64,000 nt of DNA from Agromyces protaetiae (lineage in GTDB: Bacteria > Actinomycetota > Actinomycetes > Actinomycetales > Microbacteriaceae). A program made the translations under genes and the position numbers. The stretch covers positions 1,116,001-1,180,000 of the forward strand of contig NZ_CP133018.1 of assembly GCF_030866785.1 (NCBI RefSeq), in the 5' to 3' direction. Position 1 is the stretch's first letter, and the number at the start of each line of letters is the position of its first letter. Below the pieces are notes generated by a model. It was not told the origin of the DNA. It was given only the letters and a program-made list of their open reading frames with translations, and did no database searches. This document shows, piece after piece, positions 1 to 64,000 of the stretch.

Positions 1-407
1 CGGCGGAAGACCACGACGATGTCGGGCACCTCGGGCAGATCCGCGAGGCTCGCGTATGCGGGCTCGCCGAGGATCTCGGTCGCGTTCGGGTTCACGAAGA
101 ACAGGCGGAAGTCGCTCGACTGCTGCAGGTACGTGCCCACGAAGTAGCTCGACCGGGTCGGGTTCGGCGACGCGCCGACGATCGCGACCGACTTCGCGGC
201 GCGCAGGATCGCGAGCCGCTGCTTCGCGTCGGGCCCGGCCCACGTGCGCTGGCTCTTCAGCAGCTTCGCGAGCGGCGAGCTCGCGGGCAGCGAGCACGAG
301 AGCCCGTTCACGAGCCTGATGGTCTCGGTCTCCTCCGAGGCCGTCGTGCCCGGGTCATCCGTCACCTGGTCCGTGAGGACCGCCGCCGAAGCATCCGTCG
401 TGGTCAT
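1..407 (-). CDS. CoA-binding domain protein, C-terminal part beyond window edge
   Basis: About 135 codons are visible, starting at an ATG whose last base overlaps the metY stop (ATGA, 404-407). After a variable, acidic N-terminus of about 40 residues comes a Rossmann-type start with VAIVGASPNPTRSSY and later FFVNPNATEILGEPAY, the pattern of the small CoA_binding_2 (YccU-like) family. Members are roughly 140-180 residues, so most of the gene is here. The overlap with metY implies translational coupling and one mRNA. The family binds CoA or a similar nucleotide, but its role is unknown; the link to sulfur amino acid synthesis is inferred only from the neighbour. Confidence 0.8.
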   Translation of the reverse strand, partial: MTTTDASAAVLTDQVTDDPGTTASEETETIRLVNGLSCSLPASSPLAKLLKSQRTWAGPDAKQRLAILRAAKSVAIVGASPNPTRSSYFVGTYLQQSSDFRLFFVNPNATEILGEPAYASLADLPEVPDIVVVFR

Positions 408-1699
408 CGTGCGCCTCCCGTCGCGATCGTGAGCGCCTGGTCGAGATCGTAGATGATGTCCTCGGCGTCTTCGATGCCGACCGAGAGCCGAACGACGCCC
501 GGGCCGACGCCCGCGTCCACGAGCTGCTGTTCGGTGAGCTGCGCGTGCGTGGTCGACGCCGGGTGGATGATGAGCGTCTTCGCGTCGCCGATGTTCGCGA
601 GGTGGCTCGCGAGGTTCGCCGACTCGATCAGCGCCTGCCCGACGGCACGCCCGCCCTTGACCTCGAAGCTGAACACCGAGCCCGGTCCCTTCGGCAGGTA
701 CTTCTGCGCCCGGCCGTGGTGCGGGTGGTTCGCGAGCCCCGCCCACCACACGTGCTCGATGCGCGGGTCGGCCTCGAGCCACTCGGCGACCGTGCGTGCG
801 TTGTCGACGTGCGCCTGGATGCGGTACGGCAGGGTCTCGACGCCCTGGGCGAGCAGGAACGCGGAGTGCGGCGCGAGCGCCGGGCCGATGTCGCGCAGCT
901 GCTCGGCGCGGAGGCGCGTGAGGAACGCGTACTCGCCGAAGTTGCCCGACCACTCGAGGCCGCCGTAGCTCGGCACCGGCTGGCCGAACAGCGGGAACGT
1001 GTCGGAATGCCAGTCGAACCGGCCCGACTCGACGACCACGCCGCCGAGCGTCGTGCCGTGCCCGCCGAGGAACTTCGTCGCCGAGTGCGTCACGATGTCG
1101 GCGCCCCACTCGATCGGACGGTTCAGATAGGGCGTCGCGATCGTCGAGTCGACGATGAACGGGATGCCGTGCGCGTGTGCGACGTCCGCGAGCGCCTCGA
1201 GGTCGGCGATCTCGCCCGACGGGTTCGCGATGGTCTCGACGAACAGCGCCTTGGTCTGCGGGGTGATGGCGGCCGCGTAGTCGGCGGCGTCGGCGCTGCG
1301 CACGAACGTCGTCTCGACGCCGAAGCGGCGGAGCGTGACATCCAGCTGCGTGATCGACCCGCCGTAGAGGTTCGCCGACGCGACGATGTGGTCGCCCGAC
1401 CCGGCGAGCGACGCGAACGTGATGTACTGCGCCGAGAGGCCGCTCGCGGTCGCGACCGCGCCGAGCCCGCCCTCGAGGCTCGCGACGCGCTCCTCGAAGC
1501 TCGCGACCGTCGGGTTCTCGAGCCGCGAGTAGATGTTGCCGTACTTCTGCAGCGCGAACCGCGCGGCGGCGTCGGCCGTGTCGTCGAACACGAACGCGCT
1601 CGACTGGTAGATCGGGAGTGCGCGGGCGCCCGTCGCCGCATCCGGGATGTTCCCGGCGTGGATCGCACGCGTCTTGAAGCCGTATTCGCGGTCTGCCAT
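404..1699 (-). CDS. metY: O-acetylhomoserine aminocarboxypropyltransferase (sulfhydrylase)
   Basis: A 431-residue PLP enzyme of the Cys/Met metabolism family. It makes homocysteine from O-acetylhomoserine and sulfide in the cytosol (direct sulfhydrylation). Lys209 in SATKFLGG is the expected Schiff-base lysine; the N-terminal [12 protein letters not shown] and the segment YSRLENPTV are typical of MetY, and the length of about 430 separates it from the shorter MetB/MetC group. I chose the ATG at 1699 over an in-frame GTG at 1708 because a -10 hexamer (TAGCGT) ends 7 nt upstream, which suits a leaderless start. The stop overlaps the next gene, so the two are coupled. Confidence 0.95.
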
Positions 1700-1706
1700 G
1701 CCTCTC

Positions 1707-1712
1707 ACGCTA
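1707..1712 (-). promoter_or_regulatory. Leaderless-type -10 box of metY
   Basis: TAGCGT on the minus strand with a 7-nt gap to the ATG at 1699. Transcription starting at or beside the start codon would give an mRNA without a 5' leader. No -35 consensus is obvious. Confidence 0.6.
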
Positions 1713-1738
1713 CCGTTCGTGACGCGCCCGCCCGCGCG

Positions 1739-1750
1739 CGTGACGTCACG
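1739..1750. promoter_or_regulatory. Perfect 12-bp palindrome upstream of metY
   Basis: CGTGACGTCACG is a perfect palindrome about 27 bp upstream of the metY -10 box, overlapping or just upstream of the -35 region. It could be an operator for a dimeric regulator of metY. No regulator is identified, and the site could be coincidental in GC-rich DNA. Confidence 0.4.
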
Positions 1751-1770
1751 TGAGGCAACGGATGCCCCGC

Positions 1771-1847
1771 CCCCACCAGGAGCGAGGACGCGAATCGTCG
1801 CTCGGCGTCCCGCGAAGCGACCATTCGCGACCCCGCTCGGGGTGGGG
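1771..1847. repeat. Long imperfect inverted repeat (REP-like or terminator hairpin)
   Basis: Two 32-nt arms, 1771-1802 and 1816-1847, are reverse complements with five mismatches, separated by a 13-nt loop. The inner 23 nt (key parts CGCGAAT and GTCGCT) have only three mismatches. It lies between the stop of the isochorismatase gene (1871) and the start of metY (1699), both on the minus strand, so it could end or stabilise the upstream transcript. Its size and imperfect symmetry also suit an intergenic repeated palindrome. There is no U-tract. Confidence 0.7.
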
Positions 1848-1870
1848 TGAGGGGTGCGGGTGCGTGGGGT

Positions 1871-2428
1871 TCACGGAAGGAGGTCGGAGGTCGTCACGAC
1901 CTCGGCGAAGCCGCCGCCCGCGAGATTCACCGCGGTCGCGCGCGAGAGCTCGGCCGCACTGAGCCGCAGGCCGCCCGGGCCTTCGAGGTCGAACGTGTGC
2001 GTCGCGTCGATCGGCAGCACGACGCGATAGCCGAGATTGCCGGCCATGCGCGCCGTCGTCTCGACGCACATGTTCGTCTGGATGCCGCAGACCACGAGCT
2101 CGTCGATGCCGCGATCGCGCAACCACGCGTCGAGGTCGGGGTCGCCGTAGAACGCCGAGTTGACGTGCTTCGTGACGAACAGGTCGTGCGGCGCATCGGC
2201 GACGACCGCTTTCAGCGCGTTCCCCGGTGTGCCCGGCGCGAGCGGCGACCCCGGCGAACGCGAGTCGTGCCGGACGAGCACGACCGGCCGCGAGGCATCC
2301 GTCCATGCCGCGACCAGGCGGCCGATGTTCGCCTCCGCGTCGGGAGTGTCACGCGGTCCCCATGCGGGGTCGTCAAAGCCCTGCTGCACGTCGATGACGA
2401 TGAGGGCGGCGGTGTCCGAGAGCTGCAT
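1871..2428 (-). CDS. Isochorismatase-like cysteine hydrolase
   Basis: A 185-residue alpha/beta hydrolase of the isochorismatase superfamily (cytosolic amidase or hydrolase; nicotinamidases and ureidoacrylate amidases are relatives). The expected triad is visible: Asp13 in LIVIDVQQGF, Lys87 in VTKHVNSAF and Cys121 in QTNMCVETTARMA, with the usual cis-peptide region before the Cys. The start is the ATG at 2428; a CAGGAT hexamer lies 6 nt upstream. A longer reading to 2488 adds an unrelated, low-quality N-terminus. It is transcribed divergently from the ABM gene. The substrate cannot be told from sequence. Confidence 0.88.
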   Translation of the reverse strand: MQLSDTAALIVIDVQQGFDDPAWGPRDTPDAEANIGRLVAAWTDASRPVVLVRHDSRSPGSPLAPGTPGNALKAVVADAPHDLFVTKHVNSAFYGDPDLDAWLRDRGIDELVVCGIQTNMCVETTARMAGNLGYRVVLPIDATHTFDLEGPGGLRLSAAELSRATAVNLAGGGFAEVVTTSDLLP

Positions 2429-2501
2429 GCTTCCATCCTGCGCCGCGCACGCGAGTACCGCGACGGGGTCGGCGGCCGTTCGACGCACGGATCCTGCCGA
2501 C

Positions 2502-2507
2502 TAGGCT
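2502..2507 (+). promoter_or_regulatory. Leaderless-type -10 box of the ABM gene
   Basis: TAGGCT with a 6-nt gap to the ATG at 2514. No Shine-Dalgarno sequence intervenes. Confidence 0.6.
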
Positions 2508-2513
2508 CGCCGC

Positions 2514-2810
2514 ATGATCCTCGAGCATGCGATCCTGCCCGTCATCCCGGGGCGGGAGGCGGCGTTCGAGGCCGCCTTCGCGCAGGCGCGCGGTCTCATC
2601 GCCTCGATGCCCGGATTCGTCGACCTCCGGCTCTCGCGCTCGATCGAGTCGCCGAACGAGTACCTGCTGCTCGTGCAGTGGGAGTCCGTCGAGGCGCACG
2701 AGCGCGGGTTCCGGGGCTCGCCCGAGTACGAGCGGTGGCGCGAGCTGCTGCACCACTTCTACGAGCCGTTCCCGGTGGTCGAACATTTCGCCGAGGTCGC
2801 GCGCGCCTGA
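2514..2810 (+). CDS. Antibiotic biosynthesis monooxygenase (ABM) family protein
   Basis: A 98-residue single-domain protein of the ABM dimeric alpha/beta-barrel fold. It opens with a beta strand (ILEHAILPV), then a helix with GREAAFEAAF, then MPGFVDLRLSRS and YLLLVQWES, the standard order of this family, and ends with a conserved-looking YEPFPVVEHF. ABM proteins include heme-degrading and quinol-oxidising enzymes and many of unknown activity. The start is decided by a TAGGCT box 6 nt upstream. It stands alone on the plus strand before the guanidine riboswitch. Family assignment is firm; function is unknown. Confidence 0.85.
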   Translation: MILEHAILPVIPGREAAFEAAFAQARGLIASMPGFVDLRLSRSIESPNEYLLLVQWESVEAHERGFRGSPEYERWRELLHHFYEPFPVVEHFAEVARA

Positions 2811-2901
2811 TCGCCCACCCGGGCCGGCAGAGCTTCCGGCGCTGCACAGGCCGTGATCAGGGCGGCGCGATACACTCGCTGGAGGTCGCCGGTGGGCGGC
2901 C

Positions 2902-2942
2902 CCGGACGAGGGAACCCAGTACCCGGCACGCGACAAGACTGG
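2902..2942 (+). promoter_or_regulatory. Guanidine-III (ykkC-III) riboswitch
   Basis: The leader of the SMR gene holds the ordered blocks CCGGACGAGG (2902-2911), GTACCCGG (2919-2926) and GACAAGAC (2932-2939), which are the conserved core of guanidine-III riboswitches as I recall them from the Thermobifida fusca example. The helix P1 is CCGG/CCGG; the second helix is CCAGT (2916-2920) pairing with ACTGG (2938-2942), sequence that differs from T. fusca but keeps pairing. It ends 8 nt before the AAGGAG ribosome site (2951-2956), so guanidine binding probably changes translation start. The downstream gene is a guanidinium-exporter homologue, exactly the expected target. Confidence 0.92.
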
Positions 2943-2965
2943 CACTCAAGAAGGAGTGATCAGTC

Positions 2966-3289
2966 ATGGCGTGGATCGTACTCATCGTGTCGGGTGTCCT
3001 CGAGGCCGTGTGGGCCACGGCGCTCGGCAAGTCGGAAGGCTTCACGAAGCTCTGGCCGTCGGTCGTCTTCGGTGTCGCCCTGATCGCGAGCATGCTCGGC
3101 CTCGCGTGGGCGATGCGCGACATCGCGACCGGCACCGCCTACGCGGTCTGGGTCGGCATCGGCGCGGCGCTCACGGTCGTCTGGGCGATGATCACGGGCG
3201 ACACGGATGTCTCGTGGGCGAAGATCCTGCTCCTGCTGGGCCTCGTCGGCTGCATCGTCGGCCTCAAGCTCGTCGACACCTCCCACTAG
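2966..3289 (+). CDS. gdx: SMR-family guanidinium exporter (Gdx/SugE type)
   Basis: A 107-residue, four-helix inner-membrane protein of the small multidrug resistance family. MAWIVLIVSGVLEAVWATALGKSEGF carries the membrane-embedded Glu of helix 1 (Glu13) and the A-x-A-L-G-KS-EGF pattern of the SugE/Gdx branch rather than the EmrE/QacE branch. The proteins work as antiparallel dimers that swap guanidinium for protons. An AAGGAG site lies 9 nt before the ATG, and a guanidine-III riboswitch precedes it. The 3' end overlaps the convergent gene 3286-3567 by 4 bp. Confidence 0.93.
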   Translation: MAWIVLIVSGVLEAVWATALGKSEGFTKLWPSVVFGVALIASMLGLAWAMRDIATGTAYAVWVGIGAALTVVWAMITGDTDVSWAKILLLLGLVGCIVGLKLVDTSH

Positions 3290-3567
3290 CCCGCCGGCGC
3301 GACTCCTCGCGCGTCGGTCGACTGGTCGTTCGCCGCCACAGCGAGATACCACCCGTAGCCCGTCGCGAGCCCGCCCGCGACGCCGATCAGCGCTCCGCCC
3401 AGGATCAAAGCGGGATGCCCCAGCCAGCTCACGATCGGGTACCCCGATCGATCGAGTCCGAGCGCCGCGAGCGCGGCCAGCACCATCAGCGCGAATCCGA
3501 TGCTCTGCGCAGCCACCCCCGCCCCGATGAGCACCGGCGGGGTGTTGGTTCGGGTGCTTCGCGTCAT
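3286..3567 (-). CDS. Small membrane protein, unknown function
   Basis: 93 residues with three likely membrane segments: about 12-36 (VLIGAGVAAQSIGFALMVLA and on), 50-66 and 68-78. I recognise no family. It has a good ribosome site (AAGGAG, 7 nt before the ATG at 3567), supporting a real gene. It converges on gdx with a 4-bp overlap and is divergent from the membrane protein/XRE operon; the two share the 188-bp region with the paired palindromes, so the XRE protein may control it too. The last point is inference. Confidence 0.6.
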   Translation of the reverse strand: MTRSTRTNTPPVLIGAGVAAQSIGFALMVLAALAALGLDRSGYPIVSWLGHPALILGGALIGVAGGLATGYGWYLAVAANDQSTDARGVAPAG

Positions 3568-3665
3568 CAGCTCGCTCCTTCATGTCAGTCAAGTCTGGCT
3601 CGTACAGCATATTGATATGGCGGATCTCATGTCGGCCACCCGGCTCGTCCCTGTGGATTGCCGCG

Positions 3666-3729
3666 TGTAAGAAATTCTTGACATGGTGTCGAGTATCACT
3701 GACACTGGAAGTGTCAAGAATTCTTGACA
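3666..3729. promoter_or_regulatory. Two 18-bp palindromic operators flanking an inverted repeat
   Basis: TGTCAAGAATTCTTGACA (3712-3729) is a perfect 18-bp palindrome; 3666-3683 is a second copy differing at three positions, 46 bp upstream. A separate inverted repeat GACACT-GGA-AGTGTC lies at 3701-3715. Both palindromes contain TTGACA, so they overlap possible -35 boxes. The operon that follows encodes an XRE repressor, the likely ligand (autoregulation). The region is strikingly AT-rich for this genome. Confidence 0.75.
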
Positions 3730-3755
3730 TCGAGTCGGGTGGGAGCGGAGCGGAC

Positions 3756-4181
3756 ATGTCGTACGAAGAGAAGGGCACGTGGCAGTACCTGCTGATCTCG
3801 ATCGCCGGGTATGTCGTCTACCTCGCAATCGTGCTGCCGCGGCTCGCGGCGACGCCGGTCGGCGAGGTCGACTACATCGGGCCGATGCTCTGGACCATCG
3901 TCGGCGCGATCGTCGCGGCGATTGTGCTGCGCATCCTCGTCGAGATCGTGTGGTCGAGCGACGAGCACCGCGGCGACCAGCGCGACCGCGACATCGCGAG
4001 GGCGGGGGATCGCGTCGGCTACGGGTTCCTCGTCGCGGGCGCGATCGGTGCGCTCGTGCTCGCGTGGCTCGAAGCGGACTGGTTCTGGATCGCGAACGCG
4101 CTCTACCTCGGATTCGTGCTCATGGCGCTCGCCTCCGCGACCGTGAAGCTCGTGGCGTACCGCCGAGGGGGCATCCAGTAA
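3756..4181 (+). CDS. Predicted four-helix membrane protein
   Basis: 141 residues with about four membrane segments (near 11-30, 45-63, 88-105 and 112-130) and a charged cytosolic loop, SSDEHRGDQRDRDIARAGDRVG, between the second and third. Proteins of this layout are often paired with a small XRE regulator in actinobacteria; the job is unknown. The TAA stop overlaps the regulator ATG by one base (TAATG), so the two are coupled. An in-frame ATG at 3582 would put the operator palindromes inside the coding region and is rejected. Confidence 0.75.
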   Translation: MSYEEKGTWQYLLISIAGYVVYLAIVLPRLAATPVGEVDYIGPMLWTIVGAIVAAIVLRILVEIVWSSDEHRGDQRDRDIARAGDRVGYGFLVAGAIGALVLAWLEADWFWIANALYLGFVLMALASATVKLVAYRRGGIQ

Positions 4182-4399
4182 TGGTCAAGCCCACGAAGGT
4201 CACGAACTCGATCCGCGCCCTGCGCTTCGCGCACGGCGAGCTGACTCAGGCCGAGCTCGCCAAGCGGGTCGGTGTCACCCGTCAGACCATCATCGCGATC
4301 GAGCAAGGGCGGTACTCGCCGACGCTCGAGCTCGCGTTCCAGATCGCGCACGTCTTCGGCACCGCGCTCGACGACGTGTTCCAGTACCCCGAGGAGTGA
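4181..4399 (+). CDS. Small XRE-family HTH regulator
   Basis: 72 residues, essentially only a lambda-repressor-type helix-turn-helix: LTQAELAKRVGVTRQTIIAIE at 21-41, followed by QGRYSPTLELAFQIAHVF and a C-terminal TALDDVFQYPEE, the YozG-like form. It is a DNA-binding protein, probably a dimer on the 18-bp palindromes upstream of the operon. It is coupled at both ends: TAATG with the membrane protein and a GTGA overlap with the oxidoreductase gene. Autoregulation is inferred. Confidence 0.9.
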   Translation: MVKPTKVTNSIRALRFAHGELTQAELAKRVGVTRQTIIAIEQGRYSPTLELAFQIAHVFGTALDDVFQYPEE

Positions 4400-5379
4400 C
4401 CATACTCGCCGCCGTGATCGAACGGTACGGACCGCCCGAGGTCGTCCACCTCGCCGAGCGGCCGACGCCTGAGCCCCGAGCCGGGCAGATCCGGGTGCGG
4501 GTCGGCGCCACCACCATCGGCCCGTCCGACTCCGCCTTCCGCAGCGGGACGCCCTGGTTCGCGCGCCTCTTCTCAGGCCTGGTGCGACCTCGCCAGCAGG
4601 TGCTCGGGTCCGACTTCGCGGGAACCGTCGACGCCGTCGGCGCCGGCGTCACCCGCTTCGCGCTCGGCGACCGGGTGTACGGCGCGACGGGCGCCGCGAG
4701 CGGGGCGCACGCCGAGCTCGTGGTGGTCGCGGCCGACGGTGCCGTGCAGCCCATCCCGCCCGGCGTCTCCGACACCGATGCGGTCGCGGTCATCGACGGG
4801 TTCCTCACGGCGCTGCCCTTCCTGCGCGACGTCGGTCACGTGCAGCCGGGGCACCGGGTGCTGATCAACGGCGCATCGGGCGCGGTCGGCTCGGCCGCCG
4901 TGCAGCTCGCGCGCTGGATGGGGGCCGACGTGACCGCGGTCACGAGTACGCCCAATCTCGAGCTGGTGCACCGGCTCGGTGCCGCGCACGCGATCGACTA
5001 CACCGTGGCGGACTTCGCCGACGCCCGCGACGCCTATGACGTCGTCTTCGACGCCGTCGGCACGCGCTCGTTCGGCCGGGTGCGGCGTGCGCTCACCGCA
5101 CGCGGCGTCTACGCGACGACCGTGCCGAGCTTCGGCCTGCTGTTCGCGATCCTCGCCACGCGGGTCGTGCGCCGCCGGCGTGCGGCGGTCGCCTTCACGG
5201 GGCTGCGAGCGGATGCCGCGAAGCGTGCAGATCTCGAACTGCTCAGCCGACTCGTGGCCGAGGGTGAACTCGTGCCCGTGGTCGACCGCACGCTGCCCAT
5301 CGCCGACATCGTGGCGGCGCACGCCCGCGTCGATTCGAGGCACAAGGTCGGCGCCCTTGTGCTCACGCTGGTCGAGTAG
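4396..5379 (+). CDS. Zinc-independent MDR oxidoreductase (quinone-reductase-like)
   Basis: A 327-residue medium-chain dehydrogenase/reductase. The N-terminal GroES-like domain (to about 120) has GSDFAGTVDAVGAGV and lacks the catalytic-zinc Cys/His set and the structural-zinc cysteines, as in quinone oxidoreductases. The Rossmann motif is GASGAVGSAAVQLARWMGA at about 155-173. It would reduce an unsaturated carbonyl or quinone with NADPH in the cytosol. GTG start; its first bases overlap the XRE stop, so it belongs to the same autoregulated operon. Substrate unknown. Confidence 0.87.
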   Translation: MTILAAVIERYGPPEVVHLAERPTPEPRAGQIRVRVGATTIGPSDSAFRSGTPWFARLFSGLVRPRQQVLGSDFAGTVDAVGAGVTRFALGDRVYGATGAASGAHAELVVVAADGAVQPIPPGVSDTDAVAVIDGFLTALPFLRDVGHVQPGHRVLINGASGAVGSAAVQLARWMGADVTAVTSTPNLELVHRLGAAHAIDYTVADFADARDAYDVVFDAVGTRSFGRVRRALTARGVYATTVPSFGLLFAILATRVVRRRRAAVAFTGLRADAAKRADLELLSRLVAEGELVPVVDRTLPIADIVAAHARVDSRHKVGALVLTLVE

Positions 5380-5391
5380 CGCCAGCAGGGG

Positions 5392-7101
5392 TCAGCCCCA
5401 GCTCGGCAGCCAGAAGTGCAGCCGCCGGAACGTCTCGTCGATCGGCATGGCCGACCAGATCGGGTAGAACCACGCCGAGATCGCGACCGCCCAGAGCAGG
5501 AACACGACAACGATCGCGATGCCGCGCTCACGGCGCCAGGCGGGGTCGCTCGGCCGCCCGAGGACGATCCCGATCACGATCGCGAGTCCGAGCACGAGAT
5601 ACGGCTGGAACACGATCGAGTAGAACTGGAACACCGTGCGGTCGAGGTAGAGCAGCCACGGCAGATAGCCTGCCGCGAGGCCGAGCAGCGTCAGCCCGAC
5701 GGCCCACTCCCGGTAGCGCACGAGACGGTAGACGAGATAGCCGGCCGCGACGGCCGCCGCCCACCAGATGAGCGGGTTGCCGATGCCCATGATGGACTCG
5801 ACGCAGCCGTCGCCGCAGCCGTCGACCTCGCGGTAGTACATGTTCGTCGGCCGGATCATGAACAGCCAGGTCAGCGGGTTCGATTGCCAGGGGTGGTCGC
5901 CGTGCACCCCGAGATGGAACGAGTAGGCCGACTGGTGGTAGTGCCAGAGGCTCTGCAGCCAGGTCGGCACCCATGCGAGCGCCCCGGTCGCGGCGTTGCC
6001 GGGCTGCTCGGCCCAGTGCCGGTCGTAGCCGCCGTCGGTCACGAGCCAGCCGGTCCACGATGCGAGGTACACGACCGCGGCGACGGGCACGAACAACAGG
6101 AACGTGACCGGCCCCTGCTTCAGCACCGCGCCCGTGGCCCAGAACGACACCCCGGCCCGGCGGCGCGCGAGCGCATCGACGATCACGAGGTACACGCCGA
6201 ACGCGGCGAGGAAGTACAGCCCCGACCATTTGACGGCCGTCGCGGCGCCGAACGCGGCACCCGCGGCGACCACCCACGGCCGTGCCCAGAGCGCGGGACC
6301 GTATGCGGGCGCGCCGTCTGGCGACCGCCCGCCGGCGAGCCGGCGTTCGAGCAGGGCGCGGCTGCGATCGCGGTCGAGGACGACGAACCACACGCCGATG
6401 AGGCACAGCAGCATGAGCCAGGTGTCGAGCAGCGCCACTCGCGACATGACGATCGCATTGCCGTCGATCGCGAGCAGCAGACCCGCGATGACGGCGGCGA
6501 CGGTCGTCCCGGTGAACCGCCGGGCGAGGAGCGTGACGATGAGCACGGCCACGGTCCCGGCGAGGGCGGTGGAGGCGCGCCACCAGAAGGCGTCGCCCGC
6601 GCCGAACGCGGCCATGCCGAGCCCGAGCAACCACTTGCCGAGCGGCGGGTGCACGACATAGCTCGGCGCCTCGTTGAAGATGCCGGTGTCGCCCGCCGCG
6701 AACTGCTCGTCGGCGTCGTCGGGCCAGGTCGTCTCGTAGCCGTGCTGCCACAGCGTCCAGGCGTCCTTGACGTAGTACGTCTCGTCGAACACGAGCTGCT
6801 GCGGGTGCCCGAGATTCCAGAACCGCAGCACGGCCGCGATGAGCGTCATGACGATCGGCGCACCCCAGTACCAGAGCGCGCGTCGCCGCGGATCGGCGAG
6901 CACGCGCGCCCACCAGGCGTCGAGTCGCGTGCCACGCGGGCCGGATGCCTCGGGCTGGCCGGATGCCTCGGGCTGGCCGGATGCCTCGGGCTGGCCGGAT
7001 GCCTCGGGCTGGCCGGATGCTTCGACCGGGCCGGATGCCTCTGGCGACGGCCCGGCAGCGGGACCCGGCACGCGCGCCTCGGCGGCCGGATCTGCGTTCA
7101 T
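5392..7101 (-). CDS. pmt: Protein O-mannosyltransferase (Pmt)
   Basis: 569 residues, a polytopic membrane enzyme that moves mannose from polyprenyl-phosphate-mannose to Ser/Thr of exported proteins during Sec export. The first loop has the catalytic Asp-Glu in LVFDETYYVKDAW, next to WNLGHP, both standard for bacterial Pmt, then about 10 hydrophobic helices and a GT-C-type C-terminus. The N-terminal 55 residues hold an (E/Q)ASGQP repeat (six 18-bp units). ATG 7101 is preferred to GTG 7110 because a TAGGGT box ends 7 nt upstream. Divergent from rsmI, a gene pair commonly conserved in actinobacteria. Confidence 0.93.
   Translation of the reverse strand: MNADPAAEARVPGPAAGPSPEASGPVEASGQPEASGQPEASGQPEASGQPEASGPRGTRLDAWWARVLADPRRRALWYWGAPIVMTLIAAVLRFWNLGHPQQLVFDETYYVKDAWTLWQHGYETTWPDDADEQFAAGDTGIFNEAPSYVVHPPLGKWLLGLGMAAFGAGDAFWWRASTALAGTVAVLIVTLLARRFTGTTVAAVIAGLLLAIDGNAIVMSRVALLDTWLMLLCLIGVWFVVLDRDRSRALLERRLAGGRSPDGAPAYGPALWARPWVVAAGAAFGAATAVKWSGLYFLAAFGVYLVIVDALARRRAGVSFWATGAVLKQGPVTFLLFVPVAAVVYLASWTGWLVTDGGYDRHWAEQPGNAATGALAWVPTWLQSLWHYHQSAYSFHLGVHGDHPWQSNPLTWLFMIRPTNMYYREVDGCGDGCVESIMGIGNPLIWWAAAVAAGYLVYRLVRYREWAVGLTLLGLAAGYLPWLLYLDRTVFQFYSIVFQPYLVLGLAIVIGIVLGRPSDPAWRRERGIAIVVVFLLWAVAISAWFYPIWSAMPIDETFRRLHFWLPSWG
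6941..7048. repeat. Six tandem 18-bp units inside pmt
   Basis: CCGGATGCCTCGGGCTGG is repeated exactly at 6941, 6959, 6977 and 6995, followed by two diverged units to 7048. Each unit is six codons and encodes QPEASG in the cytosolic N-terminus of Pmt. Identical copies in a tandem array are prone to length change by slippage. Confidence 0.95.
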
Positions 7102-7108
7102 GCGCCCC

Positions 7109-7114
7109 ACCCTA
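7109..7114 (-). promoter_or_regulatory. Leaderless-type -10 box of pmt
   Basis: TAGGGT on the minus strand, 7 nt before the ATG at 7101. It lies inside the 29-bp spacer shared with the divergent rsmI, so the two promoters must overlap. Confidence 0.6.
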
Positions 7115-7130
7115 GGCCAGACTTGACCGC

Positions 7131-7964
7131 ATGATCATTCTCGCGGCGACCCCGATCGGCAACCTGGGGGACGCATCCGCCCGGCTCCGGGAGGCGCTCG
7201 AGGAGGCCCGGGTCGTCGCCTCGGAGGACACGAGGGTGACCCAGCGCCTGCTCGCCGGGCTCGGCATCGCCAACCGGCCGCGACTCATCGCGCTGCACGA
7301 GCACAACGAACGCCAGAAGGCCGGCGAGCTCGTCGAGCTCGCGCGCGACACCGACCTGCTCGTGCTCACCGATGCGGGCATGCCGACGGTCTCGGACCCG
7401 GGGTTCCCGCTCGTGCAGGCGGCGATCGCGGCCGACGTCGAGGTGACGGCGATCCCCGGCCCGTCTGCGGTGCTCACCGCGCTCGCCGTGTCCGGCCTGC
7501 CGACCGACCGGTTCGCGTTCGAGGGCTTCCTGCCGCGCAAGGCGGGGGAGCGGAGCCGTCGTCTGACCGAGCTTTCCGGCGATCGCCGGACCCTCGTCTT
7601 CTTCGAGGCGCCGTCACGGATCGCCGCGAGCCTCGAGGCGCTCGCCGACGCGTTCGGCCGCGACCGTCCCGCCGCGGTCTGCCGCGAGCTCACGAAGCTG
7701 CACGAGCAGGTGCGTCGGGGTCCGCTCGCCGAGCTCGCCGAGTGGGCCGCCGGCGGGGTTCGGGGCGAGATCTGCATCGTCGTCGGTGGGGCCGCGGCCG
7801 AGGCATCCGACCCCGACGCCGCGCTCGCGCGCGTCCAGGCGCTCGCCGCCTCCGGCACCCGCCTGAAGGACGCGGCCGCACTGGTCGCGGCCGAGACCGG
7901 GCTCGGCCGACGCGACCTGTATGAACGTGCCCTCGCAGCGAGATCTTCGTCTCCGTCCGCGTAG
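7131..7964 (+). CDS. rsmI: 16S rRNA (cytidine(1402)-2'-O)-methyltransferase
   Basis: 277 residues of the tetrapyrrole-methylase fold. It opens with IILAATPIGNLGDAS, the TPIGNL signature of RsmI, then SEDTRVTQRLL, LIALHEHNE and LTDAGMPTVSDPGF, all landmarks in the expected order; GPSAVLTALAVSGLPTDRF is the SAM-site region. It methylates the 2'-OH of C1402 in the 30S decoding centre together with RsmH. The length is normal. The start ATG lies 30 bp from divergent pmt; a CAGACT hexamer with a 7-nt gap may be its -10 box. Confidence 0.95.
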   Translation: MIILAATPIGNLGDASARLREALEEARVVASEDTRVTQRLLAGLGIANRPRLIALHEHNERQKAGELVELARDTDLLVLTDAGMPTVSDPGFPLVQAAIAADVEVTAIPGPSAVLTALAVSGLPTDRFAFEGFLPRKAGERSRRLTELSGDRRTLVFFEAPSRIAASLEALADAFGRDRPAAVCRELTKLHEQVRRGPLAELAEWAAGGVRGEICIVVGGAAAEASDPDAALARVQALAASGTRLKDAAALVAAETGLGRRDLYERALAARSSSPSA

Positions 7965-8134
7965 GCCCCGGTTCCCGAACGTCGAGTGGGTCGCCCAGGG
8001 GGCACCTTCCGCGCGGCCTCGGCGCGCACCGCCCTCGCGAGATCACGGGGATCGCGTCGGTGAGCCCGCCCACTCGGCCTGACCCGGCCCGCGCTTGCAT
8101 CCCGACACGCGCCGCACGTGACCCCGCGCGAGCG

Positions 8135-8166
8135 GATCACGCAACCGGGTGCCGCGCAGCGTGATC
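8135..8166. other. Inverted repeat in the rsmI-MDR spacer
   Basis: GATCACGC (8135-8142) and GCGTGATC (8159-8166) form perfect 8-bp arms. They sit 60-90 bp upstream of the oxidoreductase start in an otherwise featureless 261-bp gap (7965-8225). It could be an operator or a weak hairpin; nothing else is visible in the gap. Confidence 0.35.
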
Positions 8167-8225
8167 AGGCGGACAATGAGACCACGCCACGCACCCAAGT
8201 GACGGCAGCGACGTGGAGGTGGCAC

Positions 8226-9326
8226 ATGTCACACGCGGTCCGATACTCCCGGTCCGGCGGGCCCGAGGTGCTCGAGGTCGTCGAGGTTCCAACGCCTGAG
8301 CCCGGTGCCGGCGAGGTGCTCGTCGAGGTCTTCGCCGCCGGGCTCAGCCCGGTCGACAGCGTCGTACGACAGGGCAGGCACGCCGAACGCTGGCCGGTGA
8401 CGTTCCCGGCGGCGGTGGGCCGCGAGCTCGCCGGAGTGGTGATTGCGACCGGCTCGCGCGACTCGCGGTTCGGCCGGGGCGACGAGGTCATGGGGTTCGT
8501 CGAGGGCGGCGCGCAGGCCACGCACGTCGTGGTCCCCGAGCAGCAACTGGTCGCCAAGCCCGCAGGCCTCTCCTGGGAGGTGGCCGGGTCGCTCCACATC
8601 GCCGGCACGACCGCGTGGACGGCGGTCGAGGGGCTGCGGCTCGGTCCGGACGACACGGTCGTCATCACCGCCGCCGCGGGCGGGGTCGGATGCCTCGCCG
8701 CGCAGTTCGCCCGGTTGCGGGGCGCGACCGTGGTGGGCACGTCGGCCGAGGCGAGATTCGACTTTCTCCGGCAGTTCGGCGTGATCCCGCTCGCCTACGG
8801 GCCGGGCCTCGCCGATCGCGTCCGTGCCGTCGTGGGCGGACGGCCGATCGGCGGGTTCCTCGACTTCCTCGGCGGCGAAGCCGGCGCGGCCGTGGAGCTC
8901 GGTGTGCCGGGTCCGCGGATCCTCACGACCATGGACTGGGACGCCGTCACCGAACACGGCGCCGTGCACATCGACGCGGGCGACGTCGTGGCGCTCGCGC
9001 GCGTCGCGCAGATGGTCTCGGACCGACGCGTGCGGCTGCCGATCGCCGACGTGTTCTCGCTCGACGACGTCGCCGACGCCTACCGGGCGCTCGACCGGCG
9101 CGAGGCGCCGGGCAAGATCGTGCTCGGCATGCACACGGTGGACTACCGCGGGCAGCGGGTGCGCGAGCCCGCACTCAAGGAACAGGACGTCACCCTGGGG
9201 ATCGCGACACCGCACGAGCACATGGAGGTCGAGGAGGCGGTGCCGCCCGCGCTCGCCGACGGCAGTGTGCGGCGCCGGCGGCGAGAAGCCCGTCACGCAG
9301 CCGAAGAGGCGGACGAGCGCCCATAG
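8226..9326 (+). CDS. Zinc-independent MDR oxidoreductase with C-terminal extension
   Basis: 366 residues. GroES-like domain with VGRELAGVVIATG, no zinc ligands; Rossmann motif TAAAGGVGCLAAQFARLRGA at about 146-165; core ends near residue 304 (APGKIVLGMH). A charged tail of about 60 residues, rich in Arg and Glu, follows, which is unusual for the family and ends close to metG. GGAGG (8215-8219) lies 6 nt before ATG 8226, so the extra 36 residues of a longer reading are rejected. It resembles NADPH:quinone reductases; substrate unknown. Paralogous to 4396-5379 but not closely. Confidence 0.83.
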   Translation: MSHAVRYSRSGGPEVLEVVEVPTPEPGAGEVLVEVFAAGLSPVDSVVRQGRHAERWPVTFPAAVGRELAGVVIATGSRDSRFGRGDEVMGFVEGGAQATHVVVPEQQLVAKPAGLSWEVAGSLHIAGTTAWTAVEGLRLGPDDTVVITAAAGGVGCLAAQFARLRGATVVGTSAEARFDFLRQFGVIPLAYGPGLADRVRAVVGGRPIGGFLDFLGGEAGAAVELGVPGPRILTTMDWDAVTEHGAVHIDAGDVVALARVAQMVSDRRVRLPIADVFSLDDVADAYRALDRREAPGKIVLGMHTVDYRGQRVREPALKEQDVTLGIATPHEHMEVEEAVPPALADGSVRRRRREARHAAEEADERP

Positions 9327-9329
9327 GAT
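9324..9329 (+). promoter_or_regulatory. Leaderless-type -10 box of metG
   Basis: TAGGAT, 7 nt before the metG ATG. It overlaps the TAG stop codon of the upstream oxidoreductase gene. Confidence 0.6.
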
Positions 9330-9336
9330 TGCACGT

Positions 9337-10896
<1,560 letters not shown>

Positions 10897-10900
10897 CGCG

Positions 10901-11821
10901 GTGACCGAGCACCTGCGCACCCGCGGCGACCGGGACGGCAGGGCCGCGGAGTATCCGCCGGCCCCCGAGCCGTTGCCGCTGCCCGTCTTCGACAACCACA
11001 CGCACCTGGAGATCGCCGACAGCGCGCTGCCGCTGTCGGTCGCGGAGCATCTGGATCGTGCCGCATCGGTGGGCGTCGCCGGCGCCGTGCAGGTCGGCAC
11101 CGACGTGGCGACCAGCCGCTGGTCGGCCGAGATGGCGGCCCGCGAGCCGAGGCTGCTCGCCGCCGTGGCGCTGCATCCGAACGAGGCGCCCGTGCTCGAC
11201 GCGGCCGGTGAGCTGGCCGACGCGCTCAGCGTGATCGACGAGCTCGCGGCGCAGCCGCGGGTGCGTGCGATCGGTGAGACGGGGCTCGATTACTTCCGCA
11301 CGGGGGACGACGGCCGTGCCGCGCAGTTCCGCTCGTTCGAGGCCCACATCGACATCGCGAAGCGCCACGGGCTCGCGCTGCAGATCCACGATCGCGACGC
11401 GCACGACGACGTGGTCGCGACGCTGCGCCGGGTCGGCGCCCCCGAGGGCACGGTGTTCCACTGCTTCTCGGGCGGGGAGGAGCTCGCCGCACTCGCCGCC
11501 GACGAGGGCTGGTACTGCTCGTTCGCTGGAAACGTGACGTTCAAGAACGCCGAGAACCTGCGCGACGCCCTGCGGGTGCTGCCGCGCGACCGGATCCTCG
11601 TCGAGACCGATGCGCCCTACCTGACGCCCGCGCCGCTCCGCGGCCGACCGAACGCGCCCTATCTCGTGCCGCACACCGTGCGCTTCATCTCGGAGGTGCT
11701 CGGCATGCCGCTCGACGAACTCTGCGCGCAGGTCGCGTCGAACACGGTCCGAGTGTATGGGTCGTGGCAGGATGAGGCCGTGGGTGGAGAGCGCATCGAT
11801 GACGGGCGCGAGGGCGCGTGA
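10901..11821 (+). CDS. tatD: TatD-family metal-dependent DNase
   Basis: 306 residues, TIM-barrel hydrolase. The metal ligands are visible in order: DNHTHLE (HxH) near residue 32, GETGLDY (Glu) near 126, [10 protein letters not shown] (His), VFHCFSGG (His) and ETDAPYL (Asp), so the site is complete. TatD enzymes are 3'-5' exonucleases with roles in DNA repair and turnover. GTG start 4 bp after metG; its last codon overlaps the rsmA GTG (GTGA). The order metG-tatD-rsmA-ispE is common in actinobacteria. Confidence 0.93.
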
Positions 11822-12729
11822 CGGCGCATCAGCACGAGGCCGATCACACGCCGGCGCAGCCCAGGCTGCTCGGGCCGGCTGAGATCCGCGACCTCGCGGA
11901 GGTGCTCGGCGTCAGCCCCACGAAAAAGCTCGGCCAGAACTTCGTCCATGACGCGAACACGGTGCGGCGCATCGTGCAGACCGCGGGCGTCGAACGCGGC
12001 GACACCGTGCTCGAGGTCGGTCCCGGGCTGGGGTCCTTGACGCTGGGCCTGCTCGAGGCCGGTGCCGACGTGATCGCCGTCGAGATCGACGGCCGGCTCG
12101 CCGAGCAGCTGCCGCACACCGTGCGTCTCATGCAACCAGGCACCTCCCTCACCGTGATCCACGAGGATGCGCTGCGGGTCACCGAACTGCCCGGCGCGCC
12201 GTCGCGGCTGGTCGCGAACCTGCCGTACAACGTCTCGGTACCGGTGCTGCTCCACCTGCTCGAACATCTCGACTCGCTCACCTCCGGCATCGTCATGGTG
12301 CAGGCCGAGGTCGGCTATCGGCTGGCGGCCGAGCCCGGGTCGAAGGTCTACGGGGCGCCGAGCGTGAAGGCGGCCTGGTACGGCGACTGGCGCACGGCCG
12401 GTCAGGTCTCGCGCCTCGTGTTCTGGCCGGTGCCGAACGTCGATTCGGTGCTCGTCGGCTTCAAACGCCGCGAGCCACCCGGCACCGAGGCCGAGCGGCG
12501 ACGCACGTTCGAGCTCGTGGACGCGGCGTTCCAGCAGCGCCGCAAGATGCTGCGGCAGGCGCTCTCGGGTGTGCTCGGCGGCTCCGCCGCCGCTGCGAGC
12601 GAGGTCCTTGAGCGTGCCGGCATCGACCCGCAGGTGCGCGGCGAGCAGCTGCGGGTCGGCGAGTTCCTGGAGATCACCAGAGCGCTCGCCGAGCAGCCGG
12701 GTCCGCCCGCCCCGGGTCCGCTAGCGTGA
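11818..12729 (+). CDS. rsmA: 16S rRNA (adenine(1518/1519)-N6)-dimethyltransferase
   Basis: 303 residues (KsgA). Key motifs: [10 protein letters not shown] near 37, SAM-binding [16 protein letters not shown] near 64, and catalytic motif [15 protein letters not shown] near 140. It dimethylates two adjacent adenines in helix 45 of 16S rRNA at a late 30S assembly step. GTG start overlapping the tatD stop by 4 bp implies coupling. Its last codons contain the -10 box of ispE. Confidence 0.96.
12722..12727 (+). promoter_or_regulatory. Leaderless-type -10 box of ispE
   Basis: TAGCGT, 6 nt before the ispE ATG and inside the end of rsmA. It allows ispE to be transcribed apart from the metG-tatD-rsmA mRNA. 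Confidence 0.6.
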
Positions 12730-12733
12730 ACGC

Positions 12734-13663
12734 ATGACGTTCCTGCCGTCCGAGGAAGCGGTGCACGTCCGCGCGCCCGGCAAGATCAACCTCTTCCTCC
12801 ACGTCGGCGATGCGGGAGCCGACGGCTATCACGATGTCGCGACCGCCTTCCAGGCCGTCTCGCTCTATGAGGACGTGTTCGCCCAACCCGACGACCGCAT
12901 CTCGGTCTCGTTCACCGGAACCATGGACACGTCGCTGCTGCCGACCGACGGCTCGAACCTCGCGGTGAAAGCGGCCAAGCTGTTCGCCCGCACGACCGGG
13001 GTCACGGCGGGCATCCGGCTGGAGATCGAGAAGCATGTGCCGATCGCGGGCGGCATGGGCGGCGGTTCGGCCGACGCCGCGGCGACCCTGCTCGCGTGCG
13101 ACGCGCTCTGGGGCACCGACCTGCCGAAAGACGCGATGCTCCGCATCGCGGCGAAACTCGGCGCCGACGTGCCGTTCGCGCTCATGGGTGGCACGGCGAT
13201 CGGTACCGGCCGAGGCGACCGGTTGAGCCCCGCGCTGGGCACCGGACGATTCCATTGGGTGCTTGCGGTGGCGGACTTCGGCCTGTCCACGCCCGCGGTC
13301 TACCGTGAGCTCGACGTGCTGCGCGCCGAGCGCCGTCGCGGGGCTCCCGTGTCCACGCCATCGGTCGACGCGGCTGTGCTCCAGGCGCTGCGCGCGGGCG
13401 ACCCTGCCCGCCTCGCCGAAGCGCTCGACAACGACCTGCAGGCGGCCGCGATCCGGCTCGCCCCCGGGCTCGCCGACCTCATCGATCTCGGCGAGCAGGC
13501 CGGCGCGCTCGCCGGGATCGTCTCGGGCTCCGGCCCGACGGTCGCCTTCCTCACCGAGGACTCCGACTCGGCCATCGCGCTGCAGATCTCGCTCTCGGCA
13601 GCACGCCTCACGGCCCTGCACGTGCACGGCCCCGTGCACGGCGCCCGCGTCATGCTGCCCTGA
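12734..13663 (+). CDS. ispE: 4-diphosphocytidyl-2-C-methyl-D-erythritol kinase
   Basis: 309 residues, GHMP kinase of the MEP isoprenoid pathway; it phosphorylates CDP-methylerythritol with ATP. Substrate motif [11 protein letters not shown] at 17-27, ATP loop [17 protein letters not shown] at about 103-119, and C-terminal GSGPTVAFL near 265 are all intact. Normal length. The gene follows rsmA by 4 bp and has its own likely -10 box. Confidence 0.96.
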
Positions 13664-13688
13664 CGCGGCCTGTGCGGGGCCGTCGGCC

Positions 13689-14135
13689 CTACGAGCGCAA
13701 GACGATGCTGAACGGCTGGTGTGCCGTCGCTGTGCTCTGACCGTAGATGCTCACTTCGCCCGTGGCCTGACCGGCGTGCCAGGGGTCGCGGTGGTTCGAG
13801 GCGATCGATGTCGTGATCGTGGTGGTCTCGCCGGTGCACGCGACGGTGTGGCTCGTCACGCCGTCGACGAACGCGTACTCTCCGAACGGCTGGCGCATCT
13901 TCACGACGATCGCCGCCGCGGTGCCCGCTTCGCACTGGTACGTGATCGGCACGCTCGCGATCGAGGCGTCGGAACTCGCCACCGTGCCGTCGCCGATGCT
14001 GATGGTGGGTGCCGCCGCCTCGGCCGGTTGTGCCATCGCGGCATGCGGGGCGGCGATCACGGCGAGTGCGGAGACACCGATCGCCAGTGCCGCTGCGGCG
14101 AAGGACCGCGGAACGCGGCGGGTCGGCTTGATCAT
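13689..14135 (-). CDS. Secreted protein, unknown function
   Basis: 148 residues. A clear signal peptide: Lys/Arg-rich start (IKPTRRVPR), a hydrophobic core of Ala/Ile/Val to about 36, and a probable cut after AAMAQ or AEAAA. The mature part is rich in Thr/Ser with two Cys (in TYQCEAG and TVACTGET), suggesting one disulfide and a beta-sandwich. No family recognised. GGGAG 8 nt before ATG 14135. It converges on ispE and has an AT-rich promoter region with an inverted repeat, unlike its neighbours. Confidence 0.7.
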   Translation of the reverse strand: MIKPTRRVPRSFAAAALAIGVSALAVIAAPHAAMAQPAEAAAPTISIGDGTVASSDASIASVPITYQCEAGTAAAIVVKMRQPFGEYAFVDGVTSHTVACTGETTTITTSIASNHRDPWHAGQATGEVSIYGQSTATAHQPFSIVLRS

Positions 14136-14161
14136 GGTCGAACTCCCAAAACGAGGAAACA

Positions 14162-14186
14162 AATCAGTATATTACTGTAGCTGATT
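14162..14186. promoter_or_regulatory. Nested inverted repeats in the secreted-protein promoter
   Basis: CAGTA-TAT-TACTG (14165-14177) sits inside wider arms AATCAG (14162-14167) and CTGATT (14181-14186). On the minus strand it includes a TAATAT -10-like hexamer, so a bound regulator would block transcription of 13689-14135. No regulator is known. Confidence 0.45.
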
Positions 14187-14229
14187 CGCACTGAGTTCGA
14201 AATGGTGGCCAGCCACCTGGCCTTGTCGG

Positions 14230-16053
14230 CTATTCGACCTGCTCGCCGAGCTCGTACCAGCGCAGCTCGAGCTCGGACATCTCGGCCTCGAGGGCGCCGA
14301 TGCGCTCCATCTCGGCGCCGAGGCCGACGTAGTCGGACTGGTCGTGGTCGGCGAGCGCGGTCTTCGCGGCGTCGATCTGCTCCTGCAGCTTGCCGAGGCG
14401 ACGTTCGAGTGCGGCGAGCTCCTTCTGCGCGGCGCGCAGTTCGGCGCCGCTGAGCACCGGGCCCGAGGCATCCGTGCCGCCCGAGGCATCCGTCGGCGAC
14501 GCACCCGCACCGCCTGAGGCGCGCGACCCGCCCTGCTCCTCGAGATTGCGCAGCCGCAGGTATTCGTCGACGCCGCCGGGCAGGTGCCGCAGGCGGCCGC
14601 CGAGGATCGCGAACTGCTGATCGGTGACCCGCTCGATGAAGTACCGGTCGTGGGACACGACCAGCAGTGTGCCGGGCCACGAGTCGAGCAGATCCTCCAT
14701 CGCGGCCAGCATGTCGGTGTCGAGGTCGTTCGTCGGCTCGTCGAGGATCAGCACGTTCGGCTGGTCGAGCAGGATGAGCAGCAGCTGCAGGCGGCGACGC
14801 TGCCCGCCTGAAAGGTCCTTGACCGGCGTCGAGAGCTGTGCGCTCGCGAAGCCGAGGCGTTCGAGCAGCTGCCCGGGCGACAGCTCCTGCGCCTTCGAGC
14901 CCGAGCCGAACGTGTAGCTCGTGCGGAGGCGCCCGATCACGACCCGCACCGGGTCGTCGAGGTGCTCCTCGAGCTCGTCCATGCGCTGCGTGAGCGTCGC
15001 GACCTGCACGGTCTTGCCTCGCTTGACCCGGCCTGAGGTCGGCGCGACCGAGCCGTCGACGAGGCCGAGCAGGGTCGACTTGCCCGCACCGTTCACCCCG
15101 AGGATTCCGGTGCGCTCGCCGGGCGCGATGCGCCACTCGACCGGGTGCAGCACCTCGCGCCCGTCATACGAGACGGATGCATCGAGCAGATCCACGACGT
15201 CCTTGCCGAGCCGCGACACCGCGAGGGACTGCAGTGCGACGCGATCGCGGATCTCGGGGACGTCGGCGATGAGCGCGTTCGCGGCATCGATGCGGAACTT
15301 CGGCTTGGATGTGCGCGCGGGCGCCCCGCGCCGGAGCCACGCGAGCTCCTTGCGCGCGAGATTCTGCCGCCGCGCCTCGATGGCGGCGGACTGCCGGTCG
15401 CGTTCCACGCGCTGCAGGATGTAGGCGGCGTAGCCGCCTTCGAACGGCTCGACCGTCCGGTCGTGCACCTCCCACGTGGCCGTGCAGATCTCGTCGAGGA
15501 ACCAGCGGTCGTGCGTCACGACCAGGAGGCCACCGGCGTTCGCGGGCCAGCGCCGCTTCAGGTGCTCGGCGAGCCACGTGATGGCCTCGACGTCGAGGTG
15601 GTTCGTCGGTTCGTCGAGGGCGAGCACGTCGTGGTCGCCGCGCAGCAGCCGGGCGAGCGCGACGCGGCGCCGCTGGCCGCCCGAGAGGGTGCCGAGCTGC
15701 GCGTCCCATGGCAGGTCGCGCAGCAGACCGGCGATGACGTCTCGCGTGCGCGCATCGCCGGCCCACTCGTGTTCGGGCTCGTCGCCGACGACGGCGTGGC
15801 CCACGGTCTCGGCGTCGTCGAGGGTGTCGGCCTGGTCGAGCACGCCGATGCGGACGCCGCCGCGCACCGTGACCCGGCCCGAGTCGGGGGAGCGGCGGCC
15901 GGCGAGCATCGCGAGCAGGCTCGACTTGCCGTCGCCGTTGCGGCCGACGATGCCGATGCGGTCGCCCTCGTTGACGCCGAGCGAGATGGAGTCGAAGACG
16001 ACCCGCGTGGGGTACTCGAGGTGCAGGGCCTCGGCCCCGAGAAGATGCGCCAT
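14230..16053 (-). CDS. ABC-F family ATPase (Uup/EttA-like)
   Basis: 607 residues with two ATPase domains in one chain and no membrane helices, the ABC-F layout. Walker A motifs are GRNGDGKSS (about 37) and GVNGAGKST (about 335); two LSGGQRRR signatures and two DEPTN(H/D)LD Walker B regions are present. A C-terminal coiled coil (from about 530, rich in Glu/Leu/Lys) resembles the Uup DNA-binding arm. ABC-F proteins act on ribosomes (stalling rescue, EttA-type throttling, drug protection); which applies is not decidable here. The weakly conserved linker at 500-525 is built from the recurring GAGGCATCCG decamer. Confidence 0.9.
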   Translation of the reverse strand: MAHLLGAEALHLEYPTRVVFDSISLGVNEGDRIGIVGRNGDGKSSLLAMLAGRRSPDSGRVTVRGGVRIGVLDQADTLDDAETVGHAVVGDEPEHEWAGDARTRDVIAGLLRDLPWDAQLGTLSGGQRRRVALARLLRGDHDVLALDEPTNHLDVEAITWLAEHLKRRWPANAGGLLVVTHDRWFLDEICTATWEVHDRTVEPFEGGYAAYILQRVERDRQSAAIEARRQNLARKELAWLRRGAPARTSKPKFRIDAANALIADVPEIRDRVALQSLAVSRLGKDVVDLLDASVSYDGREVLHPVEWRIAPGERTGILGVNGAGKSTLLGLVDGSVAPTSGRVKRGKTVQVATLTQRMDELEEHLDDPVRVVIGRLRTSYTFGSGSKAQELSPGQLLERLGFASAQLSTPVKDLSGGQRRRLQLLLILLDQPNVLILDEPTNDLDTDMLAAMEDLLDSWPGTLLVVSHDRYFIERVTDQQFAILGGRLRHLPGGVDEYLRLRNLEEQGGSRASGGAGASPTDASGGTDASGPVLSGAELRAAQKELAALERRLGKLQEQIDAAKTALADHDQSDYVGLGAEMERIGALEAEMSELELRWYELGEQVE

Positions 16054-16286
16054 GTCCCTTCAAGGGTAGATGCCCGGGACGCGCTCGAAGCTTCCGGGCG
16101 ACTTGAGCGGATGCGACGAAGGATCTGTGACGGACTATGACCGTGGGGTCCGAGTGCTGGAGATTCTTCACGTATCGTGGACGAGCACGCGATCGCGGCA
16201 GCCTCCCCCCAAAGACGACCCTCCGGGGTGTCCGTGCTGCCCTCGAACCCATCAGGTCCCGATCGCTCACCCATGAAAGGAACACC

Positions 16287-17192
16287 ATGACCCGCGCCTC
16301 ACGCACCGCATCAGCACTCGCCGCCTTCGCGGCGGTCCCGCTCCTCGTCGCCGGCCTGGCCGGCTGCGCCACCAACGGCGGCACCGCTGCCGAGGGCGGC
16401 GACGACGTCGTGCGCATCGGCGTCGTCGGCAAGTCCGACCCGCAGTGGGCCGCGTTCGAGGAGGCCGCGTCGGCCGAGGGCATCGAGATCGAGCTCATCG
16501 ACTTCGCCGACTACGCGCAGCCGAACCCGGCGCTGAGCGAGGGCGAGCTCGACCTGAACCAGTTCCAGCACATCGTGTACCTCGCCGACTACAACGTGAA
16601 CGCCGGTGAGGACCTCACGCCGATCGGCTCGACCCAGATCTACCCGCTCGGGCTCTACTCGACGCAGTACGACTCGGTCGAGGACATCCCCGAGGGCGCG
16701 ACGGTCGCGATCCCCGACGACCCCGCGAACCTCGCGCGCTCGCTGCTCGTCCTGCAGTCGGCCGGGCTCATCGAGCTCGAGGGCGAGGGCTCGATCTTCT
16801 CGACCATCGCCGACGTCGACGTGGCGAACTCGAAGGTCCAGGTCACGCCGCTCGAAGCATCGCTCACCCCGACGTCGCTGCCCGACGTCGCTGCCGCGAT
16901 CATCAACAACGACTTCGTCGAGGACGCGGGCCTCACGTTCGAGGACGCGATCGCGCAGGACGACCCGGCCGACCCGAACGCGCTGCCGTACGTGAACATC
17001 TTCGCGGCGCGTGCCGAGGACAAGACCAACGAGACCTACCTCAAGCTCGTCGAGATCTTCCAGACCAACGCCGAGGTGCAGGCCGGCCTCGACGAGGCGT
17101 CGGGTGGCACCGGCGTGTCCGTCGAGATCCCGGTCGCGGAGCTCGAGGCGTCGCTCGCCGACGTGCAGGCCGACACCGAGGCGCAGGGCTGA
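16287..17192 (+). CDS. metQ: Methionine ABC transporter substrate-binding lipoprotein
   Basis: 301 residues of the NlpA/MetQ family. Signal peptide with lipobox LAGC; Cys27 would be lipidated and anchor the protein to the outer face of the membrane, where it captures methionine for MetNI. Mature sequence begins VVRIGVVGKSDPQW and has FADYAQPNPALSEGELDLNQFQH, standard for MetQ. AAAGGA is 8 nt before ATG 16287. The 233-bp upstream gap (16054-16286) has no riboswitch that I can fold. First gene of metQ-metN-metI. Confidence 0.94.
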   Translation: MTRASRTASALAAFAAVPLLVAGLAGCATNGGTAAEGGDDVVRIGVVGKSDPQWAAFEEAASAEGIEIELIDFADYAQPNPALSEGELDLNQFQHIVYLADYNVNAGEDLTPIGSTQIYPLGLYSTQYDSVEDIPEGATVAIPDDPANLARSLLVLQSAGLIELEGEGSIFSTIADVDVANSKVQVTPLEASLTPTSLPDVAAAIINNDFVEDAGLTFEDAIAQDDPADPNALPYVNIFAARAEDKTNETYLKLVEIFQTNAEVQAGLDEASGGTGVSVEIPVAELEASLADVQADTEAQG

Positions 17193-17219
17193 CCCCCACG
17201 CAACCACGCGACCCGTATG

Positions 17220-17250
17220 CCGGGCGGTGCGAGATGCTCGCGCCGCCCGG
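17220..17250 (+). promoter_or_regulatory. Strong intercistronic hairpin between metQ and metN
   Basis: A 14-bp stem (13 Watson-Crick pairs and one G-U) with a 3-nt loop: arms 17220-17233 and 17237-17250, cores CCGGGCGG and CCGCCCGG. No U-tract follows, and metN starts 27 nt later. Such hairpins commonly protect the upstream mRNA or attenuate, giving more binding protein than ATPase and permease. The role is inference. Confidence 0.8.
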
Positions 17251-17277
17251 TTACGCACGTCCAGGAGGAGGAGACGC

Positions 17278-18330
17278 ATGGCTCTCGTGAGCCTCGCGAA
17301 CGTCACCAAGTCGTACCCGGCGGCCGATCGATCGGCACCGCCGGTCGTCGCCGTCGATGACGTCACGCTCGACATCGAGCAGGGCGATGTGTACGGCATC
17401 ATCGGCTACTCGGGCGCCGGCAAGTCCACGCTCGTGCGGCTCGTGAACGCCCTCGAGCCCGCGACGAGCGGCTCGATCGTCGTCGACGGGCGTGAGCTCA
17501 CCTCCCTCGGCGAGCGCGAGCTCCGCGGCATCCGACTCGGCATCGGCATGATCTTCCAGCAGTTCAACCTGTTCGATCAGAAGACCGTCCGCGGCAACAT
17601 CGCCTATCCGCTGAAGATCGCAGGCTGGTCGCGTGCCGACATCGACGCGCGCGTGACCGAGCTGCTCGCGTTCGTGGGGCTCTCCGACAAGGCCAAGGCG
17701 TACCCCGAGCAGCTGTCAGGCGGCCAGAAGCAGCGCGTCGGCATCGCGCGTGCGCTCGCGACCCGGCCGAGCATCCTGCTCGCCGACGAGGCGACGAGCG
17801 CGCTCGACCCAGAGACCACGCACGAGGTGCTCACCCTCCTCCGCCGCGTGAACGAGGAACAGGGCGTGACCATGATCGTGATCACGCATGAGATGGATGT
17901 CATCCAGACGATCGCCACGAAGGTCGCCGTCATGGACGGTGGCCGCGTCATCGAGCGCGGCGACGTGTTCGACGTCTTCTCCAAACCGAGGCATCCGGCC
18001 TCGCAGCGCTTCGTCTCGACCGTCGTGAAGGGCATCCCCTCGCCGGCCGAGCTCGCGGTGCTCCGCGAGCGCCACGCCGGGCGCATCGTCACCGTCTCGT
18101 TCCGCGACGGCGACGCCTCGCAGGCGCGTGTCTTCCTCGACCTGGCCGAGGCCGGCGTCGAGTTCGAACTCGTCTACGGCGGCATCAACGACATCCGCGG
18201 TCGCGCGTTCGGGCACCTCACGCTCGCGCTCCGCGGGGCGGAGCCTTCCATCGACAGCGCGCTCGCCAAGATCCGCACGCACGCCGAAGTGGCCGAGCCT
18301 GCCGACGTGACCGGACCGGAGGCGCGCTGA
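17278..18330 (+). CDS. metN: Methionine ABC transporter ATP-binding protein
   Basis: 350 residues. ATPase domain with GYSGAGKST (Walker A), LSGGQKQRV (signature) and ILLADEATSALD (Walker B). Residues about 270-340 form the C-terminal NIL/C2 domain that binds methionine and inhibits transport, identifying the MetN family rather than a generic ABC ATPase. It powers methionine uptake with MetI. A strong AGGAGG-type site precedes ATG 17278. The stop overlaps the metI start (TGATG). Confidence 0.95.
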   Translation: MALVSLANVTKSYPAADRSAPPVVAVDDVTLDIEQGDVYGIIGYSGAGKSTLVRLVNALEPATSGSIVVDGRELTSLGERELRGIRLGIGMIFQQFNLFDQKTVRGNIAYPLKIAGWSRADIDARVTELLAFVGLSDKAKAYPEQLSGGQKQRVGIARALATRPSILLADEATSALDPETTHEVLTLLRRVNEEQGVTMIVITHEMDVIQTIATKVAVMDGGRVIERGDVFDVFSKPRHPASQRFVSTVVKGIPSPAELAVLRERHAGRIVTVSFRDGDASQARVFLDLAEAGVEFELVYGGINDIRGRAFGHLTLALRGAEPSIDSALAKIRTHAEVAEPADVTGPEAR

Positions 18331-18989
18331 TGGAGCGACTCTTCGAGCTCTCACCCCAGTTCTGGGAGGCCGCGGGCGAGACCCTGTACATGGTCTTGCT
18401 CACCATGCTGTTCGGTGGCCTGGGCGGCCTGCTGCTCGGCGTCGGGCTCTACGTCTCCCGGGCCGGCAGCCTGATGCCGAACCGGGCCGCGTACAACGTG
18501 CTGAACGTGCTGATCAACTTCTTCCGCCCGATCCCGTTCATCATCTTCATCGCCGCCATCCAGCCGGTCACCCGCGCGGTCATCGGCATCGGCATCGGCA
18601 CGAACGCGGCGATCTTCGCGCTGTCGCTCGCGGCGTCGTTCGCGATCGGCCGGATCGTCGAGCAGAACCTGCTCACCGTGCGGCCCGGGGTGATCGAGGC
18701 CGCCAGGTCGATGGGCGCCGGGCCCTGGCGGATCCTGCGGACCGTCGCCATCCCCGAGGCGCTCGGGCCGCTCATCCTGGGCTACACGTTCATCATCATC
18801 GCGGTCATCGACATGACCGCGATGGCCGGGTTCATCGGGGGTGGCGGGCTCGGCTACTTCGCCCAGCTCTACGGATACCGCCAGTTCGAGCCGATCGTGA
18901 CGTGGGCCGCGGTGCTGCTCATCGTCGTGTTCGTGCAGATCGTGCAGTACCTCGGCAACTGGCTCGCCCGCAAGGTGCTCCGCCGCTAG
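18330..18989 (+). CDS. metI: Methionine ABC transporter permease
   Basis: 219 residues, five membrane helices, BPD-type permease. The coupling motif EAARSMGAGPWRILRTVAIPEALGP (about 125-149) that contacts MetN is present, as is the family end YRQFEPIVTWAAVLLIVVFVQIVQ. ATG overlaps the metN stop by one base. Completes the MetNIQ importer. Downstream lies a C-rich tract rather than a normal terminator. Confidence 0.95.
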   Translation: MERLFELSPQFWEAAGETLYMVLLTMLFGGLGGLLLGVGLYVSRAGSLMPNRAAYNVLNVLINFFRPIPFIIFIAAIQPVTRAVIGIGIGTNAAIFALSLAASFAIGRIVEQNLLTVRPGVIEAARSMGAGPWRILRTVAIPEALGPLILGYTFIIIAVIDMTAMAGFIGGGGLGYFAQLYGYRQFEPIVTWAAVLLIVVFVQIVQYLGNWLARKVLRR

Positions 18990-19055
18990 CCCGCCCCGCC
19001 CCGCCCGCCCCGCCCGCCCCGCCCGGCCCCGCCCCGCCCCGCCCGCCCGCCCTCC
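18990..19055 (+). repeat. C-rich low-complexity tract (CCCGCC units)
   Basis: Directly after the metI stop, 66 bp of nearly pure CCCGCC/CCCCG runs with G only as a spacer. With the G-rich tract at 19127-19205 it brackets an AT-richer inverted repeat. The complementary strand could form G-quadruplexes. Confidence 0.85.
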
Positions 19056-19057
19056 GT

Positions 19058-19126
19058 CGAGTGATGACGAAACGGCAAGAACGAGGGCCCATTCCGGCAT
19101 CATTCGGGCCGTTTCGTTAACACTCG
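19058..19126. terminator. Large inverted repeat between convergent metI and marR
   Basis: Arms CGAGTGATGACGAAACGG (19058-19075) and 19109-19126 are reverse complements except for three central bases; the 33-bp interior is AT-richer than the surroundings. Placed between convergent genes, it can act as a bidirectional terminator. The conserved arm could also be a repeated intergenic palindrome. Confidence 0.6.
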
Positions 19127-19205
19127 AGCGGGGGACGGGCGGGGACGGGCGGGGACGGACCGGGGGACCGGCGGGGGACGGACCGGGGGACGGCGGGGAG
19201 GCGAG
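19127..19205 (+). repeat. G-rich low-complexity tract with G-quadruplex potential
   Basis: About 80 bp of GGGGGAC, GGGCGGGGAC and GGACCGGGGGACC units, more than four runs of three or more G in a row with short loops. It abuts the 3' end of the marR gene (stop at 19208). Confidence 0.85.
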
Positions 19206-19207
19206 GG

Positions 19208-19699
19208 TCAGTCGAAGCCGAGGCTGAGTTTGCGCAGAAGCCCCGCGAGGCGCTTCTGTTCGGCGGCGGGGAGGCTCGCGAGCAGCTCGGCCTCGGCATC
19301 GACGAGTCGCGTGATGGCGGCGTCGACACGCGTGAGGCCGGCGGCGCTCATCTCGACGAGGATGCCACGGCCGTCGCGCGGATCGGTCTGGCGTGTGACG
19401 AGTCCGCGCAGCACGAGCCGGTCGATGCGGTTGGTCATCGTGCCGCTCGACACGAGGGTCTGCTGGAGCAGCGACTTCGGCGAGAGCCGGTACGGCGTCC
19501 CTGCCCGGCGCAGCGCCGAGAGCACGTCGAACTCCCACGACTCGAGCTCGGATCGCGCGAACGCCTGCTTGCGCGCGCGGTCGAGATGCTTCGACAGCCG
19601 CGCGACGCGCGACAGCACCTGGAGCGGTGCGAAGTCGAGGTCGGGACGCTCGCGCTCCCAGTCCTCGACGATGCGGTCCACCTCGTCAGCTGCGGTCAT
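19208..19699 (-). CDS. MarR-family transcriptional regulator
   Basis: 163 residues. Winged helix with LSPKSLLQQTLVSSGTMTNRIDRLVLRGLVTR, then the wing RQTDPRDGRGILVEMSAAG, both standard MarR features; the start WEFDVLSALRRAG is the usual second helix. It is a dimeric DNA-binding repressor or activator, often responding to small phenolic ligands; the ligand here is unknown. The start at 19699 is set by a GATAAT hexamer 6 nt upstream. Three copies of an 18-bp element lie further upstream. Confidence 0.92.
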   Translation of the reverse strand: MTAADEVDRIVEDWERERPDLDFAPLQVLSRVARLSKHLDRARKQAFARSELESWEFDVLSALRRAGTPYRLSPKSLLQQTLVSSGTMTNRIDRLVLRGLVTRQTDPRDGRGILVEMSAAGLTRVDAAITRLVDAEAELLASLPAAEQKRLAGLLRKLSLGFD

Positions 19700-19705
19700 C
19701 CGTTC

Positions 19706-19711
19706 ATTATC
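19706..19711 (-). promoter_or_regulatory. Leaderless-type -10 box of marR
   Basis: GATAAT on the minus strand, 6 nt before the ATG at 19699; unusually close to the TATAAT consensus for this window. Confidence 0.65.
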
Positions 19712-19740
19712 GCGGCGCCGCGGCGTCGCGCGAGCCAGTC

Positions 19741-19828
19741 CGTGAGGACGACATTCGTGGCGGGCGACTCCGTGAGGACGACATTCGTCCAGAAATCGGT
19801 CGCCGTCTCGACGATTGTCGTCCTCACG
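19741..19828. repeat. Three copies of an 18-bp element upstream of marR
   Basis: CGTGAGGACGACATTCGT occurs exactly at 19741-19758 and 19771-19788 (30-bp step) and inverted with one change at 19811-19828. The array lies 40-130 bp upstream of marR and 115-200 bp upstream of tRNA-Gln. It could be an operator array or a small dispersed repeat. Confidence 0.85.
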
Positions 19829-19940
19829 CGATTCGGTGCGGCTGCCAGGCCGGGTCCCAAGGCTTCGGCCAGCTGACGGGTGCCGGGGCGTGGCAGACTT
19901 GAGGGCGCGCTCGCGCGAGCCCTGCTCGCAGCGTTCGCGG

Positions 19941-20012
19941 TCCGCCATGGTGTAACGGCAGCACGACAGCCTTTGGAGCTGTGAGGACCAGGTTCGAATC
20001 CTGGTGGCGGAG
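19941..20012 (+). tRNA. tRNA-Gln (anticodon UUG)
   Basis: 72-nt cloverleaf: acceptor TCCGCCA/TGGCGGA with discriminator G, D-arm with AACGG, anticodon stem ACAGC/GCTGT around loop CTTTGGA (anticodon TTG), T-arm CCAGG-TTCGAAT-CCTGG. CCA is not encoded. It is transcribed toward glmU, whose ATG begins 1 nt after the discriminator base. Confidence 0.97.
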
Positions 20013-20013
20013 C

Positions 20014-21456
20014 ATGACCGATGGGAATCTCGCGATCATCGTCCTCGCCGCAGGCCAGGGCACCCGCATGAAGTCCGCGACGCCGAAGGTGCTGCATCAG
20101 CTCGCCGGCGCGCCGATCGTCGCGCACGTGCTCGCGACCGCGCGAGCGCTCGACGCCGCGCGGGTCGCGGTCGTGGTCAGGCACGAGCGTGACCTCGTCG
20201 CCGCCGCGGTCTCGGCCGAGCTGCCCGACGCCGTCATCGTCGATCAGGACGAGGTGCCGGGCACCGGTCGCGCGGTCGAGCTCGCGGTCGATGCACTCGA
20301 CGGGTTCGACGGCGAGGTGCTGGTGCTGAACGGCGACGTGCCGCTGCTCAACGCCGACACCCTGACCCGGTTCCTCGAACAGCACCGCTCCGCGGGCGTG
20401 GCGGCCTCCGTGCTCTCAGCGCATTTCGCCGATCCCAACGGCTACGGGCGGATCGTCCGTGGCGCCGAGGGGGGCTTCGACCGCATCGTCGAGCAGAAGG
20501 ACGCGACCGATCTCGAACACGCGATCGACGAGATCAACGCCGGCGTGTACGCGTTCGGCGCCGCGGCGCTCCGCGACCAGCTCGCCAACCTCACGACCGA
20601 GAACGCGCAGGGCGAGAAGTACCTGACTGACATCATCGGCCTGCTGCGCGCGGCGGGGTCCGAGGTCGAGGCGCTGCCGGTCTCCGAGCCGTGGCTCGTC
20701 GCGGGCATCAATGACCGGGCGCAGCTCGCCGAGACCGCGGCCCGGCTGAACGCGCTCATCGTGCGCGGCTGGCAGCTGAACGGCGTGACGATCGAAGACC
20801 CGGCGACGACCTGGATCGACCTCGCGGTCCGTCTCGAACCCGATGTCACGATCCGCCCCGGCACGCAGGTGAAGGGCACGACCACCATCGCCTCCGGCGC
20901 GGTCGTCGGCCCCGACACCACCCTGGTCGACTGCGAGATCGGCGAGGGCGCCGAGGTCACACGGACCGACGCGACGCTCGCGGTCATCGGGGCGGATGCC
21001 TCGGTCGGTCCGTTCGCGTACCTTCGCCCCGGCACGATCCTCGATGCCTCGGGCAAGATCGGCACGTTCGTCGAGACCAAGAACTCGCGGATCGGCGAGG
21101 GCAGCAAGGTGCCGCACCTCTCGTACATCGGCGACACCGAGATCGGCGTGGGCGCGAACGTCGGCGCCGGATCGATCACGGCCAACTACGACGGCGTGCA
21201 CAAGCACCGCACGGTGATCGGCTCGCATGTGCGCACCGGGTCGCACGGGGTCTTCGTCGCGCCCGTTACGATTGGAGACGGCGCCTACACGGGGGCCGGC
21301 ACGGTCGTCCGTAAAGACGTGCCCGCCGGCTCGCTCGCGATCAACGTGGCGCCGCAGCGCAATATCGAGGGTTGGGTCGAGCAACACCGACCGGGCACCG
21401 CGGCCGCAGATGCGGCGACGGCGGCACGGCAGGCCGAGGCGACCGAGGTCGACTGA
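20014..21456 (+). CDS. glmU: Bifunctional UDP-GlcNAc pyrophosphorylase / GlcN-1-P acetyltransferase
   Basis: 480 residues. The N-terminal uridyltransferase domain has VLAAGQGTRMKS (near 12) and VPGTGRAVE; from about 255 a left-handed beta helix of hexapeptide repeats forms the acetyltransferase with NSRIGEGSKVPHLSYIGD. It makes UDP-GlcNAc for peptidoglycan. The ATG is 1 nt after tRNA-Gln, leaving no room for a ribosome site outside the tRNA. A GTG at 19981 would start inside the tRNA and is rejected. prs follows after 35 bp. Confidence 0.96.
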   Translation: MTDGNLAIIVLAAGQGTRMKSATPKVLHQLAGAPIVAHVLATARALDAARVAVVVRHERDLVAAAVSAELPDAVIVDQDEVPGTGRAVELAVDALDGFDGEVLVLNGDVPLLNADTLTRFLEQHRSAGVAASVLSAHFADPNGYGRIVRGAEGGFDRIVEQKDATDLEHAIDEINAGVYAFGAAALRDQLANLTTENAQGEKYLTDIIGLLRAAGSEVEALPVSEPWLVAGINDRAQLAETAARLNALIVRGWQLNGVTIEDPATTWIDLAVRLEPDVTIRPGTQVKGTTTIASGAVVGPDTTLVDCEIGEGAEVTRTDATLAVIGADASVGPFAYLRPGTILDASGKIGTFVETKNSRIGEGSKVPHLSYIGDTEIGVGANVGAGSITANYDGVHKHRTVIGSHVRTGSHGVFVAPVTIGDGAYTGAGTVVRKDVPAGSLAINVAPQRNIEGWVEQHRPGTAAADAATAARQAEATEVD

Positions 21457-21491
21457 CACCGCGCCGGGCTCCGGCGGGAAGGACTGCACAC

Positions 21492-22469
21492 ATGGCGGCA
21501 ATCGAGACCACCGGATCCAAGCGACTCGTCCTCGTCTCGGGGCGCGCGCATCCCGAGCTGGCCGAGCAGATCGCGGCCGAGCTCGGCAGCGAGCTCGTGC
21601 CGACCGACGCACGCACGTTCGCGAACGGTGAGCTCTACGCCCGCTACGACGAGAGCGTGCGCGGCACCGATGCGTTCGTGATCCAGTCGCACGCCGCACC
21701 GATCAACGAGTGGCTCATGGAGCAGCTCATCATGATCGACGCCCTCAAGCGCGCCTCTGCGAAGCGCATCACGGTGGTCTCGCCGTTCTACCCGTACGCC
21801 CGGCAAGACAAGAAGGGGCGCGGCCGCGAGCCGATCTCGGCGCGTCTCGTCGCCGACCTGTACAAGGCAGCAGGCGCCGACCGCATCATGTCGGTCGACC
21901 TGCACGCCGCACAGATCCAGGGCTTCTTCGACGGCCCCGTGGACCACCTGTTCGCGATGCCCGTGCTGCTCAACCACTTCAAGGAGCAGCTCGACCCCGC
22001 AACCCTCACCGTCGTGTCGCCCGACATGGGCCGCGTGCGCGTCGCCGACATCTGGAGCGACAAGCTCGGCGCGCCGCTGGCGATCATCCACAAGCGCCGC
22101 GACCCGCTCGTGCCGAACCAGGTGTCGGTGCATGAGATCGTCGGCGAGGTCAAGGGCCGGGTGTGCCTGCTGGTCGACGACCTGATCGACACGGGCCGCA
22201 CGATCGTGAAGGCCGCCGAGGCGCTCAAGGCCGCCGGTGCGCTCGGCGTCGTGGTCGCCGCGACGCACGCGGTGTTCTCGAACCCCGCGACCGAGATCCT
22301 GCAGTCCGACTTCATCGACGAGGTCGTCGTCACCGACACGCTGCCGCTGCCCGAGGAGAAGCGCTGGGACCGGCTCACCATCCTGCCGATCGCCCCGCTG
22401 CTCGCGCGGGCCATCCACGAGGTGTTCGAAGACGGCTCGGTCACCAGCATGTTCGACGGAGCCGCCTGA
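21492..22469 (+). CDS. prs: Ribose-phosphate pyrophosphokinase (PRPP synthetase)
   Basis: 325 residues. It makes PRPP from ribose-5-phosphate and ATP for nucleotide, His and Trp synthesis. Key regions: FANGELYARYDESVRG, PYARQDKKGRGREPISARL (ATP loop), VDLHAAQIQGFFDGPVDHL, and the PRPP-binding VDDLIDTGRTI. ATG 21492 is preceded by GGAAGGA. glmU-prs adjacency is common in bacteria since both feed cell-wall and nucleotide pools. Confidence 0.97.
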   Translation: MAAIETTGSKRLVLVSGRAHPELAEQIAAELGSELVPTDARTFANGELYARYDESVRGTDAFVIQSHAAPINEWLMEQLIMIDALKRASAKRITVVSPFYPYARQDKKGRGREPISARLVADLYKAAGADRIMSVDLHAAQIQGFFDGPVDHLFAMPVLLNHFKEQLDPATLTVVSPDMGRVRVADIWSDKLGAPLAIIHKRRDPLVPNQVSVHEIVGEVKGRVCLLVDDLIDTGRTIVKAAEALKAAGALGVVVAATHAVFSNPATEILQSDFIDEVVVTDTLPLPEEKRWDRLTILPIAPLLARAIHEVFEDGSVTSMFDGAA

Positions 22470-22484
22470 CCCGCTGCGGCCCAA

Positions 22485-22490
22485 TAGGCT
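22485..22490 (+). promoter_or_regulatory. Leaderless-type -10 box of the acyl-CoA ligase gene
   Basis: TAGGCT, 6 nt before ATG 22497, in the 27-bp gap after prs. Confidence 0.6.
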
Positions 22491-22496
22491 GACGCT

Positions 22497-24197
22497 ATGG
22501 CGATCAGCACGGACCGACCCTGGCTCGCGAGCTACGCGGAGGGCGTGCCCACCGACATCGAGCCGCCCACCGGCTCGTTGTACGACCTGATCCGCGAGAG
22601 CGTCGAGCAGTATCCCGACCACGTCGCGCTCGAGTTCTTCGGCCGCACGACGACGTATGCCGAGCTCGGCGCCGAGATCGACCGCGTGGCCGAGGGGCTG
22701 CGGATCCTCGGCGTGCAGCCCGGCGACCCGGTCGCGATCGTGCTGCCGAACTGCCCGCAGCACATCGTCGCGTTCTACGCGGTGCTCCGGCTCGGCGCGA
22801 TCGTCGTCGAGCACAACCCGCTCTACACGCCCCGCGAGCTCCGGCACCAGTTCGAGGACCACGGCGCCCGGGTCGTCATCGCCTGGGAAAAGGTGGTCGC
22901 GACGATCCAGGACTTCCCGGCGGATGTCTCGGTGCAGTCCATCGTCTCGGTCGACGTGACCCGGGCGATGCCGTTCGCGACGCGACTCGCGCTGAGGCTG
23001 CCCGTCGCGAAGGCGCGCGAGTCGCGCGCGGCGCTCACGACGAGTGTGCGTGGCACGACCGAGTGGCGGCAGCTCACCGGATCCGAACCCGTCGACGCGC
23101 ACATCGCCCGCCCCGGGGCATCCGATGTGGCCCTGATCCAGTACACGAGCGGCACGACCGGTTCACCGAAGGGCGCCACCCTGACGCACGCGAACCTGCT
23201 CTCGAACGCCGCGCAGGCCCGCGCCTGGGTGCCGCAGGTGCCGCGCGGCAGCGCGGTCGTCTATGCCGTGCTGCCCATGTTCCATGCGTACGGGCTCACG
23301 CTGTGTCTCACGTTCGCCATGAGCATGGGCGGCCGGCTCGTGCTGTTCCCGAAGTTCGACCCCGAGCTCGTGCTCAAGGTCGTGAAGAAGCATCCGGCGA
23401 CCTTTCTGCCGGCGGTGCCGCCCATCTACGACCGGCTCACGAAAGCCGCCGCGGCCGAGGGGGTGTCGCTCGAGGGCATCGAGATCGCGATCTCGGGTGC
23501 CATGCCGCTGTCGACCGCGGTCGTCGAGCCGTGGGAGCAGGCTACGGGCGGCGTGCTCGTCGAGGGCTACGGGCTCTCGGAGTGCTCACCCGTGCTGATG
23601 GCGAACCCGGTCGCGCCGAACCGCCGCATCGGCACGGTCGGGCTGCCGCTGCCGTCGACCGAGGCGCGCGTGGTCGACCCCGAGAACCCGACTGACGATG
23701 TCGCGCGCGGCGCCGAGGGCGAACTCGTCGTGCGCGGCCCGCAGGTGTTCTCGGGGTACTGGAAGAAGCCCGAGGAGACCGAGGCGGTGTTCGTCGCGGA
23801 CCCGGGCGGGGGAGCGCCGTGGTTCCGCACGGGCGACATCGTGTCGATCGACGCCGACGGATTCGTGCGCATCGTCGACCGCATCAAGGAGCTCATCATC
23901 ACGGGCGGCTTCAACGTCGCGCCGAGCGAGGTCGAGGAGGCCGTGCGGTCGCACCCCGACGTCGAGGACGTCGCGGTCGTGGGTCTGCCCGACGAGCACT
24001 CGGGCGAACAGGTCGTCGCGGTCGTCGTCCTCCGTGAGGGGGCGACGCTCGATGACGCCGGGATCCGCGCGCACGCGCGCGACCAGCTCACCGCGTACAA
24101 GGTGCCGAAGCGCGTCGTGCAGGTCGACGAGCTCCCGCGCTCCCTCATCGGCAAGGTGCTGCGCCGCGAGGTGCGCACCGGGCTGCTGAACGGGTGA
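22497..24197 (+). CDS. Long-chain fatty-acid-CoA ligase
   Basis: 566 residues of the AMP-forming (ANL) superfamily. P-loop YTSGTTGSPKGATLTH near 214, EGYGLSECSPV near 355, WFRTGDIVSIDADGF near 440, and the C-terminal GKVLRREV with its catalytic Lys near 557. It activates fatty acids to acyl-CoA via acyl-AMP; the FadD type is likely, though chain length cannot be told. Its stop overlaps the GTG of the next gene (GTGA). Confidence 0.9.
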   Translation: MAISTDRPWLASYAEGVPTDIEPPTGSLYDLIRESVEQYPDHVALEFFGRTTTYAELGAEIDRVAEGLRILGVQPGDPVAIVLPNCPQHIVAFYAVLRLGAIVVEHNPLYTPRELRHQFEDHGARVVIAWEKVVATIQDFPADVSVQSIVSVDVTRAMPFATRLALRLPVAKARESRAALTTSVRGTTEWRQLTGSEPVDAHIARPGASDVALIQYTSGTTGSPKGATLTHANLLSNAAQARAWVPQVPRGSAVVYAVLPMFHAYGLTLCLTFAMSMGGRLVLFPKFDPELVLKVVKKHPATFLPAVPPIYDRLTKAAAAEGVSLEGIEIAISGAMPLSTAVVEPWEQATGGVLVEGYGLSECSPVLMANPVAPNRRIGTVGLPLPSTEARVVDPENPTDDVARGAEGELVVRGPQVFSGYWKKPEETEAVFVADPGGGAPWFRTGDIVSIDADGFVRIVDRIKELIITGGFNVAPSEVEEAVRSHPDVEDVAVVGLPDEHSGEQVVAVVVLREGATLDDAGIRAHARDQLTAYKVPKRVVQVDELPRSLIGKVLRREVRTGLLNG

Positions 24198-24739
24198 ACA
24201 TGGGGTTCCTGTCGGCGGAGTCGGCCGCCGCGCTCGCGCGGCTCGTCGAGTTGCAGAGTGGGGCGGATGGCTCGCGTGAGCGCGTGCCGGATGGGCCAGC
24301 GGATGCCTCGTCGGCGCGGGCGGCGGATGCCTCGCCGCTCGACCGGCTCCGAGGCATCCGTGATCTCGTGACCGCGTTGGAGGCCGACCCGGCCGCACTC
24401 GACGCGGTGCGCGAGGCGGTCGACGCCGGCGTGGGCTGGGACGAGGTCGCCGACGCCGCCGGCCTCAGCGCCTCGGCCGCGAAGTACCGTTGGGCGGGCG
24501 ACGACACGGCGATCGCCGAACGCCAGGAGGCGAGCCGCCGCCGCAAGCGCGACCGCCCGTCGAGCCGCCCCACCGATCTGCCGGGGCTCTCGGTCGCCGA
24601 GGCGGCGAAGCAGCTCGGCATCACGCCGCAGGCCGTCTACCAGCGTGTCACGCGCGGCCAGCTCGAGGCCCGCACCGTCGAACTTCCCGACGGCCGCTCC
24701 TACAAGCGCGTCTTCCCCGACGCGCCGTCGGCCGAGTAG
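24194..24739 (+). CDS. Predicted DNA-binding protein with two HTH segments
   Basis: 181 residues, unrecognised. Two helix-turn-helix-like stretches are visible: VGWDEVADAAGLSASAAKYRWAG at about 79-101 and a MerR/excisionase-like LSVAEAAKQLGITPQAVYQRVTRGQLEARTV at about 137-167. The segment between them is Arg-rich, and residues 20-50 contain three copies of the recurring CGGATGCCTC-type decamer, in an Ala/Asp/Ser linker. It overlaps the ligase stop by 4 bp (GTG 24194; ATG 24200 is possible). Could be a regulator of the upstream gene; not proven. Confidence 0.65.
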   Translation: MNMGFLSAESAAALARLVELQSGADGSRERVPDGPADASSARAADASPLDRLRGIRDLVTALEADPAALDAVREAVDAGVGWDEVADAAGLSASAAKYRWAGDDTAIAERQEASRRRKRDRPSSRPTDLPGLSVAEAAKQLGITPQAVYQRVTRGQLEARTVELPDGRSYKRVFPDAPSAE

Positions 24740-24789
24740 CGACCGCCCCCGAGGTCGTTCCTGTCTCGTGGCCCGCCACGTCCGGTTGC

Positions 24790-25337
24790 ATTCCTTGCTC
24801 AGGAAGCGGGCACGGGTCGTCGGCGTGTCGTGCCGCGGCGCGCCGCAGGGTGTCGCGTTTTTCCTGAGCAAGCGAGGGGCGTCGCACTGCGTTCGCCCTG
24901 CCAGCCCCGAAGGCCGCGAGCTCCGTCGCCGGGGCGGGCACCCTGCCGGGGCCGCGGTGTCGGCGCGGGGCATCCGCTCGGCGCGGCCGCTCTCACCGCT
25001 GTCCGTCGCCTGCCGTGATCATTCCTTGCTCAGGAAGCGGGCACGGGTCGTCGGCGTGTCGTGCCGCGGCACGCCGCAGGGTGTCGCGTTTTTCCTGAGC
25101 AAGCGAGGGGCGTCGCACTGCGTTCGCCCTGCCAGCCCCGAAGACCGCGAGCTCCGTCGCCGGGGCGGGCACCCTGCCGGGGCCGCGGTGTCGGCGCGGG
25201 GCATCCGCTCGGCGCGGCCGCTCTCACCGCTGTCCGCCGCCTGCCGTGCTCATTCCTTGCTCAGGAAGCGGGCACGGGTCGTCGGCGTGTCGTGCCCCGG
25301 CACGCCGCAGGGTGTCGCGTTTTTCCTGAGCAAGCAC
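24790..25337. repeat. 2.4 copies of a 231-bp tandem repeat with nested palindromes
   Basis: Units begin at 24790, 25021 and 25252 (exactly 231 bp apart, near-identical); the third stops after about 86 bp. Each begins with inverted arms CTTGCTCAGGAA ... TTCCTGAGCAAG (24794-24805 with 24861-24872 in copy 1), enclosing a second palindrome, CGTGCCGCGGCACG in perfect form in copy 2. All six frames lack convincing protein sequence, so I treat it as non-coding. The third copy ends at the close of the hairpin, marking the hairpin as a separable module. Confidence 0.92.
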
Positions 25338-25490
25338 GGGGGAGTGGGCGCGGGCGGCGCGCGGCGCGGGCGGCGCGGGGGAGTGGGCGCGGGCGGCGCG
25401 CGGCGCGGACGGAGCGGGGGGAGTGGGCGCGGACGGAGCGGGGGAGTGGGCGCGGGCGGCGCGCGGCGCGGGCGGCGCGAGCTGGCCGCA
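25338..25490. repeat. G-rich minisatellite
   Basis: Immediately after the 231-bp repeats: at least four irregular units beginning GGGGGAGTGGGCGCGG and continuing with GGCGCGCGGCGCGG or GACGGAGC runs. Together with the repeats this makes 24740-25513 gene-free. Runs of G give G-quadruplex potential on the plus strand. Confidence 0.85.
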
Positions 25491-25513
25491 GTTCGAGGAG
25501 TGGCGCGAACGAA

Positions 25514-25867
25514 TCAGGCGTTGCGCTGGTCGGGCATCGGCAGGGGCTCGAGGGGGACGGCCGGGATCATGCCGAGGTTGGCGAGCAACCGGTCGTCGCC
25601 GGCGGACTGGACGGCGAAGCAGAGCCAGCCGGCGCCGCCGGGGCCGAACAGGTCGAACGTGACGCGCGAACCCGTCGCACTGGCGTCGTAGCGGGTGACG
25701 GTCAGGGCGCAGGCCCGGCTCGCCGCCGAGTGCGCGACGCTCGCGAGCGAGAGCACCAGCGGGAGCACGAGCGCGCACAGCGCGACGAGCACGACGATCC
25801 GGAGCATCCGTTGCGCGCGTGCGCCGCGGACCGGCCGGTCGTCGTGCTCGTCGGCGGCGTCGGTCAT
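25514..25867 (-). CDS. Small membrane-anchored or secreted protein, unknown
   Basis: 117 residues. A charged cytosolic N-terminus of about 20, one long hydrophobic segment at about 21-46 (VLVALCALVLPLVLSLASV), then a short outer domain with two Cys (in RACALTVTRYD and GWLCFAVQS) and a YDASATGSRVTFDLFGPGG stretch. No family recognised. It is on the same strand as, and 30 bp downstream of, gnd, so it may be co-transcribed. Its stop borders the minisatellite. Confidence 0.6.
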   Translation of the reverse strand: MTDAADEHDDRPVRGARAQRMLRIVVLVALCALVLPLVLSLASVAHSAASRACALTVTRYDASATGSRVTFDLFGPGGAGWLCFAVQSAGDDRLLANLGMIPAVPLEPLPMPDQRNA

Positions 25868-25897
25868 GCCGTCAGCCGTTCTCGTGAGACGCGCGCC

Positions 25898-27358
25898 TCA
25901 GTGCGACGAGGGCGTCGTCAGGATCTCGGAGCGGTCGCCCGACCAGAGCGTGTGGAAGACCCCGTCCTTGTCGACGCGCTGGTAGGTGTGCGCGCCGAAG
26001 AAGTCACGCTGGCCCTGGATGAGCGACGCCGGCAGGCGCTCGGCGCGCAGGCCGTCGTAGTACGCCAGCGACGACGAGAACGCCGGGGTCGGGATGCCCG
26101 CCTGCGCGGCGATGCCGACGACACGGCGCCAGCTCTCCTGCGTGCCGGCCACGGCCTCGCGGAAGTACGGCGCGACGACGAGGGCGACGAGGCCCGGGTC
26201 CTCGGCGTACGCGTCGGCGATGCGGTTGAGGAAGCGCGCGCGGATGATGCATCCGGCCCGCCAGATCTTGGCGACATCGCCCTTCTTGATGTCCCAGCCG
26301 AACTGCTCGGCGCCCGCGATGATCTCGTCGAACCCCTGGGAGTACGCGATGATCTTCGACGCGTAGAGCGCGCGGCGCACGTCTTCGACGAACGCGTCGA
26401 CGTCGCCCTCCGCGACCTTCCACTCGCCCGACGGGCCCGGCAGGTCGCGCGCCGCGGCACGCTGGTCGCGCTTCGACGACAGGCTGCGGGCGAAGACCGC
26501 TTCGGCGATGCCCGACGTCGGTACGCCGAGCTCAAGCGCGTTCTGCACGGTCCAGGCGCCGGTGCCCTTCGCGCCCGCCGAGTCGAGGATGACGTCCACG
26601 AGCGGCTTGCCGGTCTCGGCGTCGACCTGGCGCAACACCTCTGCGGTGATCTCGATGAGGTAGCTCTCGAGCTCGCCGGTGTTCCACTCGGCGAAGATGT
26701 CGGCGATCTCGGCCGGCGACTTGCCCGTGCCCTGGCGGATGAGGTCGTACGCCTCCGCGATCAGCTGCATGTCGGCGTACTCGATGCCGTTGTGCACCAT
26801 CTTCACGAAGTGGCCCGCGCCGTCGGTGCCGATGTGCGTCACGCACGGCTCGCCCTCGGCGACCGCCGCGATCGACGCGAGGATCGGGCCGAGGGTCTTG
26901 TACGACTCGACCGAGCCGCCGGGCATGATCGACGGGCCGTGCAGCGCGCCCTCTTCGCCGCCCGAGATGCCGGTGCCGACGAAGTGGATGCCGGTCGGGC
27001 TGATCTCGGCCTCGCGGCGGATCGTGTCGTGGAAGTTCGCGTTGCCGCCGTCGACGATGATGTCGCCGGGCTCGAAGCGCTGCACGAGCTCGGTGATCAC
27101 GGCATCGGTGCCCTTGCCGGCCTGGACCATGATGATCGCGGTGCGCGGCTTCGCGAGCGATGCGACGAAGTCGTCGTAGCTCTCGCTCGCGACGAAGCCG
27201 GCCTCGGGGTGCTCGGAGACGAGGGTCTGCGTGCGCTGGGGGGAACGGTTGAACACGGCGACCGTGTTGCCCTCGCGGCTCGCGAGGTTGCGGGCGAGGT
27301 TCGAACCCATGACGGCGAGGCCGACGACCCCGATGTTCGCACTGGCGGTTTCAGGCAC
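25898..27358 (-). CDS. gnd: 6-phosphogluconate dehydrogenase, decarboxylating
   Basis: 486 residues. Oxidative pentose-phosphate step: 6-phosphogluconate to ribulose-5-phosphate, CO2 and NADPH. Rossmann GLAVMGSNLARN near 12, NRSPQRT suggesting NADP use, substrate loop GGEEGALHGPSIMPGG near 138, catalytic Lys in GHFVKMVHNGIEY near 195. GTG start at 27358 with AAGGAG 7 nt upstream. The 266-bp gap to rplY on the other strand holds the promoters of both genes. Confidence 0.96.
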   Translation of the reverse strand: MPETASANIGVVGLAVMGSNLARNLASREGNTVAVFNRSPQRTQTLVSEHPEAGFVASESYDDFVASLAKPRTAIIMVQAGKGTDAVITELVQRFEPGDIIVDGGNANFHDTIRREAEISPTGIHFVGTGISGGEEGALHGPSIMPGGSVESYKTLGPILASIAAVAEGEPCVTHIGTDGAGHFVKMVHNGIEYADMQLIAEAYDLIRQGTGKSPAEIADIFAEWNTGELESYLIEITAEVLRQVDAETGKPLVDVILDSAGAKGTGAWTVQNALELGVPTSGIAEAVFARSLSSKRDQRAAARDLPGPSGEWKVAEGDVDAFVEDVRRALYASKIIAYSQGFDEIIAGAEQFGWDIKKGDVAKIWRAGCIIRARFLNRIADAYAEDPGLVALVVAPYFREAVAGTQESWRRVVGIAAQAGIPTPAFSSSLAYYDGLRAERLPASLIQGQRDFFGAHTYQRVDKDGVFHTLWSGDRSEILTTPSSH

Positions 27359-27418
27359 TGCGTCACTCCTTGAAGACAGGCGGATTGCCTCCCAGCGTAC
27401 TGCCCGGGCGACGTCGGG

Positions 27419-27424
27419 TAGACT
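27419..27424 (+). promoter_or_regulatory. Probable -10 box of rplY, long leader
   Basis: TAGACT about 200 nt upstream of rplY. If used, the leader would be about 194 nt, long enough for structure-based control; a small hairpin GGGC-CTGTGA-GCCC lies just before the ribosome site. No known leader class recognised. Confidence 0.4.
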
Positions 27425-27624
27425 CGGTCACTGAACTTCGGCGAGGGATGTCTCGCGCGGGCGGTTCCGACCTCTCGTGCGTGATCTCCGTGATCGACGC
27501 GGTGGAAGGCTCACGGCACTTCCTCACGCTTTTGCGGCCTGGCGTTCGCGCATCGGCCGCGCGTTCGAGTTGAAGAGACATCGAAATCACGATTCGGGCC
27601 TGTGAGCCCTGAAGGAGGTCCATC

Positions 27625-28251
27625 ATGGCCAACGAAGACAACACGATCGTCGCCGAACTCCGCGACTCGTTCGGCAAGGGCGCTGCGCGCAAGATCCGCG
27701 CGGCCCACAAGATCCCCGCGGTGCTCTACGGCCACGGCACGGAGCCGAAGCACCTGACGCTGCCCGGTCACGAGGTGAGCCTGCTCATCCGGAAGGCGAA
27801 CGCGCTGCTCGACCTGCAGATCGAGGGGAAGAGCCAGCTCGCGCTCGTCAAGGACGTGCAGAAGGACCCGGTGCGCCAGATCATCGAGCACCTCGACCTC
27901 ATCGTCGTGAAGCGCGGCGAGAAGGTCCAGGTCGAGGTGCCCGTGCACGTCGAGGGTGAGCCGGCCGCCGGCACCATCGCGGATCTCGACGCGCACACGC
28001 TGCTGCTCGAGGTCGAGGCCACGCACATCCCCGAGAACGTGGTCGTCTCGGTCGAGGGCCTCGAAGAGGGCACCCAGATCCACGCGTCGGGCGTCACGCT
28101 GCCGGCCGGTGCGGTGCTGCTGAGCGACGTCGAGATGCTGATCGTCAACGTGCACACGCCGCAGAAGGTCGACCTCGGCGAGGAGCCCGCCGAGGGCGAG
28201 GCCGAGGCCGAGGGCGAGACCGCCGAGGCCGAGGCCGAGTCCGCCGAATAG
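27625..28251 (+). CDS. rplY: 50S ribosomal protein L25/general stress protein Ctc
   Basis: 208 residues, the long (CTC/TL5) form: an N-terminal L25 domain that binds 5S rRNA (to about 92) and a beta-rich C-terminal domain, then a Glu/Ala-rich acidic tail ([19 protein letters not shown] type). The first 40 residues, [30 protein letters not shown], match L25 closely. GGAGG before ATG. It is followed by pth, a frequent pair. Confidence 0.95.
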
Positions 28252-28269
28252 GCGCACTCCGCACTGCTC

Positions 28270-28321
28270 GCGAGGGCCCGCGGCTCCACCGACTACGCTC
28301 GGATGGGGTCCGGGCCCTCGC
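28270..28321 (+). terminator. Hairpin between rplY and pth
   Basis: Perfect 11-bp arms GCGAGGGCCCG (28270-28280) and 28311-28321 around a 30-nt loop. There is no U-tract, and the loop carries a TACGCT hexamer that could be a -10 box for pth. It may therefore end the rplY mRNA or modulate the ratio of the two genes. Confidence 0.5.
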
Positions 28322-28426
28322 CCGTTCCCGCTCTCTTCGTCGGCCCGTGAGGCCCTCAGCGCATGCGAGGTACCAGCAACCGTGGGACTCTTCGACCTGA
28401 TGCGCGCCCGCCGGAAGGATCCCGAG

Positions 28427-29011
28427 ATGGCCGAGAACACCTGGCTCGTCGTCGGTCTCGGCAACCCCGGCGCGCAGTACGCCGGCAACCGGCACAACGT
28501 CGGCCAGATGGTGCTCGACGAGCTCGCCGGGCGCCTCGGCGCGACGTTCAAGTCGCATAAGACCCCGTCACGGGTCGCCGAGGCGTTCCTGCGCCCCGGT
28601 GGGCCGAAGCTGATACTCGCCAAGCCCAACAGCTACATGAACACCTCGGGCGGACCGGTGTCGGCGCTCGCGAAGTTCTACGACGTGCCGGTCGAGCGCA
28701 CGATCGTCGTGCACGACGAGCTCGACATCCCGTTCGACACCGTGCGGCTGAAGCGCGGCGGCGGGCACGGCGGCCACAACGGCCTCCGCGACCTCGCCAA
28801 GGCGCTGAACTCGCCCGAGTTCACCCGCGTGCGGGTGGGCATCGGCCGGCCGCCCGGGCGGCAGGATGCCGCAGACTTCGTGCTGAAGGACTTCGCGGGC
28901 GCCGAGCGCCAGGCGCTGCCGAACCTGCTCTCGGACGCGGCCGACGCCGTCGAGGCGATCGTCGACACCGGTCTCGTCGCGGCGCAGCAGCGCTTCCACG
29001 CCCCCGCCTGA
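28427..29011 (+). CDS. pth: Peptidyl-tRNA hydrolase
   Basis: 194 residues. It frees tRNA from peptidyl-tRNA dropped by ribosomes. [23 protein letters not shown] holds the catalytic His23 and N13; [11 protein letters not shown] and [10 protein letters not shown] (catalytic Asp) and [12 protein letters not shown] follow in order. GGAAGG 8 nt before ATG 28427 supports this start; a GTG at 28382 would add 15 residues ([15 protein letters not shown]) that the family does not need. Confidence 0.95.
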
Positions 29012-29042
29012 GCGCCCGGAACGCACGATGGAAGGACCCCGG

Positions 29043-29807
29043 ATGATCATCGCCGCCGCAGACGGCTCAGCCCTCGGCAACCCCGGACCCGCCGGCTGGG
29101 CGTGGTACGTCGACGACGAGTGCTGGGCGGCCGGCGGCTGGCCGCACGGCACGAACAACCAGGGTGAGCTCACGGCCGTGCTCGAGCTGTTCCGGGCGAC
29201 GGCGCATCTCGACGACGAGCTGCTCATCCAGTGCGACAGCCAGTATGTGATCAATGCGGTCACCAAATGGATGGCGGGTTGGAAGCGCAAAGGCTGGCGC
29301 AAGGCCGACGGTCAGCCGGTCATGAACCGCGAGATCCTCGAACAGCTCGACGAGGCCATCCGTGGGCGTCGCTACCGGTTCGAGTGGGTGCGCGGTCATG
29401 TCGGCCACGAGCTCAACGAGGCGGCCGATCTGCGGGCGCGTGCGGTGGCGACCGCGTTCCAGCGGAAGACCGAGGTCCCGAGCGGGCCAGGCTGGACGCG
29501 GGCGTGCGAGCAGACGGATCCTCCGGCCGGCGGTCACGGCGGTCACGGCATCACGGTGCCGGATGCCCCCGGGGCACCGGTTCCGGCCGAGTCGGCGGTG
29601 CGCGTGGAGGCATCCGTCGACGTCGACGCAGGCGCCGCCGGATTCGCGCCCGACGACGAAGACGACGCCCTGTTCTCGTTTCAGGACCCGGTCGCGGAGT
29701 GGCGCACCCTGAGCCTGGAGTTGACCACGGAGGAGCACACCCGCCTCGTCGAGCGCGCCCGCGCCGCGGGCCTCACGCCCGAAGAGATGCTCCGCTCCCT
29801 CATCTGA
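29043..29807 (+). CDS. rnhA: Ribonuclease HI with C-terminal extension
   Basis: 254 residues. RNase HI domain to about 145 with the DEDD set: Asp7 (AAADGSALGNPG), Glu42 (NNQGELTA), Asp65 (QCDSQYVINA) and Asp129 (NEAADLRARA); His119 is also present. It cuts RNA in RNA-DNA hybrids. The remaining 110 residues are a low-complexity Gly/Pro/Ala/Asp linker ending in a conserved-looking LTTEEHTRLVERARAAGLTPEEMLRSLI. Start chosen by GGAAGGA 6 nt upstream; ATG 29028 is also possible. Confidence 0.9.
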   Translation: MIIAAADGSALGNPGPAGWAWYVDDECWAAGGWPHGTNNQGELTAVLELFRATAHLDDELLIQCDSQYVINAVTKWMAGWKRKGWRKADGQPVMNREILEQLDEAIRGRRYRFEWVRGHVGHELNEAADLRARAVATAFQRKTEVPSGPGWTRACEQTDPPAGGHGGHGITVPDAPGAPVPAESAVRVEASVDVDAGAAGFAPDDEDDALFSFQDPVAEWRTLSLELTTEEHTRLVERARAAGLTPEEMLRSLI

Positions 29808-29872
29808 TTCCGATCGGCCATCTGGTGACGCCGCCCTGCGGTGGACGGGGCGAGGGCGTCGGCGGGGGGACG

Positions 29873-29878
29873 TAGACT
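29873..29878 (+). promoter_or_regulatory. Leaderless-type -10 box of mfd
   Basis: TAGACT, 6 nt before the GTG start at 29885. Confidence 0.6.
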
Positions 29879-29884
29879 TTCCCG

Positions 29885-32800
29885 GTGAGTCTGCAGGGCC
29901 TGAACACCGCGCTGTCGCGCGCCTCCACGATGGAACGCGCCCTCGGTGAGGCGCAGCGGAACGCCGACTTCTCCGCACCGAGCGGACTCGATCCGGCACT
30001 CATGGCCGGCCTGCTCGAACGCCGTGCCGGCGAGGGCCTCGCGCCGGCGATGCTCGTGATCACGCCCACGAGTCGCGAGGGCGAGGCGCTGCGCGCGTCG
30101 CTCGGTCCCTACCTGCCCGAGGCCGAGATCCTCGAGTTCCCCGCGTGGGAGACGCTGCCGCACGAGCGGCTGAGCCCGTCGGCCGAGACCGTCGGGCGGC
30201 GCCTGCATGCCCTGCGACGGTTGCGCGAGTGGAGCGAGCAGGGCGCGCCGCACCCGCTCGTGCTCGTCGCCTCGGTGCGTGCCGCGCTCCAACCGCTCGC
30301 CGACAACCTCGGCGGGCTCGTGCCGATCGAGCTCACCCCGGGCGCGCGCGGCCACGACCTCGCGCGCATCTCGGAGCACCTCGTCGACCTCGCCTATGCG
30401 CGCGTCGACATGGTCTCGCGGCGGGGTGAGTTCGCGGTGCGCGGCGGCATCCTCGACGTGTTCCCGCCGACCGCGGAGCATCCGGTGCGCGTGGAGTTCT
30501 TCGGCGACGAGGTCGAAGAGCTGCGTGCCTTCTCGGTGGCCGACCAGCGGTCCCTGCCCGAGTCCATCGAGCGGGTGCGGCTCGCGCCGAGTCGTGAACT
30601 GCTGCTCACCCCGCCGGTCAGGCAGCGGGCGCGCGAGATGCGCGACGAGTTCCCGAGCCTGGCCGGCATGCTCGAGAAGATCGCCGAGGGCATCCCCGTC
30701 GAGGGCATGGAGTCGCTCGCCCCGGCCCTGCTCGACAGGCTCGTGCCGCTCACCCACTACCTGCCGCCCGAGGCCGCGGTCGCGGTCGTCGAACCCGAAC
30801 GCGTGGCGAGCCGGGCCGCGAGTCTCGGCGAGACGAACCGCGAGTTCCTCTCCGCCGCATGGAGCGCGGCGACGGTGGGGGCCGACGCGCCGATCGACCT
30901 CGCGGCCGGCGACTTCCTGACGGTGCAAGAGCTGCGTGACGCGGCGTTGTTCAGCGCACCCGGTTCGGCCGACCCGCGCCGGGTCTGGTGGACCCTGTCG
31001 GCGTTCGACGCCGGCGAGGCTGCGGAAGACGCGTCGTCCGACGGCACGTACGTCCGCGTCGCCGCGAGCGCGATGCCGAGCTTCCAGGGCAACGTCGACG
31101 GCGCGGTGCAGCACGTGGGCGACCGGCTCCGCGACGGCTGGAGCCTCGTCGTCGCCGCGGCCGGCCACGGCCTCGTCGAGCGGGCACGCGACGTGCTCGC
31201 CGACCACGGGCTTGCGGCCCGCCTCGTCGACGAGGTGCCGGCCGACCTCGAGCCCGGCGTCGCCTACCTGGTGCAGGCCGACGCGGCGCGCGGGTTCGAG
31301 CTGCCCGAGGCGAAGCTCGGCCTCATCGCCGAAGCCGAGTTCTACGGGCGCAGTGCCGGGTACGACGCGCGCCAGGGCAAGAAGCTCGCGAGCCGTCGGC
31401 GGAACGTCGTCGACCCGTTGCAGCTCAAGGCGGGCGATCACGTCGTGCACCAGACGCACGGCATCGGCCGGTTCGTCGAGATGGTGCAGCGCGAGGTGGC
31501 CACCGGCACCAGGCCCAAGGGGCCGAGTCGCACCGCGGGCGTGTCGCAGCAGCCGACCGCCATGCGCGAGTACCTGGTCATCGAGTACGCACCGTCCAAA
31601 CGCGGGCAGTCGGGCGACCGTCTGTTCGTGCCCATGGACCAGCTCGATCTGCTGAGCCGGTACGTCGGCGGCGAGGCGCCGACGCTGTCGAAGATGGGCG
31701 GCAGCGACTGGGCGCAGGCGAAGGGCCGAGCCCGGAAGGCCGTGCGCGACATCGCGGTCGAGCTCGTCAAGCTGTACTCGGCGCGCATGGCCGCGAAGGG
31801 GCACGCGTTCGGGCCAGACTCACCGTGGCAGCACGAGCTCGAGGAGGCCTTCCCGTTCGCCGAGACGCCCGACCAGCTGCAGACCATCGACGAGGTCAAG
31901 GCCGACATGGAACGGCCGATCCCGATGGACCGGCTGCTCGCGGGCGACGTCGGATTCGGCAAGACCGAGGTCGCCGTGCGTGCCGCGTTCAAGGCGATCC
32001 AAGACGGCAAGCAGGTCGCCATGCTGGTGCCGACGACGCTGCTCGTGCAGCAGCACTTCGAGACCTTCTCCGAGCGGTACGCCGGGTTCCCGGTGCACGT
32101 GCGGGCGCTCAGCCGCTTCCAGACCGACAGAGAGGCGCGCGAGACGGTCGCGGGCCTCGCCGACGGCACTGTCGACATGGTCATCGGCACGCACCGCATC
32201 CTCACCGAGCAGATCGCGTTCAAAGACCTCGGGCTCATGATCATCGACGAGGAGCAGCGGTTCGGCGTCGAGCACAAGGACAAGCTGAAGAAGCTCAAGA
32301 CCAACGTCGACATCCTCGCGATGAGCGCGACCCCGATCCCGCGCACACTCGAGATGGCCGTGACCGGCATCCGCGAGATGTCGACGCTCGCGACCCCGCC
32401 GGAGGACCGGCACCCGATCCTCACCTATGTCGGCCCGTACACCGAGCAACAGGTGGCCGCGGCGATCCGGCGCGAGATGCTGCGCGAGGGGCAGGTGTTC
32501 TTCGTGCACAACCGCGTGTCGTCGATCAACCGCGTGGCCGCGCAGCTTGCCGAGCTCGTGCCCGAGGCGCGCGTCGCCGTCGCGCACGGTCAGCTCAACG
32601 AGCACGTGCTCGAGCAGATCGTGAACGACTTCTGGGAGCGGAAGTTCGACGTGCTCGTCTCGACGACGATCATCGAGACCGGGCTGGACATCTCCAACGC
32701 GAACACGATCATCATCGACCGGGCCGACAAGTACGGCCTCAGCCAGCTGCACCAGCTGCGCGGGCGCGTCGGCCGAGGCCGCGAGCGGGCCTACGCGTAC

Positions 32801-33553
32801 TTCCTGTACGACCCGGCGAAGCCGCTCTCCGAGACCGCGCACGACCGGCTCTCGACCATCGCGGCGAACAACGAGCTCGGCGGCGGCATGCAGATCGCAT
32901 TGAAAGACCTCGAGATCCGCGGCGCGGGCAACCTGCTCGGCGCCGAGCAGGCCGGGCACATCGCGGGCGTCGGGTTCGACCTCTACCTGCGCATGATCGG
33001 CGAGGCCGTGTCGGCGTTCCGGGGCGACGTCGCCGAAGGGCAGACCGAACTGCGGCTCGAGCTGCCGGTCGACGCGCACATCCCCGACGACTACGTCGAC
33101 AGCGAGCGGCTGCGGCTCGAGGCGTATCAGAAGCTCTCGGCCGCGAGCGGACCGGCCGCGAGAGACGGTCAGATCGACGCGGTCGTCGAGGAGCTCGCCG
33201 ACCGGTACGGCGCGCCGCCCGAGCAGGTGCAGCACCTCGTGGCGATCTCGCGGCTCCGCCGCCAGGCGCAGCTCGCGGGCCTCTCCGACGTCATCGCGAC
33301 CGGCTCCAAGCTGCGCATCGCCCCCGCGAAGATCCCCGACTCCCGCCGCGTGCGGCTCGAGCGGTTGTACCCGGGCGCGAAGCACTTCGCGCAGAACGAT
33401 GTGATCCTCGTGCCGTTCCCGATGCCCGGCGGCGAGATGCCCGGCGACGGCGAGCTCATCGAGTGGGTGTCGAAGCTCATCACCGCGATCTTCCCGGTGG
33501 AGCCGAAGCAGCCCGATCAGCCTGCAGCCGAGCAGGCGGACGCCACCGCCTGA
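29885..33553 (+). CDS. mfd: Transcription-repair coupling factor
   Basis: 1222 residues, full-length Mfd. It removes stalled RNA polymerase and recruits UvrA to the lesion. N-terminal UvrB-like region (to about 360), RNAP-interaction domain near 490-590 (HQTHGIGRFVEMVQ), DNA translocase with Walker A GDVGFGKTEVA near 687 and DEEQ box IDEEQRFGVEHKD near 795, RecG-like TRG motif, and a C-terminal TRCF domain. GTG start with a leaderless-type promoter. Convergent with a small gene downstream. Confidence 0.98.
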   Translation: MSLQGLNTALSRASTMERALGEAQRNADFSAPSGLDPALMAGLLERRAGEGLAPAMLVITPTSREGEALRASLGPYLPEAEILEFPAWETLPHERLSPSAETVGRRLHALRRLREWSEQGAPHPLVLVASVRAALQPLADNLGGLVPIELTPGARGHDLARISEHLVDLAYARVDMVSRRGEFAVRGGILDVFPPTAEHPVRVEFFGDEVEELRAFSVADQRSLPESIERVRLAPSRELLLTPPVRQRAREMRDEFPSLAGMLEKIAEGIPVEGMESLAPALLDRLVPLTHYLPPEAAVAVVEPERVASRAASLGETNREFLSAAWSAATVGADAPIDLAAGDFLTVQELRDAALFSAPGSADPRRVWWTLSAFDAGEAAEDASSDGTYVRVAASAMPSFQGNVDGAVQHVGDRLRDGWSLVVAAAGHGLVERARDVLADHGLAARLVDEVPADLEPGVAYLVQADAARGFELPEAKLGLIAEAEFYGRSAGYDARQGKKLASRRRNVVDPLQLKAGDHVVHQTHGIGRFVEMVQREVATGTRPKGPSRTAGVSQQPTAMREYLVIEYAPSKRGQSGDRLFVPMDQLDLLSRYVGGEAPTLSKMGGSDWAQAKGRARKAVRDIAVELVKLYSARMAAKGHAFGPDSPWQHELEEAFPFAETPDQLQTIDEVKADMERPIPMDRLLAGDVGFGKTEVAVRAAFKAIQDGKQVAMLVPTTLLVQQHFETFSERYAGFPVHVRALSRFQTDREARETVAGLADGTVDMVIGTHRILTEQIAFKDLGLMIIDEEQRFGVEHKDKLKKLKTNVDILAMSATPIPRTLEMAVTGIREMSTLATPPEDRHPILTYVGPYTEQQVAAAIRREMLREGQVFFVHNRVSSINRVAAQLAELVPEARVAVAHGQLNEHVLEQIVNDFWERKFDVLVSTTIIETGLDISNANTIIIDRADKYGLSQLHQLRGRVGRGRERAYAYFLYDPAKPLSETAHDRLSTIAANNELGGGMQIALKDLEIRGAGNLLGAEQAGHIAGVGFDLYLRMIGEAVSAFRGDVAEGQTELRLELPVDAHIPDDYVDSERLRLEAYQKLSAASGPAARDGQIDAVVEELADRYGAPPEQVQHLVAISRLRRQAQLAGLSDVIATGSKLRIAPAKIPDSRRVRLERLYPGAKHFAQNDVILVPFPMPGGEMPGDGELIEWVSKLITAIFPVEPKQPDQPAAEQADATA

Positions 33554-33562
33554 TCTGCCTCG

Positions 33563-33594
33563 GCGCGGTACCGACCCAGCGGGTGCCACCGCGC
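33563..33594. terminator. Short hairpin between convergent mfd and the 108-aa gene
   Basis: GCGCGGT (33563-33569) and ACCGCGC (33588-33594), perfect 7-bp arms with an 18-nt loop, filling the 42-bp gap. A weak bidirectional terminator is likely; no T-run. Confidence 0.4.
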
Positions 33595-33595
33595 G

Positions 33596-33922
33596 TCAGG
33601 GCTTCAGATGGCCCCACTCGGCGAGGAACTGCTCGGTGGTCATGCGGTCGAGATCGGTCGCGATGGTCTGCAGCAGGTGGTCGGCCTCGTCGAGCTGGCC
33701 CGCCTTGGTGCGGATGACGGATGCCCCGGTGTCGCGCCGCACGACGACGAGGTCGGCCATCGACGGGCCGCCGAACCCGCTGGCCACGCCCACGGTGTAC
33801 AGCACACGGTGCCAGACCAGGCCGAGCCCGGTGTGCCGCGGCTCGCGGAGCTCGGCCCGCAGATGGTTCGACGCCGGGTCGTCGACGGGTTCGTCGATCG
33901 GCTCGTCGAGGTGATCGGTCAT
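33596..33922 (-). CDS. Conserved small protein, unknown
   Basis: 108 residues, cytosolic, no recognised family. Acidic N-terminus (DEPIDEPVDDP), a middle with VWHRVLYTVGVASGFGG and LVVVRRDTGASVIRT, and a helical C-terminus with DEADHLLQTIATDLDRMTTEQFLAEWG. ATG overlaps the nhaA stop by 4 bp (ATGA), so it is co-translated with the antiporter and may modulate it; that is inference from position only. Confidence 0.6.
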   Translation of the reverse strand: MTDHLDEPIDEPVDDPASNHLRAELREPRHTGLGLVWHRVLYTVGVASGFGGPSMADLVVVRRDTGASVIRTKAGQLDEADHLLQTIATDLDRMTTEQFLAEWGHLKP

Positions 33923-35172
33923 CGCGAGAAAGCTCCTCCCATGCCGGCGTGCTCGCCGAGGCGTCGATAGTGTCGCGACCTGGCGCTCACGGCGATCGCG
34001 GAGACCACGATCGCGATGCCCGAGCCGAGCAGCACGGCCAAGGTGCCTTGATTGGCGACCTCGGGCAGGCCCGCGAACGCGAGCTCGTTCATGAGCAGCG
34101 ACACCGTGAACCCGACGCCGCCGAGCGCGCCGACCACGACGAGATCAGCGAGTGCGAGGGGACGGGCGGGCGCGACGCGGGTCCCGGAGCCGCCGAATCG
34201 TGCGGTGGTCACCGGCCGGCCCGTCTGGATCCGGGCGATGAGCACGCCGATCAGCCCCGCGAGCGTGATCCCGACGATCTTGCCGACCGGCAGCCCGATC
34301 AGGATGCCCCAGAAGGCCGGGTCGAGTTCGCTCGGCCGGACCTGCGGCACCGGGACCATCGCGGCCGAGAGCGCGAACAGCGGCAGCACGACACCGTTCG
34401 ACCACGGCTCGAGGGTGTGCGCCGCACGCCCGCCGGGGCGCCTCGACATGACGAACCCGAGTGCGACGCCCGCGATCGTGGCGTGCACGCCGGACTGGAG
34501 CACGAAGTACCACGCGAGGATGCCGAGCACCCAGAGCGCGGCGACGATCGGCCACTGCCGCCGGCGGGCGAGCACATACGGCGATCGCGGCTTCAACAGG
34601 CGGCTGACGGCCCCGAACAGGGCGATCGCGATGGCCGCGTACCCGATGGCCGCGAGGTTCGCGTCGCTCGTGAAGAAGAATGCGATGATGAGGATCGCGA
34701 TGAGGTCGTCGAGCACGGCGAGGGCGAGCAGGAAGATCCGCACCCTCGTCGGAATGAACGTGCCGAACATGGCGAGCACGCCGAGGGCGAACGCGATGTC
34801 GGTCGCGGTCGGGATCGGCCAGCCGTCGACGGTCGCCGTGCCCGCGGTGAAGACGATGAAGATCAGCGCGGGCACAACGACGCCGCCGAGGGCGGCGATC
34901 GCGGGAAGCAGTGCCTTCGACAGCGAGTTGAGCTCACCGATCACGAGCTCGCGTTTGAGCTCGACGGCGACGATGAAGAAGAAGATCGCGAGCAGCCCGT
35001 CGCTGATCCAGTGTCCGACGGAGAGGTCGATCCCGAGCCACGGCACGTCGAGATGGGCCTGCTTGGCGTCGATGAGTGCCGAGCCGAACGGCAGGTTGGC
35101 GAACAGCAGCCCGATGGCGGCTGCGGCGAGCAGCAGCGTCGCGGCGACGCGCTCGGAGCGGAGGAGGTGCAT
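33919..35172 (-). CDS. nhaA: Na+/H+ antiporter NhaA
   Basis: 417 residues, about 12 membrane helices; exports Na+ in exchange for two protons. Asp155-Asp156 in LAVLDDLIAI is the essential ion-binding pair, and PTATDIAFALGVLAMFG is the conserved helix IV. The ATG at 35172 has GGGAAG upstream; a longer reading to 35256 adds an unlikely N-terminus. There is a long, Arg-containing loop near 300-325 that differs from E. coli NhaA. Linked by overlap to the 108-aa gene. Confidence 0.94.
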   Translation of the reverse strand: MHLLRSERVAATLLLAAAAIGLLFANLPFGSALIDAKQAHLDVPWLGIDLSVGHWISDGLLAIFFFIVAVELKRELVIGELNSLSKALLPAIAALGGVVVPALIFIVFTAGTATVDGWPIPTATDIAFALGVLAMFGTFIPTRVRIFLLALAVLDDLIAILIIAFFFTSDANLAAIGYAAIAIALFGAVSRLLKPRSPYVLARRRQWPIVAALWVLGILAWYFVLQSGVHATIAGVALGFVMSRRPGGRAAHTLEPWSNGVVLPLFALSAAMVPVPQVRPSELDPAFWGILIGLPVGKIVGITLAGLIGVLIARIQTGRPVTTARFGGSGTRVAPARPLALADLVVVGALGGVGFTVSLLMNELAFAGLPEVANQGTLAVLLGSGIAIVVSAIAVSARSRHYRRLGEHAGMGGAFSR

Positions 35173-35285
35173 GCAAACTTCCCAGTGGGTACCCGCGGCG
35201 GACCGCACGATGACGATGACGACGCTCACGCGTCGGCCGACCAGACTTCCCGGCACTCCGCGGTCAGTCTATCGAGCCCGCGACG

Positions 35286-35291
35286 TAGGCT
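35286..35291 (+). promoter_or_regulatory. Leaderless-type -10 box of mazG
   Basis: TAGGCT, 7 nt before ATG 35299. Confidence 0.6.
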
Positions 35292-35298
35292 TTCACGC

Positions 35299-36015
35299 AT
35301 GACCGATCGCGCGACGGATGCCCCGGCCGAGCCCGTTCCCGGCGCGGGACGGCCCGCGCCCGGCGAGGGGTTGAACGAGCTCGTCGCCATGGTCGCGCGG
35401 CTGCGCGCGCCGGGCGGATGCCCCTGGGACGCCGAGCAGACCCACGAATCCCTCGTGCGCTACCTCGTCGAGGAGTGCTGGGAGCTCATCGACGCCATCG
35501 AGTCGGGTGACCGGTCGGAGATGATCGAGGAGCTCGGCGACGTGCTGTACCAGGTGTTCTTCCACGCCGACATCGCCGCGCACACCCCCGGTGAGGACTT
35601 CGACGTCGACGACGTCGCGCGGCACATGACGGCCAAGATGGTGTCGAGGCATCCGCACGTCTTCGGCGATCGCGAGGCCGCGACCGCGGCCGACGTCGTC
35701 GCGTTCTGGGAAGACCTCAAGGCCACCGAGAAGCCGCATCGCACGAGCGTGCTCGACGGCGTGCCGCAGGGCATGCCGGCGCTCGCGCTCGCCGAGAAGG
35801 TGCTCGACAAGGCCGAGAAGGTCGGCGTCGCGCCTGAGACATCCGGCCTTGCGGCGACGGATGCCGCGACCGAGGCCGAGCTCGGCGACCAGCTGCTCGC
35901 GATCGTGGTGACCGCGCGCGAGCGCGGCCTCGACGCCGAGCGCGCGCTGCGCGGTGCCCTGCGCGGGTTCCAGGATCGTGTGCGCGAGGCCGAGTCGCTC
36001 CCGCCGGTCGAGTAG
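35299..36015 (+). CDS. mazG: Nucleoside triphosphate pyrophosphohydrolase MazG
   Basis: 238 residues. Tandem MazG folds: the first has CPWDAEQTHESLVRYLVEECWELIDAIE and EELGDVLYQVFFHADIA, giving the ExxE...ExxD metal set; the second is degenerate (LGDQLLAIVVTARERGLDAERALRGA), normal for shorter actinobacterial MazG. It hydrolyses non-canonical or surplus NTPs to NMP and PPi. Start fixed by a TAGGCT box; a much longer upstream reading is a frame artefact through nhaA. Converges on an ABC permease gene 5 bp away. Confidence 0.93.
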   Translation: MTDRATDAPAEPVPGAGRPAPGEGLNELVAMVARLRAPGGCPWDAEQTHESLVRYLVEECWELIDAIESGDRSEMIEELGDVLYQVFFHADIAAHTPGEDFDVDDVARHMTAKMVSRHPHVFGDREAATAADVVAFWEDLKATEKPHRTSVLDGVPQGMPALALAEKVLDKAEKVGVAPETSGLAATDAATEAELGDQLLAIVVTARERGLDAERALRGALRGFQDRVREAESLPPVE

Positions 36016-36020
36016 CCCGG

Positions 36021-37090
36021 CTACGCCACCCGGCTTCCCTTCGGCAGCGTGCGCGCCGGCGTCGCCGTGCGTCGCCACGCCCAGGCCAGCGCACTCGCGC
36101 CGAGGAGCACGTGGATCGTGAGGCCCACGAACCACGACGGCACCGACCGGTCGTAGACCTCCTGCGGGGATTCGGAGTCGTACGAGGAGCCGTCGGGCGA
36201 CCAGTCCGCGCAGTAATCGTTCACGACGTCGGTGGGCGGCGCGTGCTGGGCGGTGCGCACGCCCGTCGAGATCCAGCCGAAGAGGTCCCGCGGGTTCCCG
36301 TTCGCGTCGAACGAACCGGGCGCCGCATCGGCCACCACGACATAGGGGTTCGCGGCGAGAAATCCCCACACGAGGTCGAACCGCGGCACCCTGTTCTCGA
36401 AGGTCCGCGGCGGCGCGCACGCGACCTGCTCGCCGGGGCCGACGCCCTCGTCGTCGATGACCTCCCAATCGACGTCGATCACGGTCGTGCGCGTCGTGGT
36501 CTGGATCGCGGCACCGCCGAGCCCGAACCCGATGAGCGTGCCGATCGACAGCGCCGCGACCGCGAGGTAGGCGACCGCGACCGAGAACAGCGGCCGCACC
36601 AGCACGCCCGAGAGTCCGACGCCGATCGCCGCGACGACGCCGAGCTCGACCGCGGTGACGAGCGTGGAGACCAAAATCGTCGTCAACGGCACCTGGCCGA
36701 GCGCGACCGCGAACGCGAGGAACGGCAGCGCTGCGGCGAGGAACGCGAGCGCCGTGATCCACGCGGCGAGCCACTTGCCGACCACGAGCTGGCCCGTCGT
36801 GATGAGCGTGACCTGCGTCGTCGCGAGCGTGCCCTGGTCGCGGTCGCCGTTGATCGCGTTGCCGCTCAGGGCGGGGGAGACCAGCGTGCCGAGCAGCAGC
36901 ACGAAGAACACGATCGTGGAGAACACACCGCCGCCGCCGTCGTCCCACGCATTGGTCGCGAGCGTGAGCAGCACGGTGACCGCGGCGACGAGCACGACGA
37001 AAACGCCGAGGAGCACGTACCACGCGACGCCGCGGACGCGTTGACGGAGCTCGAGCGTGACGATCAGCCACATGCCGGGGAGGAAGCCGT

Positions 37091-37094
<4 letters not shown>
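36021..37094 (-). CDS. ABC-2-type exporter permease
   Basis: 357 residues. Six or seven membrane helices: one near 27-46, four between 80 and 205, then a soluble loop of about 120 residues outside or inside the membrane, and a last helix near 325-342. The GNAINGDRDQGTLATTQVTL region (about 75-95) is typical of ABC-2 permeases, the EDRxxGTL-like coupling motif. Its ATG overlaps the stop of the ATPase gene (ATGA). Substrate unknown; the large hydrophilic loop with three Cys (VACAPP and DYCADW) is distinctive. Confidence 0.82.
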
Positions 37095-38011
<917 letters not shown>

Positions 38012-38132
38012 GTCGTCCCTCTCGTTCGCGCGTCGTCGCTCGGCGGCTCAGGTGTGAGGTCCGCGTCCGGGCGAGTCTACGGTCCGTTTCCGTCGTGGCG
38101 GGTGAGCGACGGGCGAACTCCGCGCGTCCTGG

Positions 38133-38138
38133 AAGAAT
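38133..38138 (+). promoter_or_regulatory. Leaderless-type -10 box of hisS
   Basis: AAGAAT, 7 nt before ATG 38146. Weaker match than the TAGNNT boxes. Confidence 0.45.
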
Positions 38139-38145
38139 GGACCGC

Positions 38146-39405
38146 ATGGCCGTCTCCGTCACCCCGCCGCGCGGCATGCGCGACTTCCTGCCCGCCGAGA
38201 AAGCCCGCCGCGAGCATGCCCTCGGCGTGATCCGCCGGGTGTACTCGGGGCACGGGTTCGATGAGATCGAGACCCCGGTGATGGAGGACGCCTCGCGACT
38301 GCACGCCGGACTCGGCGGCGACAATGAGAAGCTCGCGTTCGCCGTCATGAAGCGCGGCCTGTCCGAGGCCGACCTGGCCGCGGCGGCGGCGACCGGCGAT
38401 GCGCTCTCGCTCGCCGACCTCGGTCTGCGCTACGACCTCACGGTGCCGCTCGCGCGGTTCTACGCGACGCACCAGGCGGCACTGCCGCCCGTGTTCCGGG
38501 CGATCCAGATCGCGCCGGTCTGGCGGGCCGAGCGCCCCCAGAAGGGCCGCTACCGCCAGTTCGTGCAGTGCGACATCGACATCATCGGGGAGGCCGGTCC
38601 GCTCGCCGAGCTCGAGCTGCTCACCGCGACCTCGGCCGCGCTCGGCGAGCTGGGGCTCGGCGGGTGCACGATCCGCATCAACGACCGGCGGATCCTCGCG
38701 GGGATCCTCGCCTCGTGGGGCGTGAGCGAGGCCCAGCGGGAGCGCGCGCTCATCACGATCGACAAGCTCGACAAGATCGGCGCGTCCGGGGTCGCGACCG
38801 AGCTGCGCGAGCTCGGCATCACGACCGTCGACGTCGCCGACGAGCTGCAGGCGCTCGCCGGAGCATCCTGGGACCTGCTCGACGCCGGCGACCCGCCCGC
38901 GTGGCTCGACACCGACGCGTTTCGCGACCTGCTCGCGCTGCGCGAGGCGCTGCCCGGCGCGGCGATCGAGTTCGACCCGACGCTCGTGCGCGGCATGGGC
39001 TACTACACGGGCACGATCTTCGAGATCGCGCACCCCGACTTCGGCTACTCGCTGGGCGGTGGCGGCCGGTACGACCACATGATCGGGCGCTTCCTCGGGC
39101 GCGAGGTGCCCGCGTGCGGGTTCTCGATCGGCTTCGAGCGCATCGTCGACCTGCTCGACCGCGGCGACGAGGAGCGTCCGCGCGCGGTCGTGCTCGTGCA
39201 CGACGCCGAGGTGCCCGCCGGGCGGCTGCTCGAGCTCAAGCGCGAGCTCGTGGCATCCGGTACCCGCGTGCGCCTCGAGCGCCGCGTGAAGAACGTGCGC
39301 GCCCTGCTCGACCGCGTGGCCGCCGACGGCTTCGACGCGTTCGCGACCGTCGACGCCTCGACGACCGACGCCGCCGCGCTCACCTTCAAGCCCCTCAGCG
39401 CGTGA
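38146..39405 (+). CDS. hisS: Histidyl-tRNA synthetase
   Basis: 419 residues, class II synthetase. Motif 2 VFRAIQIAPVWRAERPQKGRYRQFVQCDIDIIG, His-specific segments LVRGMGYYTGTIFEI and YSLGGGGRYDHMIG (motif 3 FSIGFERI), and a C-terminal anticodon domain. Start is ATG 38146 (AVSVTPPRGMRDFLPAE); an earlier in-frame ATG (38095) adds unlikely residues. Confidence 0.96.
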   Translation: MAVSVTPPRGMRDFLPAEKARREHALGVIRRVYSGHGFDEIETPVMEDASRLHAGLGGDNEKLAFAVMKRGLSEADLAAAAATGDALSLADLGLRYDLTVPLARFYATHQAALPPVFRAIQIAPVWRAERPQKGRYRQFVQCDIDIIGEAGPLAELELLTATSAALGELGLGGCTIRINDRRILAGILASWGVSEAQRERALITIDKLDKIGASGVATELRELGITTVDVADELQALAGASWDLLDAGDPPAWLDTDAFRDLLALREALPGAAIEFDPTLVRGMGYYTGTIFEIAHPDFGYSLGGGGRYDHMIGRFLGREVPACGFSIGFERIVDLLDRGDEERPRAVVLVHDAEVPAGRLLELKRELVASGTRVRLERRVKNVRALLDRVAADGFDAFATVDASTTDAAALTFKPLSA

Positions 39406-39437
39406 CCGGCGCGCGTCGCTGAACGCGCGCTCGGTGA

Positions 39438-40859
<1,422 letters not shown>

Positions 40860-40876
40860 CCGCCGTCAGAAGTTCA

Positions 40877-40907
40877 GGACGGGGGCGGCCGGAGGCCGCC
40901 CCCGTCC
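40877..40907 (+). terminator. Strong GC hairpin after eno
   Basis: Perfect 14-bp arms (40877-40890, 40894-40907; ends GGACGGGGG and CCCCCGTCC) around GGA. No U-run, as often in high-GC genomes; it lies 31 bp before the next gene, so it may attenuate rather than fully stop. Confidence 0.75.
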
Positions 40908-40938
40908 GTCGTTCCGGGCCGCGAGCGGAGGAGACGCG

Positions 40939-41496
40939 ATGAAGGCCGCGAATCGCCGCTCGCCGCGCCGCCCGCGCGGAACGGGCGCCGGCTGGCTCAG
41001 CAGCATGCGCCTGTCGGGCTTCTCAGTGATCATGATGGGCGTCCTCGTGCTCGGCGTCGTCGTGCTCGCGCCGACCATCGCCTCGTTCGCCGAGCAACGG
41101 CGTCAGATCGCCGAGCTGCGTGCGGCGGTGTCTGCGCAGGAGGCCGGCGTGCAGGAGCTGCGCGACCAACGCGAACGCTGGAACGACGAGACCTTCATCA
41201 TCACGCAGGCCCGCGACCGCCTGTACTACGTGCTTCCCGGCGAGGTGAGCTACCTCGTCATCGACGACCGCACCGAGGCGGCGAAGGCCGACACCGGTGC
41301 GGAGGTCTCCGCCGAGGTAACCGAGACGAAAGGCGACTGGATGCGCACGCTGCTGGGCTCGGTCATGACCGCGGGTCTCGCCCCGGATGTCTCCGAAGCG
41401 CCCGTGGATCCTGCGACGACCGACCCGGGCACGACCGACCCGTCCGCCACCGACCCGGCCGCCACCGACCCGGCCCAGTCCGGAGGTGCCGGATGA
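40939..41496 (+). CDS. FtsB/DivIC-type septum formation protein
   Basis: 185 residues. Cytosolic Arg-rich N-terminus (to 22), one membrane helix at about 28-50 (VIMMGVLVLGVVVLAPTIAS), a coiled coil at about 52-85 (RRQIAELRAAVSAQEAGVQELRDQRERW), and the family-typical RDRLYYVLPGEVSYLVID. The divisome subunit pairs with FtsL/FtsQ-like partners. The C-terminal 35 residues are a TDP(A/G)TTDP repeat, low complexity. Located after eno as in most actinobacteria; overlaps the DUF501 gene by 4 bp. Confidence 0.9.
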   Translation: MKAANRRSPRRPRGTGAGWLSSMRLSGFSVIMMGVLVLGVVVLAPTIASFAEQRRQIAELRAAVSAQEAGVQELRDQRERWNDETFIITQARDRLYYVLPGEVSYLVIDDRTEAAKADTGAEVSAEVTETKGDWMRTLLGSVMTAGLAPDVSEAPVDPATTDPGTTDPSATDPAATDPAQSGGAG

Positions 41497-42059
41497 CTCG
41501 GCCGCCGTTCGGACCCGTCGCGGAGCGGGACATCCGCATCGTGTCCGCCCAGCTCGGGCGGCCCGCCCGCGATGTCGTCGGCATCGCGGCCCGATGCGTA
41601 TGCGGCGCGCCGACCGTCGTGTCGACGCGGCCACGTCTCGCCGACGGCACGCCGTTCCCGACGTTCTACTACCTGACGCACCCGGTCGCGACGGCGGCGA
41701 TGAGCTACCTCGAGGCCGCGCAGGTCATGGTCGAGTGCACCGAACTGCTCGCCGCCGACCCGGTCGTCGCCGCCGCGTACACGCGTGCGCACGAGGAGTA
41801 CCTCGCCGACCGTGCACTGTACGGCGTGGTCGAGGAGATCGCGGGCGTCTCGGCCGGCGGCATGCCGACGCGCGTGAAGTGCCTGCATGCGCTCGCGGGC
41901 CACGCGCTCGCCGCGGGCCCCGGCGTGAATCCGATCGGCGATCTGGCACTCGAGCGGTCGGCGTGGTCGCCGAACGTGTGCCAGTGCCCCGACTACGGCG
42001 TCGAGCCCGCCGTCGAGATCGAACCCGCGGTCGAGGCCGCGCCCGAGGCCGGGCCATGA
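41493..42059 (+). CDS. DUF501 family protein
   Basis: 188 residues of unknown function, conserved next to eno and ftsB in actinobacteria. Four Cys: RCVCGAPTVVSTRP (pair) near 35 and VKCLHALAGHALA near 129, then NVCQCPDY near 163; these could bind a metal. C-terminal tail rich in Glu/Pro/Ala. ATG overlaps the preceding stop by 4 bp, and its stop overlaps the protease start (ATGA). Confidence 0.88.
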   Translation: MTRPPFGPVAERDIRIVSAQLGRPARDVVGIAARCVCGAPTVVSTRPRLADGTPFPTFYYLTHPVATAAMSYLEAAQVMVECTELLAADPVVAAAYTRAHEEYLADRALYGVVEEIAGVSAGGMPTRVKCLHALAGHALAAGPGVNPIGDLALERSAWSPNVCQCPDYGVEPAVEIEPAVEAAPEAGP

Positions 42060-43321
42060 GACGCCGCACGGTGCTCCGCGCCGTCGCGACCGTCGCCGCG
42101 ACGCTCACGCTGCTCGGTCTCGGCGCGGCACCCGCGCGCGCCGATCTGGTGCGCGACCTCGAGTACTGGCTCACCGAGTACGGCTTCACCACCGCATGGA
42201 ACACCTCGCGCGGCGCCGGCGTGAAGGTCGCGGTGATCGACACGGGCGTGAACGGCAGCGTCGCCGAGCTCCGCACGGCGGTCGTCGACGGCACGGATGT
42301 CTCGGGCCTCGGCACGCCCGACGGTCAGACGCCGGTCGGTGAGGACTCCGAGCACGGCACGCTCGTCGCGTCGTTGCTCGCCGGTCGCGGATCCGAGCCG
42401 GGGAGCGGGGTGATCGGCGTGGCGCCCGAGGCATCCGTGCTGACCGCGTCCGTCGCCTTCGGCGAGGACACCGGGGCCGCGCTCTCGAACGATCAGCAGA
42501 TCGCCGACGCGGTGATCTGGGCCGTCGACCACGGGGCCGAGGTCATCAACATGTCGCTCACCCGGAACACGCGGGACTGGCCTGAGATCTGGGACGAGGC
42601 GTTCATGTACGCCTTCGACCACGACGTGGTCGTGGTCGCCGCGGCCGGCAATCGCGGGAGCGGCACGACCGAGGTCGGCGCGCCGGCGACGATCCCGGGA
42701 GTGCTGACCGTCGCGGGCGTCGACCGCGATCAGACCGCGAGCTTCGATGCGAGTTCGCAGGGCATCACCATCGCCGTCGCCGCACCGAGCGAGGACATGG
42801 TGGGCGTGATGCCCGACGGCAGCCACATCCAGTGGAGCGGCACGAGCGCCGCGGCGCCGATCGTCTCGGGTCTCGTCGCCCTGGTCCGGGCCGAGTACCC
42901 GGATCTGGACGCGGCGAACGTCATCAACCGGGTGATCACGACGGCGAACCCGAACGGTCAGGCTGTGCCCAGCCCGCTGTACGGCTACGGGATCATCGAT
43001 CCGGTCGCCGCGCTCACCGCCGACGTGCCTACGGTCGAGGCGAACCCGCTCGGCAGCCTCGAGGAGTGGATCCGCGTGCACCGGCGGGCCGACGGCGAGA
43101 AGGCCGACACCGAGCCCGACGAGGCCGAGACGATCGTGCCCATCGCCGACCCGGTGCTCCCGGGCACCGACAGTGCGAAGACGCTGCTGCCCACCCCCTG
43201 GACGCTGGCCTACATCACGGTGCCGCTCTCGCTGGTCGCGGGATTTGGTACGCTAGCAGCGCTGTTGGGCATCGGCGCCACTCGGCACACCAAGCGGACG
43301 GCGCGCGAGCGCGCACCGTGA
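42056..43321 (+). CDS. Membrane-anchored S8 (subtilisin-like) peptidase
   Basis: 421 residues. Signal peptide (RRRTVLRAVATVAATLTLLGLG, cut near AARAD), then a catalytic domain with Asp62 (VAVIDTGVNG), His100 (EDSEHGTLVASLLAG) and Ser264 (WSGTSAAAPIVSGLVALV); oxyanion Asn in VVAAAGNRG. A C-terminal membrane helix near 387-410 and an Arg-rich cytosolic tail place the protease domain outside, as in mycosins. No type VII secretion genes are visible nearby. It is fused by overlap to DUF501, replacing the Ppx/GppA gene that often sits here. Confidence 0.9.
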   Translation: MRRRTVLRAVATVAATLTLLGLGAAPARADLVRDLEYWLTEYGFTTAWNTSRGAGVKVAVIDTGVNGSVAELRTAVVDGTDVSGLGTPDGQTPVGEDSEHGTLVASLLAGRGSEPGSGVIGVAPEASVLTASVAFGEDTGAALSNDQQIADAVIWAVDHGAEVINMSLTRNTRDWPEIWDEAFMYAFDHDVVVVAAAGNRGSGTTEVGAPATIPGVLTVAGVDRDQTASFDASSQGITIAVAAPSEDMVGVMPDGSHIQWSGTSAAAPIVSGLVALVRAEYPDLDAANVINRVITTANPNGQAVPSPLYGYGIIDPVAALTADVPTVEANPLGSLEEWIRVHRRADGEKADTEPDEAETIVPIADPVLPGTDSAKTLLPTPWTLAYITVPLSLVAGFGTLAALLGIGATRHTKRTARERAP

Positions 43322-43355
43322 TCGCATACAACTGAGTTCAAGGAGTCCATTCACC

Positions 43356-44858
43356 GTGCCCAAGATTTTGATCGTCGGCGGTGGCTACGCCGGGTTCTAC
43401 ACGGCGTGGAAGCTTGAGAAGTGGCTGCGTCCGGGCGAGGCCGAGGTCACCGTCGTCGACCCGCTGCCCTACATGACGTACCAGCCGTTCCTCCCCGAGG
43501 TCGCGGCCGGCTCGATCGAGCCGCGGCACGCGGTCGTCGCGCAGCGTCGCCACCTGAAGAAGACGAACGTCATCACCGCCAAGGTCACCGGCATCGACCA
43601 CGCGTCGAAGACCGCGACCATCACGCCCGAGGTCGGCGAGGCGTTCGACTTCGAGTACGACATCGTGGTCGTCACCGGCGGTGCCGTCTCGCGCACCTTC
43701 CCGATCCCCGGCATCGCCGACAACGCGATCGGCCTGAAGGCGATCGAAGAGGCCGTCGCGATCCGCGACCGCGTGCTCACGAACTTCGACAAGGCCGCGT
43801 CGCTTCCCCCCGGGCCCGAGCGCGAGCGCCTGCTCACGTTCGTCGTCGTCGGCGGCGGCTTCGCCGGCATCGAGGTGTTCGCCGAGCTCCGTTCGTTCGC
43901 GAGCGCGCTGCTGAAGTACTACCCGCAGCTCACGTTCGACGAGACGCACTTCCACCTCATCGAGGCGATGGGCCGCATCATGCCCGAGGTCTCGCTCGAG
44001 ACCAGCCACTGGGTCATCAAGCACCTCGCTCAGCGCGGTGCCCAGATCCACCTCGACACGCAGCTGACGAGCGCCGTCGACGGCCACATCGAGCTGTCGA
44101 CCGGTGAGAGCTTCGACACCGACCTCATCGTCTGGACGGCCGGTGTCATGGCGAACCCCGCCATCGTCCGCACGAGCGACCTGCCGGTCGAGGAGCGCGG
44201 CCGCATCAAGGCGCGCGCCGACCTGCGGGTGGGCGACGACGACGAGATCGTGCCCGACGCCTGGGCCGCGGGCGACATCGCCGCGGTGCCCGACCTGTCG
44301 GGCGGCGGCGTCGGCGGCTACTGCGTGCCGAACGCGCAGCACGCGGTGCGTCAGGGCAAGCTCATGGCGAAGAACATCGTCGCCGTGCTCCGTGGTGAAG
44401 AGCCGAAGGACTACTTCCACAAGAACATGGGCGCGGTCGCCGGACTCGGCATCGGCTCGGGTGTGTTCCAGTCGGGCAAGCTCGCGATCAAGGGCGTGCT
44501 CGCCTGGTTCGCGCACCGCGGCTACCACGGCCTCGCCATGCCGAGCTGGGAGCGCAAGTTCCGCGTCTTCTGGGGTTGGTGGAACAACTTCTGGCTCGGC
44601 CGTGACATCGTGTCGCTGGCAGCGGTGCAGCAGCCGCGCGCGCAGTTCGAGGCGTTCGCCGCTCGCCCGAAGCCCCCGGCCGAGGCGGCGCCCGCACCGG
44701 CGAAGGCCGTCGAGGCGAAGAGCCCCAAGGCTGCGTCCGCCAAGAAGGCTCCGACGAAGGCGGCCGCGGCGAAGGGCGAGGCTGCGCCCGCGGCCGAGGG
44801 TGCGCCCGCCGCCGACGCGAAGCCGGTCGCCGAGGCCGAGCCGGTCGCCGCGAAGTAA
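43356..44858 (+). CDS. ndh: Type II NADH dehydrogenase (NDH-2)
   Basis: 500 residues, a peripheral membrane flavoprotein moving electrons from NADH to menaquinone without proton pumping. FAD motif KILIVGGGYAGFYTAW at the start, NAD motif FVVVGGGFAGIEVFAEL near 160, and the quinone-site segment WAAGDIAAVPDLSGG near 305. A C-terminal tail of about 60 residues of Ala/Lys/Pro/Glu (PKAASAKKAPTKAAAAKG type) is atypical and histone-H1-like in composition. GTG start with AAGGAG upstream. A hairpin terminator follows. Confidence 0.94.
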   Translation: MPKILIVGGGYAGFYTAWKLEKWLRPGEAEVTVVDPLPYMTYQPFLPEVAAGSIEPRHAVVAQRRHLKKTNVITAKVTGIDHASKTATITPEVGEAFDFEYDIVVVTGGAVSRTFPIPGIADNAIGLKAIEEAVAIRDRVLTNFDKAASLPPGPERERLLTFVVVGGGFAGIEVFAELRSFASALLKYYPQLTFDETHFHLIEAMGRIMPEVSLETSHWVIKHLAQRGAQIHLDTQLTSAVDGHIELSTGESFDTDLIVWTAGVMANPAIVRTSDLPVEERGRIKARADLRVGDDDEIVPDAWAAGDIAAVPDLSGGGVGGYCVPNAQHAVRQGKLMAKNIVAVLRGEEPKDYFHKNMGAVAGLGIGSGVFQSGKLAIKGVLAWFAHRGYHGLAMPSWERKFRVFWGWWNNFWLGRDIVSLAAVQQPRAQFEAFAARPKPPAEAAPAPAKAVEAKSPKAASAKKAPTKAAAAKGEAAPAAEGAPAADAKPVAEAEPVAAK

Positions 44859-44897
44859 CCTCGCGGACTCGATCCGTGTCCCGTTCCTGACGGGGTG

Positions 44898-44932
44898 AAC
44901 GCGGCGGACGTCATCACGACGTCCGCCGCGTT
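44898..44932 (+). terminator. Hairpin terminator after ndh
   Basis: Perfect 15-bp arms (44898-44912 and 44918-44932, AACGCGGCGGACGTC and its complement) around ATCAC, followed by a short TCGTCGTT. The best intrinsic-terminator candidate in the window. Confidence 0.8.
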
Positions 44933-44984
44933 TCGTCGTTCGCCGGTCGTGCCCGCGGTCGAGTGCGCGAGCCGACGCATTCAG

Positions 44985-44990
44985 TAGGCT
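44985..44990 (+). promoter_or_regulatory. -10 box of the tRNA gene
   Basis: TAGGCT, 38 nt upstream of the tRNA 5' end. Confidence 0.5.
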
Positions 44991-45028
44991 GGTCCGCGCG
45001 GCGACGTCCCGGATGCGGCGGGGCGTGC

Positions 45029-45101
45029 GCTCCCGTAGCCCAACGGCAGAGGCAGGCGACTTAAACTCGCTTCAGTCTGGGTTCGAATCCCAGCGGGAGC
45101 A
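45029..45101 (+). tRNA. tRNA-Leu (anticodon UAA) with short variable region
   Basis: 73 nt: acceptor GCTCCCG/CGGGAGC, discriminator A; anticodon stem GGCGA/TCGCT around CTTAAAC (anticodon TAA); variable region only five bases (TCAGT); T-arm CTGGG-TTCGAAT-CCCAG. Leu tRNAs normally have a long variable arm (class II), so by sequence this is class I with a Leu anticodon. The integrase remnant is just downstream, marking this as a likely attachment site. Confidence 0.9.
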
Positions 45102-45142
45102 CGGACCTGACGGCTCTGAACTTGCCCGGAACCTCGCGGAAG

Positions 45143-45390
45143 TTAGCCCTTGGTGGCAGCGTCTCGCTCGTCCCGTGGCAACGAAATGGCAACAACCGCT
45201 GCCGCGCGGGCCTCATCGAGCGCGGTCGAAACGGCTTCGAGGTCGTCGTCGAACAGATCCGCGTACACCTCGAGCGTCCTGGCCGCGGAGGCATGGCCCA
45301 GCATCCGCTGCACAGCCTTCACATTGGCGCCCGCGCTGATCGCGAGGCTCGCGGCCGTGTGGCGGAGGTCGTGGCGGACGTCTCCTCGGA
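45143..45390 (-). pseudogene. C-terminal remnant of a tyrosine recombinase (integrase)
   Basis: About 82 codons on the minus strand, ending at the TAA at 45143-45145, only 41 bp from the tRNA. The fragment has RHDLRHTAASLAISAGANV (catalytic Arg), QRMLGHASAART (His/Gly) and the nucleophile region LEVYADLFDDDLEAVSTAL (Tyr). The N-terminal and central catalytic parts are absent; the upstream sequence belongs to another reading. The gene orientation and place, with the stop toward the tRNA, are classical for elements integrated at tRNA 3' ends. Confidence 0.85.
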
Positions 45391-45391
45391 C

Positions 45392-45717
45392 ACGGCAATC
45401 TCCTCCTGGGGGTTGCCGCCGACCCCGCCGGCCGGAGCGAGCCGCTACCCGCTCGCCGACCTTCGCAGGTTCACGGACTCGTTCACCCGACCGGACAACC
45501 CGGGCACGCTCGGCTCGTGCGATCAGGGCGCGGCGTGGATCGCGTTGGCGGCGTCGAACTACTACGGCCGCATCGTCAGCAACGCCGCCGCCCCGCGCGT
45601 CGGCGCTTCGGGCAACGGGTACATGGTGCAGGAGACGGCACGCCGAATGGTGTGCTCACGGCGACCATGGTCGACACCGGCAACGGGTTCACGAGCTTGG
45701 TATTGATCCCACATTCG
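45392..45717 (+). pseudogene. Frameshifted phage tail-like protein remnant
   Basis: Two plus-strand frames read as one broken protein. First: YPLADLRRFTDSFTRPDNPG...LGSC...WIALAASNYYGRIVSNAA, the pattern (DxFTRPD, GSxW, SN) seen in actinophage minor tail proteins. After about 45640 it continues in another frame: DGTPNGVLTATMVDTGNGFTSLVLIP. The start is missing and the junction with the integrase remnant is abrupt. The phage link is my pattern recognition, not proven. Confidence 0.4.
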
Positions 45718-46128
45718 GGCGCTCTTGAATCGCCCCGGGTGGGAGGGGGCGCTTTCGTGGTGTCGGGAGGACGCTCGCGTGAGCAGTCCCGTTCGGAATG
45801 CTGATCGGATCGCATCGTCGACATCGAAGACTGCAGCGCGTGCCAGTTCGGGAAGCTCATGGATGGTGTCAGTATCTCGCGAGTCGAACCAGTGGCCGTG
45901 CACCTCGATAGGTTCATCGAACCGTGCCGTGCTGAGCACGTTCTGCTTGTCGATGATGTGGCCGTGCTCGTCGGCTTCCCATGCCCGGAGTATCAACGTG
46001 TCGGGTTCGTCGAGCTCGAATCGGTACACGATGACTGGCGTCCTTCGGGCGAGTGAGCGTCTGCGCATGCACGGGAGCTTGGCGGGGCTGTTCCGGCCAC
46101 GGGTTCGGCGCTTCTCCATGTGCATCAT
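45562..46128 (-). CDS. Hypothetical protein in the island, probably 3'-altered
   Basis: 188 residues. Believable protein sequence runs from about residue 30 to 135 (VYRFELDEPDTLILRAWEADEHGHIIDKQN..., VHGHWFDSRDTDTIHELPELARAAVFDVDDAIRSAF). The last 50 residues are antisense to the tail-like remnant and look like run-on into foreign DNA, suggesting the true 3' end is lost. Start uncertain (46128, 46119 or 46068); a TAATAT hexamer lies at 46144-46149. No family recognised. Confidence 0.45.
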   Translation of the reverse strand: MMHMEKRRTRGRNSPAKLPCMRRRSLARRTPVIVYRFELDEPDTLILRAWEADEHGHIIDKQNVLSTARFDEPIEVHGHWFDSRDTDTIHELPELARAAVFDVDDAIRSAFRTGLLTRASSRHHESAPSHPGRFKSARMWDQYQAREPVAGVDHGRREHTIRRAVSCTMYPLPEAPTRGAAALLTMRP

Positions 46129-46163
46129 TAGAGAAATGCCACAATATTAGTGGGGGAGAAGAG

Positions 46164-46169
46164 TAGAAT
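46164..46169 (+). promoter_or_regulatory. Probable -10 box of the island secreted protein
   Basis: TAGAAT, 45 nt upstream of the TTG at 46214, in a locally AT-rich stretch shared with the divergent TAATAT box. Confidence 0.4.
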
Positions 46170-46213
46170 TTGGGTAGCGTGACCTCGGAATCCAAACGAG
46201 GGGAGTGGTTACA

Positions 46214-46843
46214 TTGAACAAGTCCAGGAATTCCACCGCTGCAGTCTTCGGTGCGGTCGTGTTAACTCTGGCTTCAGTGACAGGAGCATCGGCTTCTGAG
46301 TCACGGGGCGACGTGCTCCCGCCTGAAAGTCAGCCGGACCGCATCATCACCATGAATCAGCCCGTACCGCAGCCGGGGGACAGGCGCCTTGTTTCCAGCA
46401 GCGAGAAGGGCGGGGTTTTTGTCTCGGAGGAAGGTGAGTTCCCCGTCATTCCGGAACCCGGCGAAACGATACGAATCGTCTACACTGATGCCGTCACCGA
46501 GGTGACCACGGAAGCACCAACTGAAGCGGATCTGGAATCCTGCACGCATTCGCTCACCGTGGAGGAGCCTCGCCTGGGCGGGAACCGCGTGACCGTATCT
46601 GCCTCGGGGGTGGTCTCTGCCGGATGCAAGGGACCCAGGGGGTTCTTCATCCGCCTCTATGGGGGCGGTTGGGAGCGCGGCAGCAACAACGTCACCGTGC
46701 CGAAGAATGGAAGCAAGTGGAGTATCCAGGCTGCCTCGGGTACCTGTGGCAATACGTCCGAGATGGGGTGGCTTGGAATAGCCAGTTGGCCCGATGGTGG
46801 CGCAATCTACAGTCCCGCGGTATCGCTCCGCTGCTCCGTATAA
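46214..46843 (+). CDS. Secreted protein of unknown function (island)
   Basis: 209 residues. Signal peptide (NKSRNSTAAVFGAVVLTLASVTGASA, cut near ASAS). Mature part with four Cys (LESCTHSLT, SAGCKGPRG, SGTCGNTS, LRCSV) and many Gly/Ser/Thr, so disulfide-linked beta structure is likely. GAGGGGAG 8 nt before TTG 46214 favours this start over GTG 46205. GC and codon use are lower than in neighbours (more AAA, GAA, ATA), suggesting acquisition. No homologue recognised. Confidence 0.65.
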   Translation: MNKSRNSTAAVFGAVVLTLASVTGASASESRGDVLPPESQPDRIITMNQPVPQPGDRRLVSSSEKGGVFVSEEGEFPVIPEPGETIRIVYTDAVTEVTTEAPTEADLESCTHSLTVEEPRLGGNRVTVSASGVVSAGCKGPRGFFIRLYGGGWERGSNNVTVPKNGSKWSIQAASGTCGNTSEMGWLGIASWPDGGAIYSPAVSLRCSV

Positions 46844-46882
46844 GAATGCAGAAGATCGCATCCCCCCGAGGAGGCCAGCGGT

Positions 46883-47296
46883 TTGCGAGGTGTTGACATT
46901 GGCATTGGGGTCCCACTGGGAGCTGCAGCCTTCTATGGCCTGAGCGTTGCCTCCGCGATCTGGGTCGCGGTAATCACCCCAACGGATTACTTGTGGGCGT
47001 TGGCCATCAGCGCAGTGGTGTGCTGCATCCTGGGGTTGGTGGTTGCCTGGCGCGCGGGCTGTGCGGTTGTGGCATCCGGAACGATGCTTGTCATTGCGGT
47101 TATCGGTTTCGCAACGGGTTCGGAGAGCTATCTTCGGGTCCCGCCGTTTCCTGCTGACCTATTGCCACTCTTGTGGCATGGGTCGCGCAGCACGGGGGTG
47201 ATCGGTCCCCTCGTTCTTGTCGGAACAGCTGCGACCATGCGGGTCGTCGCTGACACGCGTCGTCGACGCACGGAGCGAGCTACAGCGCACAAGTGA
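46883..47296 (+). CDS. Small membrane protein (island), unknown
   Basis: 137 residues with four hydrophobic helices (about 9-32, 36-57, 61-79, 102-120) and an Arg-rich cytosolic end (RVVADTRRRRTERATAHK). TTG start with GAGGAGG 8 nt upstream (46868-46874). 39 bp after the secreted protein gene, so probably co-transcribed. Ordinary-looking terminator follows at 47327. Function unknown. Confidence 0.6.
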   Translation: MRGVDIGIGVPLGAAAFYGLSVASAIWVAVITPTDYLWALAISAVVCCILGLVVAWRAGCAVVASGTMLVIAVIGFATGSESYLRVPPFPADLLPLLWHGSRSTGVIGPLVLVGTAATMRVVADTRRRRTERATAHK

Positions 47297-47326
47297 ACCT
47301 CTCATCATGATGGTCAAACATGTAGA

Positions 47327-47362
47327 CGCCCCGTCTCATCTCTTAGGAGGTGAGACGGGGCG
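47327..47362 (+). terminator. Intrinsic terminator after the island membrane gene
   Basis: 12-bp perfect stem CGCCCCGTCTCA / TGAGACGGGGCG (47327-47338, 47351-47362) followed by CTTTCT, the most U-rich tail of any hairpin noted here. Confidence 0.75.
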
Positions 47363-47419
47363 CTTTCTGCGTTATCGCGATTCGGGGATATTCGCCCGAT
47401 TCGTCGTGCAGGATTGATC

Positions 47420-47733
47420 ATGCTTCACACCTTCATCGACGAGTCCGGCCAGAGGGGACACTCAGACCTCGCATCGCCGCACTTTCTCCTGGGGCGCCGT
47501 TGTCGTTAGAAGCGCGAACGTGGGCCGCATCTCTGAGGGGCTAGCGCAACTCCGGACGGACCTTGATCGACCGTTCGGTAGCTATCTCCACTGGAAGAAC
47601 ATCCGAGGACACCCCGGACAGGCTGCACATTGCGGAGATGCTTGGATCGTTCGAGTGGATGAAAACGATCACTGTCGTTGCGTGCAAGAGCCACCTCGAT
47701 CCGGTAACGATCGCGGCACGGCTCGCACGGTCA
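47420..47733 (+). pseudogene. Frameshifted, truncated DUF3800 gene
   Basis: Three pieces in three frames join to one protein: MLHTFIDESGQRGHSDLASPHFLLG (47420 on), then AVVVRSANVG...LHWKNIRG after a likely extra G in GGGG at 47491-47494, then DTPDRLHIAEMLGSFEWMKTITVVACKSHLDP in the last frame. The N-terminal (F)IDESG and hydrophobic strand match DUF3800, an RNase H-like family seen in mobile elements and defence loci. The C-terminal half is missing: the sulfatase gene ends at 47748. Inactive as it stands. Confidence 0.75.
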
Positions 47734-47747
47734 CCTTCAACGGGCGG

Positions 47748-50093
47748 TCAGCCGGCTGTGTAGGCGATGTGCACCCGGTCGATGCGGCCGTCGAACGCGA
47801 ACGGCATGCGGTCGGCGTAGCGCCGGGACACGGGGCCGCCGTAGGCGCGGCCGATGTCGAGGCAATCGTTGGCCGAGAACAGCAGCGGTGCGCTGACGGG
47901 CACGGTCCCCGAACCGACCTCGGCACCGTCGACGCGGAGTACGACCCGCAGCGGACCGCCCGGGCGCGGCTCGACGTACGTCGTCTCGACCTCGACGGTG
48001 ACGTCTCCGGGCGCCATCGGCTCGGCCGAGGCGATCGTGGTGCGCTGGATGAGGAACAGGTTGTACTCGTAGGTGAGCACACCGTCTGCGAGGAACAGGG
48101 TGAGTCCGCCGCCCGCGCCACCGAGCTTGTAGAGCACGCCGTTCGCCCGGTCGCCGACGTGCAGCTGCATGGTGACGGTGTTCGGGCGGTTGCCGAGCGC
48201 CGGGGCGCAGAACTCGGGAATGCGAACGGTGTCGCCGCTCAGCTCCCACTCGGTGTACGGCGTGCTGATGCGGTCCTCCGGGTGCAGCGCGGCGACCCAG
48301 AGCCCGCCGCCGATCGGCAGCGCCTCGTTCCTGGCGGCTTCGATCGCGAAGAGTTCCTTCAGCTCCGCGAGCTTCTCGGGATGCTCCGCGGCGAGGTCTT
48401 CGGCCTGGCTCCAGTCGTGCTCGAGGTCGTAGAGCTCCCATCGGTCTTGGTCAGGCGTCCAGGTCTGGATCCCGGGCGGCGCCCCGGGCACCCACGGCAG
48501 GCGAGGTCCGAGCGCCGACGCCATCCAGCCGTCGGCGTAGATCGCGCGACTGCCCATGATCTCGAAGTACTGGGACCGGCGACGACCCGGCGCATCCCTG
48601 TCGTCGATCGAGTAGGCCAGGCTGATGCCGTCGATCGGGTCTTGCGGGATGCCGCCGACGCTCTCAGGGTGAGAGATCCCGATGATCTCGTAGATCGTCG
48701 GGACGATGTCGATGACGTGGTGGAACTGCGTGCGCGGTGTCGGATCGGGCTGGATGTGCCCGGGCCACTGCACGAACATGGGATTACGGGTGCCGCCGAG
48801 GTGCGACGCAAGGAGCTTCATCCCCTGGTACGGCGTCGAACCGGCCCAGGCCCAGGCCGCGTGGTACTGATTGTCGGTCGCCGGGGTCCCGAGCGCATCG
48901 AGCCCGCCGAGCTCCTCGAGGGCGGCGAGGTGCTGGTCGACGGTCGACGGGATCATGTTCTGGGCGAGCAACTCGCTGATGGTGCCGTTCTGGCCCTCAC
49001 CCGAGGATCCGTTGTCCCCCCAGATGTACATGATGATCGTGTCGTCGGCGTAGCCGAGCCGTTCGAGTTCATCGATGAGCCGCCCGGCCTGCACGTCCGC
49101 GTGTTCACCGAACCCGGCCGCGACCTCCATCAGCCGGCGTTGGAAGGGCTTCTGGTGTTCGGGGACGTCATCCCACGCGGTCAGGCTCTCGGGTCGTGGT
49201 GTGAGCGCGGCGTCCTCTGGGATCCAGCCGGCGGCCTTGGCTGCGGCGTGCGCGCGTTCGCGGTACACGTCCCAGCCGTCGTCGAAGACGCCGGCGTACC
49301 GGTCGGCCCATTCCTTCATGATGTGGTGGGGGCCGTGCAGCGCCCCGGTCGCCCAGTACATGAGGAACGGCTGGTCGGGCGCGAGCGCGCGGTGGTTCCG
49401 CAGCCACGCCATCGCGTCGTCGGCGATGTCCTCGCTGAGGTGATAGCCCTCTTCGGGCGTCTTCGGCGGCAGCACCGTGGTGGTGTTGCGCACGAGATTC
49501 GGTTCGTACTGCGATGCCTCGCCCGCGAGGAATCCGTAGAAGTACTCGAATCCGTAGCCGGTCGGCCACCGGTCGAACGGTCCGGCCGCGGTGGTCTCCT
49601 CGGCGGGCGTGTTGTGCCATTTGCCCCACGCGGCCGTGGCGTACCCGTACTGGCGGAGGACCTCGGCCAGGGTCGAGCTGCTCTTCGGGATGTGCCCCGA
49701 GTAGCCGTCCCAGTCATTGGCGAGCTCCGCGATCTGGCCGTTTCCGACTCGATGGTGGTTCCGGCCGGTGAGCAACGATGCTCGGGTCGGCGAGCACATC
49801 GCGGTCGTGTGGAAGCGGTTGTAGCCGATGCCGCCGGCGCGCACCCGGTCGAGGGTCGGCGTTCGGACGGCCCCGCCGAGGGTGGTCGGGAGGGCGGGCC
49901 CGGCGTCGTCGATCAGGATGATCAGGATGTTGGGGGCATCCGCGGGGAGATGCCGGGCCGGTGGGTTGGGGCTGTAGGTCGACTCCTGCATGATGCGCCC
50001 GGCGTGACTGCCCGATCTCGGGGGAGGGAACGGCAGCGTCCGTTCGGATGGCAGCGGTGAGCCGATCACCGAGTTCGTCGGTTCTTCCGACAT
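47748..50093 (-). CDS. Arylsulfatase-like sulfatase
   Basis: 781 residues. CSPTR with Cys100 is the formylglycine site (CxPxR) of type I sulfatases; ILIILIDDAG gives the metal Asp pair (62-63), and GKWHNTPAEET and IIMYIWGDNGSS supply further active-site residues. The last 200 residues form a beta-rich C-terminal domain seen in bacterial arylsulfatases of this length. No signal peptide is clear, so it is probably cytosolic. It needs a formylglycine-generating enzyme, not seen in the window. It abuts the DUF3800 remnant; AGGGGG precedes the ATG. Confidence 0.9.
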   Translation of the reverse strand: MSEEPTNSVIGSPLPSERTLPFPPPRSGSHAGRIMQESTYSPNPPARHLPADAPNILIILIDDAGPALPTTLGGAVRTPTLDRVRAGGIGYNRFHTTAMCSPTRASLLTGRNHHRVGNGQIAELANDWDGYSGHIPKSSSTLAEVLRQYGYATAAWGKWHNTPAEETTAAGPFDRWPTGYGFEYFYGFLAGEASQYEPNLVRNTTTVLPPKTPEEGYHLSEDIADDAMAWLRNHRALAPDQPFLMYWATGALHGPHHIMKEWADRYAGVFDDGWDVYRERAHAAAKAAGWIPEDAALTPRPESLTAWDDVPEHQKPFQRRLMEVAAGFGEHADVQAGRLIDELERLGYADDTIIMYIWGDNGSSGEGQNGTISELLAQNMIPSTVDQHLAALEELGGLDALGTPATDNQYHAAWAWAGSTPYQGMKLLASHLGGTRNPMFVQWPGHIQPDPTPRTQFHHVIDIVPTIYEIIGISHPESVGGIPQDPIDGISLAYSIDDRDAPGRRRSQYFEIMGSRAIYADGWMASALGPRLPWVPGAPPGIQTWTPDQDRWELYDLEHDWSQAEDLAAEHPEKLAELKELFAIEAARNEALPIGGGLWVAALHPEDRISTPYTEWELSGDTVRIPEFCAPALGNRPNTVTMQLHVGDRANGVLYKLGGAGGGLTLFLADGVLTYEYNLFLIQRTTIASAEPMAPGDVTVEVETTYVEPRPGGPLRVVLRVDGAEVGSGTVPVSAPLLFSANDCLDIGRAYGGPVSRRYADRMPFAFDGRIDRVHIAYTAG

Positions 50094-50246
50094 CGCGAGC
50101 CCCCTTCGTCAGTGAAGGCCGGGTGTCACGCGAAGGGCATGAGCCGAGAAGCTGAGGAAATGTTGCGATACGGCGTGACGATCGAATCCTACGGCGTGCC
50201 GGCACCGCGTCTCAAGCGAGACGGTTGCGCGTTCGAGATCGACGAG

Positions 50247-50252
50247 TATATT
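50247..50252 (+). promoter_or_regulatory. -10 box of the DUF1508 gene
   Basis: TATATT, 27 nt before ATG 50279, a strong consensus-like hexamer in AT-rich DNA. Confidence 0.55.
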
Positions 50253-50278
50253 AACACAGTGGAAAGTGAGGGGTGACT

Positions 50279-50497
50279 ATGTTCGTGAGCAGTCTTGAAG
50301 CGCCCGAATCGCTGGCGAATGTCCGGTATGAACTGCAGCGCGCCGATTCCGGAGCCTACCGATGGCAGATCGTCTCACTCGGCAATCGCAAGGTGCTCGC
50401 CTCGAGCGAACCCTACGAATCGCGCTTCGATGCGGTCGCCGCCGTCAATCTGGTGCGCAACGGCAGCACCGGTGCCGAGTTGGTCGATCGCACCTGA
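50279..50497 (+). CDS. YegP-family (DUF1508) small protein
   Basis: 72 residues. YELQRADSGAYRWQIVSLGNRKVLASSEPYESRFDAVAAVNLVR matches the DUF1508 repeat (a beta-beta-beta-alpha unit with RW and YxS), here as a single copy. Function unknown; usually two copies form a small soluble protein. A G-rich ribosome site precedes ATG 50279 (GTG 50273 is possible). A consensus-like -10 box upstream. Confidence 0.8.
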   Translation: MFVSSLEAPESLANVRYELQRADSGAYRWQIVSLGNRKVLASSEPYESRFDAVAAVNLVRNGSTGAELVDRT

Positions 50498-50555
50498 TCT
50501 CCGCGCGTCTGTGTGTTCCGTGTTCCACGCGCCGCTCAGCCCCGCGCGCCGGGGG

Positions 50556-51482
50556 CTACTCGAGCCGATCGAGCCGACGCAGGATGAGTCCTTCTCGGAG
50601 CGCCCACGGCGAGACCTCCAGCTGCCGCACCCCGAAGGCGCGCATCGCCTCGGCGAGCACGACCGCGCCGGCGACGATCTGAAACGTGCGGTCGGCGGTG
50701 ATGCCCGGCAGGGCCGGCCGGGCGTCCGCCGGGATCCGCGCGAGTCGTGGAGTCCAGTCGTCGAGCCCGGCGAGGGTCAGCGTGCTGCGCTGCTCGGGGC
50801 CGAATCCGCTCACCGACGACCCGGCCAGCCGGGCGAGCGAGCGGATCGTCTTCGATGACCCGACGACGTGATCGGGTGCGTCCAGTGCCCGGAACTCGCT
50901 GACGGCATCCCGCAGCACCGCGGCGGCGTGCTCGCGCAGTCGCGCCACCTCGTCGTCGGTGGGCGGGTCGTCCGGCAGGAAGGCGACCGTGGACCGCCCG
51001 GCTCCGAGGGGCAGCGATCGCGCGAGGTCGGGGATCTCGTCGACACCCTGCGCGACCTCCAGTGATCCGCCGCCGATGTCGAACAGCAGCATGCGCCCGG
51101 CCGACCAGCCGTACCAGCGTCGCACCGCGAGAAAGGTCACCCGTGCCTCGTCGTCACCGCTCAGCACCTCGAGTCGCACGCCGGTCTCGCGTTCGACGAG
51201 CGCCAGCACGGCTTCGCCGTTCGCGGCCTCGCGGATCGCCGACGTCGCGAACGGGAGCAGTTCATCGATGCCCGCCTCCGCGGCGACCCTCGCCGCATCG
51301 GTTACGGCCGCGAGGATGGCGGCGACGCCGGACTCGGCGATCGAGCCGTCGGGCTCGAGATGCCGCATGAGCCGCAGCACCGACTTGTGGGATGCGGCCG
51401 GTATCGGACGGGCGCCGGGGTGGGCATCGACGATCAGGAGATGCACGGTGTTCGAACCGACATCGAGCACACCGAGACGCAT
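50556..51482 (-). CDS. Ppx/GppA-family exopolyphosphatase or (p)ppGpp phosphatase
   Basis: 308 residues of the ASKHA fold. RLGVLDVGSNTVHLLIVDAH at the start (phosphate 1), LLFDIGGGSLEVAQG near 145 (phosphate 2), and VVGSSKTIRSLARLAG. This is the short actinobacterial form, which acts on polyphosphate or pppGpp; the two cannot be told apart. A TACGCT box 6 nt before the ATG suggests a leaderless mRNA. Often found behind DUF501, but here it is 7 kb away. Confidence 0.9.
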   Translation of the reverse strand: MRLGVLDVGSNTVHLLIVDAHPGARPIPAASHKSVLRLMRHLEPDGSIAESGVAAILAAVTDAARVAAEAGIDELLPFATSAIREAANGEAVLALVERETGVRLEVLSGDDEARVTFLAVRRWYGWSAGRMLLFDIGGGSLEVAQGVDEIPDLARSLPLGAGRSTVAFLPDDPPTDDEVARLREHAAAVLRDAVSEFRALDAPDHVVGSSKTIRSLARLAGSSVSGFGPEQRSTLTLAGLDDWTPRLARIPADARPALPGITADRTFQIVAGAVVLAEAMRAFGVRQLEVSPWALREGLILRRLDRLE

Positions 51483-51488
51483 GGTGCG

Positions 51489-51494
51489 AGCGTA
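51489..51494 (-). promoter_or_regulatory. Leaderless-type -10 box of the Ppx/GppA gene
   Basis: TACGCT on the minus strand, 6 nt before ATG 51482. Confidence 0.6.
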
Positions 51495-51563
51495 GCGGAG
51501 GTAAGGCATACTGAGGCGACTGGGACGTCTGTCCCACTCGGCGATGACGGCGGAAGGAGCGAG

Positions 51564-52160
51564 GTGTCGCGCATCCCTGCCCCCGAGCGCCGGCTCGCGC
51601 TCATCGACGCCGCATTGCGCGTCGTCGCGCGCGAGGGCATCGCGCGCGCCACCACACGCGCGGTCGTCGCCGAAGCGGGTATGAGCCTCGCGAGCTTCCA
51701 CTACGCCTTCGACTCGCGCGACGAGCTCATCGATGAGCTCATCAGGACGGTCGTCGCGCGCGAGCTGCAGGCGGTCGTGCCCGAACTCGAGCCGGGCATC
51801 GGGCTGCGCGCGCTGCTCGAGAACGGTCTCGCCCGCTACCTCGACCACCTGCGCGCCGACCCCGAGCACGAGCAGGCCATGCTCGAGCTCACCCAGTACG
51901 CGCTCCGTTCGCCCGAACGCCGGCAGCTCGCGACCGACCAGTACGCGCGCTACGCCGAGCTCGCGACCGGAACGCTGACCCTGGCCGCCACGCACACCGG
52001 CGCCACGTGGCGCATCCCGGTCGAGCAGGTCGCGCGCGTGCTCGTCGCGTTCACCGACGGGCTGACACTCAGCTGGCTGGTCGACCGCGACGACGACGCG
52101 GCGCGTCGCCTGATCGCGTCGGCCGCGGGCGCGATCGCGGAACTGGCGGAGGCCCCGTGA
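51564..52160 (+). CDS. TetR-family transcriptional regulator
   Basis: 198 residues. N-terminal HTH: RLALIDAALRVVAREGIARATTRAVVAEAGMSLASFHYAFDSRDELIDEL at about 10-59, a textbook TetR domain. The ligand domain is helical and unremarkable. It heads a four-gene overlapping operon (MFS, PLP enzyme, oxidase) and probably controls it. GTG start with GGAAGGAG upstream; stop overlaps the MFS GTG by 4 bp. No operator palindrome was identified. Confidence 0.93.
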   Translation: MSRIPAPERRLALIDAALRVVAREGIARATTRAVVAEAGMSLASFHYAFDSRDELIDELIRTVVARELQAVVPELEPGIGLRALLENGLARYLDHLRADPEHEQAMLELTQYALRSPERRQLATDQYARYAELATGTLTLAATHTGATWRIPVEQVARVLVAFTDGLTLSWLVDRDDDAARRLIASAAGAIAELAEAP

Positions 52161-53428
52161 CCGACCTCGACGAGGCCTCGCGCCCGAGCAACGGCGCCCT
52201 GGCCGAACCCACGCGTCCGGTCGGCGTGGGCTGGGTCGCCGCGTTCGCCTCAGCCTGGTTCGGCATCTGGATGGCCCAGCTCACGCCCGTGCAGCTGTTG
52301 CTGCCGGCGCAGATCGACGCCGTGCTGCGCCCCGAGCACTGGACCGACAGCGTGCTCGCGTTCGGAGTCGTGTCCGGCATCGCGGCGCTGTTCACCGTGG
52401 TCGCGTACCCGATCACCGGGGCGCTGTCCGACCGCACCGGATCGAGGTTCGGGCGACGCCGGCCCTGGATCGCGGCCGGGACGGTCGTGTTCGCACTTGC
52501 GCTCGTCGCACTGGGGCTGCAGACCGGGATCGTCGGCATCGGCGCGGCCTGGGTCGCGGCCAGCGTCGGGTTCTGCATGGTCACCGCGGCGCTCACCGCC
52601 ACCATCTCCGATCGCGTGCCGGTCGGCCAGCGTGGATTCGTCTCCGGCTGGATGTCGGCCCCGCAGTCGGTCGGCATCATCGTCGGTCTCGTGGTCGTGA
52701 CCATGCTGATCACGGGGACCGCGGCGGGCTACGCGGTGATCGCCGTGGCGCTCATCGTGCTCGTGCTGCCATTCCTCCGGCTCCCCGACCCGCCGCTCGC
52801 GGCGCGGGAGCGGGCGCGCGTGAGTGCGCGGAGCATCCTCGCGTCGCTCTGGATCAGTCCGCGGCGCCACCCGGACTTCGCCTGGACGCTCACGAGTCGC
52901 GTCCTCGTCTCGATCAGCAACGCGCTCGGCACGAGCCTGCTGCTCTACTTCCTGATGTTCGGGCTGGGCGATCCGCTGGCCGAGGAGCACCTGCTCGTGC
53001 TCACGCTCATCTACATGCTCTTCGTGATCGTCGCGTCGCTCGGGTTCGGCCGCCTCTCGGATCGGCTTGGCCGCCGTAAGGCGTTCGTCTTCGCCGCGTC
53101 GGTGCTCCAGGCCGCGGCCGCGCTCGTGCTCGCGCTCGTCCCCGACCTCGGCGCCGCGATGATCGCCGCGGGCCTGCTCGGCCTCGGCTACGGCTGCTTC
53201 CTGTCGGTGGACCAGGCGCTCGCGACGCAGGTGCTGCCCGACCCTGCAGCGCGCGGCAAGGACCTCGGCATCATGAACATCGCGTCGGCGGTGCCGCAGG
53301 CGCTCGGACCGCTGCTCGCCGCGCTGGCCGTCGTCGCGACCGCATCGTTCACCCCCGTGTTCGTGCTGAGCGCCGCATGCGCGGTCGCCGGCGCGCTCGC
53401 CGTCTCCCGAGTCAGGAGCGTCCGATGA
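52157..53428 (+). CDS. MFS transporter of the SLC45/GPH-like sugar type
   Basis: 423 residues, 12 membrane helices. GALSDRTGSRFGRRRPWI in the loop after helix 2 is the signature of sugar carriers of the SLC45/GPH-like branch; a repeat of it is GRLSDRLGRRKAFV after helix 8. Hence a sugar or glycoside symporter is likely rather than a drug pump. GTG start overlapping tetR; stop overlapping the PLP gene ATG. Substrate unknown. Confidence 0.85.
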   Translation: MTDLDEASRPSNGALAEPTRPVGVGWVAAFASAWFGIWMAQLTPVQLLLPAQIDAVLRPEHWTDSVLAFGVVSGIAALFTVVAYPITGALSDRTGSRFGRRRPWIAAGTVVFALALVALGLQTGIVGIGAAWVAASVGFCMVTAALTATISDRVPVGQRGFVSGWMSAPQSVGIIVGLVVVTMLITGTAAGYAVIAVALIVLVLPFLRLPDPPLAARERARVSARSILASLWISPRRHPDFAWTLTSRVLVSISNALGTSLLLYFLMFGLGDPLAEEHLLVLTLIYMLFVIVASLGFGRLSDRLGRRKAFVFAASVLQAAAALVLALVPDLGAAMIAAGLLGLGYGCFLSVDQALATQVLPDPAARGKDLGIMNIASAVPQALGPLLAALAVVATASFTPVFVLSAACAVAGALAVSRVRSVR

Positions 53429-54669
53429 CCCTCGACCTCGCCACCCCGATGCGCGGCACGGACGCCGCGCCCTGGGCGGATCCTGCGCGCTACTGGTCCC
53501 GCCTCGGTGCGGCGACCGCCCATCTGCCGGCACCGGTCGGGGCGCTCGACCTCGCCGCACTGCGGCACAACGCCGCCGACATGGTCCGGCGCGCCCACGG
53601 CACGCCGATCCGGGTCGCGTCGAAGTCGGTCCGCGTGCGCGAGGTGATCGAGACGGTGCTGCGACTGCCGGGGTACCGCGGCGTGCTCGCCTACACGCTC
53701 GCCGAGGCGATCTGGCTCGCGGACACCGTCGACGACATCGTCGTGGGCTACCCGAGCGCGGATCGCGCGAGCCTGCATCGGCTCGCCACCGACGCCGACC
53801 TCGCGGCACGCATCGCGATCATGGTCGACTCGCCCGCTCAGCTCGACCTCGTCGACGCCGTGCTGCCGCCGTCCCGGCGCGAGGTGGTGCGTGTGTGCCT
53901 CGAGCTCGACGCGTCCTGGCACGCGCCGGTGCTCGGACACATCGGGGTGCGCCGCTCGCCGGTGCGTGAGGCCGCCGACGCCGCCGCGTTCGCCGCATAC
54001 ATCGCGGGCCGTCCCGGGTTCCGGCTCGTGGGCCTGATGGCGTACGAGGCGCAGATCGCCGGTGTCGTGAACCGGCCGGCGGGCCGCCCGGTCGCGGGCG
54101 CCGTCAATCGCTGGATGCAGGGCCGGTCGATGCCCGAGCTCGTCGCGCGCCGCGCCGCGGCGGTCGCCGCCGTGCGCGAGCACGCCGAGCTCGAGTTCGT
54201 CAACGGCGGCGGGACCGGGTCGCTCGAGGCCACGGCGGCGGATGCCTCGGTGACCGAGATCGGCGCCGGATCGGGCCTGTTCGGCGGTCACCTGTTCGAC
54301 GGGTACGCACACTTCACGCCCGCACCGGCCGCGGCGTTCGCGCTCGACGTGGTCCGGCGCCCGGACGGCGCCCACGCCACCCTGCTCGGCGGCGGCTGGA
54401 TCGCCTCCGGGCCGCCCGCGGGCGACCGGATGCCGCTCCCGGTCTGGCCCGAACGGCTCGTATACGTCGACCGCGAGGGCGCGGGCGAGGTGCAGACCCC
54501 GCTCACCGGCCCCGGTGCGGCGGAGCTCGGCGTCGGCGACCGGGTGTGGTTCCGGCACACGAAATCGGGCGAGCTCGCCGAACACGTGAACGAGCTCCAC
54601 GTGGTCGACGACGCCGAGGTCGTCGCCGCGATTCCGACCTACCGCGGCGAAGGGAAGGCGTTCCTGTGA
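53425..54669 (+). CDS. PLP-dependent alanine-racemase-fold enzyme (D-threonine aldolase-like)
   Basis: 414 residues. TIM-barrel PLP fold type III: Lys67 in IRVASKSVRV is the expected Schiff-base residue, AYTLAEAIWLADTVDDIVVGYP and the C-terminal VVRRPDGAHATLLGGGWIASG match the DSD1/D-threonine aldolase-like families, often annotated as amino acid deaminase/aldolase. C-terminal HTKSGELAEHVNELHVVD fits the metal-binding region. Could cleave or deaminate a beta-hydroxy amino acid. In the four-gene operon by overlap at both ends. Confidence 0.85.
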   Translation: MTLDLATPMRGTDAAPWADPARYWSRLGAATAHLPAPVGALDLAALRHNAADMVRRAHGTPIRVASKSVRVREVIETVLRLPGYRGVLAYTLAEAIWLADTVDDIVVGYPSADRASLHRLATDADLAARIAIMVDSPAQLDLVDAVLPPSRREVVRVCLELDASWHAPVLGHIGVRRSPVREAADAAAFAAYIAGRPGFRLVGLMAYEAQIAGVVNRPAGRPVAGAVNRWMQGRSMPELVARRAAAVAAVREHAELEFVNGGGTGSLEATAADASVTEIGAGSGLFGGHLFDGYAHFTPAPAAAFALDVVRRPDGAHATLLGGGWIASGPPAGDRMPLPVWPERLVYVDREGAGEVQTPLTGPGAAELGVGDRVWFRHTKSGELAEHVNELHVVDDAEVVAAIPTYRGEGKAFL

Positions 54670-55979
54670 CGGCGACCGGTGCCCTCTGGCGCAACTGGGC
54701 CCGAACCCAGCAGGTGCGACCGTTGCGCGTCGAGCGGCCCGCGAACGCCGGCGCCGTGCAGCGTGCGGTCGCCGCGGCGGCGGCGAGTCAGCTGCGCGTG
54801 AAGCCCGCAGGCGCGGGCCACAGCTTCACGGGGATCGGCATCGCGCCCGACGTGCTGCTCGACCTCGGTGAGCTCACGGGTGTCGTCGCCGCCGACCCGG
54901 CGAACCACCGGGTGACCCTCGGCGCGGGCACCCGCCTGCATGCGCTCCCGCGTCTGCTCGCGCCGTACCGGCTGGCCATGCAGAACATGGGCGACGTCGA
55001 CCGGCAGACGATCTCGGGGGCTATCTCGACGGGCACGCACGGGACCGGCCTCGCCTTCGGCGGCATCGCGACGCGCGTCGTCGGCGCGCGTCTCGTCACG
55101 GGCACTGGCGAACTGCTCGAGGTGAGCGACACGAGCCGACCCGACCTGCTGCCCGCGATCCAGGTCGGGCTCGGCGCGCTCGGCGTGCTCGTCGACGTCA
55201 CGCTCGAGCTCGTGCCGCGCTTCCTGCTGCACGCCGTCGAGCGCCCCGAGCCGCTCGAGGCCGTGCTCGAGGCCTGGCCGGAGCGCGCCGCAGGCGCCGA
55301 CCATTTCGAGTTCTACTGGTTCCCGCACACCGAGACGGCGCTCACGAAATCCAATACCCGGCTGCCGGCCGACGCCCCGAGGCATCCGCTCGGCCGGGTC
55401 ACGCGCTTCGTCGAGGACGAGGTCGTCGCCAACGGGCTCTTCCGCGCCGTCTGCGTGCTCGGCCGGCTCGCGCCGGCCGTGACGCCGGTCATCGCCAAGC
55501 AGATCGAGCGGATCACGGGCAACCGCGAGTTCACGGATGCCTCGCCGGAGGTGTTCACGTCCCGCCGTGGCGTCCGCTTCGTCGAGATGGAATACGCCAT
55601 CCCGTTCGAAGCCGTCCCCGAGGCGCTCACGGAGGTCCGCGCCCTCATCGCACGCCGCGGGTGGCGCATCAGCTTCCCGATCGAGGTGCGCGCCGCCGCC
55701 GCCGACGACACCTGGCTCTCGACCGCGTACGGCCGGCGCACTGGGTACCTCGCGGTGCACCGCTACTTCCGTGAGAACCCGACGGAGTACTTCGGCGCGG
55801 TCGAGGAGATCCTGCTCGCCCACGGCGGCCGCCCGCACTGGGGCAAGATGCACACGCTCAGGGCGCCCGAGCTGCGCGAGCGTTACCCGAGGTTCGACGA
55901 CTTCCTCCGCGTGCGCGACGAGCTCGATCCCGACCGGCGATTCGCGAACCCCTACCTGGAGCGCGTGCTCGGACCATAG
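54666..55979 (+). CDS. FAD-linked D-arabinono-1,4-lactone-oxidase-like enzyme
   Basis: 437 residues. VAO/PCMH flavin fold: RVKPAGAGHSFTGIG holds His52, placed to bind FAD covalently; QTISGAISTGTHGTG near 113 and the C-terminal HWGKMHTLRAPELRERYPRFDDF match D-arabinono- and L-gulono-lactone oxidases. It would oxidise a sugar lactone or alditol with O2. Last gene of the operon, GTG overlapping the PLP gene stop. Confidence 0.88.
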   Translation: MTATGALWRNWARTQQVRPLRVERPANAGAVQRAVAAAAASQLRVKPAGAGHSFTGIGIAPDVLLDLGELTGVVAADPANHRVTLGAGTRLHALPRLLAPYRLAMQNMGDVDRQTISGAISTGTHGTGLAFGGIATRVVGARLVTGTGELLEVSDTSRPDLLPAIQVGLGALGVLVDVTLELVPRFLLHAVERPEPLEAVLEAWPERAAGADHFEFYWFPHTETALTKSNTRLPADAPRHPLGRVTRFVEDEVVANGLFRAVCVLGRLAPAVTPVIAKQIERITGNREFTDASPEVFTSRRGVRFVEMEYAIPFEAVPEALTEVRALIARRGWRISFPIEVRAAAADDTWLSTAYGRRTGYLAVHRYFRENPTEYFGAVEEILLAHGGRPHWGKMHTLRAPELRERYPRFDDFLRVRDELDPDRRFANPYLERVLGP

Positions 55980-56099
55980 GGCATGGACCCCCGCCGTGCG
56001 GTTCCTTCGAGTCCCATGGGAAACACACAGTCGGCTCTCGGGGATGGATACGATGAAATCACCGTCCGAATCCCTCCGCCCCCGTTTGGAGCACCGGCC

Positions 56100-56666
56100 A
56101 TGGAATGGCTCATCCCCGTCCTGATCGTCGTCGCGCTGGTGGTGATCGTCGGCATCTACCTGTGGGCGACCTACAACTCGCTGGTCACGCTCAACGTCCG
56201 AGTCGACGAGGCCTGGAGTGACATCACGGTGCAGCTGAAGCGTCGAGCCGATCTCATCCCGAACCTCATCGAGGCCGTGAAGGGGTACGCCGCGCACGAG
56301 AAGTCGGTGTTCGAGAACGTCACACAGGCGCGCGCCGAGACGCTCTCCGCACAGGGGCCGGCCGAGGCATCCGCTGCCGAGAACCACATGCAGCAGGCTC
56401 TGAAGTCGATCTTCGCGGTCGCCGAGGCCTACCCTCAGCTGCAGGCGAGCCAGAACTTCCTGCAGCTGCAGGCCGAGATCGTCGACACCGAAGACAAGAT
56501 CCAGGCCTCGCGCCGGTTCTACAACGGCGGTGTGCGCGAGCTGAACACGAAGATCAAGGTCTTCCCGAACACGCTCTTCGTGCGCGGACTCGGGTTCAAC
56601 GAGCGTGACTTCTTCGAGGTCACCGAGGCGGCCTCGATCGCCGAGCCGCCGCGCGTCCAGTTCTGA
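56100..56666 (+). CDS. LemA family protein
   Basis: 188 residues. One N-terminal membrane helix (IPVLIVVALVVIVGIYLWA), then a helical outer or inner domain with YNSLVTLNVRVDEAWSDITVQLKRRADLIPNLIEAVKGYAAHEK, the hallmark LemA stretch, and RRFYNGGVRELNTKIKVFPNTLFV near the end. Function unknown in most bacteria; it often pairs with an M48 protease, as here (24 bp gap). ATG 56100 starts at the membrane helix; the earlier in-frame ATG is unlikely. Confidence 0.92.
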   Translation: MEWLIPVLIVVALVVIVGIYLWATYNSLVTLNVRVDEAWSDITVQLKRRADLIPNLIEAVKGYAAHEKSVFENVTQARAETLSAQGPAEASAAENHMQQALKSIFAVAEAYPQLQASQNFLQLQAEIVDTEDKIQASRRFYNGGVRELNTKIKVFPNTLFVRGLGFNERDFFEVTEAASIAEPPRVQF

Positions 56667-56689
56667 CGCCGGAGCGCTGACGCCACCCG

Positions 56690-57565
56690 ATGTATCGAGC
56701 GATCGCCCGGAACAAGCGCAACACCGTCTTCACGATCCTGCTCTTCCTCCTCATCATCGGAGGATTGGGCTGGCTTGCCGCGTACATCTACGGCAATCTC
56801 ACGATCGTGATCGTGACGGTGGCCATCGCGATCGGCTACGCGCTGATCCAGTACTTCACGGCCGACAAGCAGGCGATCGCGATGTCCGGCGCGGTCGAGA
56901 TCACCTCGAAGGCGGAGCATCCGCGCCTGTGGCGCACCGTCGAGAACCTCTCGATCGCGACCGGAACGCCTATGCCGAAGGTCTACGTCATCTCCGACCC
57001 CGCCCCGAACGCGTTCGCGACCGGGCGCGATCCCGAGCACGCGATCGTCGCCGCGACGACCGGGCTGCTGGAGATCATGGACGACGCCGAACTCGAGGGT
57101 GTCATGGCCCACGAGCTCGGGCACGTGCGGAACTACGACATCCGGCTGTCGATGGTCGTGTTCGGCCTCGTCGTCGCGATCGGCTTCATCAGCGACCTGC
57201 TCGTTCGGATGGCGTTCTTCGGCGGCAATCGCAACAACAGCAACCCGGTCGTCATGATCTTCGGCATCGTCGCCATGCTCGTCGCGCCGTTGGTCGCGAC
57301 GCTCGTGCAGCTCGCGGTTTCGCGGCAGCGCGAGTACCTGGCGGATGCCACGGGCGCCATGACGACGCGTCACCCCGACGCGCTCGCGCGGGCGCTGCTG
57401 AAGCTCGAGGCGTACGGCCGGCCGATGCAGAAGCAGAACACCTCGATGGCGCACCTCTGGATCGCCGACCCGTTGAAGCCCGGCGTCATCGACCGGCTCT
57501 TCGCGACGCACCCGCCGATCCCCGACCGGGTCGCGCGACTCGAGAAGATGGGCCGGAGCTTCTAG
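56690..57565 (+). CDS. htpX: M48-family (HtpX-like) membrane zinc metalloprotease
   Basis: 291 residues. Two N-terminal membrane helices, HELGH at 141-145, third zinc ligand Glu in SRQREYLADATG, two more helices between (about 152-205). It cleaves misfolded membrane proteins in the cytosolic membrane. Tandem with lemA suggests one mRNA. Its stop overlaps the convergent YcaQ-like gene by 4 bp. Confidence 0.93.
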   Translation: MYRAIARNKRNTVFTILLFLLIIGGLGWLAAYIYGNLTIVIVTVAIAIGYALIQYFTADKQAIAMSGAVEITSKAEHPRLWRTVENLSIATGTPMPKVYVISDPAPNAFATGRDPEHAIVAATTGLLEIMDDAELEGVMAHELGHVRNYDIRLSMVVFGLVVAIGFISDLLVRMAFFGGNRNNSNPVVMIFGIVAMLVAPLVATLVQLAVSRQREYLADATGAMTTRHPDALARALLKLEAYGRPMQKQNTSMAHLWIADPLKPGVIDRLFATHPPIPDRVARLEKMGRSF

Positions 57566-58806
57566 ACCGCGCCCCAGACGGCCGAAGGGTCGTCGTCGCC
57601 GTCGAGCGCCAGCTCGGCCGCGAGCGCGGGGGAGAGGCCGCCACGGCCGGTCACGGCGACGCGGTCGAGGCCCTGCCACGCCGCGGCGCGGCGAAGGACC
57701 GGCGTCAGCCGTTCGGCGACCGGGCCCGGGTCGACGCCGGGCTCGACCCACGCCGACTGCACGCGAAGCACACCGGACTTGCGATCGCTCTTGAGATCGA
57801 CCCGGCCGACGATCGACTCGTCGATCAGCACGGGGAGTGAGTAGTAGCCGAAGACCCGGTCGGGCTCAGGCGTGTAGATCTCGATGCGGTAGTGGAAGTC
57901 GAACAGGCGCTCGGTACGCGGGCGGAACCAGACCACGGGGTCGAACGGTGAGAGCACCGCAGCCGTCTCGATGCGCCGCGGACGGCGGGCATCGCGGTGC
58001 AGCCACACCGGCGTCGGCCGGGTGCCGGTCTGCCACCCGGGGACGGTGACGGGGATCAGCACGCCCTCGTCGACGAGCGCGTCGATCGCCGGCCGCACCT
58101 GGGCGGCCTTCATACGCCAGTAGTCGGCGAGGTCGGCCGCGGTGGCGATGCCGAGCGCCAGGGCGGCGCGCGCCACGAGCTCGCGGAACGCGTCCGGCTC
58201 GGACACCTCGGTGCCGAGCTCGGCCGGGTTCAGCGCCTGCTCGGGCAACGCGTACACGCGTTCGAACCTGCGGCGCTCGACGCAGACGACCTCGCCCGTG
58301 CGGAACATCCACTCGAGCGTGCGCTTCACGTCGGACCAACCCCACCAAGGCCCGCGGCGCTCATTGGCGTCGTGCTCGATCTCACTCGCCCGCATCGGCC
58401 CCTTGGCCGCGAGCTCGCTGACCAGCCACGTGGCGAGCTCGCGGTTCTCGGCGACCCAGCCGCCCCAGTCGCTGCCTTTGCGCCGGTAGTCCTCGCGCCG
58501 GAACGCGAACAGCGGCCAGAGCTCGCGCGGGATGAACGCCGCCTGGTGCGCCCAGTACTCCACGAGCCGGCCGCGGCTGCCGGACAGTCGGTCGAGCGCC
58601 GACCGATCGTAGCCGCCGATACGGCTGAAGGCCGGTAGGTAATGGCTGCGCTCGAAGACGTTCACCGAGTCGATCTGGAGCAACCCGAGCCGGTCGACCA
58701 CGCCCGCCACCTGCCGGGTGCCCGCACTGGCGGGAACCGGCCGGCCGAACCCCTGCGCGGCGAGCGCGATGCGGCGGGCGAGCTGCGGGCTGACGGTATC
58801 GGTCAT
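57562..58806 (-). CDS. YcaQ-family (HTH_42) DNA-glycosylase-like protein
   Basis: 414 residues of the winged-helix domain family that includes YcaQ and AlkX/AlkZ DNA interstrand-crosslink glycosylases. LLQIDSVNVFERSHY carries the family QxD (Gln44, Asp46). WAHQAAFIPRELWPLF, RRGPWWGWSDVKRTLEWMFRTGEV, LDRVAVTGRGG and FYYSLPVL-type strands are all typical. Crosslink unhooking is known for some members; activity here is inference. ATG 58806 chosen; 58842 is an alternative. Confidence 0.85.
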   Translation of the reverse strand: MTDTVSPQLARRIALAAQGFGRPVPASAGTRQVAGVVDRLGLLQIDSVNVFERSHYLPAFSRIGGYDRSALDRLSGSRGRLVEYWAHQAAFIPRELWPLFAFRREDYRRKGSDWGGWVAENRELATWLVSELAAKGPMRASEIEHDANERRGPWWGWSDVKRTLEWMFRTGEVVCVERRRFERVYALPEQALNPAELGTEVSEPDAFRELVARAALALGIATAADLADYWRMKAAQVRPAIDALVDEGVLIPVTVPGWQTGTRPTPVWLHRDARRPRRIETAAVLSPFDPVVWFRPRTERLFDFHYRIEIYTPEPDRVFGYYSLPVLIDESIVGRVDLKSDRKSGVLRVQSAWVEPGVDPGPVAERLTPVLRRAAAWQGLDRVAVTGRGGLSPALAAELALDGDDDPSAVWGAV

Positions 58807-58881
58807 GACGATGACGACGATACCGCCGGGGTCCGACATCCCCGTCCGCCGATGCATGCCGGGCGAGGCATCCGCCCCGCC

Positions 58882-58887
58882 TACACT
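58882..58887 (+). promoter_or_regulatory. Leaderless-type -10 box of the AI-2E exporter gene
   Basis: TACACT, 6 nt before ATG 58894. Confidence 0.6.
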
Positions 58888-58893
58888 GGAAAA

Positions 58894-60153
58894 ATGGCGG
58901 ACGCGAAACGGCGGGCTCGAGCGGTGTTCCGGCGTCGTGACCGCGAGGTCGCGCGCGGAGCGTCGCCCGCGGCTGCGCCCGCCGCAGAGGCATCGGCGGC
59001 CGACGACCGGCCGCGCACCGACGTCGCCGAGGCCGTGCCCTACGGCATGCGACTCGCGGCCGCCTGGTCGTGGCGACTCCTGCTCGTCGGCGGCGTCGTC
59101 GCCGTGTTCGTGTTCCTCATCATCCAGCTGCGGCTGATCGTCATCCCGCTGCTCGTCGCGGTGCTCGTCGGCGCGCTGCTGGTGCCGTTCTCCGGGCTGC
59201 TGCAGCGCCGGCTGCGGTTCCCGAAATGGCTCGCCGTGACCGTCTCGATGCTCTCCGCGCTGGCCGTCGTCGGCGGGCTGCTCACGCTCGGCATCACGCA
59301 GATCGTTCGCGGCTCCGACGAACTCGCGGCGCAGTCGCTCATCGCGTGGGACGACTTCCGCGGCTGGTTGCTCGAGGGACCGTTCCACATCACCGAGCAG
59401 CAATTGAACGACTTCGTGTCCCAGGTCGTCGCATCCGTGCAACAGGACGGCAACGTGTTGCTGAGCGGCGCGCTCTCGGTCGGATCCACCCTCGGCCACT
59501 TCCTCGCGGGCCTGCTCCTGGCGCTCTTCGCGACCCTGTTCGTCTTGATCGACGGCGGGGGCATCTGGCGCTGGATCGTCGGCATCTTCCCGCGCCGTGC
59601 GCGGGCCGCGGTCGACGGCGCCGGCCGGTCCGGCTGGGCCACGCTGCAGAACTTCGTGAAGGTGCAGATCCTCGTCGCGACGATCGACGCCGTCGGCATC
59701 GGGCTCGGGGCCTTCCTGCTCGGCGTCCCGCTCGCCGTGCCGATCGCCATCCTCGTGTTCCTCGGATCGTTCATTCCGATCGTCGGAGCCGTGGCCACGG
59801 GCGCGCTCGCGGTCTTCGTCGCGCTCGTGTACAACGGGCCCGTCATCGCCCTCATCATGCTCGGCGTCGTGCTGCTCGTGCAGCAGGTCGAGGGCCACGT
59901 GCTCCAGCCGCTCATCATGGGCACGGCCGTCAAGGTGCATCCGCTCGGTGTGGTCGTCGCGGTCGCGACGGGCTCACTGCTGGCCGGCATCCCGGGCGCG
60001 CTGTTCGCGGTGCCGGTCGCGGCGGTCCTGAACGTGATGATCGTGTACGTCGCCAGCGGGGCGTGGAAGGCCGAAGGCCCACCCATACCGGCGAGGCCCG
60101 CGCCGCTCTGGCGGACGGTGCCCCAACGACCCGGGTTCGGACGAGGAGAATGA
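58894..60153 (+). CDS. AI-2E family exporter
   Basis: 419 residues. Arg-rich N-terminus, then about seven or eight membrane helices with the family pattern: RFPKWLAVTVSMLSALAVVGGLL, a long amphipathic middle (VVASVQQDGNVLLSGALS), FLGSFIPIVGAVATGALAVFVAL and QQVEGHVLQPLIMGTAVKVHPL. Members move AI-2, other small solutes or Na+/H+; substrate unknown. Its stop overlaps the ilvA ATG (ATGA). Confidence 0.9.
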   Translation: MADAKRRARAVFRRRDREVARGASPAAAPAAEASAADDRPRTDVAEAVPYGMRLAAAWSWRLLLVGGVVAVFVFLIIQLRLIVIPLLVAVLVGALLVPFSGLLQRRLRFPKWLAVTVSMLSALAVVGGLLTLGITQIVRGSDELAAQSLIAWDDFRGWLLEGPFHITEQQLNDFVSQVVASVQQDGNVLLSGALSVGSTLGHFLAGLLLALFATLFVLIDGGGIWRWIVGIFPRRARAAVDGAGRSGWATLQNFVKVQILVATIDAVGIGLGAFLLGVPLAVPIAILVFLGSFIPIVGAVATGALAVFVALVYNGPVIALIMLGVVLLVQQVEGHVLQPLIMGTAVKVHPLGVVVAVATGSLLAGIPGALFAVPVAAVLNVMIVYVASGAWKAEGPPIPARPAPLWRTVPQRPGFGRGE

Positions 60154-61397
60154 GCGACGTGACGCAGGTGTTCCAGGGTCCGAGTCTGGCGGACTTCGAG
60201 CGCGCGCGGCGCACCGTGGGTGCCGTGGCCCGCCGCACCCCCATGGAGTCCTCGCACTTCCTCGCCAGCGAACTGGGCGTCCCCGTGTACCTGAAGTGCG
60301 AGAACCTGCAGCGCACCGGTTCATACAAGCTGCGCGGTGCGTTCAACCGCATCTCGGCACTGAGCGACGCCGAGCGCAGCCGCGGCGTCGTGGCCGCGTC
60401 CGCCGGCAATCACGCGCAGGGCGTCGCCTACGCCGCCCGGCAGCTCGGCATCCGAGCGACGATCTTCATGCCGGTGGGGGTCGCGCTGCCGAAACTCGAG
60501 GCCACCCGCGCCTACGGCGCCGAGGTCGTGCTGCACGGCGACTCCGTCGGTGAGACGCTCGCGGCCGCCGCGGCGTTCGCGGACGAGACCGGCGCGGTCA
60601 TCATCCCGCCGTTCGACCACTTCGACGTGATCGCCGGGCAGGGCACCCTCGGCCTCGAGATCCTCGAGCAGGCGCCGGATGCCACGACGGTGGTCGTGCC
60701 GATCGGCGGCGGTGGTCTCGCTGCGGGCATCGCGAGCGCGGTGAAGCAGCGTGCGGTCGAGCTCGGCCGCACCATCCGGGTCGTCGGCGTCCAGGCCGCC
60801 AATGCGGCGCCGTATGTCGCCTCGATGGCCGCCGGGACGCCCCAGGAGGTCCCGGTGGTGCCCACGATCGCCGACGGCATCGCCGTCTACCGGCCGGGCG
60901 AGCTGAACTTCGAGATCATCCGCGAGGCCGTCGACGAGGTCGTCACGGTCGCCGAGGACGACATCGCCCGCGCGCTGCTGGTGCTGCTCGAGCGCGCCAA
61001 GCTCGTGGTCGAGCCGGCGGGCGCCGTCTCGGTCGCCGCGCTCATGACCGGTGCCGTCCGGAGCGACGGCCCGGTCGTCGCCCTGCTCTCGGGCGGCAAC
61101 ATCGATCCGTTGCTCATGCAGCGCGTGATCGCACACGGGCTGGCCGCATCCGGCCGCTATCTCACGCTCTCGATCGGACTGCCCGACCGTCCGGGCCAGC
61201 TCGCGCGGATCGCCGAGATCCTCGCCGCGGTGAACGCCAACGTGGTCGAGGTGCTGCACACGCGGCACGGATCGGCCCTGCAGATCTCCGAGGTGGGCAT
61301 CGACGTCTCGGTCGAGACCCGCGGCCCGGAACACCGGGCCGAGGTCGTCGACGCGCTGCGCCGCGCCGGATACGACCCGCGCGTGCGGGCGGACTGA
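60150..61397 (+). CDS. ilvA: Threonine ammonia-lyase
   Basis: 415 residues, fold-type II PLP enzyme: threonine to 2-oxobutanoate and ammonia, first step of Ile synthesis or threonine breakdown. Lys60 in RTGSYKLRGAF is the PLP lysine; SAGNHAQGVA near 90 and GGGGLAAGIA near 180 bind PLP phosphate. C-terminal ACT-like domain (about 335-415, LSIGLPDRPGQLARIAEIL) as in the IlvA2/TdcB short form, which is probably allosteric. Overlaps the exporter stop by 4 bp. Confidence 0.94.
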   Translation: MSDVTQVFQGPSLADFERARRTVGAVARRTPMESSHFLASELGVPVYLKCENLQRTGSYKLRGAFNRISALSDAERSRGVVAASAGNHAQGVAYAARQLGIRATIFMPVGVALPKLEATRAYGAEVVLHGDSVGETLAAAAAFADETGAVIIPPFDHFDVIAGQGTLGLEILEQAPDATTVVVPIGGGGLAAGIASAVKQRAVELGRTIRVVGVQAANAAPYVASMAAGTPQEVPVVPTIADGIAVYRPGELNFEIIREAVDEVVTVAEDDIARALLVLLERAKLVVEPAGAVSVAALMTGAVRSDGPVVALLSGGNIDPLLMQRVIAHGLAASGRYLTLSIGLPDRPGQLARIAEILAAVNANVVEVLHTRHGSALQISEVGIDVSVETRGPEHRAEVVDALRRAGYDPRVRAD

Positions 61398-61428
61398 CGC
61401 TGGAAGCTGACGAGTTCCGGCCGCGCGC

Positions 61429-61920
61429 TTACTGCCCCGACCAGGTCGCGACCTCGGTGATCTCGACCGAGATCTCGCGGCCGTTCGGCGCGGTGTAGCT
61501 GGTCTTCTCGCCCTGCTTGAGGCCGAGGATCGCCGCACCCAGCGGCGACTGCTCGCTGAAGACGTCGAGCTCGGAGTCACCCGCGATCTCGCGGCTGCCG
61601 ATGAGGAACGTCTCCTGGTCTCCGGCGATGATCGCGGTGATCACCGTGCCGGACTCGACGACGCCCTTCGAGGCCGGCGCCTCGCCGACCTGCGCGGTGC
61701 GCAGCAGCCCGGTGAGCTGACGGATACGCGCCTCCTGCTTGCCCTGCTCGTCTTTCGCGGCGTGGTAGCCGCCGTTCTCTTTGAGATCGCCCTCTTCGCG
61801 CGCGGCCTCGATGCGCTTCGCGATCTCTTCGCGGCCGGTGGTCGAGAGGTGCTCGAGCTCGGAGGCGAGCCGGTCGTAGGCGTCCTGCGTCAGCCAGGTG
61901 ACGGTCGTGTCCTGCGCCAT
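61429..61920 (-). CDS. greA: Transcription elongation factor GreA
   Basis: 163 residues. Coiled-coil N-terminal hairpin with acidic tip REEGDLKENGGYHAAKDEQGKQEARI and the C-terminal FKBP-like domain with SPLGAAILGLKQGEKTSYTAPNGREISVEI. It rescues backtracked RNA polymerase by stimulating transcript cleavage. ATG 61920 with GGAG upstream; an ATG 9 nt earlier is less likely. Followed on the same strand by the DUF4307 gene upstream, a standard actinobacterial pair. Confidence 0.96.
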   Translation of the reverse strand: MAQDTTVTWLTQDAYDRLASELEHLSTTGREEIAKRIEAAREEGDLKENGGYHAAKDEQGKQEARIRQLTGLLRTAQVGEAPASKGVVESGTVITAIIAGDQETFLIGSREIAGDSELDVFSEQSPLGAAILGLKQGEKTSYTAPNGREISVEITEVATWSGQ

Positions 61921-61989
61921 GGTGCACAACTCCAGTGGTGAGGGGGGAGCGGGTGATCGATGGTCGCCCTGAAGAGCGAATTCACCATT

Positions 61990-62418
61990 CTACGTGAGCC
62001 AGCAGTGCTCGACCAAACCCGTGTTGGCGGGCTGAGCCACCCGCACGCGCTCCGTGAAACTCCGGGTGTACGACTCGGAAGCGGGGATCTCGACGATCTT
62101 CCACCCCACCACCGTGAAGTCGTCGTTCATGGCCTGCACGACGCACGCCGTCTCGTTGCCGGCGGGTACCGAGAGGTTCCAGCTCACCTCGACGGCACGC
62201 TCGTCGTTGAGGAGCTGGTGCGCCGTGCCCGCGACCTGGAGCGAGGGGCGCTGCCCGTCGAGTCCCGCCCAGACCACCCACGCGACGAGCACGACCGCGA
62301 GGGCCACCGCGCCGGCGATCAGCAGCCAGCGGTCGCGGCGTCGGTGCTTCTGCGTGCGGCCGTACCGTGCGCCGAGCTCGTCGTCGACGGACGCCGGGGC
62401 CGCGGGCACCGTGCTCAT
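61990..62418 (-). CDS. DUF4307 membrane protein
   Basis: 142 residues. Cytosolic N-terminus rich in Arg, one membrane helix at about 31-52, then an outer beta-sandwich domain of about 85 residues with two Cys (ETACVVQAM and VEHCWLT), ending in VVGWKIVEIPASESYTRSFTERVRV. Actinobacterial family of unknown function, normally beside greA. GGAGGGAG precedes the ATG. Confidence 0.88.
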   Translation of the reverse strand: MSTVPAAPASVDDELGARYGRTQKHRRRDRWLLIAGAVALAVVLVAWVVWAGLDGQRPSLQVAGTAHQLLNDERAVEVSWNLSVPAGNETACVVQAMNDDFTVVGWKIVEIPASESYTRSFTERVRVAQPANTGLVEHCWLT

Positions 62419-62455
62419 TCCGGGCTCCCTCCGGATCGGATCGACTAGGCTTGCA

Positions 62456-62461
62456 GTTCAG
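62456..62461 (+). promoter_or_regulatory. Probable -10 box of the small membrane protein gene
   Basis: TAGGCT, 53 nt before the GTG at 62515; here a ribosome site (GAGGG) lies in the leader. Confidence 0.45.
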
Positions 62462-62514
62462 CCTAATCGTTCCCCGCGAAGGCCAGTCGCCACCAGAAGA
62501 AGAGGGCCGCACCC

Positions 62515-62826
62515 GTGCACCTGCTCGCCTCCCTCGCGATCGTCGCCGCCGAGAACCAGGACGAGTTCGATCCCAACGACGTCACGCCGGGCGTCGCCGG
62601 GTTCGTGCTGACGTTCGTGGTGATGGTCGTCGTGCTGTTGCTCATCTTCGACATGGTGCGGCGCATCCGCCGGGTCAACTACCGTGCCGAGGTGCGTCAG
62701 CAGCTCGAGCAGGAGCAGCTCGCGGAGGAGCGCGGCGAAGAGGCGGGCGAGGCCGACGGCGAAGCCGTCGACGGCGGGTCAGTCGACGGTCGGGGCGACC
62801 GACCCGGGCGGGGCGAGACGCCGTAG
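62515..62826 (+). CDS. Single-span membrane protein
   Basis: 103 residues. Hydrophobic start, DEFDPNDVTPGVAGFVLTFVVMVVVLLLIFDMVRRIRRVNYR with one helix near 27-50, then an acidic coiled or disordered tail (LEQEQLAEERGEEAGEADGE). No function known. GTG start with GAGGG upstream. The place is often occupied by a gene next to mca in relatives; no mca is seen here. Confidence 0.7.
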   Translation: MHLLASLAIVAAENQDEFDPNDVTPGVAGFVLTFVVMVVVLLLIFDMVRRIRRVNYRAEVRQQLEQEQLAEERGEEAGEADGEAVDGGSVDGRGDRPGRGETP

Positions 62827-62840
62827 GGCCCAGTCGCGCG

Positions 62841-62874
62841 GTGCTGAGCCCACGTGCCGTGCTCAGCCCACGTG
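62841..62874. repeat. Direct repeat at the hemolysin-III gene end
   Basis: GTGCTGAGCCCACGTG (62841-62856) recurs with one change at 62859-62874, the second copy covering the stop of the hemolysin-III gene. A short duplication with no evident role. Confidence 0.6.
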
Positions 62875-63669
62875 GTAGGCGGGCTGCAGGGCGATCAGCA
62901 GCGTCGCCGTCCAGTGGCAGATGAACGCGAGCACCGTGCACAGGTGGAAGATCTCGTGGAAGCCGAAGTGCCCGGGCCAGGGGTTCGGCCGTTTCAGGGC
63001 GTAGACGACCGCGCCGATCGTGTACAGCACGCCGCCGACGACGACGAGCACCATCATCGCGACGTTGACGCTCAGGAGGTCGCCGAGATACATGACCGCC
63101 GCCCAGCCGAGCAGGAGGTAGATGGGCACGTAGAGCCAGCGGGGCGCACTGATCCAGAACACGCGGAACCCGATGCCGAGCAGCGCGCCGCCCCACACGA
63201 ACGCGAGCAGCAGCCAGCCCTGGTCAGGCGGGAGCGCGAGAATCGCGAGCGGCGTGTAGGTTCCGGCGATCAGCAGGAAGATGTTCGCGTGGTCGATGCG
63301 CTTGAGCACGACCTTGGTGCGGGGCTGCCAGTTGAACCGGTGGTAGAGCGCCGAGTTGCCGAACAGCAACATGGACGTGAGCACGAAGACCGCGCTCGCC
63401 CACTTGGCCCAGGCACCGTCGGCGAGCACGATGAGCACGACGCCCGCCGCGATCGTGACCGGGAACGTGCCGGCGTGGATCCAGCCGCGCCAGGTCGGCT
63501 TGAGCTCGGCTGGCGCGGCGACGGATGCATCGAGCAGCGGGATGTTCGGAAGGTCCGGCCCCTCGCGCTCATCACGTGCGACGGCCGCATCGGCATCATC
63601 GAGCTCGTCTGGCGCATGCTCGAGGTGCTCGGCCACGTCTTCGAGCTCGTGGCGATCCGGTCGTCTCAT
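62863..63669 (-). CDS. Hemolysin-III family (TrhA) membrane protein
   Basis: 268 residues. Long acidic N-terminus of about 60, then seven membrane helices. SALYHRFNWQPRTKVVLKRIDHANIFLLIAGTYTP and FHEIFHLCTVLAFICHW carry the family His residues. Members affect membrane lipid homeostasis or act as haemolysins; the role here is not decidable. ATG 63669 has a TAGTGT box 6 nt upstream. Divergent from uppS. Confidence 0.9.
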   Translation of the reverse strand: MRRPDRHELEDVAEHLEHAPDELDDADAAVARDEREGPDLPNIPLLDASVAAPAELKPTWRGWIHAGTFPVTIAAGVVLIVLADGAWAKWASAVFVLTSMLLFGNSALYHRFNWQPRTKVVLKRIDHANIFLLIAGTYTPLAILALPPDQGWLLLAFVWGGALLGIGFRVFWISAPRWLYVPIYLLLGWAAVMYLGDLLSVNVAMMVLVVVGGVLYTIGAVVYALKRPNPWPGHFGFHEIFHLCTVLAFICHWTATLLIALQPAYHVG

Positions 63670-63675
63670 GCGCCC

Positions 63676-63681
63676 ACACTA
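63676..63681 (-). promoter_or_regulatory. Leaderless-type -10 box of the hemolysin-III gene
   Basis: TAGTGT on the minus strand, 6 nt before ATG 63669. It is 36 bp from the uppS -10 box. Confidence 0.6.
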
Positions 63682-63717
63682 CGGCCGTCCGGTCACTGGT
63701 TGCTGTGAGCGAAGTTG

Positions 63718-63723
63718 TAGCGT
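63718..63723 (+). promoter_or_regulatory. Leaderless-type -10 box of uppS
   Basis: TAGCGT, 6 nt before GTG 63730. Confidence 0.6.
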
Positions 63724-63729
63724 AGGTGC

Positions 63730-64000
63730 GTGCACACCAGCGATCGAGCTCAGGGTCGCGGCATCCTCTATCGGCTCTACGAACGACGGCTCCGCAAAGA
63801 CGTCGATCCGGCGTCGATGCCGCGTCACGTCGCGATGATCATCGACGGCAACCGGCGCTGGGCGAGGCAACTGGGCTACGAGTCCGCGGCGCACGGCCAC
63901 CGGGCGGGCGCGGCGAAGATGCGCGAGTTCCTGGAGTGGTGCGACGACCTCGGCATCCAGGTCGTCACGCTCTACCTGCTTTCGAGCGACAACCTCAGCA
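63730..64000 (+). CDS. uppS: Isoprenyl transferase (undecaprenyl diphosphate synthase), N-terminal part
   Basis: The first 90 codons up to the window edge. Asp39 in HVAMIIDGNRRWARQLG is the catalytic Asp of cis-prenyltransferases; HRAGAAKMREFLEWCDDLGIQVVTLYLLSSDN follows as in UppS. It makes the C55 (or a shorter) carrier lipid for cell-wall synthesis. GTG start fixed by a TAGCGT box 6 nt upstream. The C-terminus is not seen. Confidence 0.93.
   Translation, partial: MHTSDRAQGRGILYRLYERRLRKDVDPASMPRHVAMIIDGNRRWARQLGYESAAHGHRAGAAKMREFLEWCDDLGIQVVTLYLLSSDNLS

Follow-up and report, generated by a model that had tools for sequence, protein, structure and literature searches.

A convergent intergenic gap in the chromosome of Agromyces protaetiae holds a tandem array with nested palindromes, and the question it raises is whether this is a local duplication or one instance of a unit that the genome has multiplied. 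The window analysed here, a stretch of 64,000 nucleotides (NZ_CP133018.1, positions 1,116,001 to 1,180,000), had been described from its letters alone as containing near-identical 231-bp units, each with arms around an inner palindrome, and a partial third copy that keeps just this hairpin module. We refer to that description as the sequence-only reading; it left a structured RNA, a MITE-like mobile unit, and an array of recombination or protein-binding sites as candidate explanations.

An 85-bp palindrome within a 231-bp tandem array

The description itself stands. Tandem Repeats Finder places the repeat at 24789-25335 with a period of 231, 2.4 copies, 98% matches and a score of 1059; the array consists of two 231-bp units, 99% identical to one another, and one extra element. 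The third copy aligns to unit positions 1-91 only, which is the palindrome, and the arms CTTGCTCAGGAA/TTCCTGAGCAAG are found in copies 1, 2 and 3 (Table 1). When the 231-bp unit was used to query its own genome (4.18 Mb, single contig, G000:C1), 38 matches were scored beyond the three local copies, from 40 scored among 262 first-look candidates and with some rows representing two strands of one site. Because 37 of these 38 matches span only query positions 1-101, the remaining one being a 24-bp match, the palindrome is dispersed and the 231-bp period is local; the true unit is an 85-bp palindrome.

Table 1 Features of the array and its immediate surroundings in the window
Feature	Position	Strand	Comment
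85-bp palindromic element, copy 1, form AA	24791..24875		Arms, boxes, fixed spacing; edges from doublet identity
85-bp palindromic element, copy 2, form AA	25022..25106		Arms, boxes, fixed spacing
85-bp palindromic element, copy 3, form AA ('half copy')	25253..25337		Arms, boxes, fixed spacing
Copy 1 left outer arm TTGCTCAGGAA, TTCC just before	24795..24805	+	
Copy 1 right outer arm TTCCTGAGCAA, start 66 bp past left-arm start	24861..24871	+	
Copy 1 left inner box CGGCGTGTCG, A position, element 27-36	24821..24830	+	
Copy 1 right inner box CGGCGCGCCG, degenerate, element 42-51	24836..24845	+	Copies 2, 3: CGGCACGCCG
Inter-element spacer 1, 146 bp, outside the dispersed element	24876..25021		Elsewhere in the genome, nothing past query position 101 except one 24-bp match
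Inter-element spacer 2, 146 bp, duplicate of spacer 1	25107..25252		
Upstream flanking gene, 181-aa ORF, ending 51 bp before element 1	24194..24739	+	
Downstream flanking gene, 117-aa ORF, convergent with the upstream gene	25514..25867	-	

Other repeats occur in the window as well. A GC-rich tandem repeat (25337-25479; period 39, 3.6 copies, 82% matches) lies right after element 3 and before the downstream gene, and short tandem repeats are found at 6939-7045 and 18990-19199 (18-bp unit, 5.9 copies; CCCGC and GCGGGGGACGG-type arrays). A Guanidine-III riboswitch (RF01763, 46.8 bits) is located at 2881-2946 on the + strand.

The dispersed element has a fixed geometry. The pattern TTGCTCAGGAA-N55-TTCCTGAGCAA with at most 3 mismatches occurs at 71 sites in the genome as compared with none for the reversed pattern, and when the gap between exact arms was left free at 40-70, all 46 matches had an outer-arm gap of exactly 55 bp. 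Further analyses used 72 elements in 44 groups (22 single, 18 double, 2 triple and 2 quadruple), drawn from the stretches taken plus the window. Of the 71 genome-wide sites with no more than 3 arm mismatches, this set includes 66, approximately five being left out. Each half-site comprises an arm, whose consensus over positions -3 to 11 is TTCCTTGCTCAGGAA, and a single inner box. In form A the box reads CGGCGTGTCG and occupies 27-36; in form B its complement, CGACACGCCG, occupies 20-29. The A and B positions are mirror images about base 28 (base 50 in the other half). Across all elements the mirror forms of the box occupy positions 20-36 and 42-58. With each half given to the nearer form, the counts are 30 AA, 16 BB, 15 BA and 11 AB, while the spacers are near random and positions beyond arm and box carry little information (n=72). 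In the 26 AB and BA copies the outer arms are kept and the inner boxes are direct repeats that cannot pair with each other; therefore, the boxes are not two sides of one stem, and a simpler account would have a protein recognize the box at a fixed position from either of its sides. The strict spacing together with randomized spacers suggests that wrongly spaced copies are not kept or not copied.

Duplicated unit, placement and species-specific arms

Comparison within the 18 doublets shows a duplicated unit with sharp edges. Identity is approximately 0.85 within positions -3..81 and approximately 0.4 outside, although the outermost letters are conserved family-wide, so that the edge of the duplicated unit is exact only to within the arms. 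Spacer identity averages 0.85 over 28 adjacent pairs compared with 0.40 between loci and 0.31 when shuffled, and in 17 of the 18 doublets the two elements are clearly closer in sequence when compared directly than when one is inverted, the remaining pair being undecided. Most doublets thus look as if nothing but the element had been duplicated; several also have one similar flank, and doublets could alternatively stem from gene conversion between two insertions. Repeats of 2-9 bp around the 22 single copies gave no convincing target-site duplication, the best of many offsets reaching 6/22 (2 bp) and 3/22 (3 bp). The element is absent from all four orthologous gaps that could be aligned in congeners (three with G240, one with G335), which are too diverged to reveal a junction. 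At a fifth orthologous gap, approximately 1.9 kb is present in G240.

The elements are nearly confined to intergenic DNA, with 42 of 44 groups cleanly between genes and the other two overlapping an ORF predicted by our own gene calling. These 42 gaps comprise 17 convergent, 21 same-strand and 4 divergent ones. The background consisted of 184 gaps of at least 60 bp from the window plus 400 kb of two congeners. Relative to it, the groups are over-represented in convergent gaps (17/42 versus 14.7%, p 4e-5; length-weighted 21%, p 0.004) and under-represented in divergent ones (4/42 versus 30%, p 0.001; length-weighted 23%, p 0.026). Along the chromosome, the region 1.50-2.85 Mb is poor in groups (4/44, as extreme in 2/300 random sets). 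The densest 500-kb stretch contains 15 groups (equally high in 6/1000 random sets) and is only partly centred on the nuclease gene described below; within 250 kb of that gene lie 10 of the 42 other groups, where 5.0 are expected (p 0.024). A dense cluster of 12 of the 44 groups surrounds the gene within G000:C1:2867681-3139402.

Dispersal, which the sequence-only reading had proposed to look for in related genomes, was found at home in more than 70 copies, but the exact-arm pattern was absent from all 59 other Agromyces genomes. Allowing 3 mismatches in the outer arms across 298 other Microbacteriaceae genomes yielded one site in each of two genomes, which is the control level (the reversed pattern gave single sites in 5 genomes), and none was found in viral contigs. 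The outer-arm pattern also matches two stretches in unrelated genome contigs. What congeners do share is the pair of inner boxes at equal spacing, found 27 times in the own genome and up to 10 times in congeners, where it stands between different arms, compared with 0 to 3 for the reversed control. At 26 sites selected by boxes only (20 stretches, six congener genomes), 24 have at least 8/11 complementary arm bases at the element geometry, with a mean of 9.27/11 at the exact geometry; 12 slides from -6 to +6 gave means of 1.7-3.9, and one site in all reached 8. Similarly, a general AA-form pattern is found in 18 of 60 Agromyces genomes and the reversed control in 0/60.

In an arm alignment of 14 genomes (13 Agromyces and one of another genus), 9 of 11 outer pairs have changed on both sides, with 38 covarying cells compared with 9.9 when shuffled and G-U in 2 cells only; 11 of the 14 rows came from a scan demanding 8/11 arm pairs, and the box-only test is thus the cleaner one. 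Covariation of this sort, with few G-U pairs, points more to a double-stranded dyad than to an RNA stem.

A linked winged-helix nuclease and its relatives

A candidate enzyme for these elements is a 315-aa protein encoded approximately 1.7 Mb from the window (G000:C1:2898763-2899710), in which an AbiEi-like winged helix is followed by a Vsr/EDxHD-like nuclease. Its structure model has a mean pLDDT of 90 and matches Vsr-like folds with a middling score. E213, D240, D252, H257 and D266 are invariant in 25 sequences of the family and may represent the residues of the EDxHD motif. The protein scores under the Pfam cut-offs, while five of five paralogues scanned exceed that for DUF559 and none that for MTES_1575. 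PADLOC returned weak AbiEi matches, along with weak homing-endonuclease and PDC-S37 matches for one paralogue; neither NCBIfam nor a PDB sequence search with the protein's profile gave a match. All homologues listed with an organism name come from Agromyces, and the protein of Agromyces aerolatus is 82% identical.

Orthologues of this gene, one strong orthologue per genome, are adjoined by the element at 13 of 16 loci, at distances of approximately 35-330 bp and often with sites on both sides. The same scan found the element at 0/13 loci of distant paralogues and in none of 400 kb of two congeners, with 1 false match in 2.3 Mb of shuffled sequence. At least two AA-form elements are present in 12 of the 16 genomes with an orthologue as compared with 3 of the 44 without (Fisher p 4.6e-7). 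These three genomes (G309, G321 and G345) carry 2-3 AA-form elements and have no orthologue at E<=1e-20, which may reflect a lost gene, an assembly gap (G309 has approximately 840 contigs) or another enzyme. Furthermore, among 11 orthologues with usable arms, the difference between arms tracks the difference between proteins (r 0.54; 0/5000 permutations), a correlation that common descent alone could yield. Since the N-terminal 100 residues track arm difference best (r 0.59 versus 0.37 for the nuclease part), the winged helix may add specificity.

The wider nuclease family is present in 208 of 299 Microbacteriaceae genomes (64/85 genera) and, at class level, in 41 of 394 genomes (20/137 genera), 22 of the 41 lying outside the Microbacteriaceae. 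Loci of distant Agromyces paralogues have flanking inverted repeats of their own, with the core CAGGA...TCCTG at 11/13 loci and spacings between cores of 41, 49, 72, 74 and 112-113 bp. This core is found at 32 of 57 Microbacteriaceae loci versus 2 matches in a 400-kb control, and with stricter flanks it is the best of 30 permutations (23 loci versus 6 for the next), while it is rare among class-level loci (2/27, both within the Microbacteriaceae). A CAGGA-type inverted repeat with perfect 10-base arms was absent from 400 kb (20 stretches) of two congeners that lack the orthologue (G335 and G240).

We also applied a motif-free test that requires the two flanks of a gene to share one 12-base arm at equal spacing, within 600 bp. 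It was passed at 21 of 84 loci and at 0/520 random placements. Among 2970 mismatched flank pairs 15 passed, 14 of these having CAGG- or box-like letters in common. The passing loci comprise 3/16 orthologues, 5/13 Agromyces paralogues, 7/28 loci from the family search and 6/27 from the class search; these counts are floors, as the strict test misses many element-bearing loci, the orthologues' own 3/16 included. With 1260-bp flanks, 7 of 27 class loci pass (control 0/140), including 3 of the 11 outside the Microbacteriaceae, from two taxonomic families. Elements that share the arm offset and the boxes also occur in 4 other Microbacteriaceae genera, at 5 loci in all, two of which are weak. At a looser threshold, a match on both sides was obtained at 4 of 6 loci (the second nuclease gene of the A. 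protaetiae genome and three of five other paralogues; control 4/240). The second AbiEi/DUF559 nuclease gene (L236:2030-3085; G000:C1:1896529-1897584) has a different matched repeat of the GTGCGAGTCGTC type on both sides, and the paralogues L238 and L240 in G079 and G333 have matched flanking repeats of their own, CGAAAACAGGA and GGTTTGTCGGA, all at this looser threshold.

Competing explanations and known systems

We consider it probable, from comparison of sequences, that the array consists of three neighbouring copies of a REPIN-like, non-autonomous palindrome family served by the winged-helix/Vsr-like nuclease. The elements could instead be operators, bound by the AbiEi-like protein to repress its own gene along with a regulon, with no mobility involved. 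Its AbiEi-like N-terminus, the elements approximately 35-330 bp from its gene and a fixed spacing that suits a bound dimer would all fit, but promoter gaps are avoided (4/42 divergent versus 17/42 convergent), sites often flank the gene on both sides, and such a regulon would leave the approximately 85-bp duplication in doublets and the differences in arms between species unexplained, which makes it unlikely. Nor does service to the host, as bidirectional transcription ends or in chromosome organization with the nuclease as a passenger or domesticated helper, agree with the whole of the evidence: it would explain the enrichment in convergent gaps, the sparse region at 1.50-2.85 Mb (4/44), the almost total conservation of spacing and the terminator-like matches in the window copies (6 versus 0.4 in shuffles), but the T run that follows the stem in these copies is not conserved across the family. 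Moreover, because the own arms are absent from 59 congeners and the element from four aligned orthologous gaps, the neighbouring genes do not need it, and we hold a role of this kind to be distinctly unlikely.

Among the explanations offered by the sequence-only reading, the MITE-like mobile unit came closest, in that the element is scattered through the genome, lies almost exclusively between genes and is sharply bounded where duplicated, although no convincing target-site duplication is seen. Neither the dispersed family nor the species-specific arms nor the flanked nuclease gene were visible to that reading in the window itself. A MITE proper, that is, a non-autonomous derivative of an ordinary DDE insertion sequence, is nonetheless very improbable despite the short terminal inverted repeats of dispersed intergenic copies, as the 22 single copies show no target-site duplication, the gene that neighbours the elements in many species encodes another fold, and arms and boxes are conserved at fixed distance rather than decaying. 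A protein-binding or recombination site array gained support from the fixed geometry and from between-species covariation of the arms in which G-U pairs are nearly absent. The evidence disfavours a structured non-coding RNA to the point that we regard it as extremely improbable: four elements form better folds than their shuffled versions (z -3.0 to -8.2) and the arms do covary, but 26 of 72 copies have inner boxes unable to pair, the arms contain only 2 G-U cells, all Rfam matches across 24740-25513 fall below the gathering score, and a simple scan that covers actinobacterial promoters in part found no promoter-like site. As for a neutral local duplication with no wider meaning, 99% identical units and a spacer unique to the locus would be in keeping with it, but the 71 sites of exact geometry leave it practically no probability. 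Copies elsewhere and arm covariation, whose lack, together with a lack of transcription, the sequence-only reading would have taken to indicate such a duplication, both exist; it is refuted for the 85-bp element and may apply to the 231-bp period alone.

Intergenic palindromic repeats are common in bacteria, and their well-described enzyme partner is the HUH-type RAYT. A RAYT partner was rejected here, as the genome has 0 matches to the Y1 HUH transposase (PF01797) in a search that matched 5 of 14 known genomes as a control. In the accounts given in PMC3116915, PMC8049555 and PMC8266576, REPIN-RAYT (TnpA-REP) systems consist of short intergenic palindromes with two inverted halves that form doublets and tandem clusters, alongside a single-copy RAYT gene with adjoining clusters that is inherited vertically in most congeners. 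The Agromyces elements likewise have two inverted halves, are intergenic (42/44 groups), form doublets and clusters, and adjoin a cognate single-copy gene (13/16 loci) that is vertically inherited in most congeners. The enzyme, in contrast, has an unrelated fold, the arms covary as double-stranded dyads at fixed distance whereas REPs are folded single-stranded hairpins, and the half-site carries the consensus TTCCTTGCTCAGGAA and a box in place of a conserved REP tag such as GTAG.

EDxHD homing endonucleases, such as the Vsr-like I-Bth0305I, act on a long dimeric target, as set out in PMC3943268, and would resemble the Agromyces system in fold and in such a target. The Agromyces gene, however, lies between ordinary chromosomal genes, its elements are dispersed in many copies, and whole palindromes adjoin it, unlike the two halves of one target. 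The AbiE type IV toxin-antitoxin system differs in that the AbiEi-like domain is fused to a nuclease domain in the Agromyces protein. The C-terminal domain of the nuclease family is like PF18741 REase_MTES_1575 and PF04480 DUF559, with our own protein below their cut-offs; the available portion of PMC3710099 describes MTES_1575 as an REase domain of the Vsr fold that occurs in fusion with HEPN and wHTH, and mentions no repeats.

Returning to the REPIN-like family served by the nuclease, the elements are dispersed at fixed geometry with species-specific covarying arms, adjoin the nuclease gene at most orthologue loci, are duplicated as a unit with sharp edges and are absent at four aligned orthologous gaps; the partnership itself is suggested by this association and covariation. 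The 315-aa protein would bind and cut the element, the winged helix reading part of it, and cutting would drive copying. Each element would be a two-fold symmetric double-stranded DNA site, with an outer arm and one box at fixed distance in each half, and the nuclease would place one of two subunits on each half. Once the nuclease had broken or nicked the DNA there, repair or replication could copy the 85-bp unit, mostly nearby in direct orientation and occasionally into new intergenic gaps, while the 231-bp period may be a later step caused by unequal exchange between two elements.

We propose, at odds slightly better than even, that this represents a second, independently evolved bacterial kind of repeat-plus-enzyme system, in which winged-helix/EDxHD nucleases, many with clade-specific flanking palindromes able to multiply genome-wide, would have arms and winged helix co-evolving into a private code in each lineage. 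The kind is rated new because enzyme, DNA form and geometry differ from those of REPIN-RAYT even though the behaviour is alike; the mechanism is a proposal. Nothing in the open-access literature surveyed, as judged from titles and the opening lines of abstracts, relevantly links inverted repeats or palindromes to DUF559 or Vsr, or Microbacteriaceae to REP. If the proposal is true, palindrome-enzyme systems would have arisen more than once in bacteria, and a testable role would open up for many proteins whose annotation is 'DUF559' or 'AbiEi antitoxin domain'. Naturally paired arm and protein sequences would then provide a code from which to learn how a winged-helix nuclease chooses its DNA.
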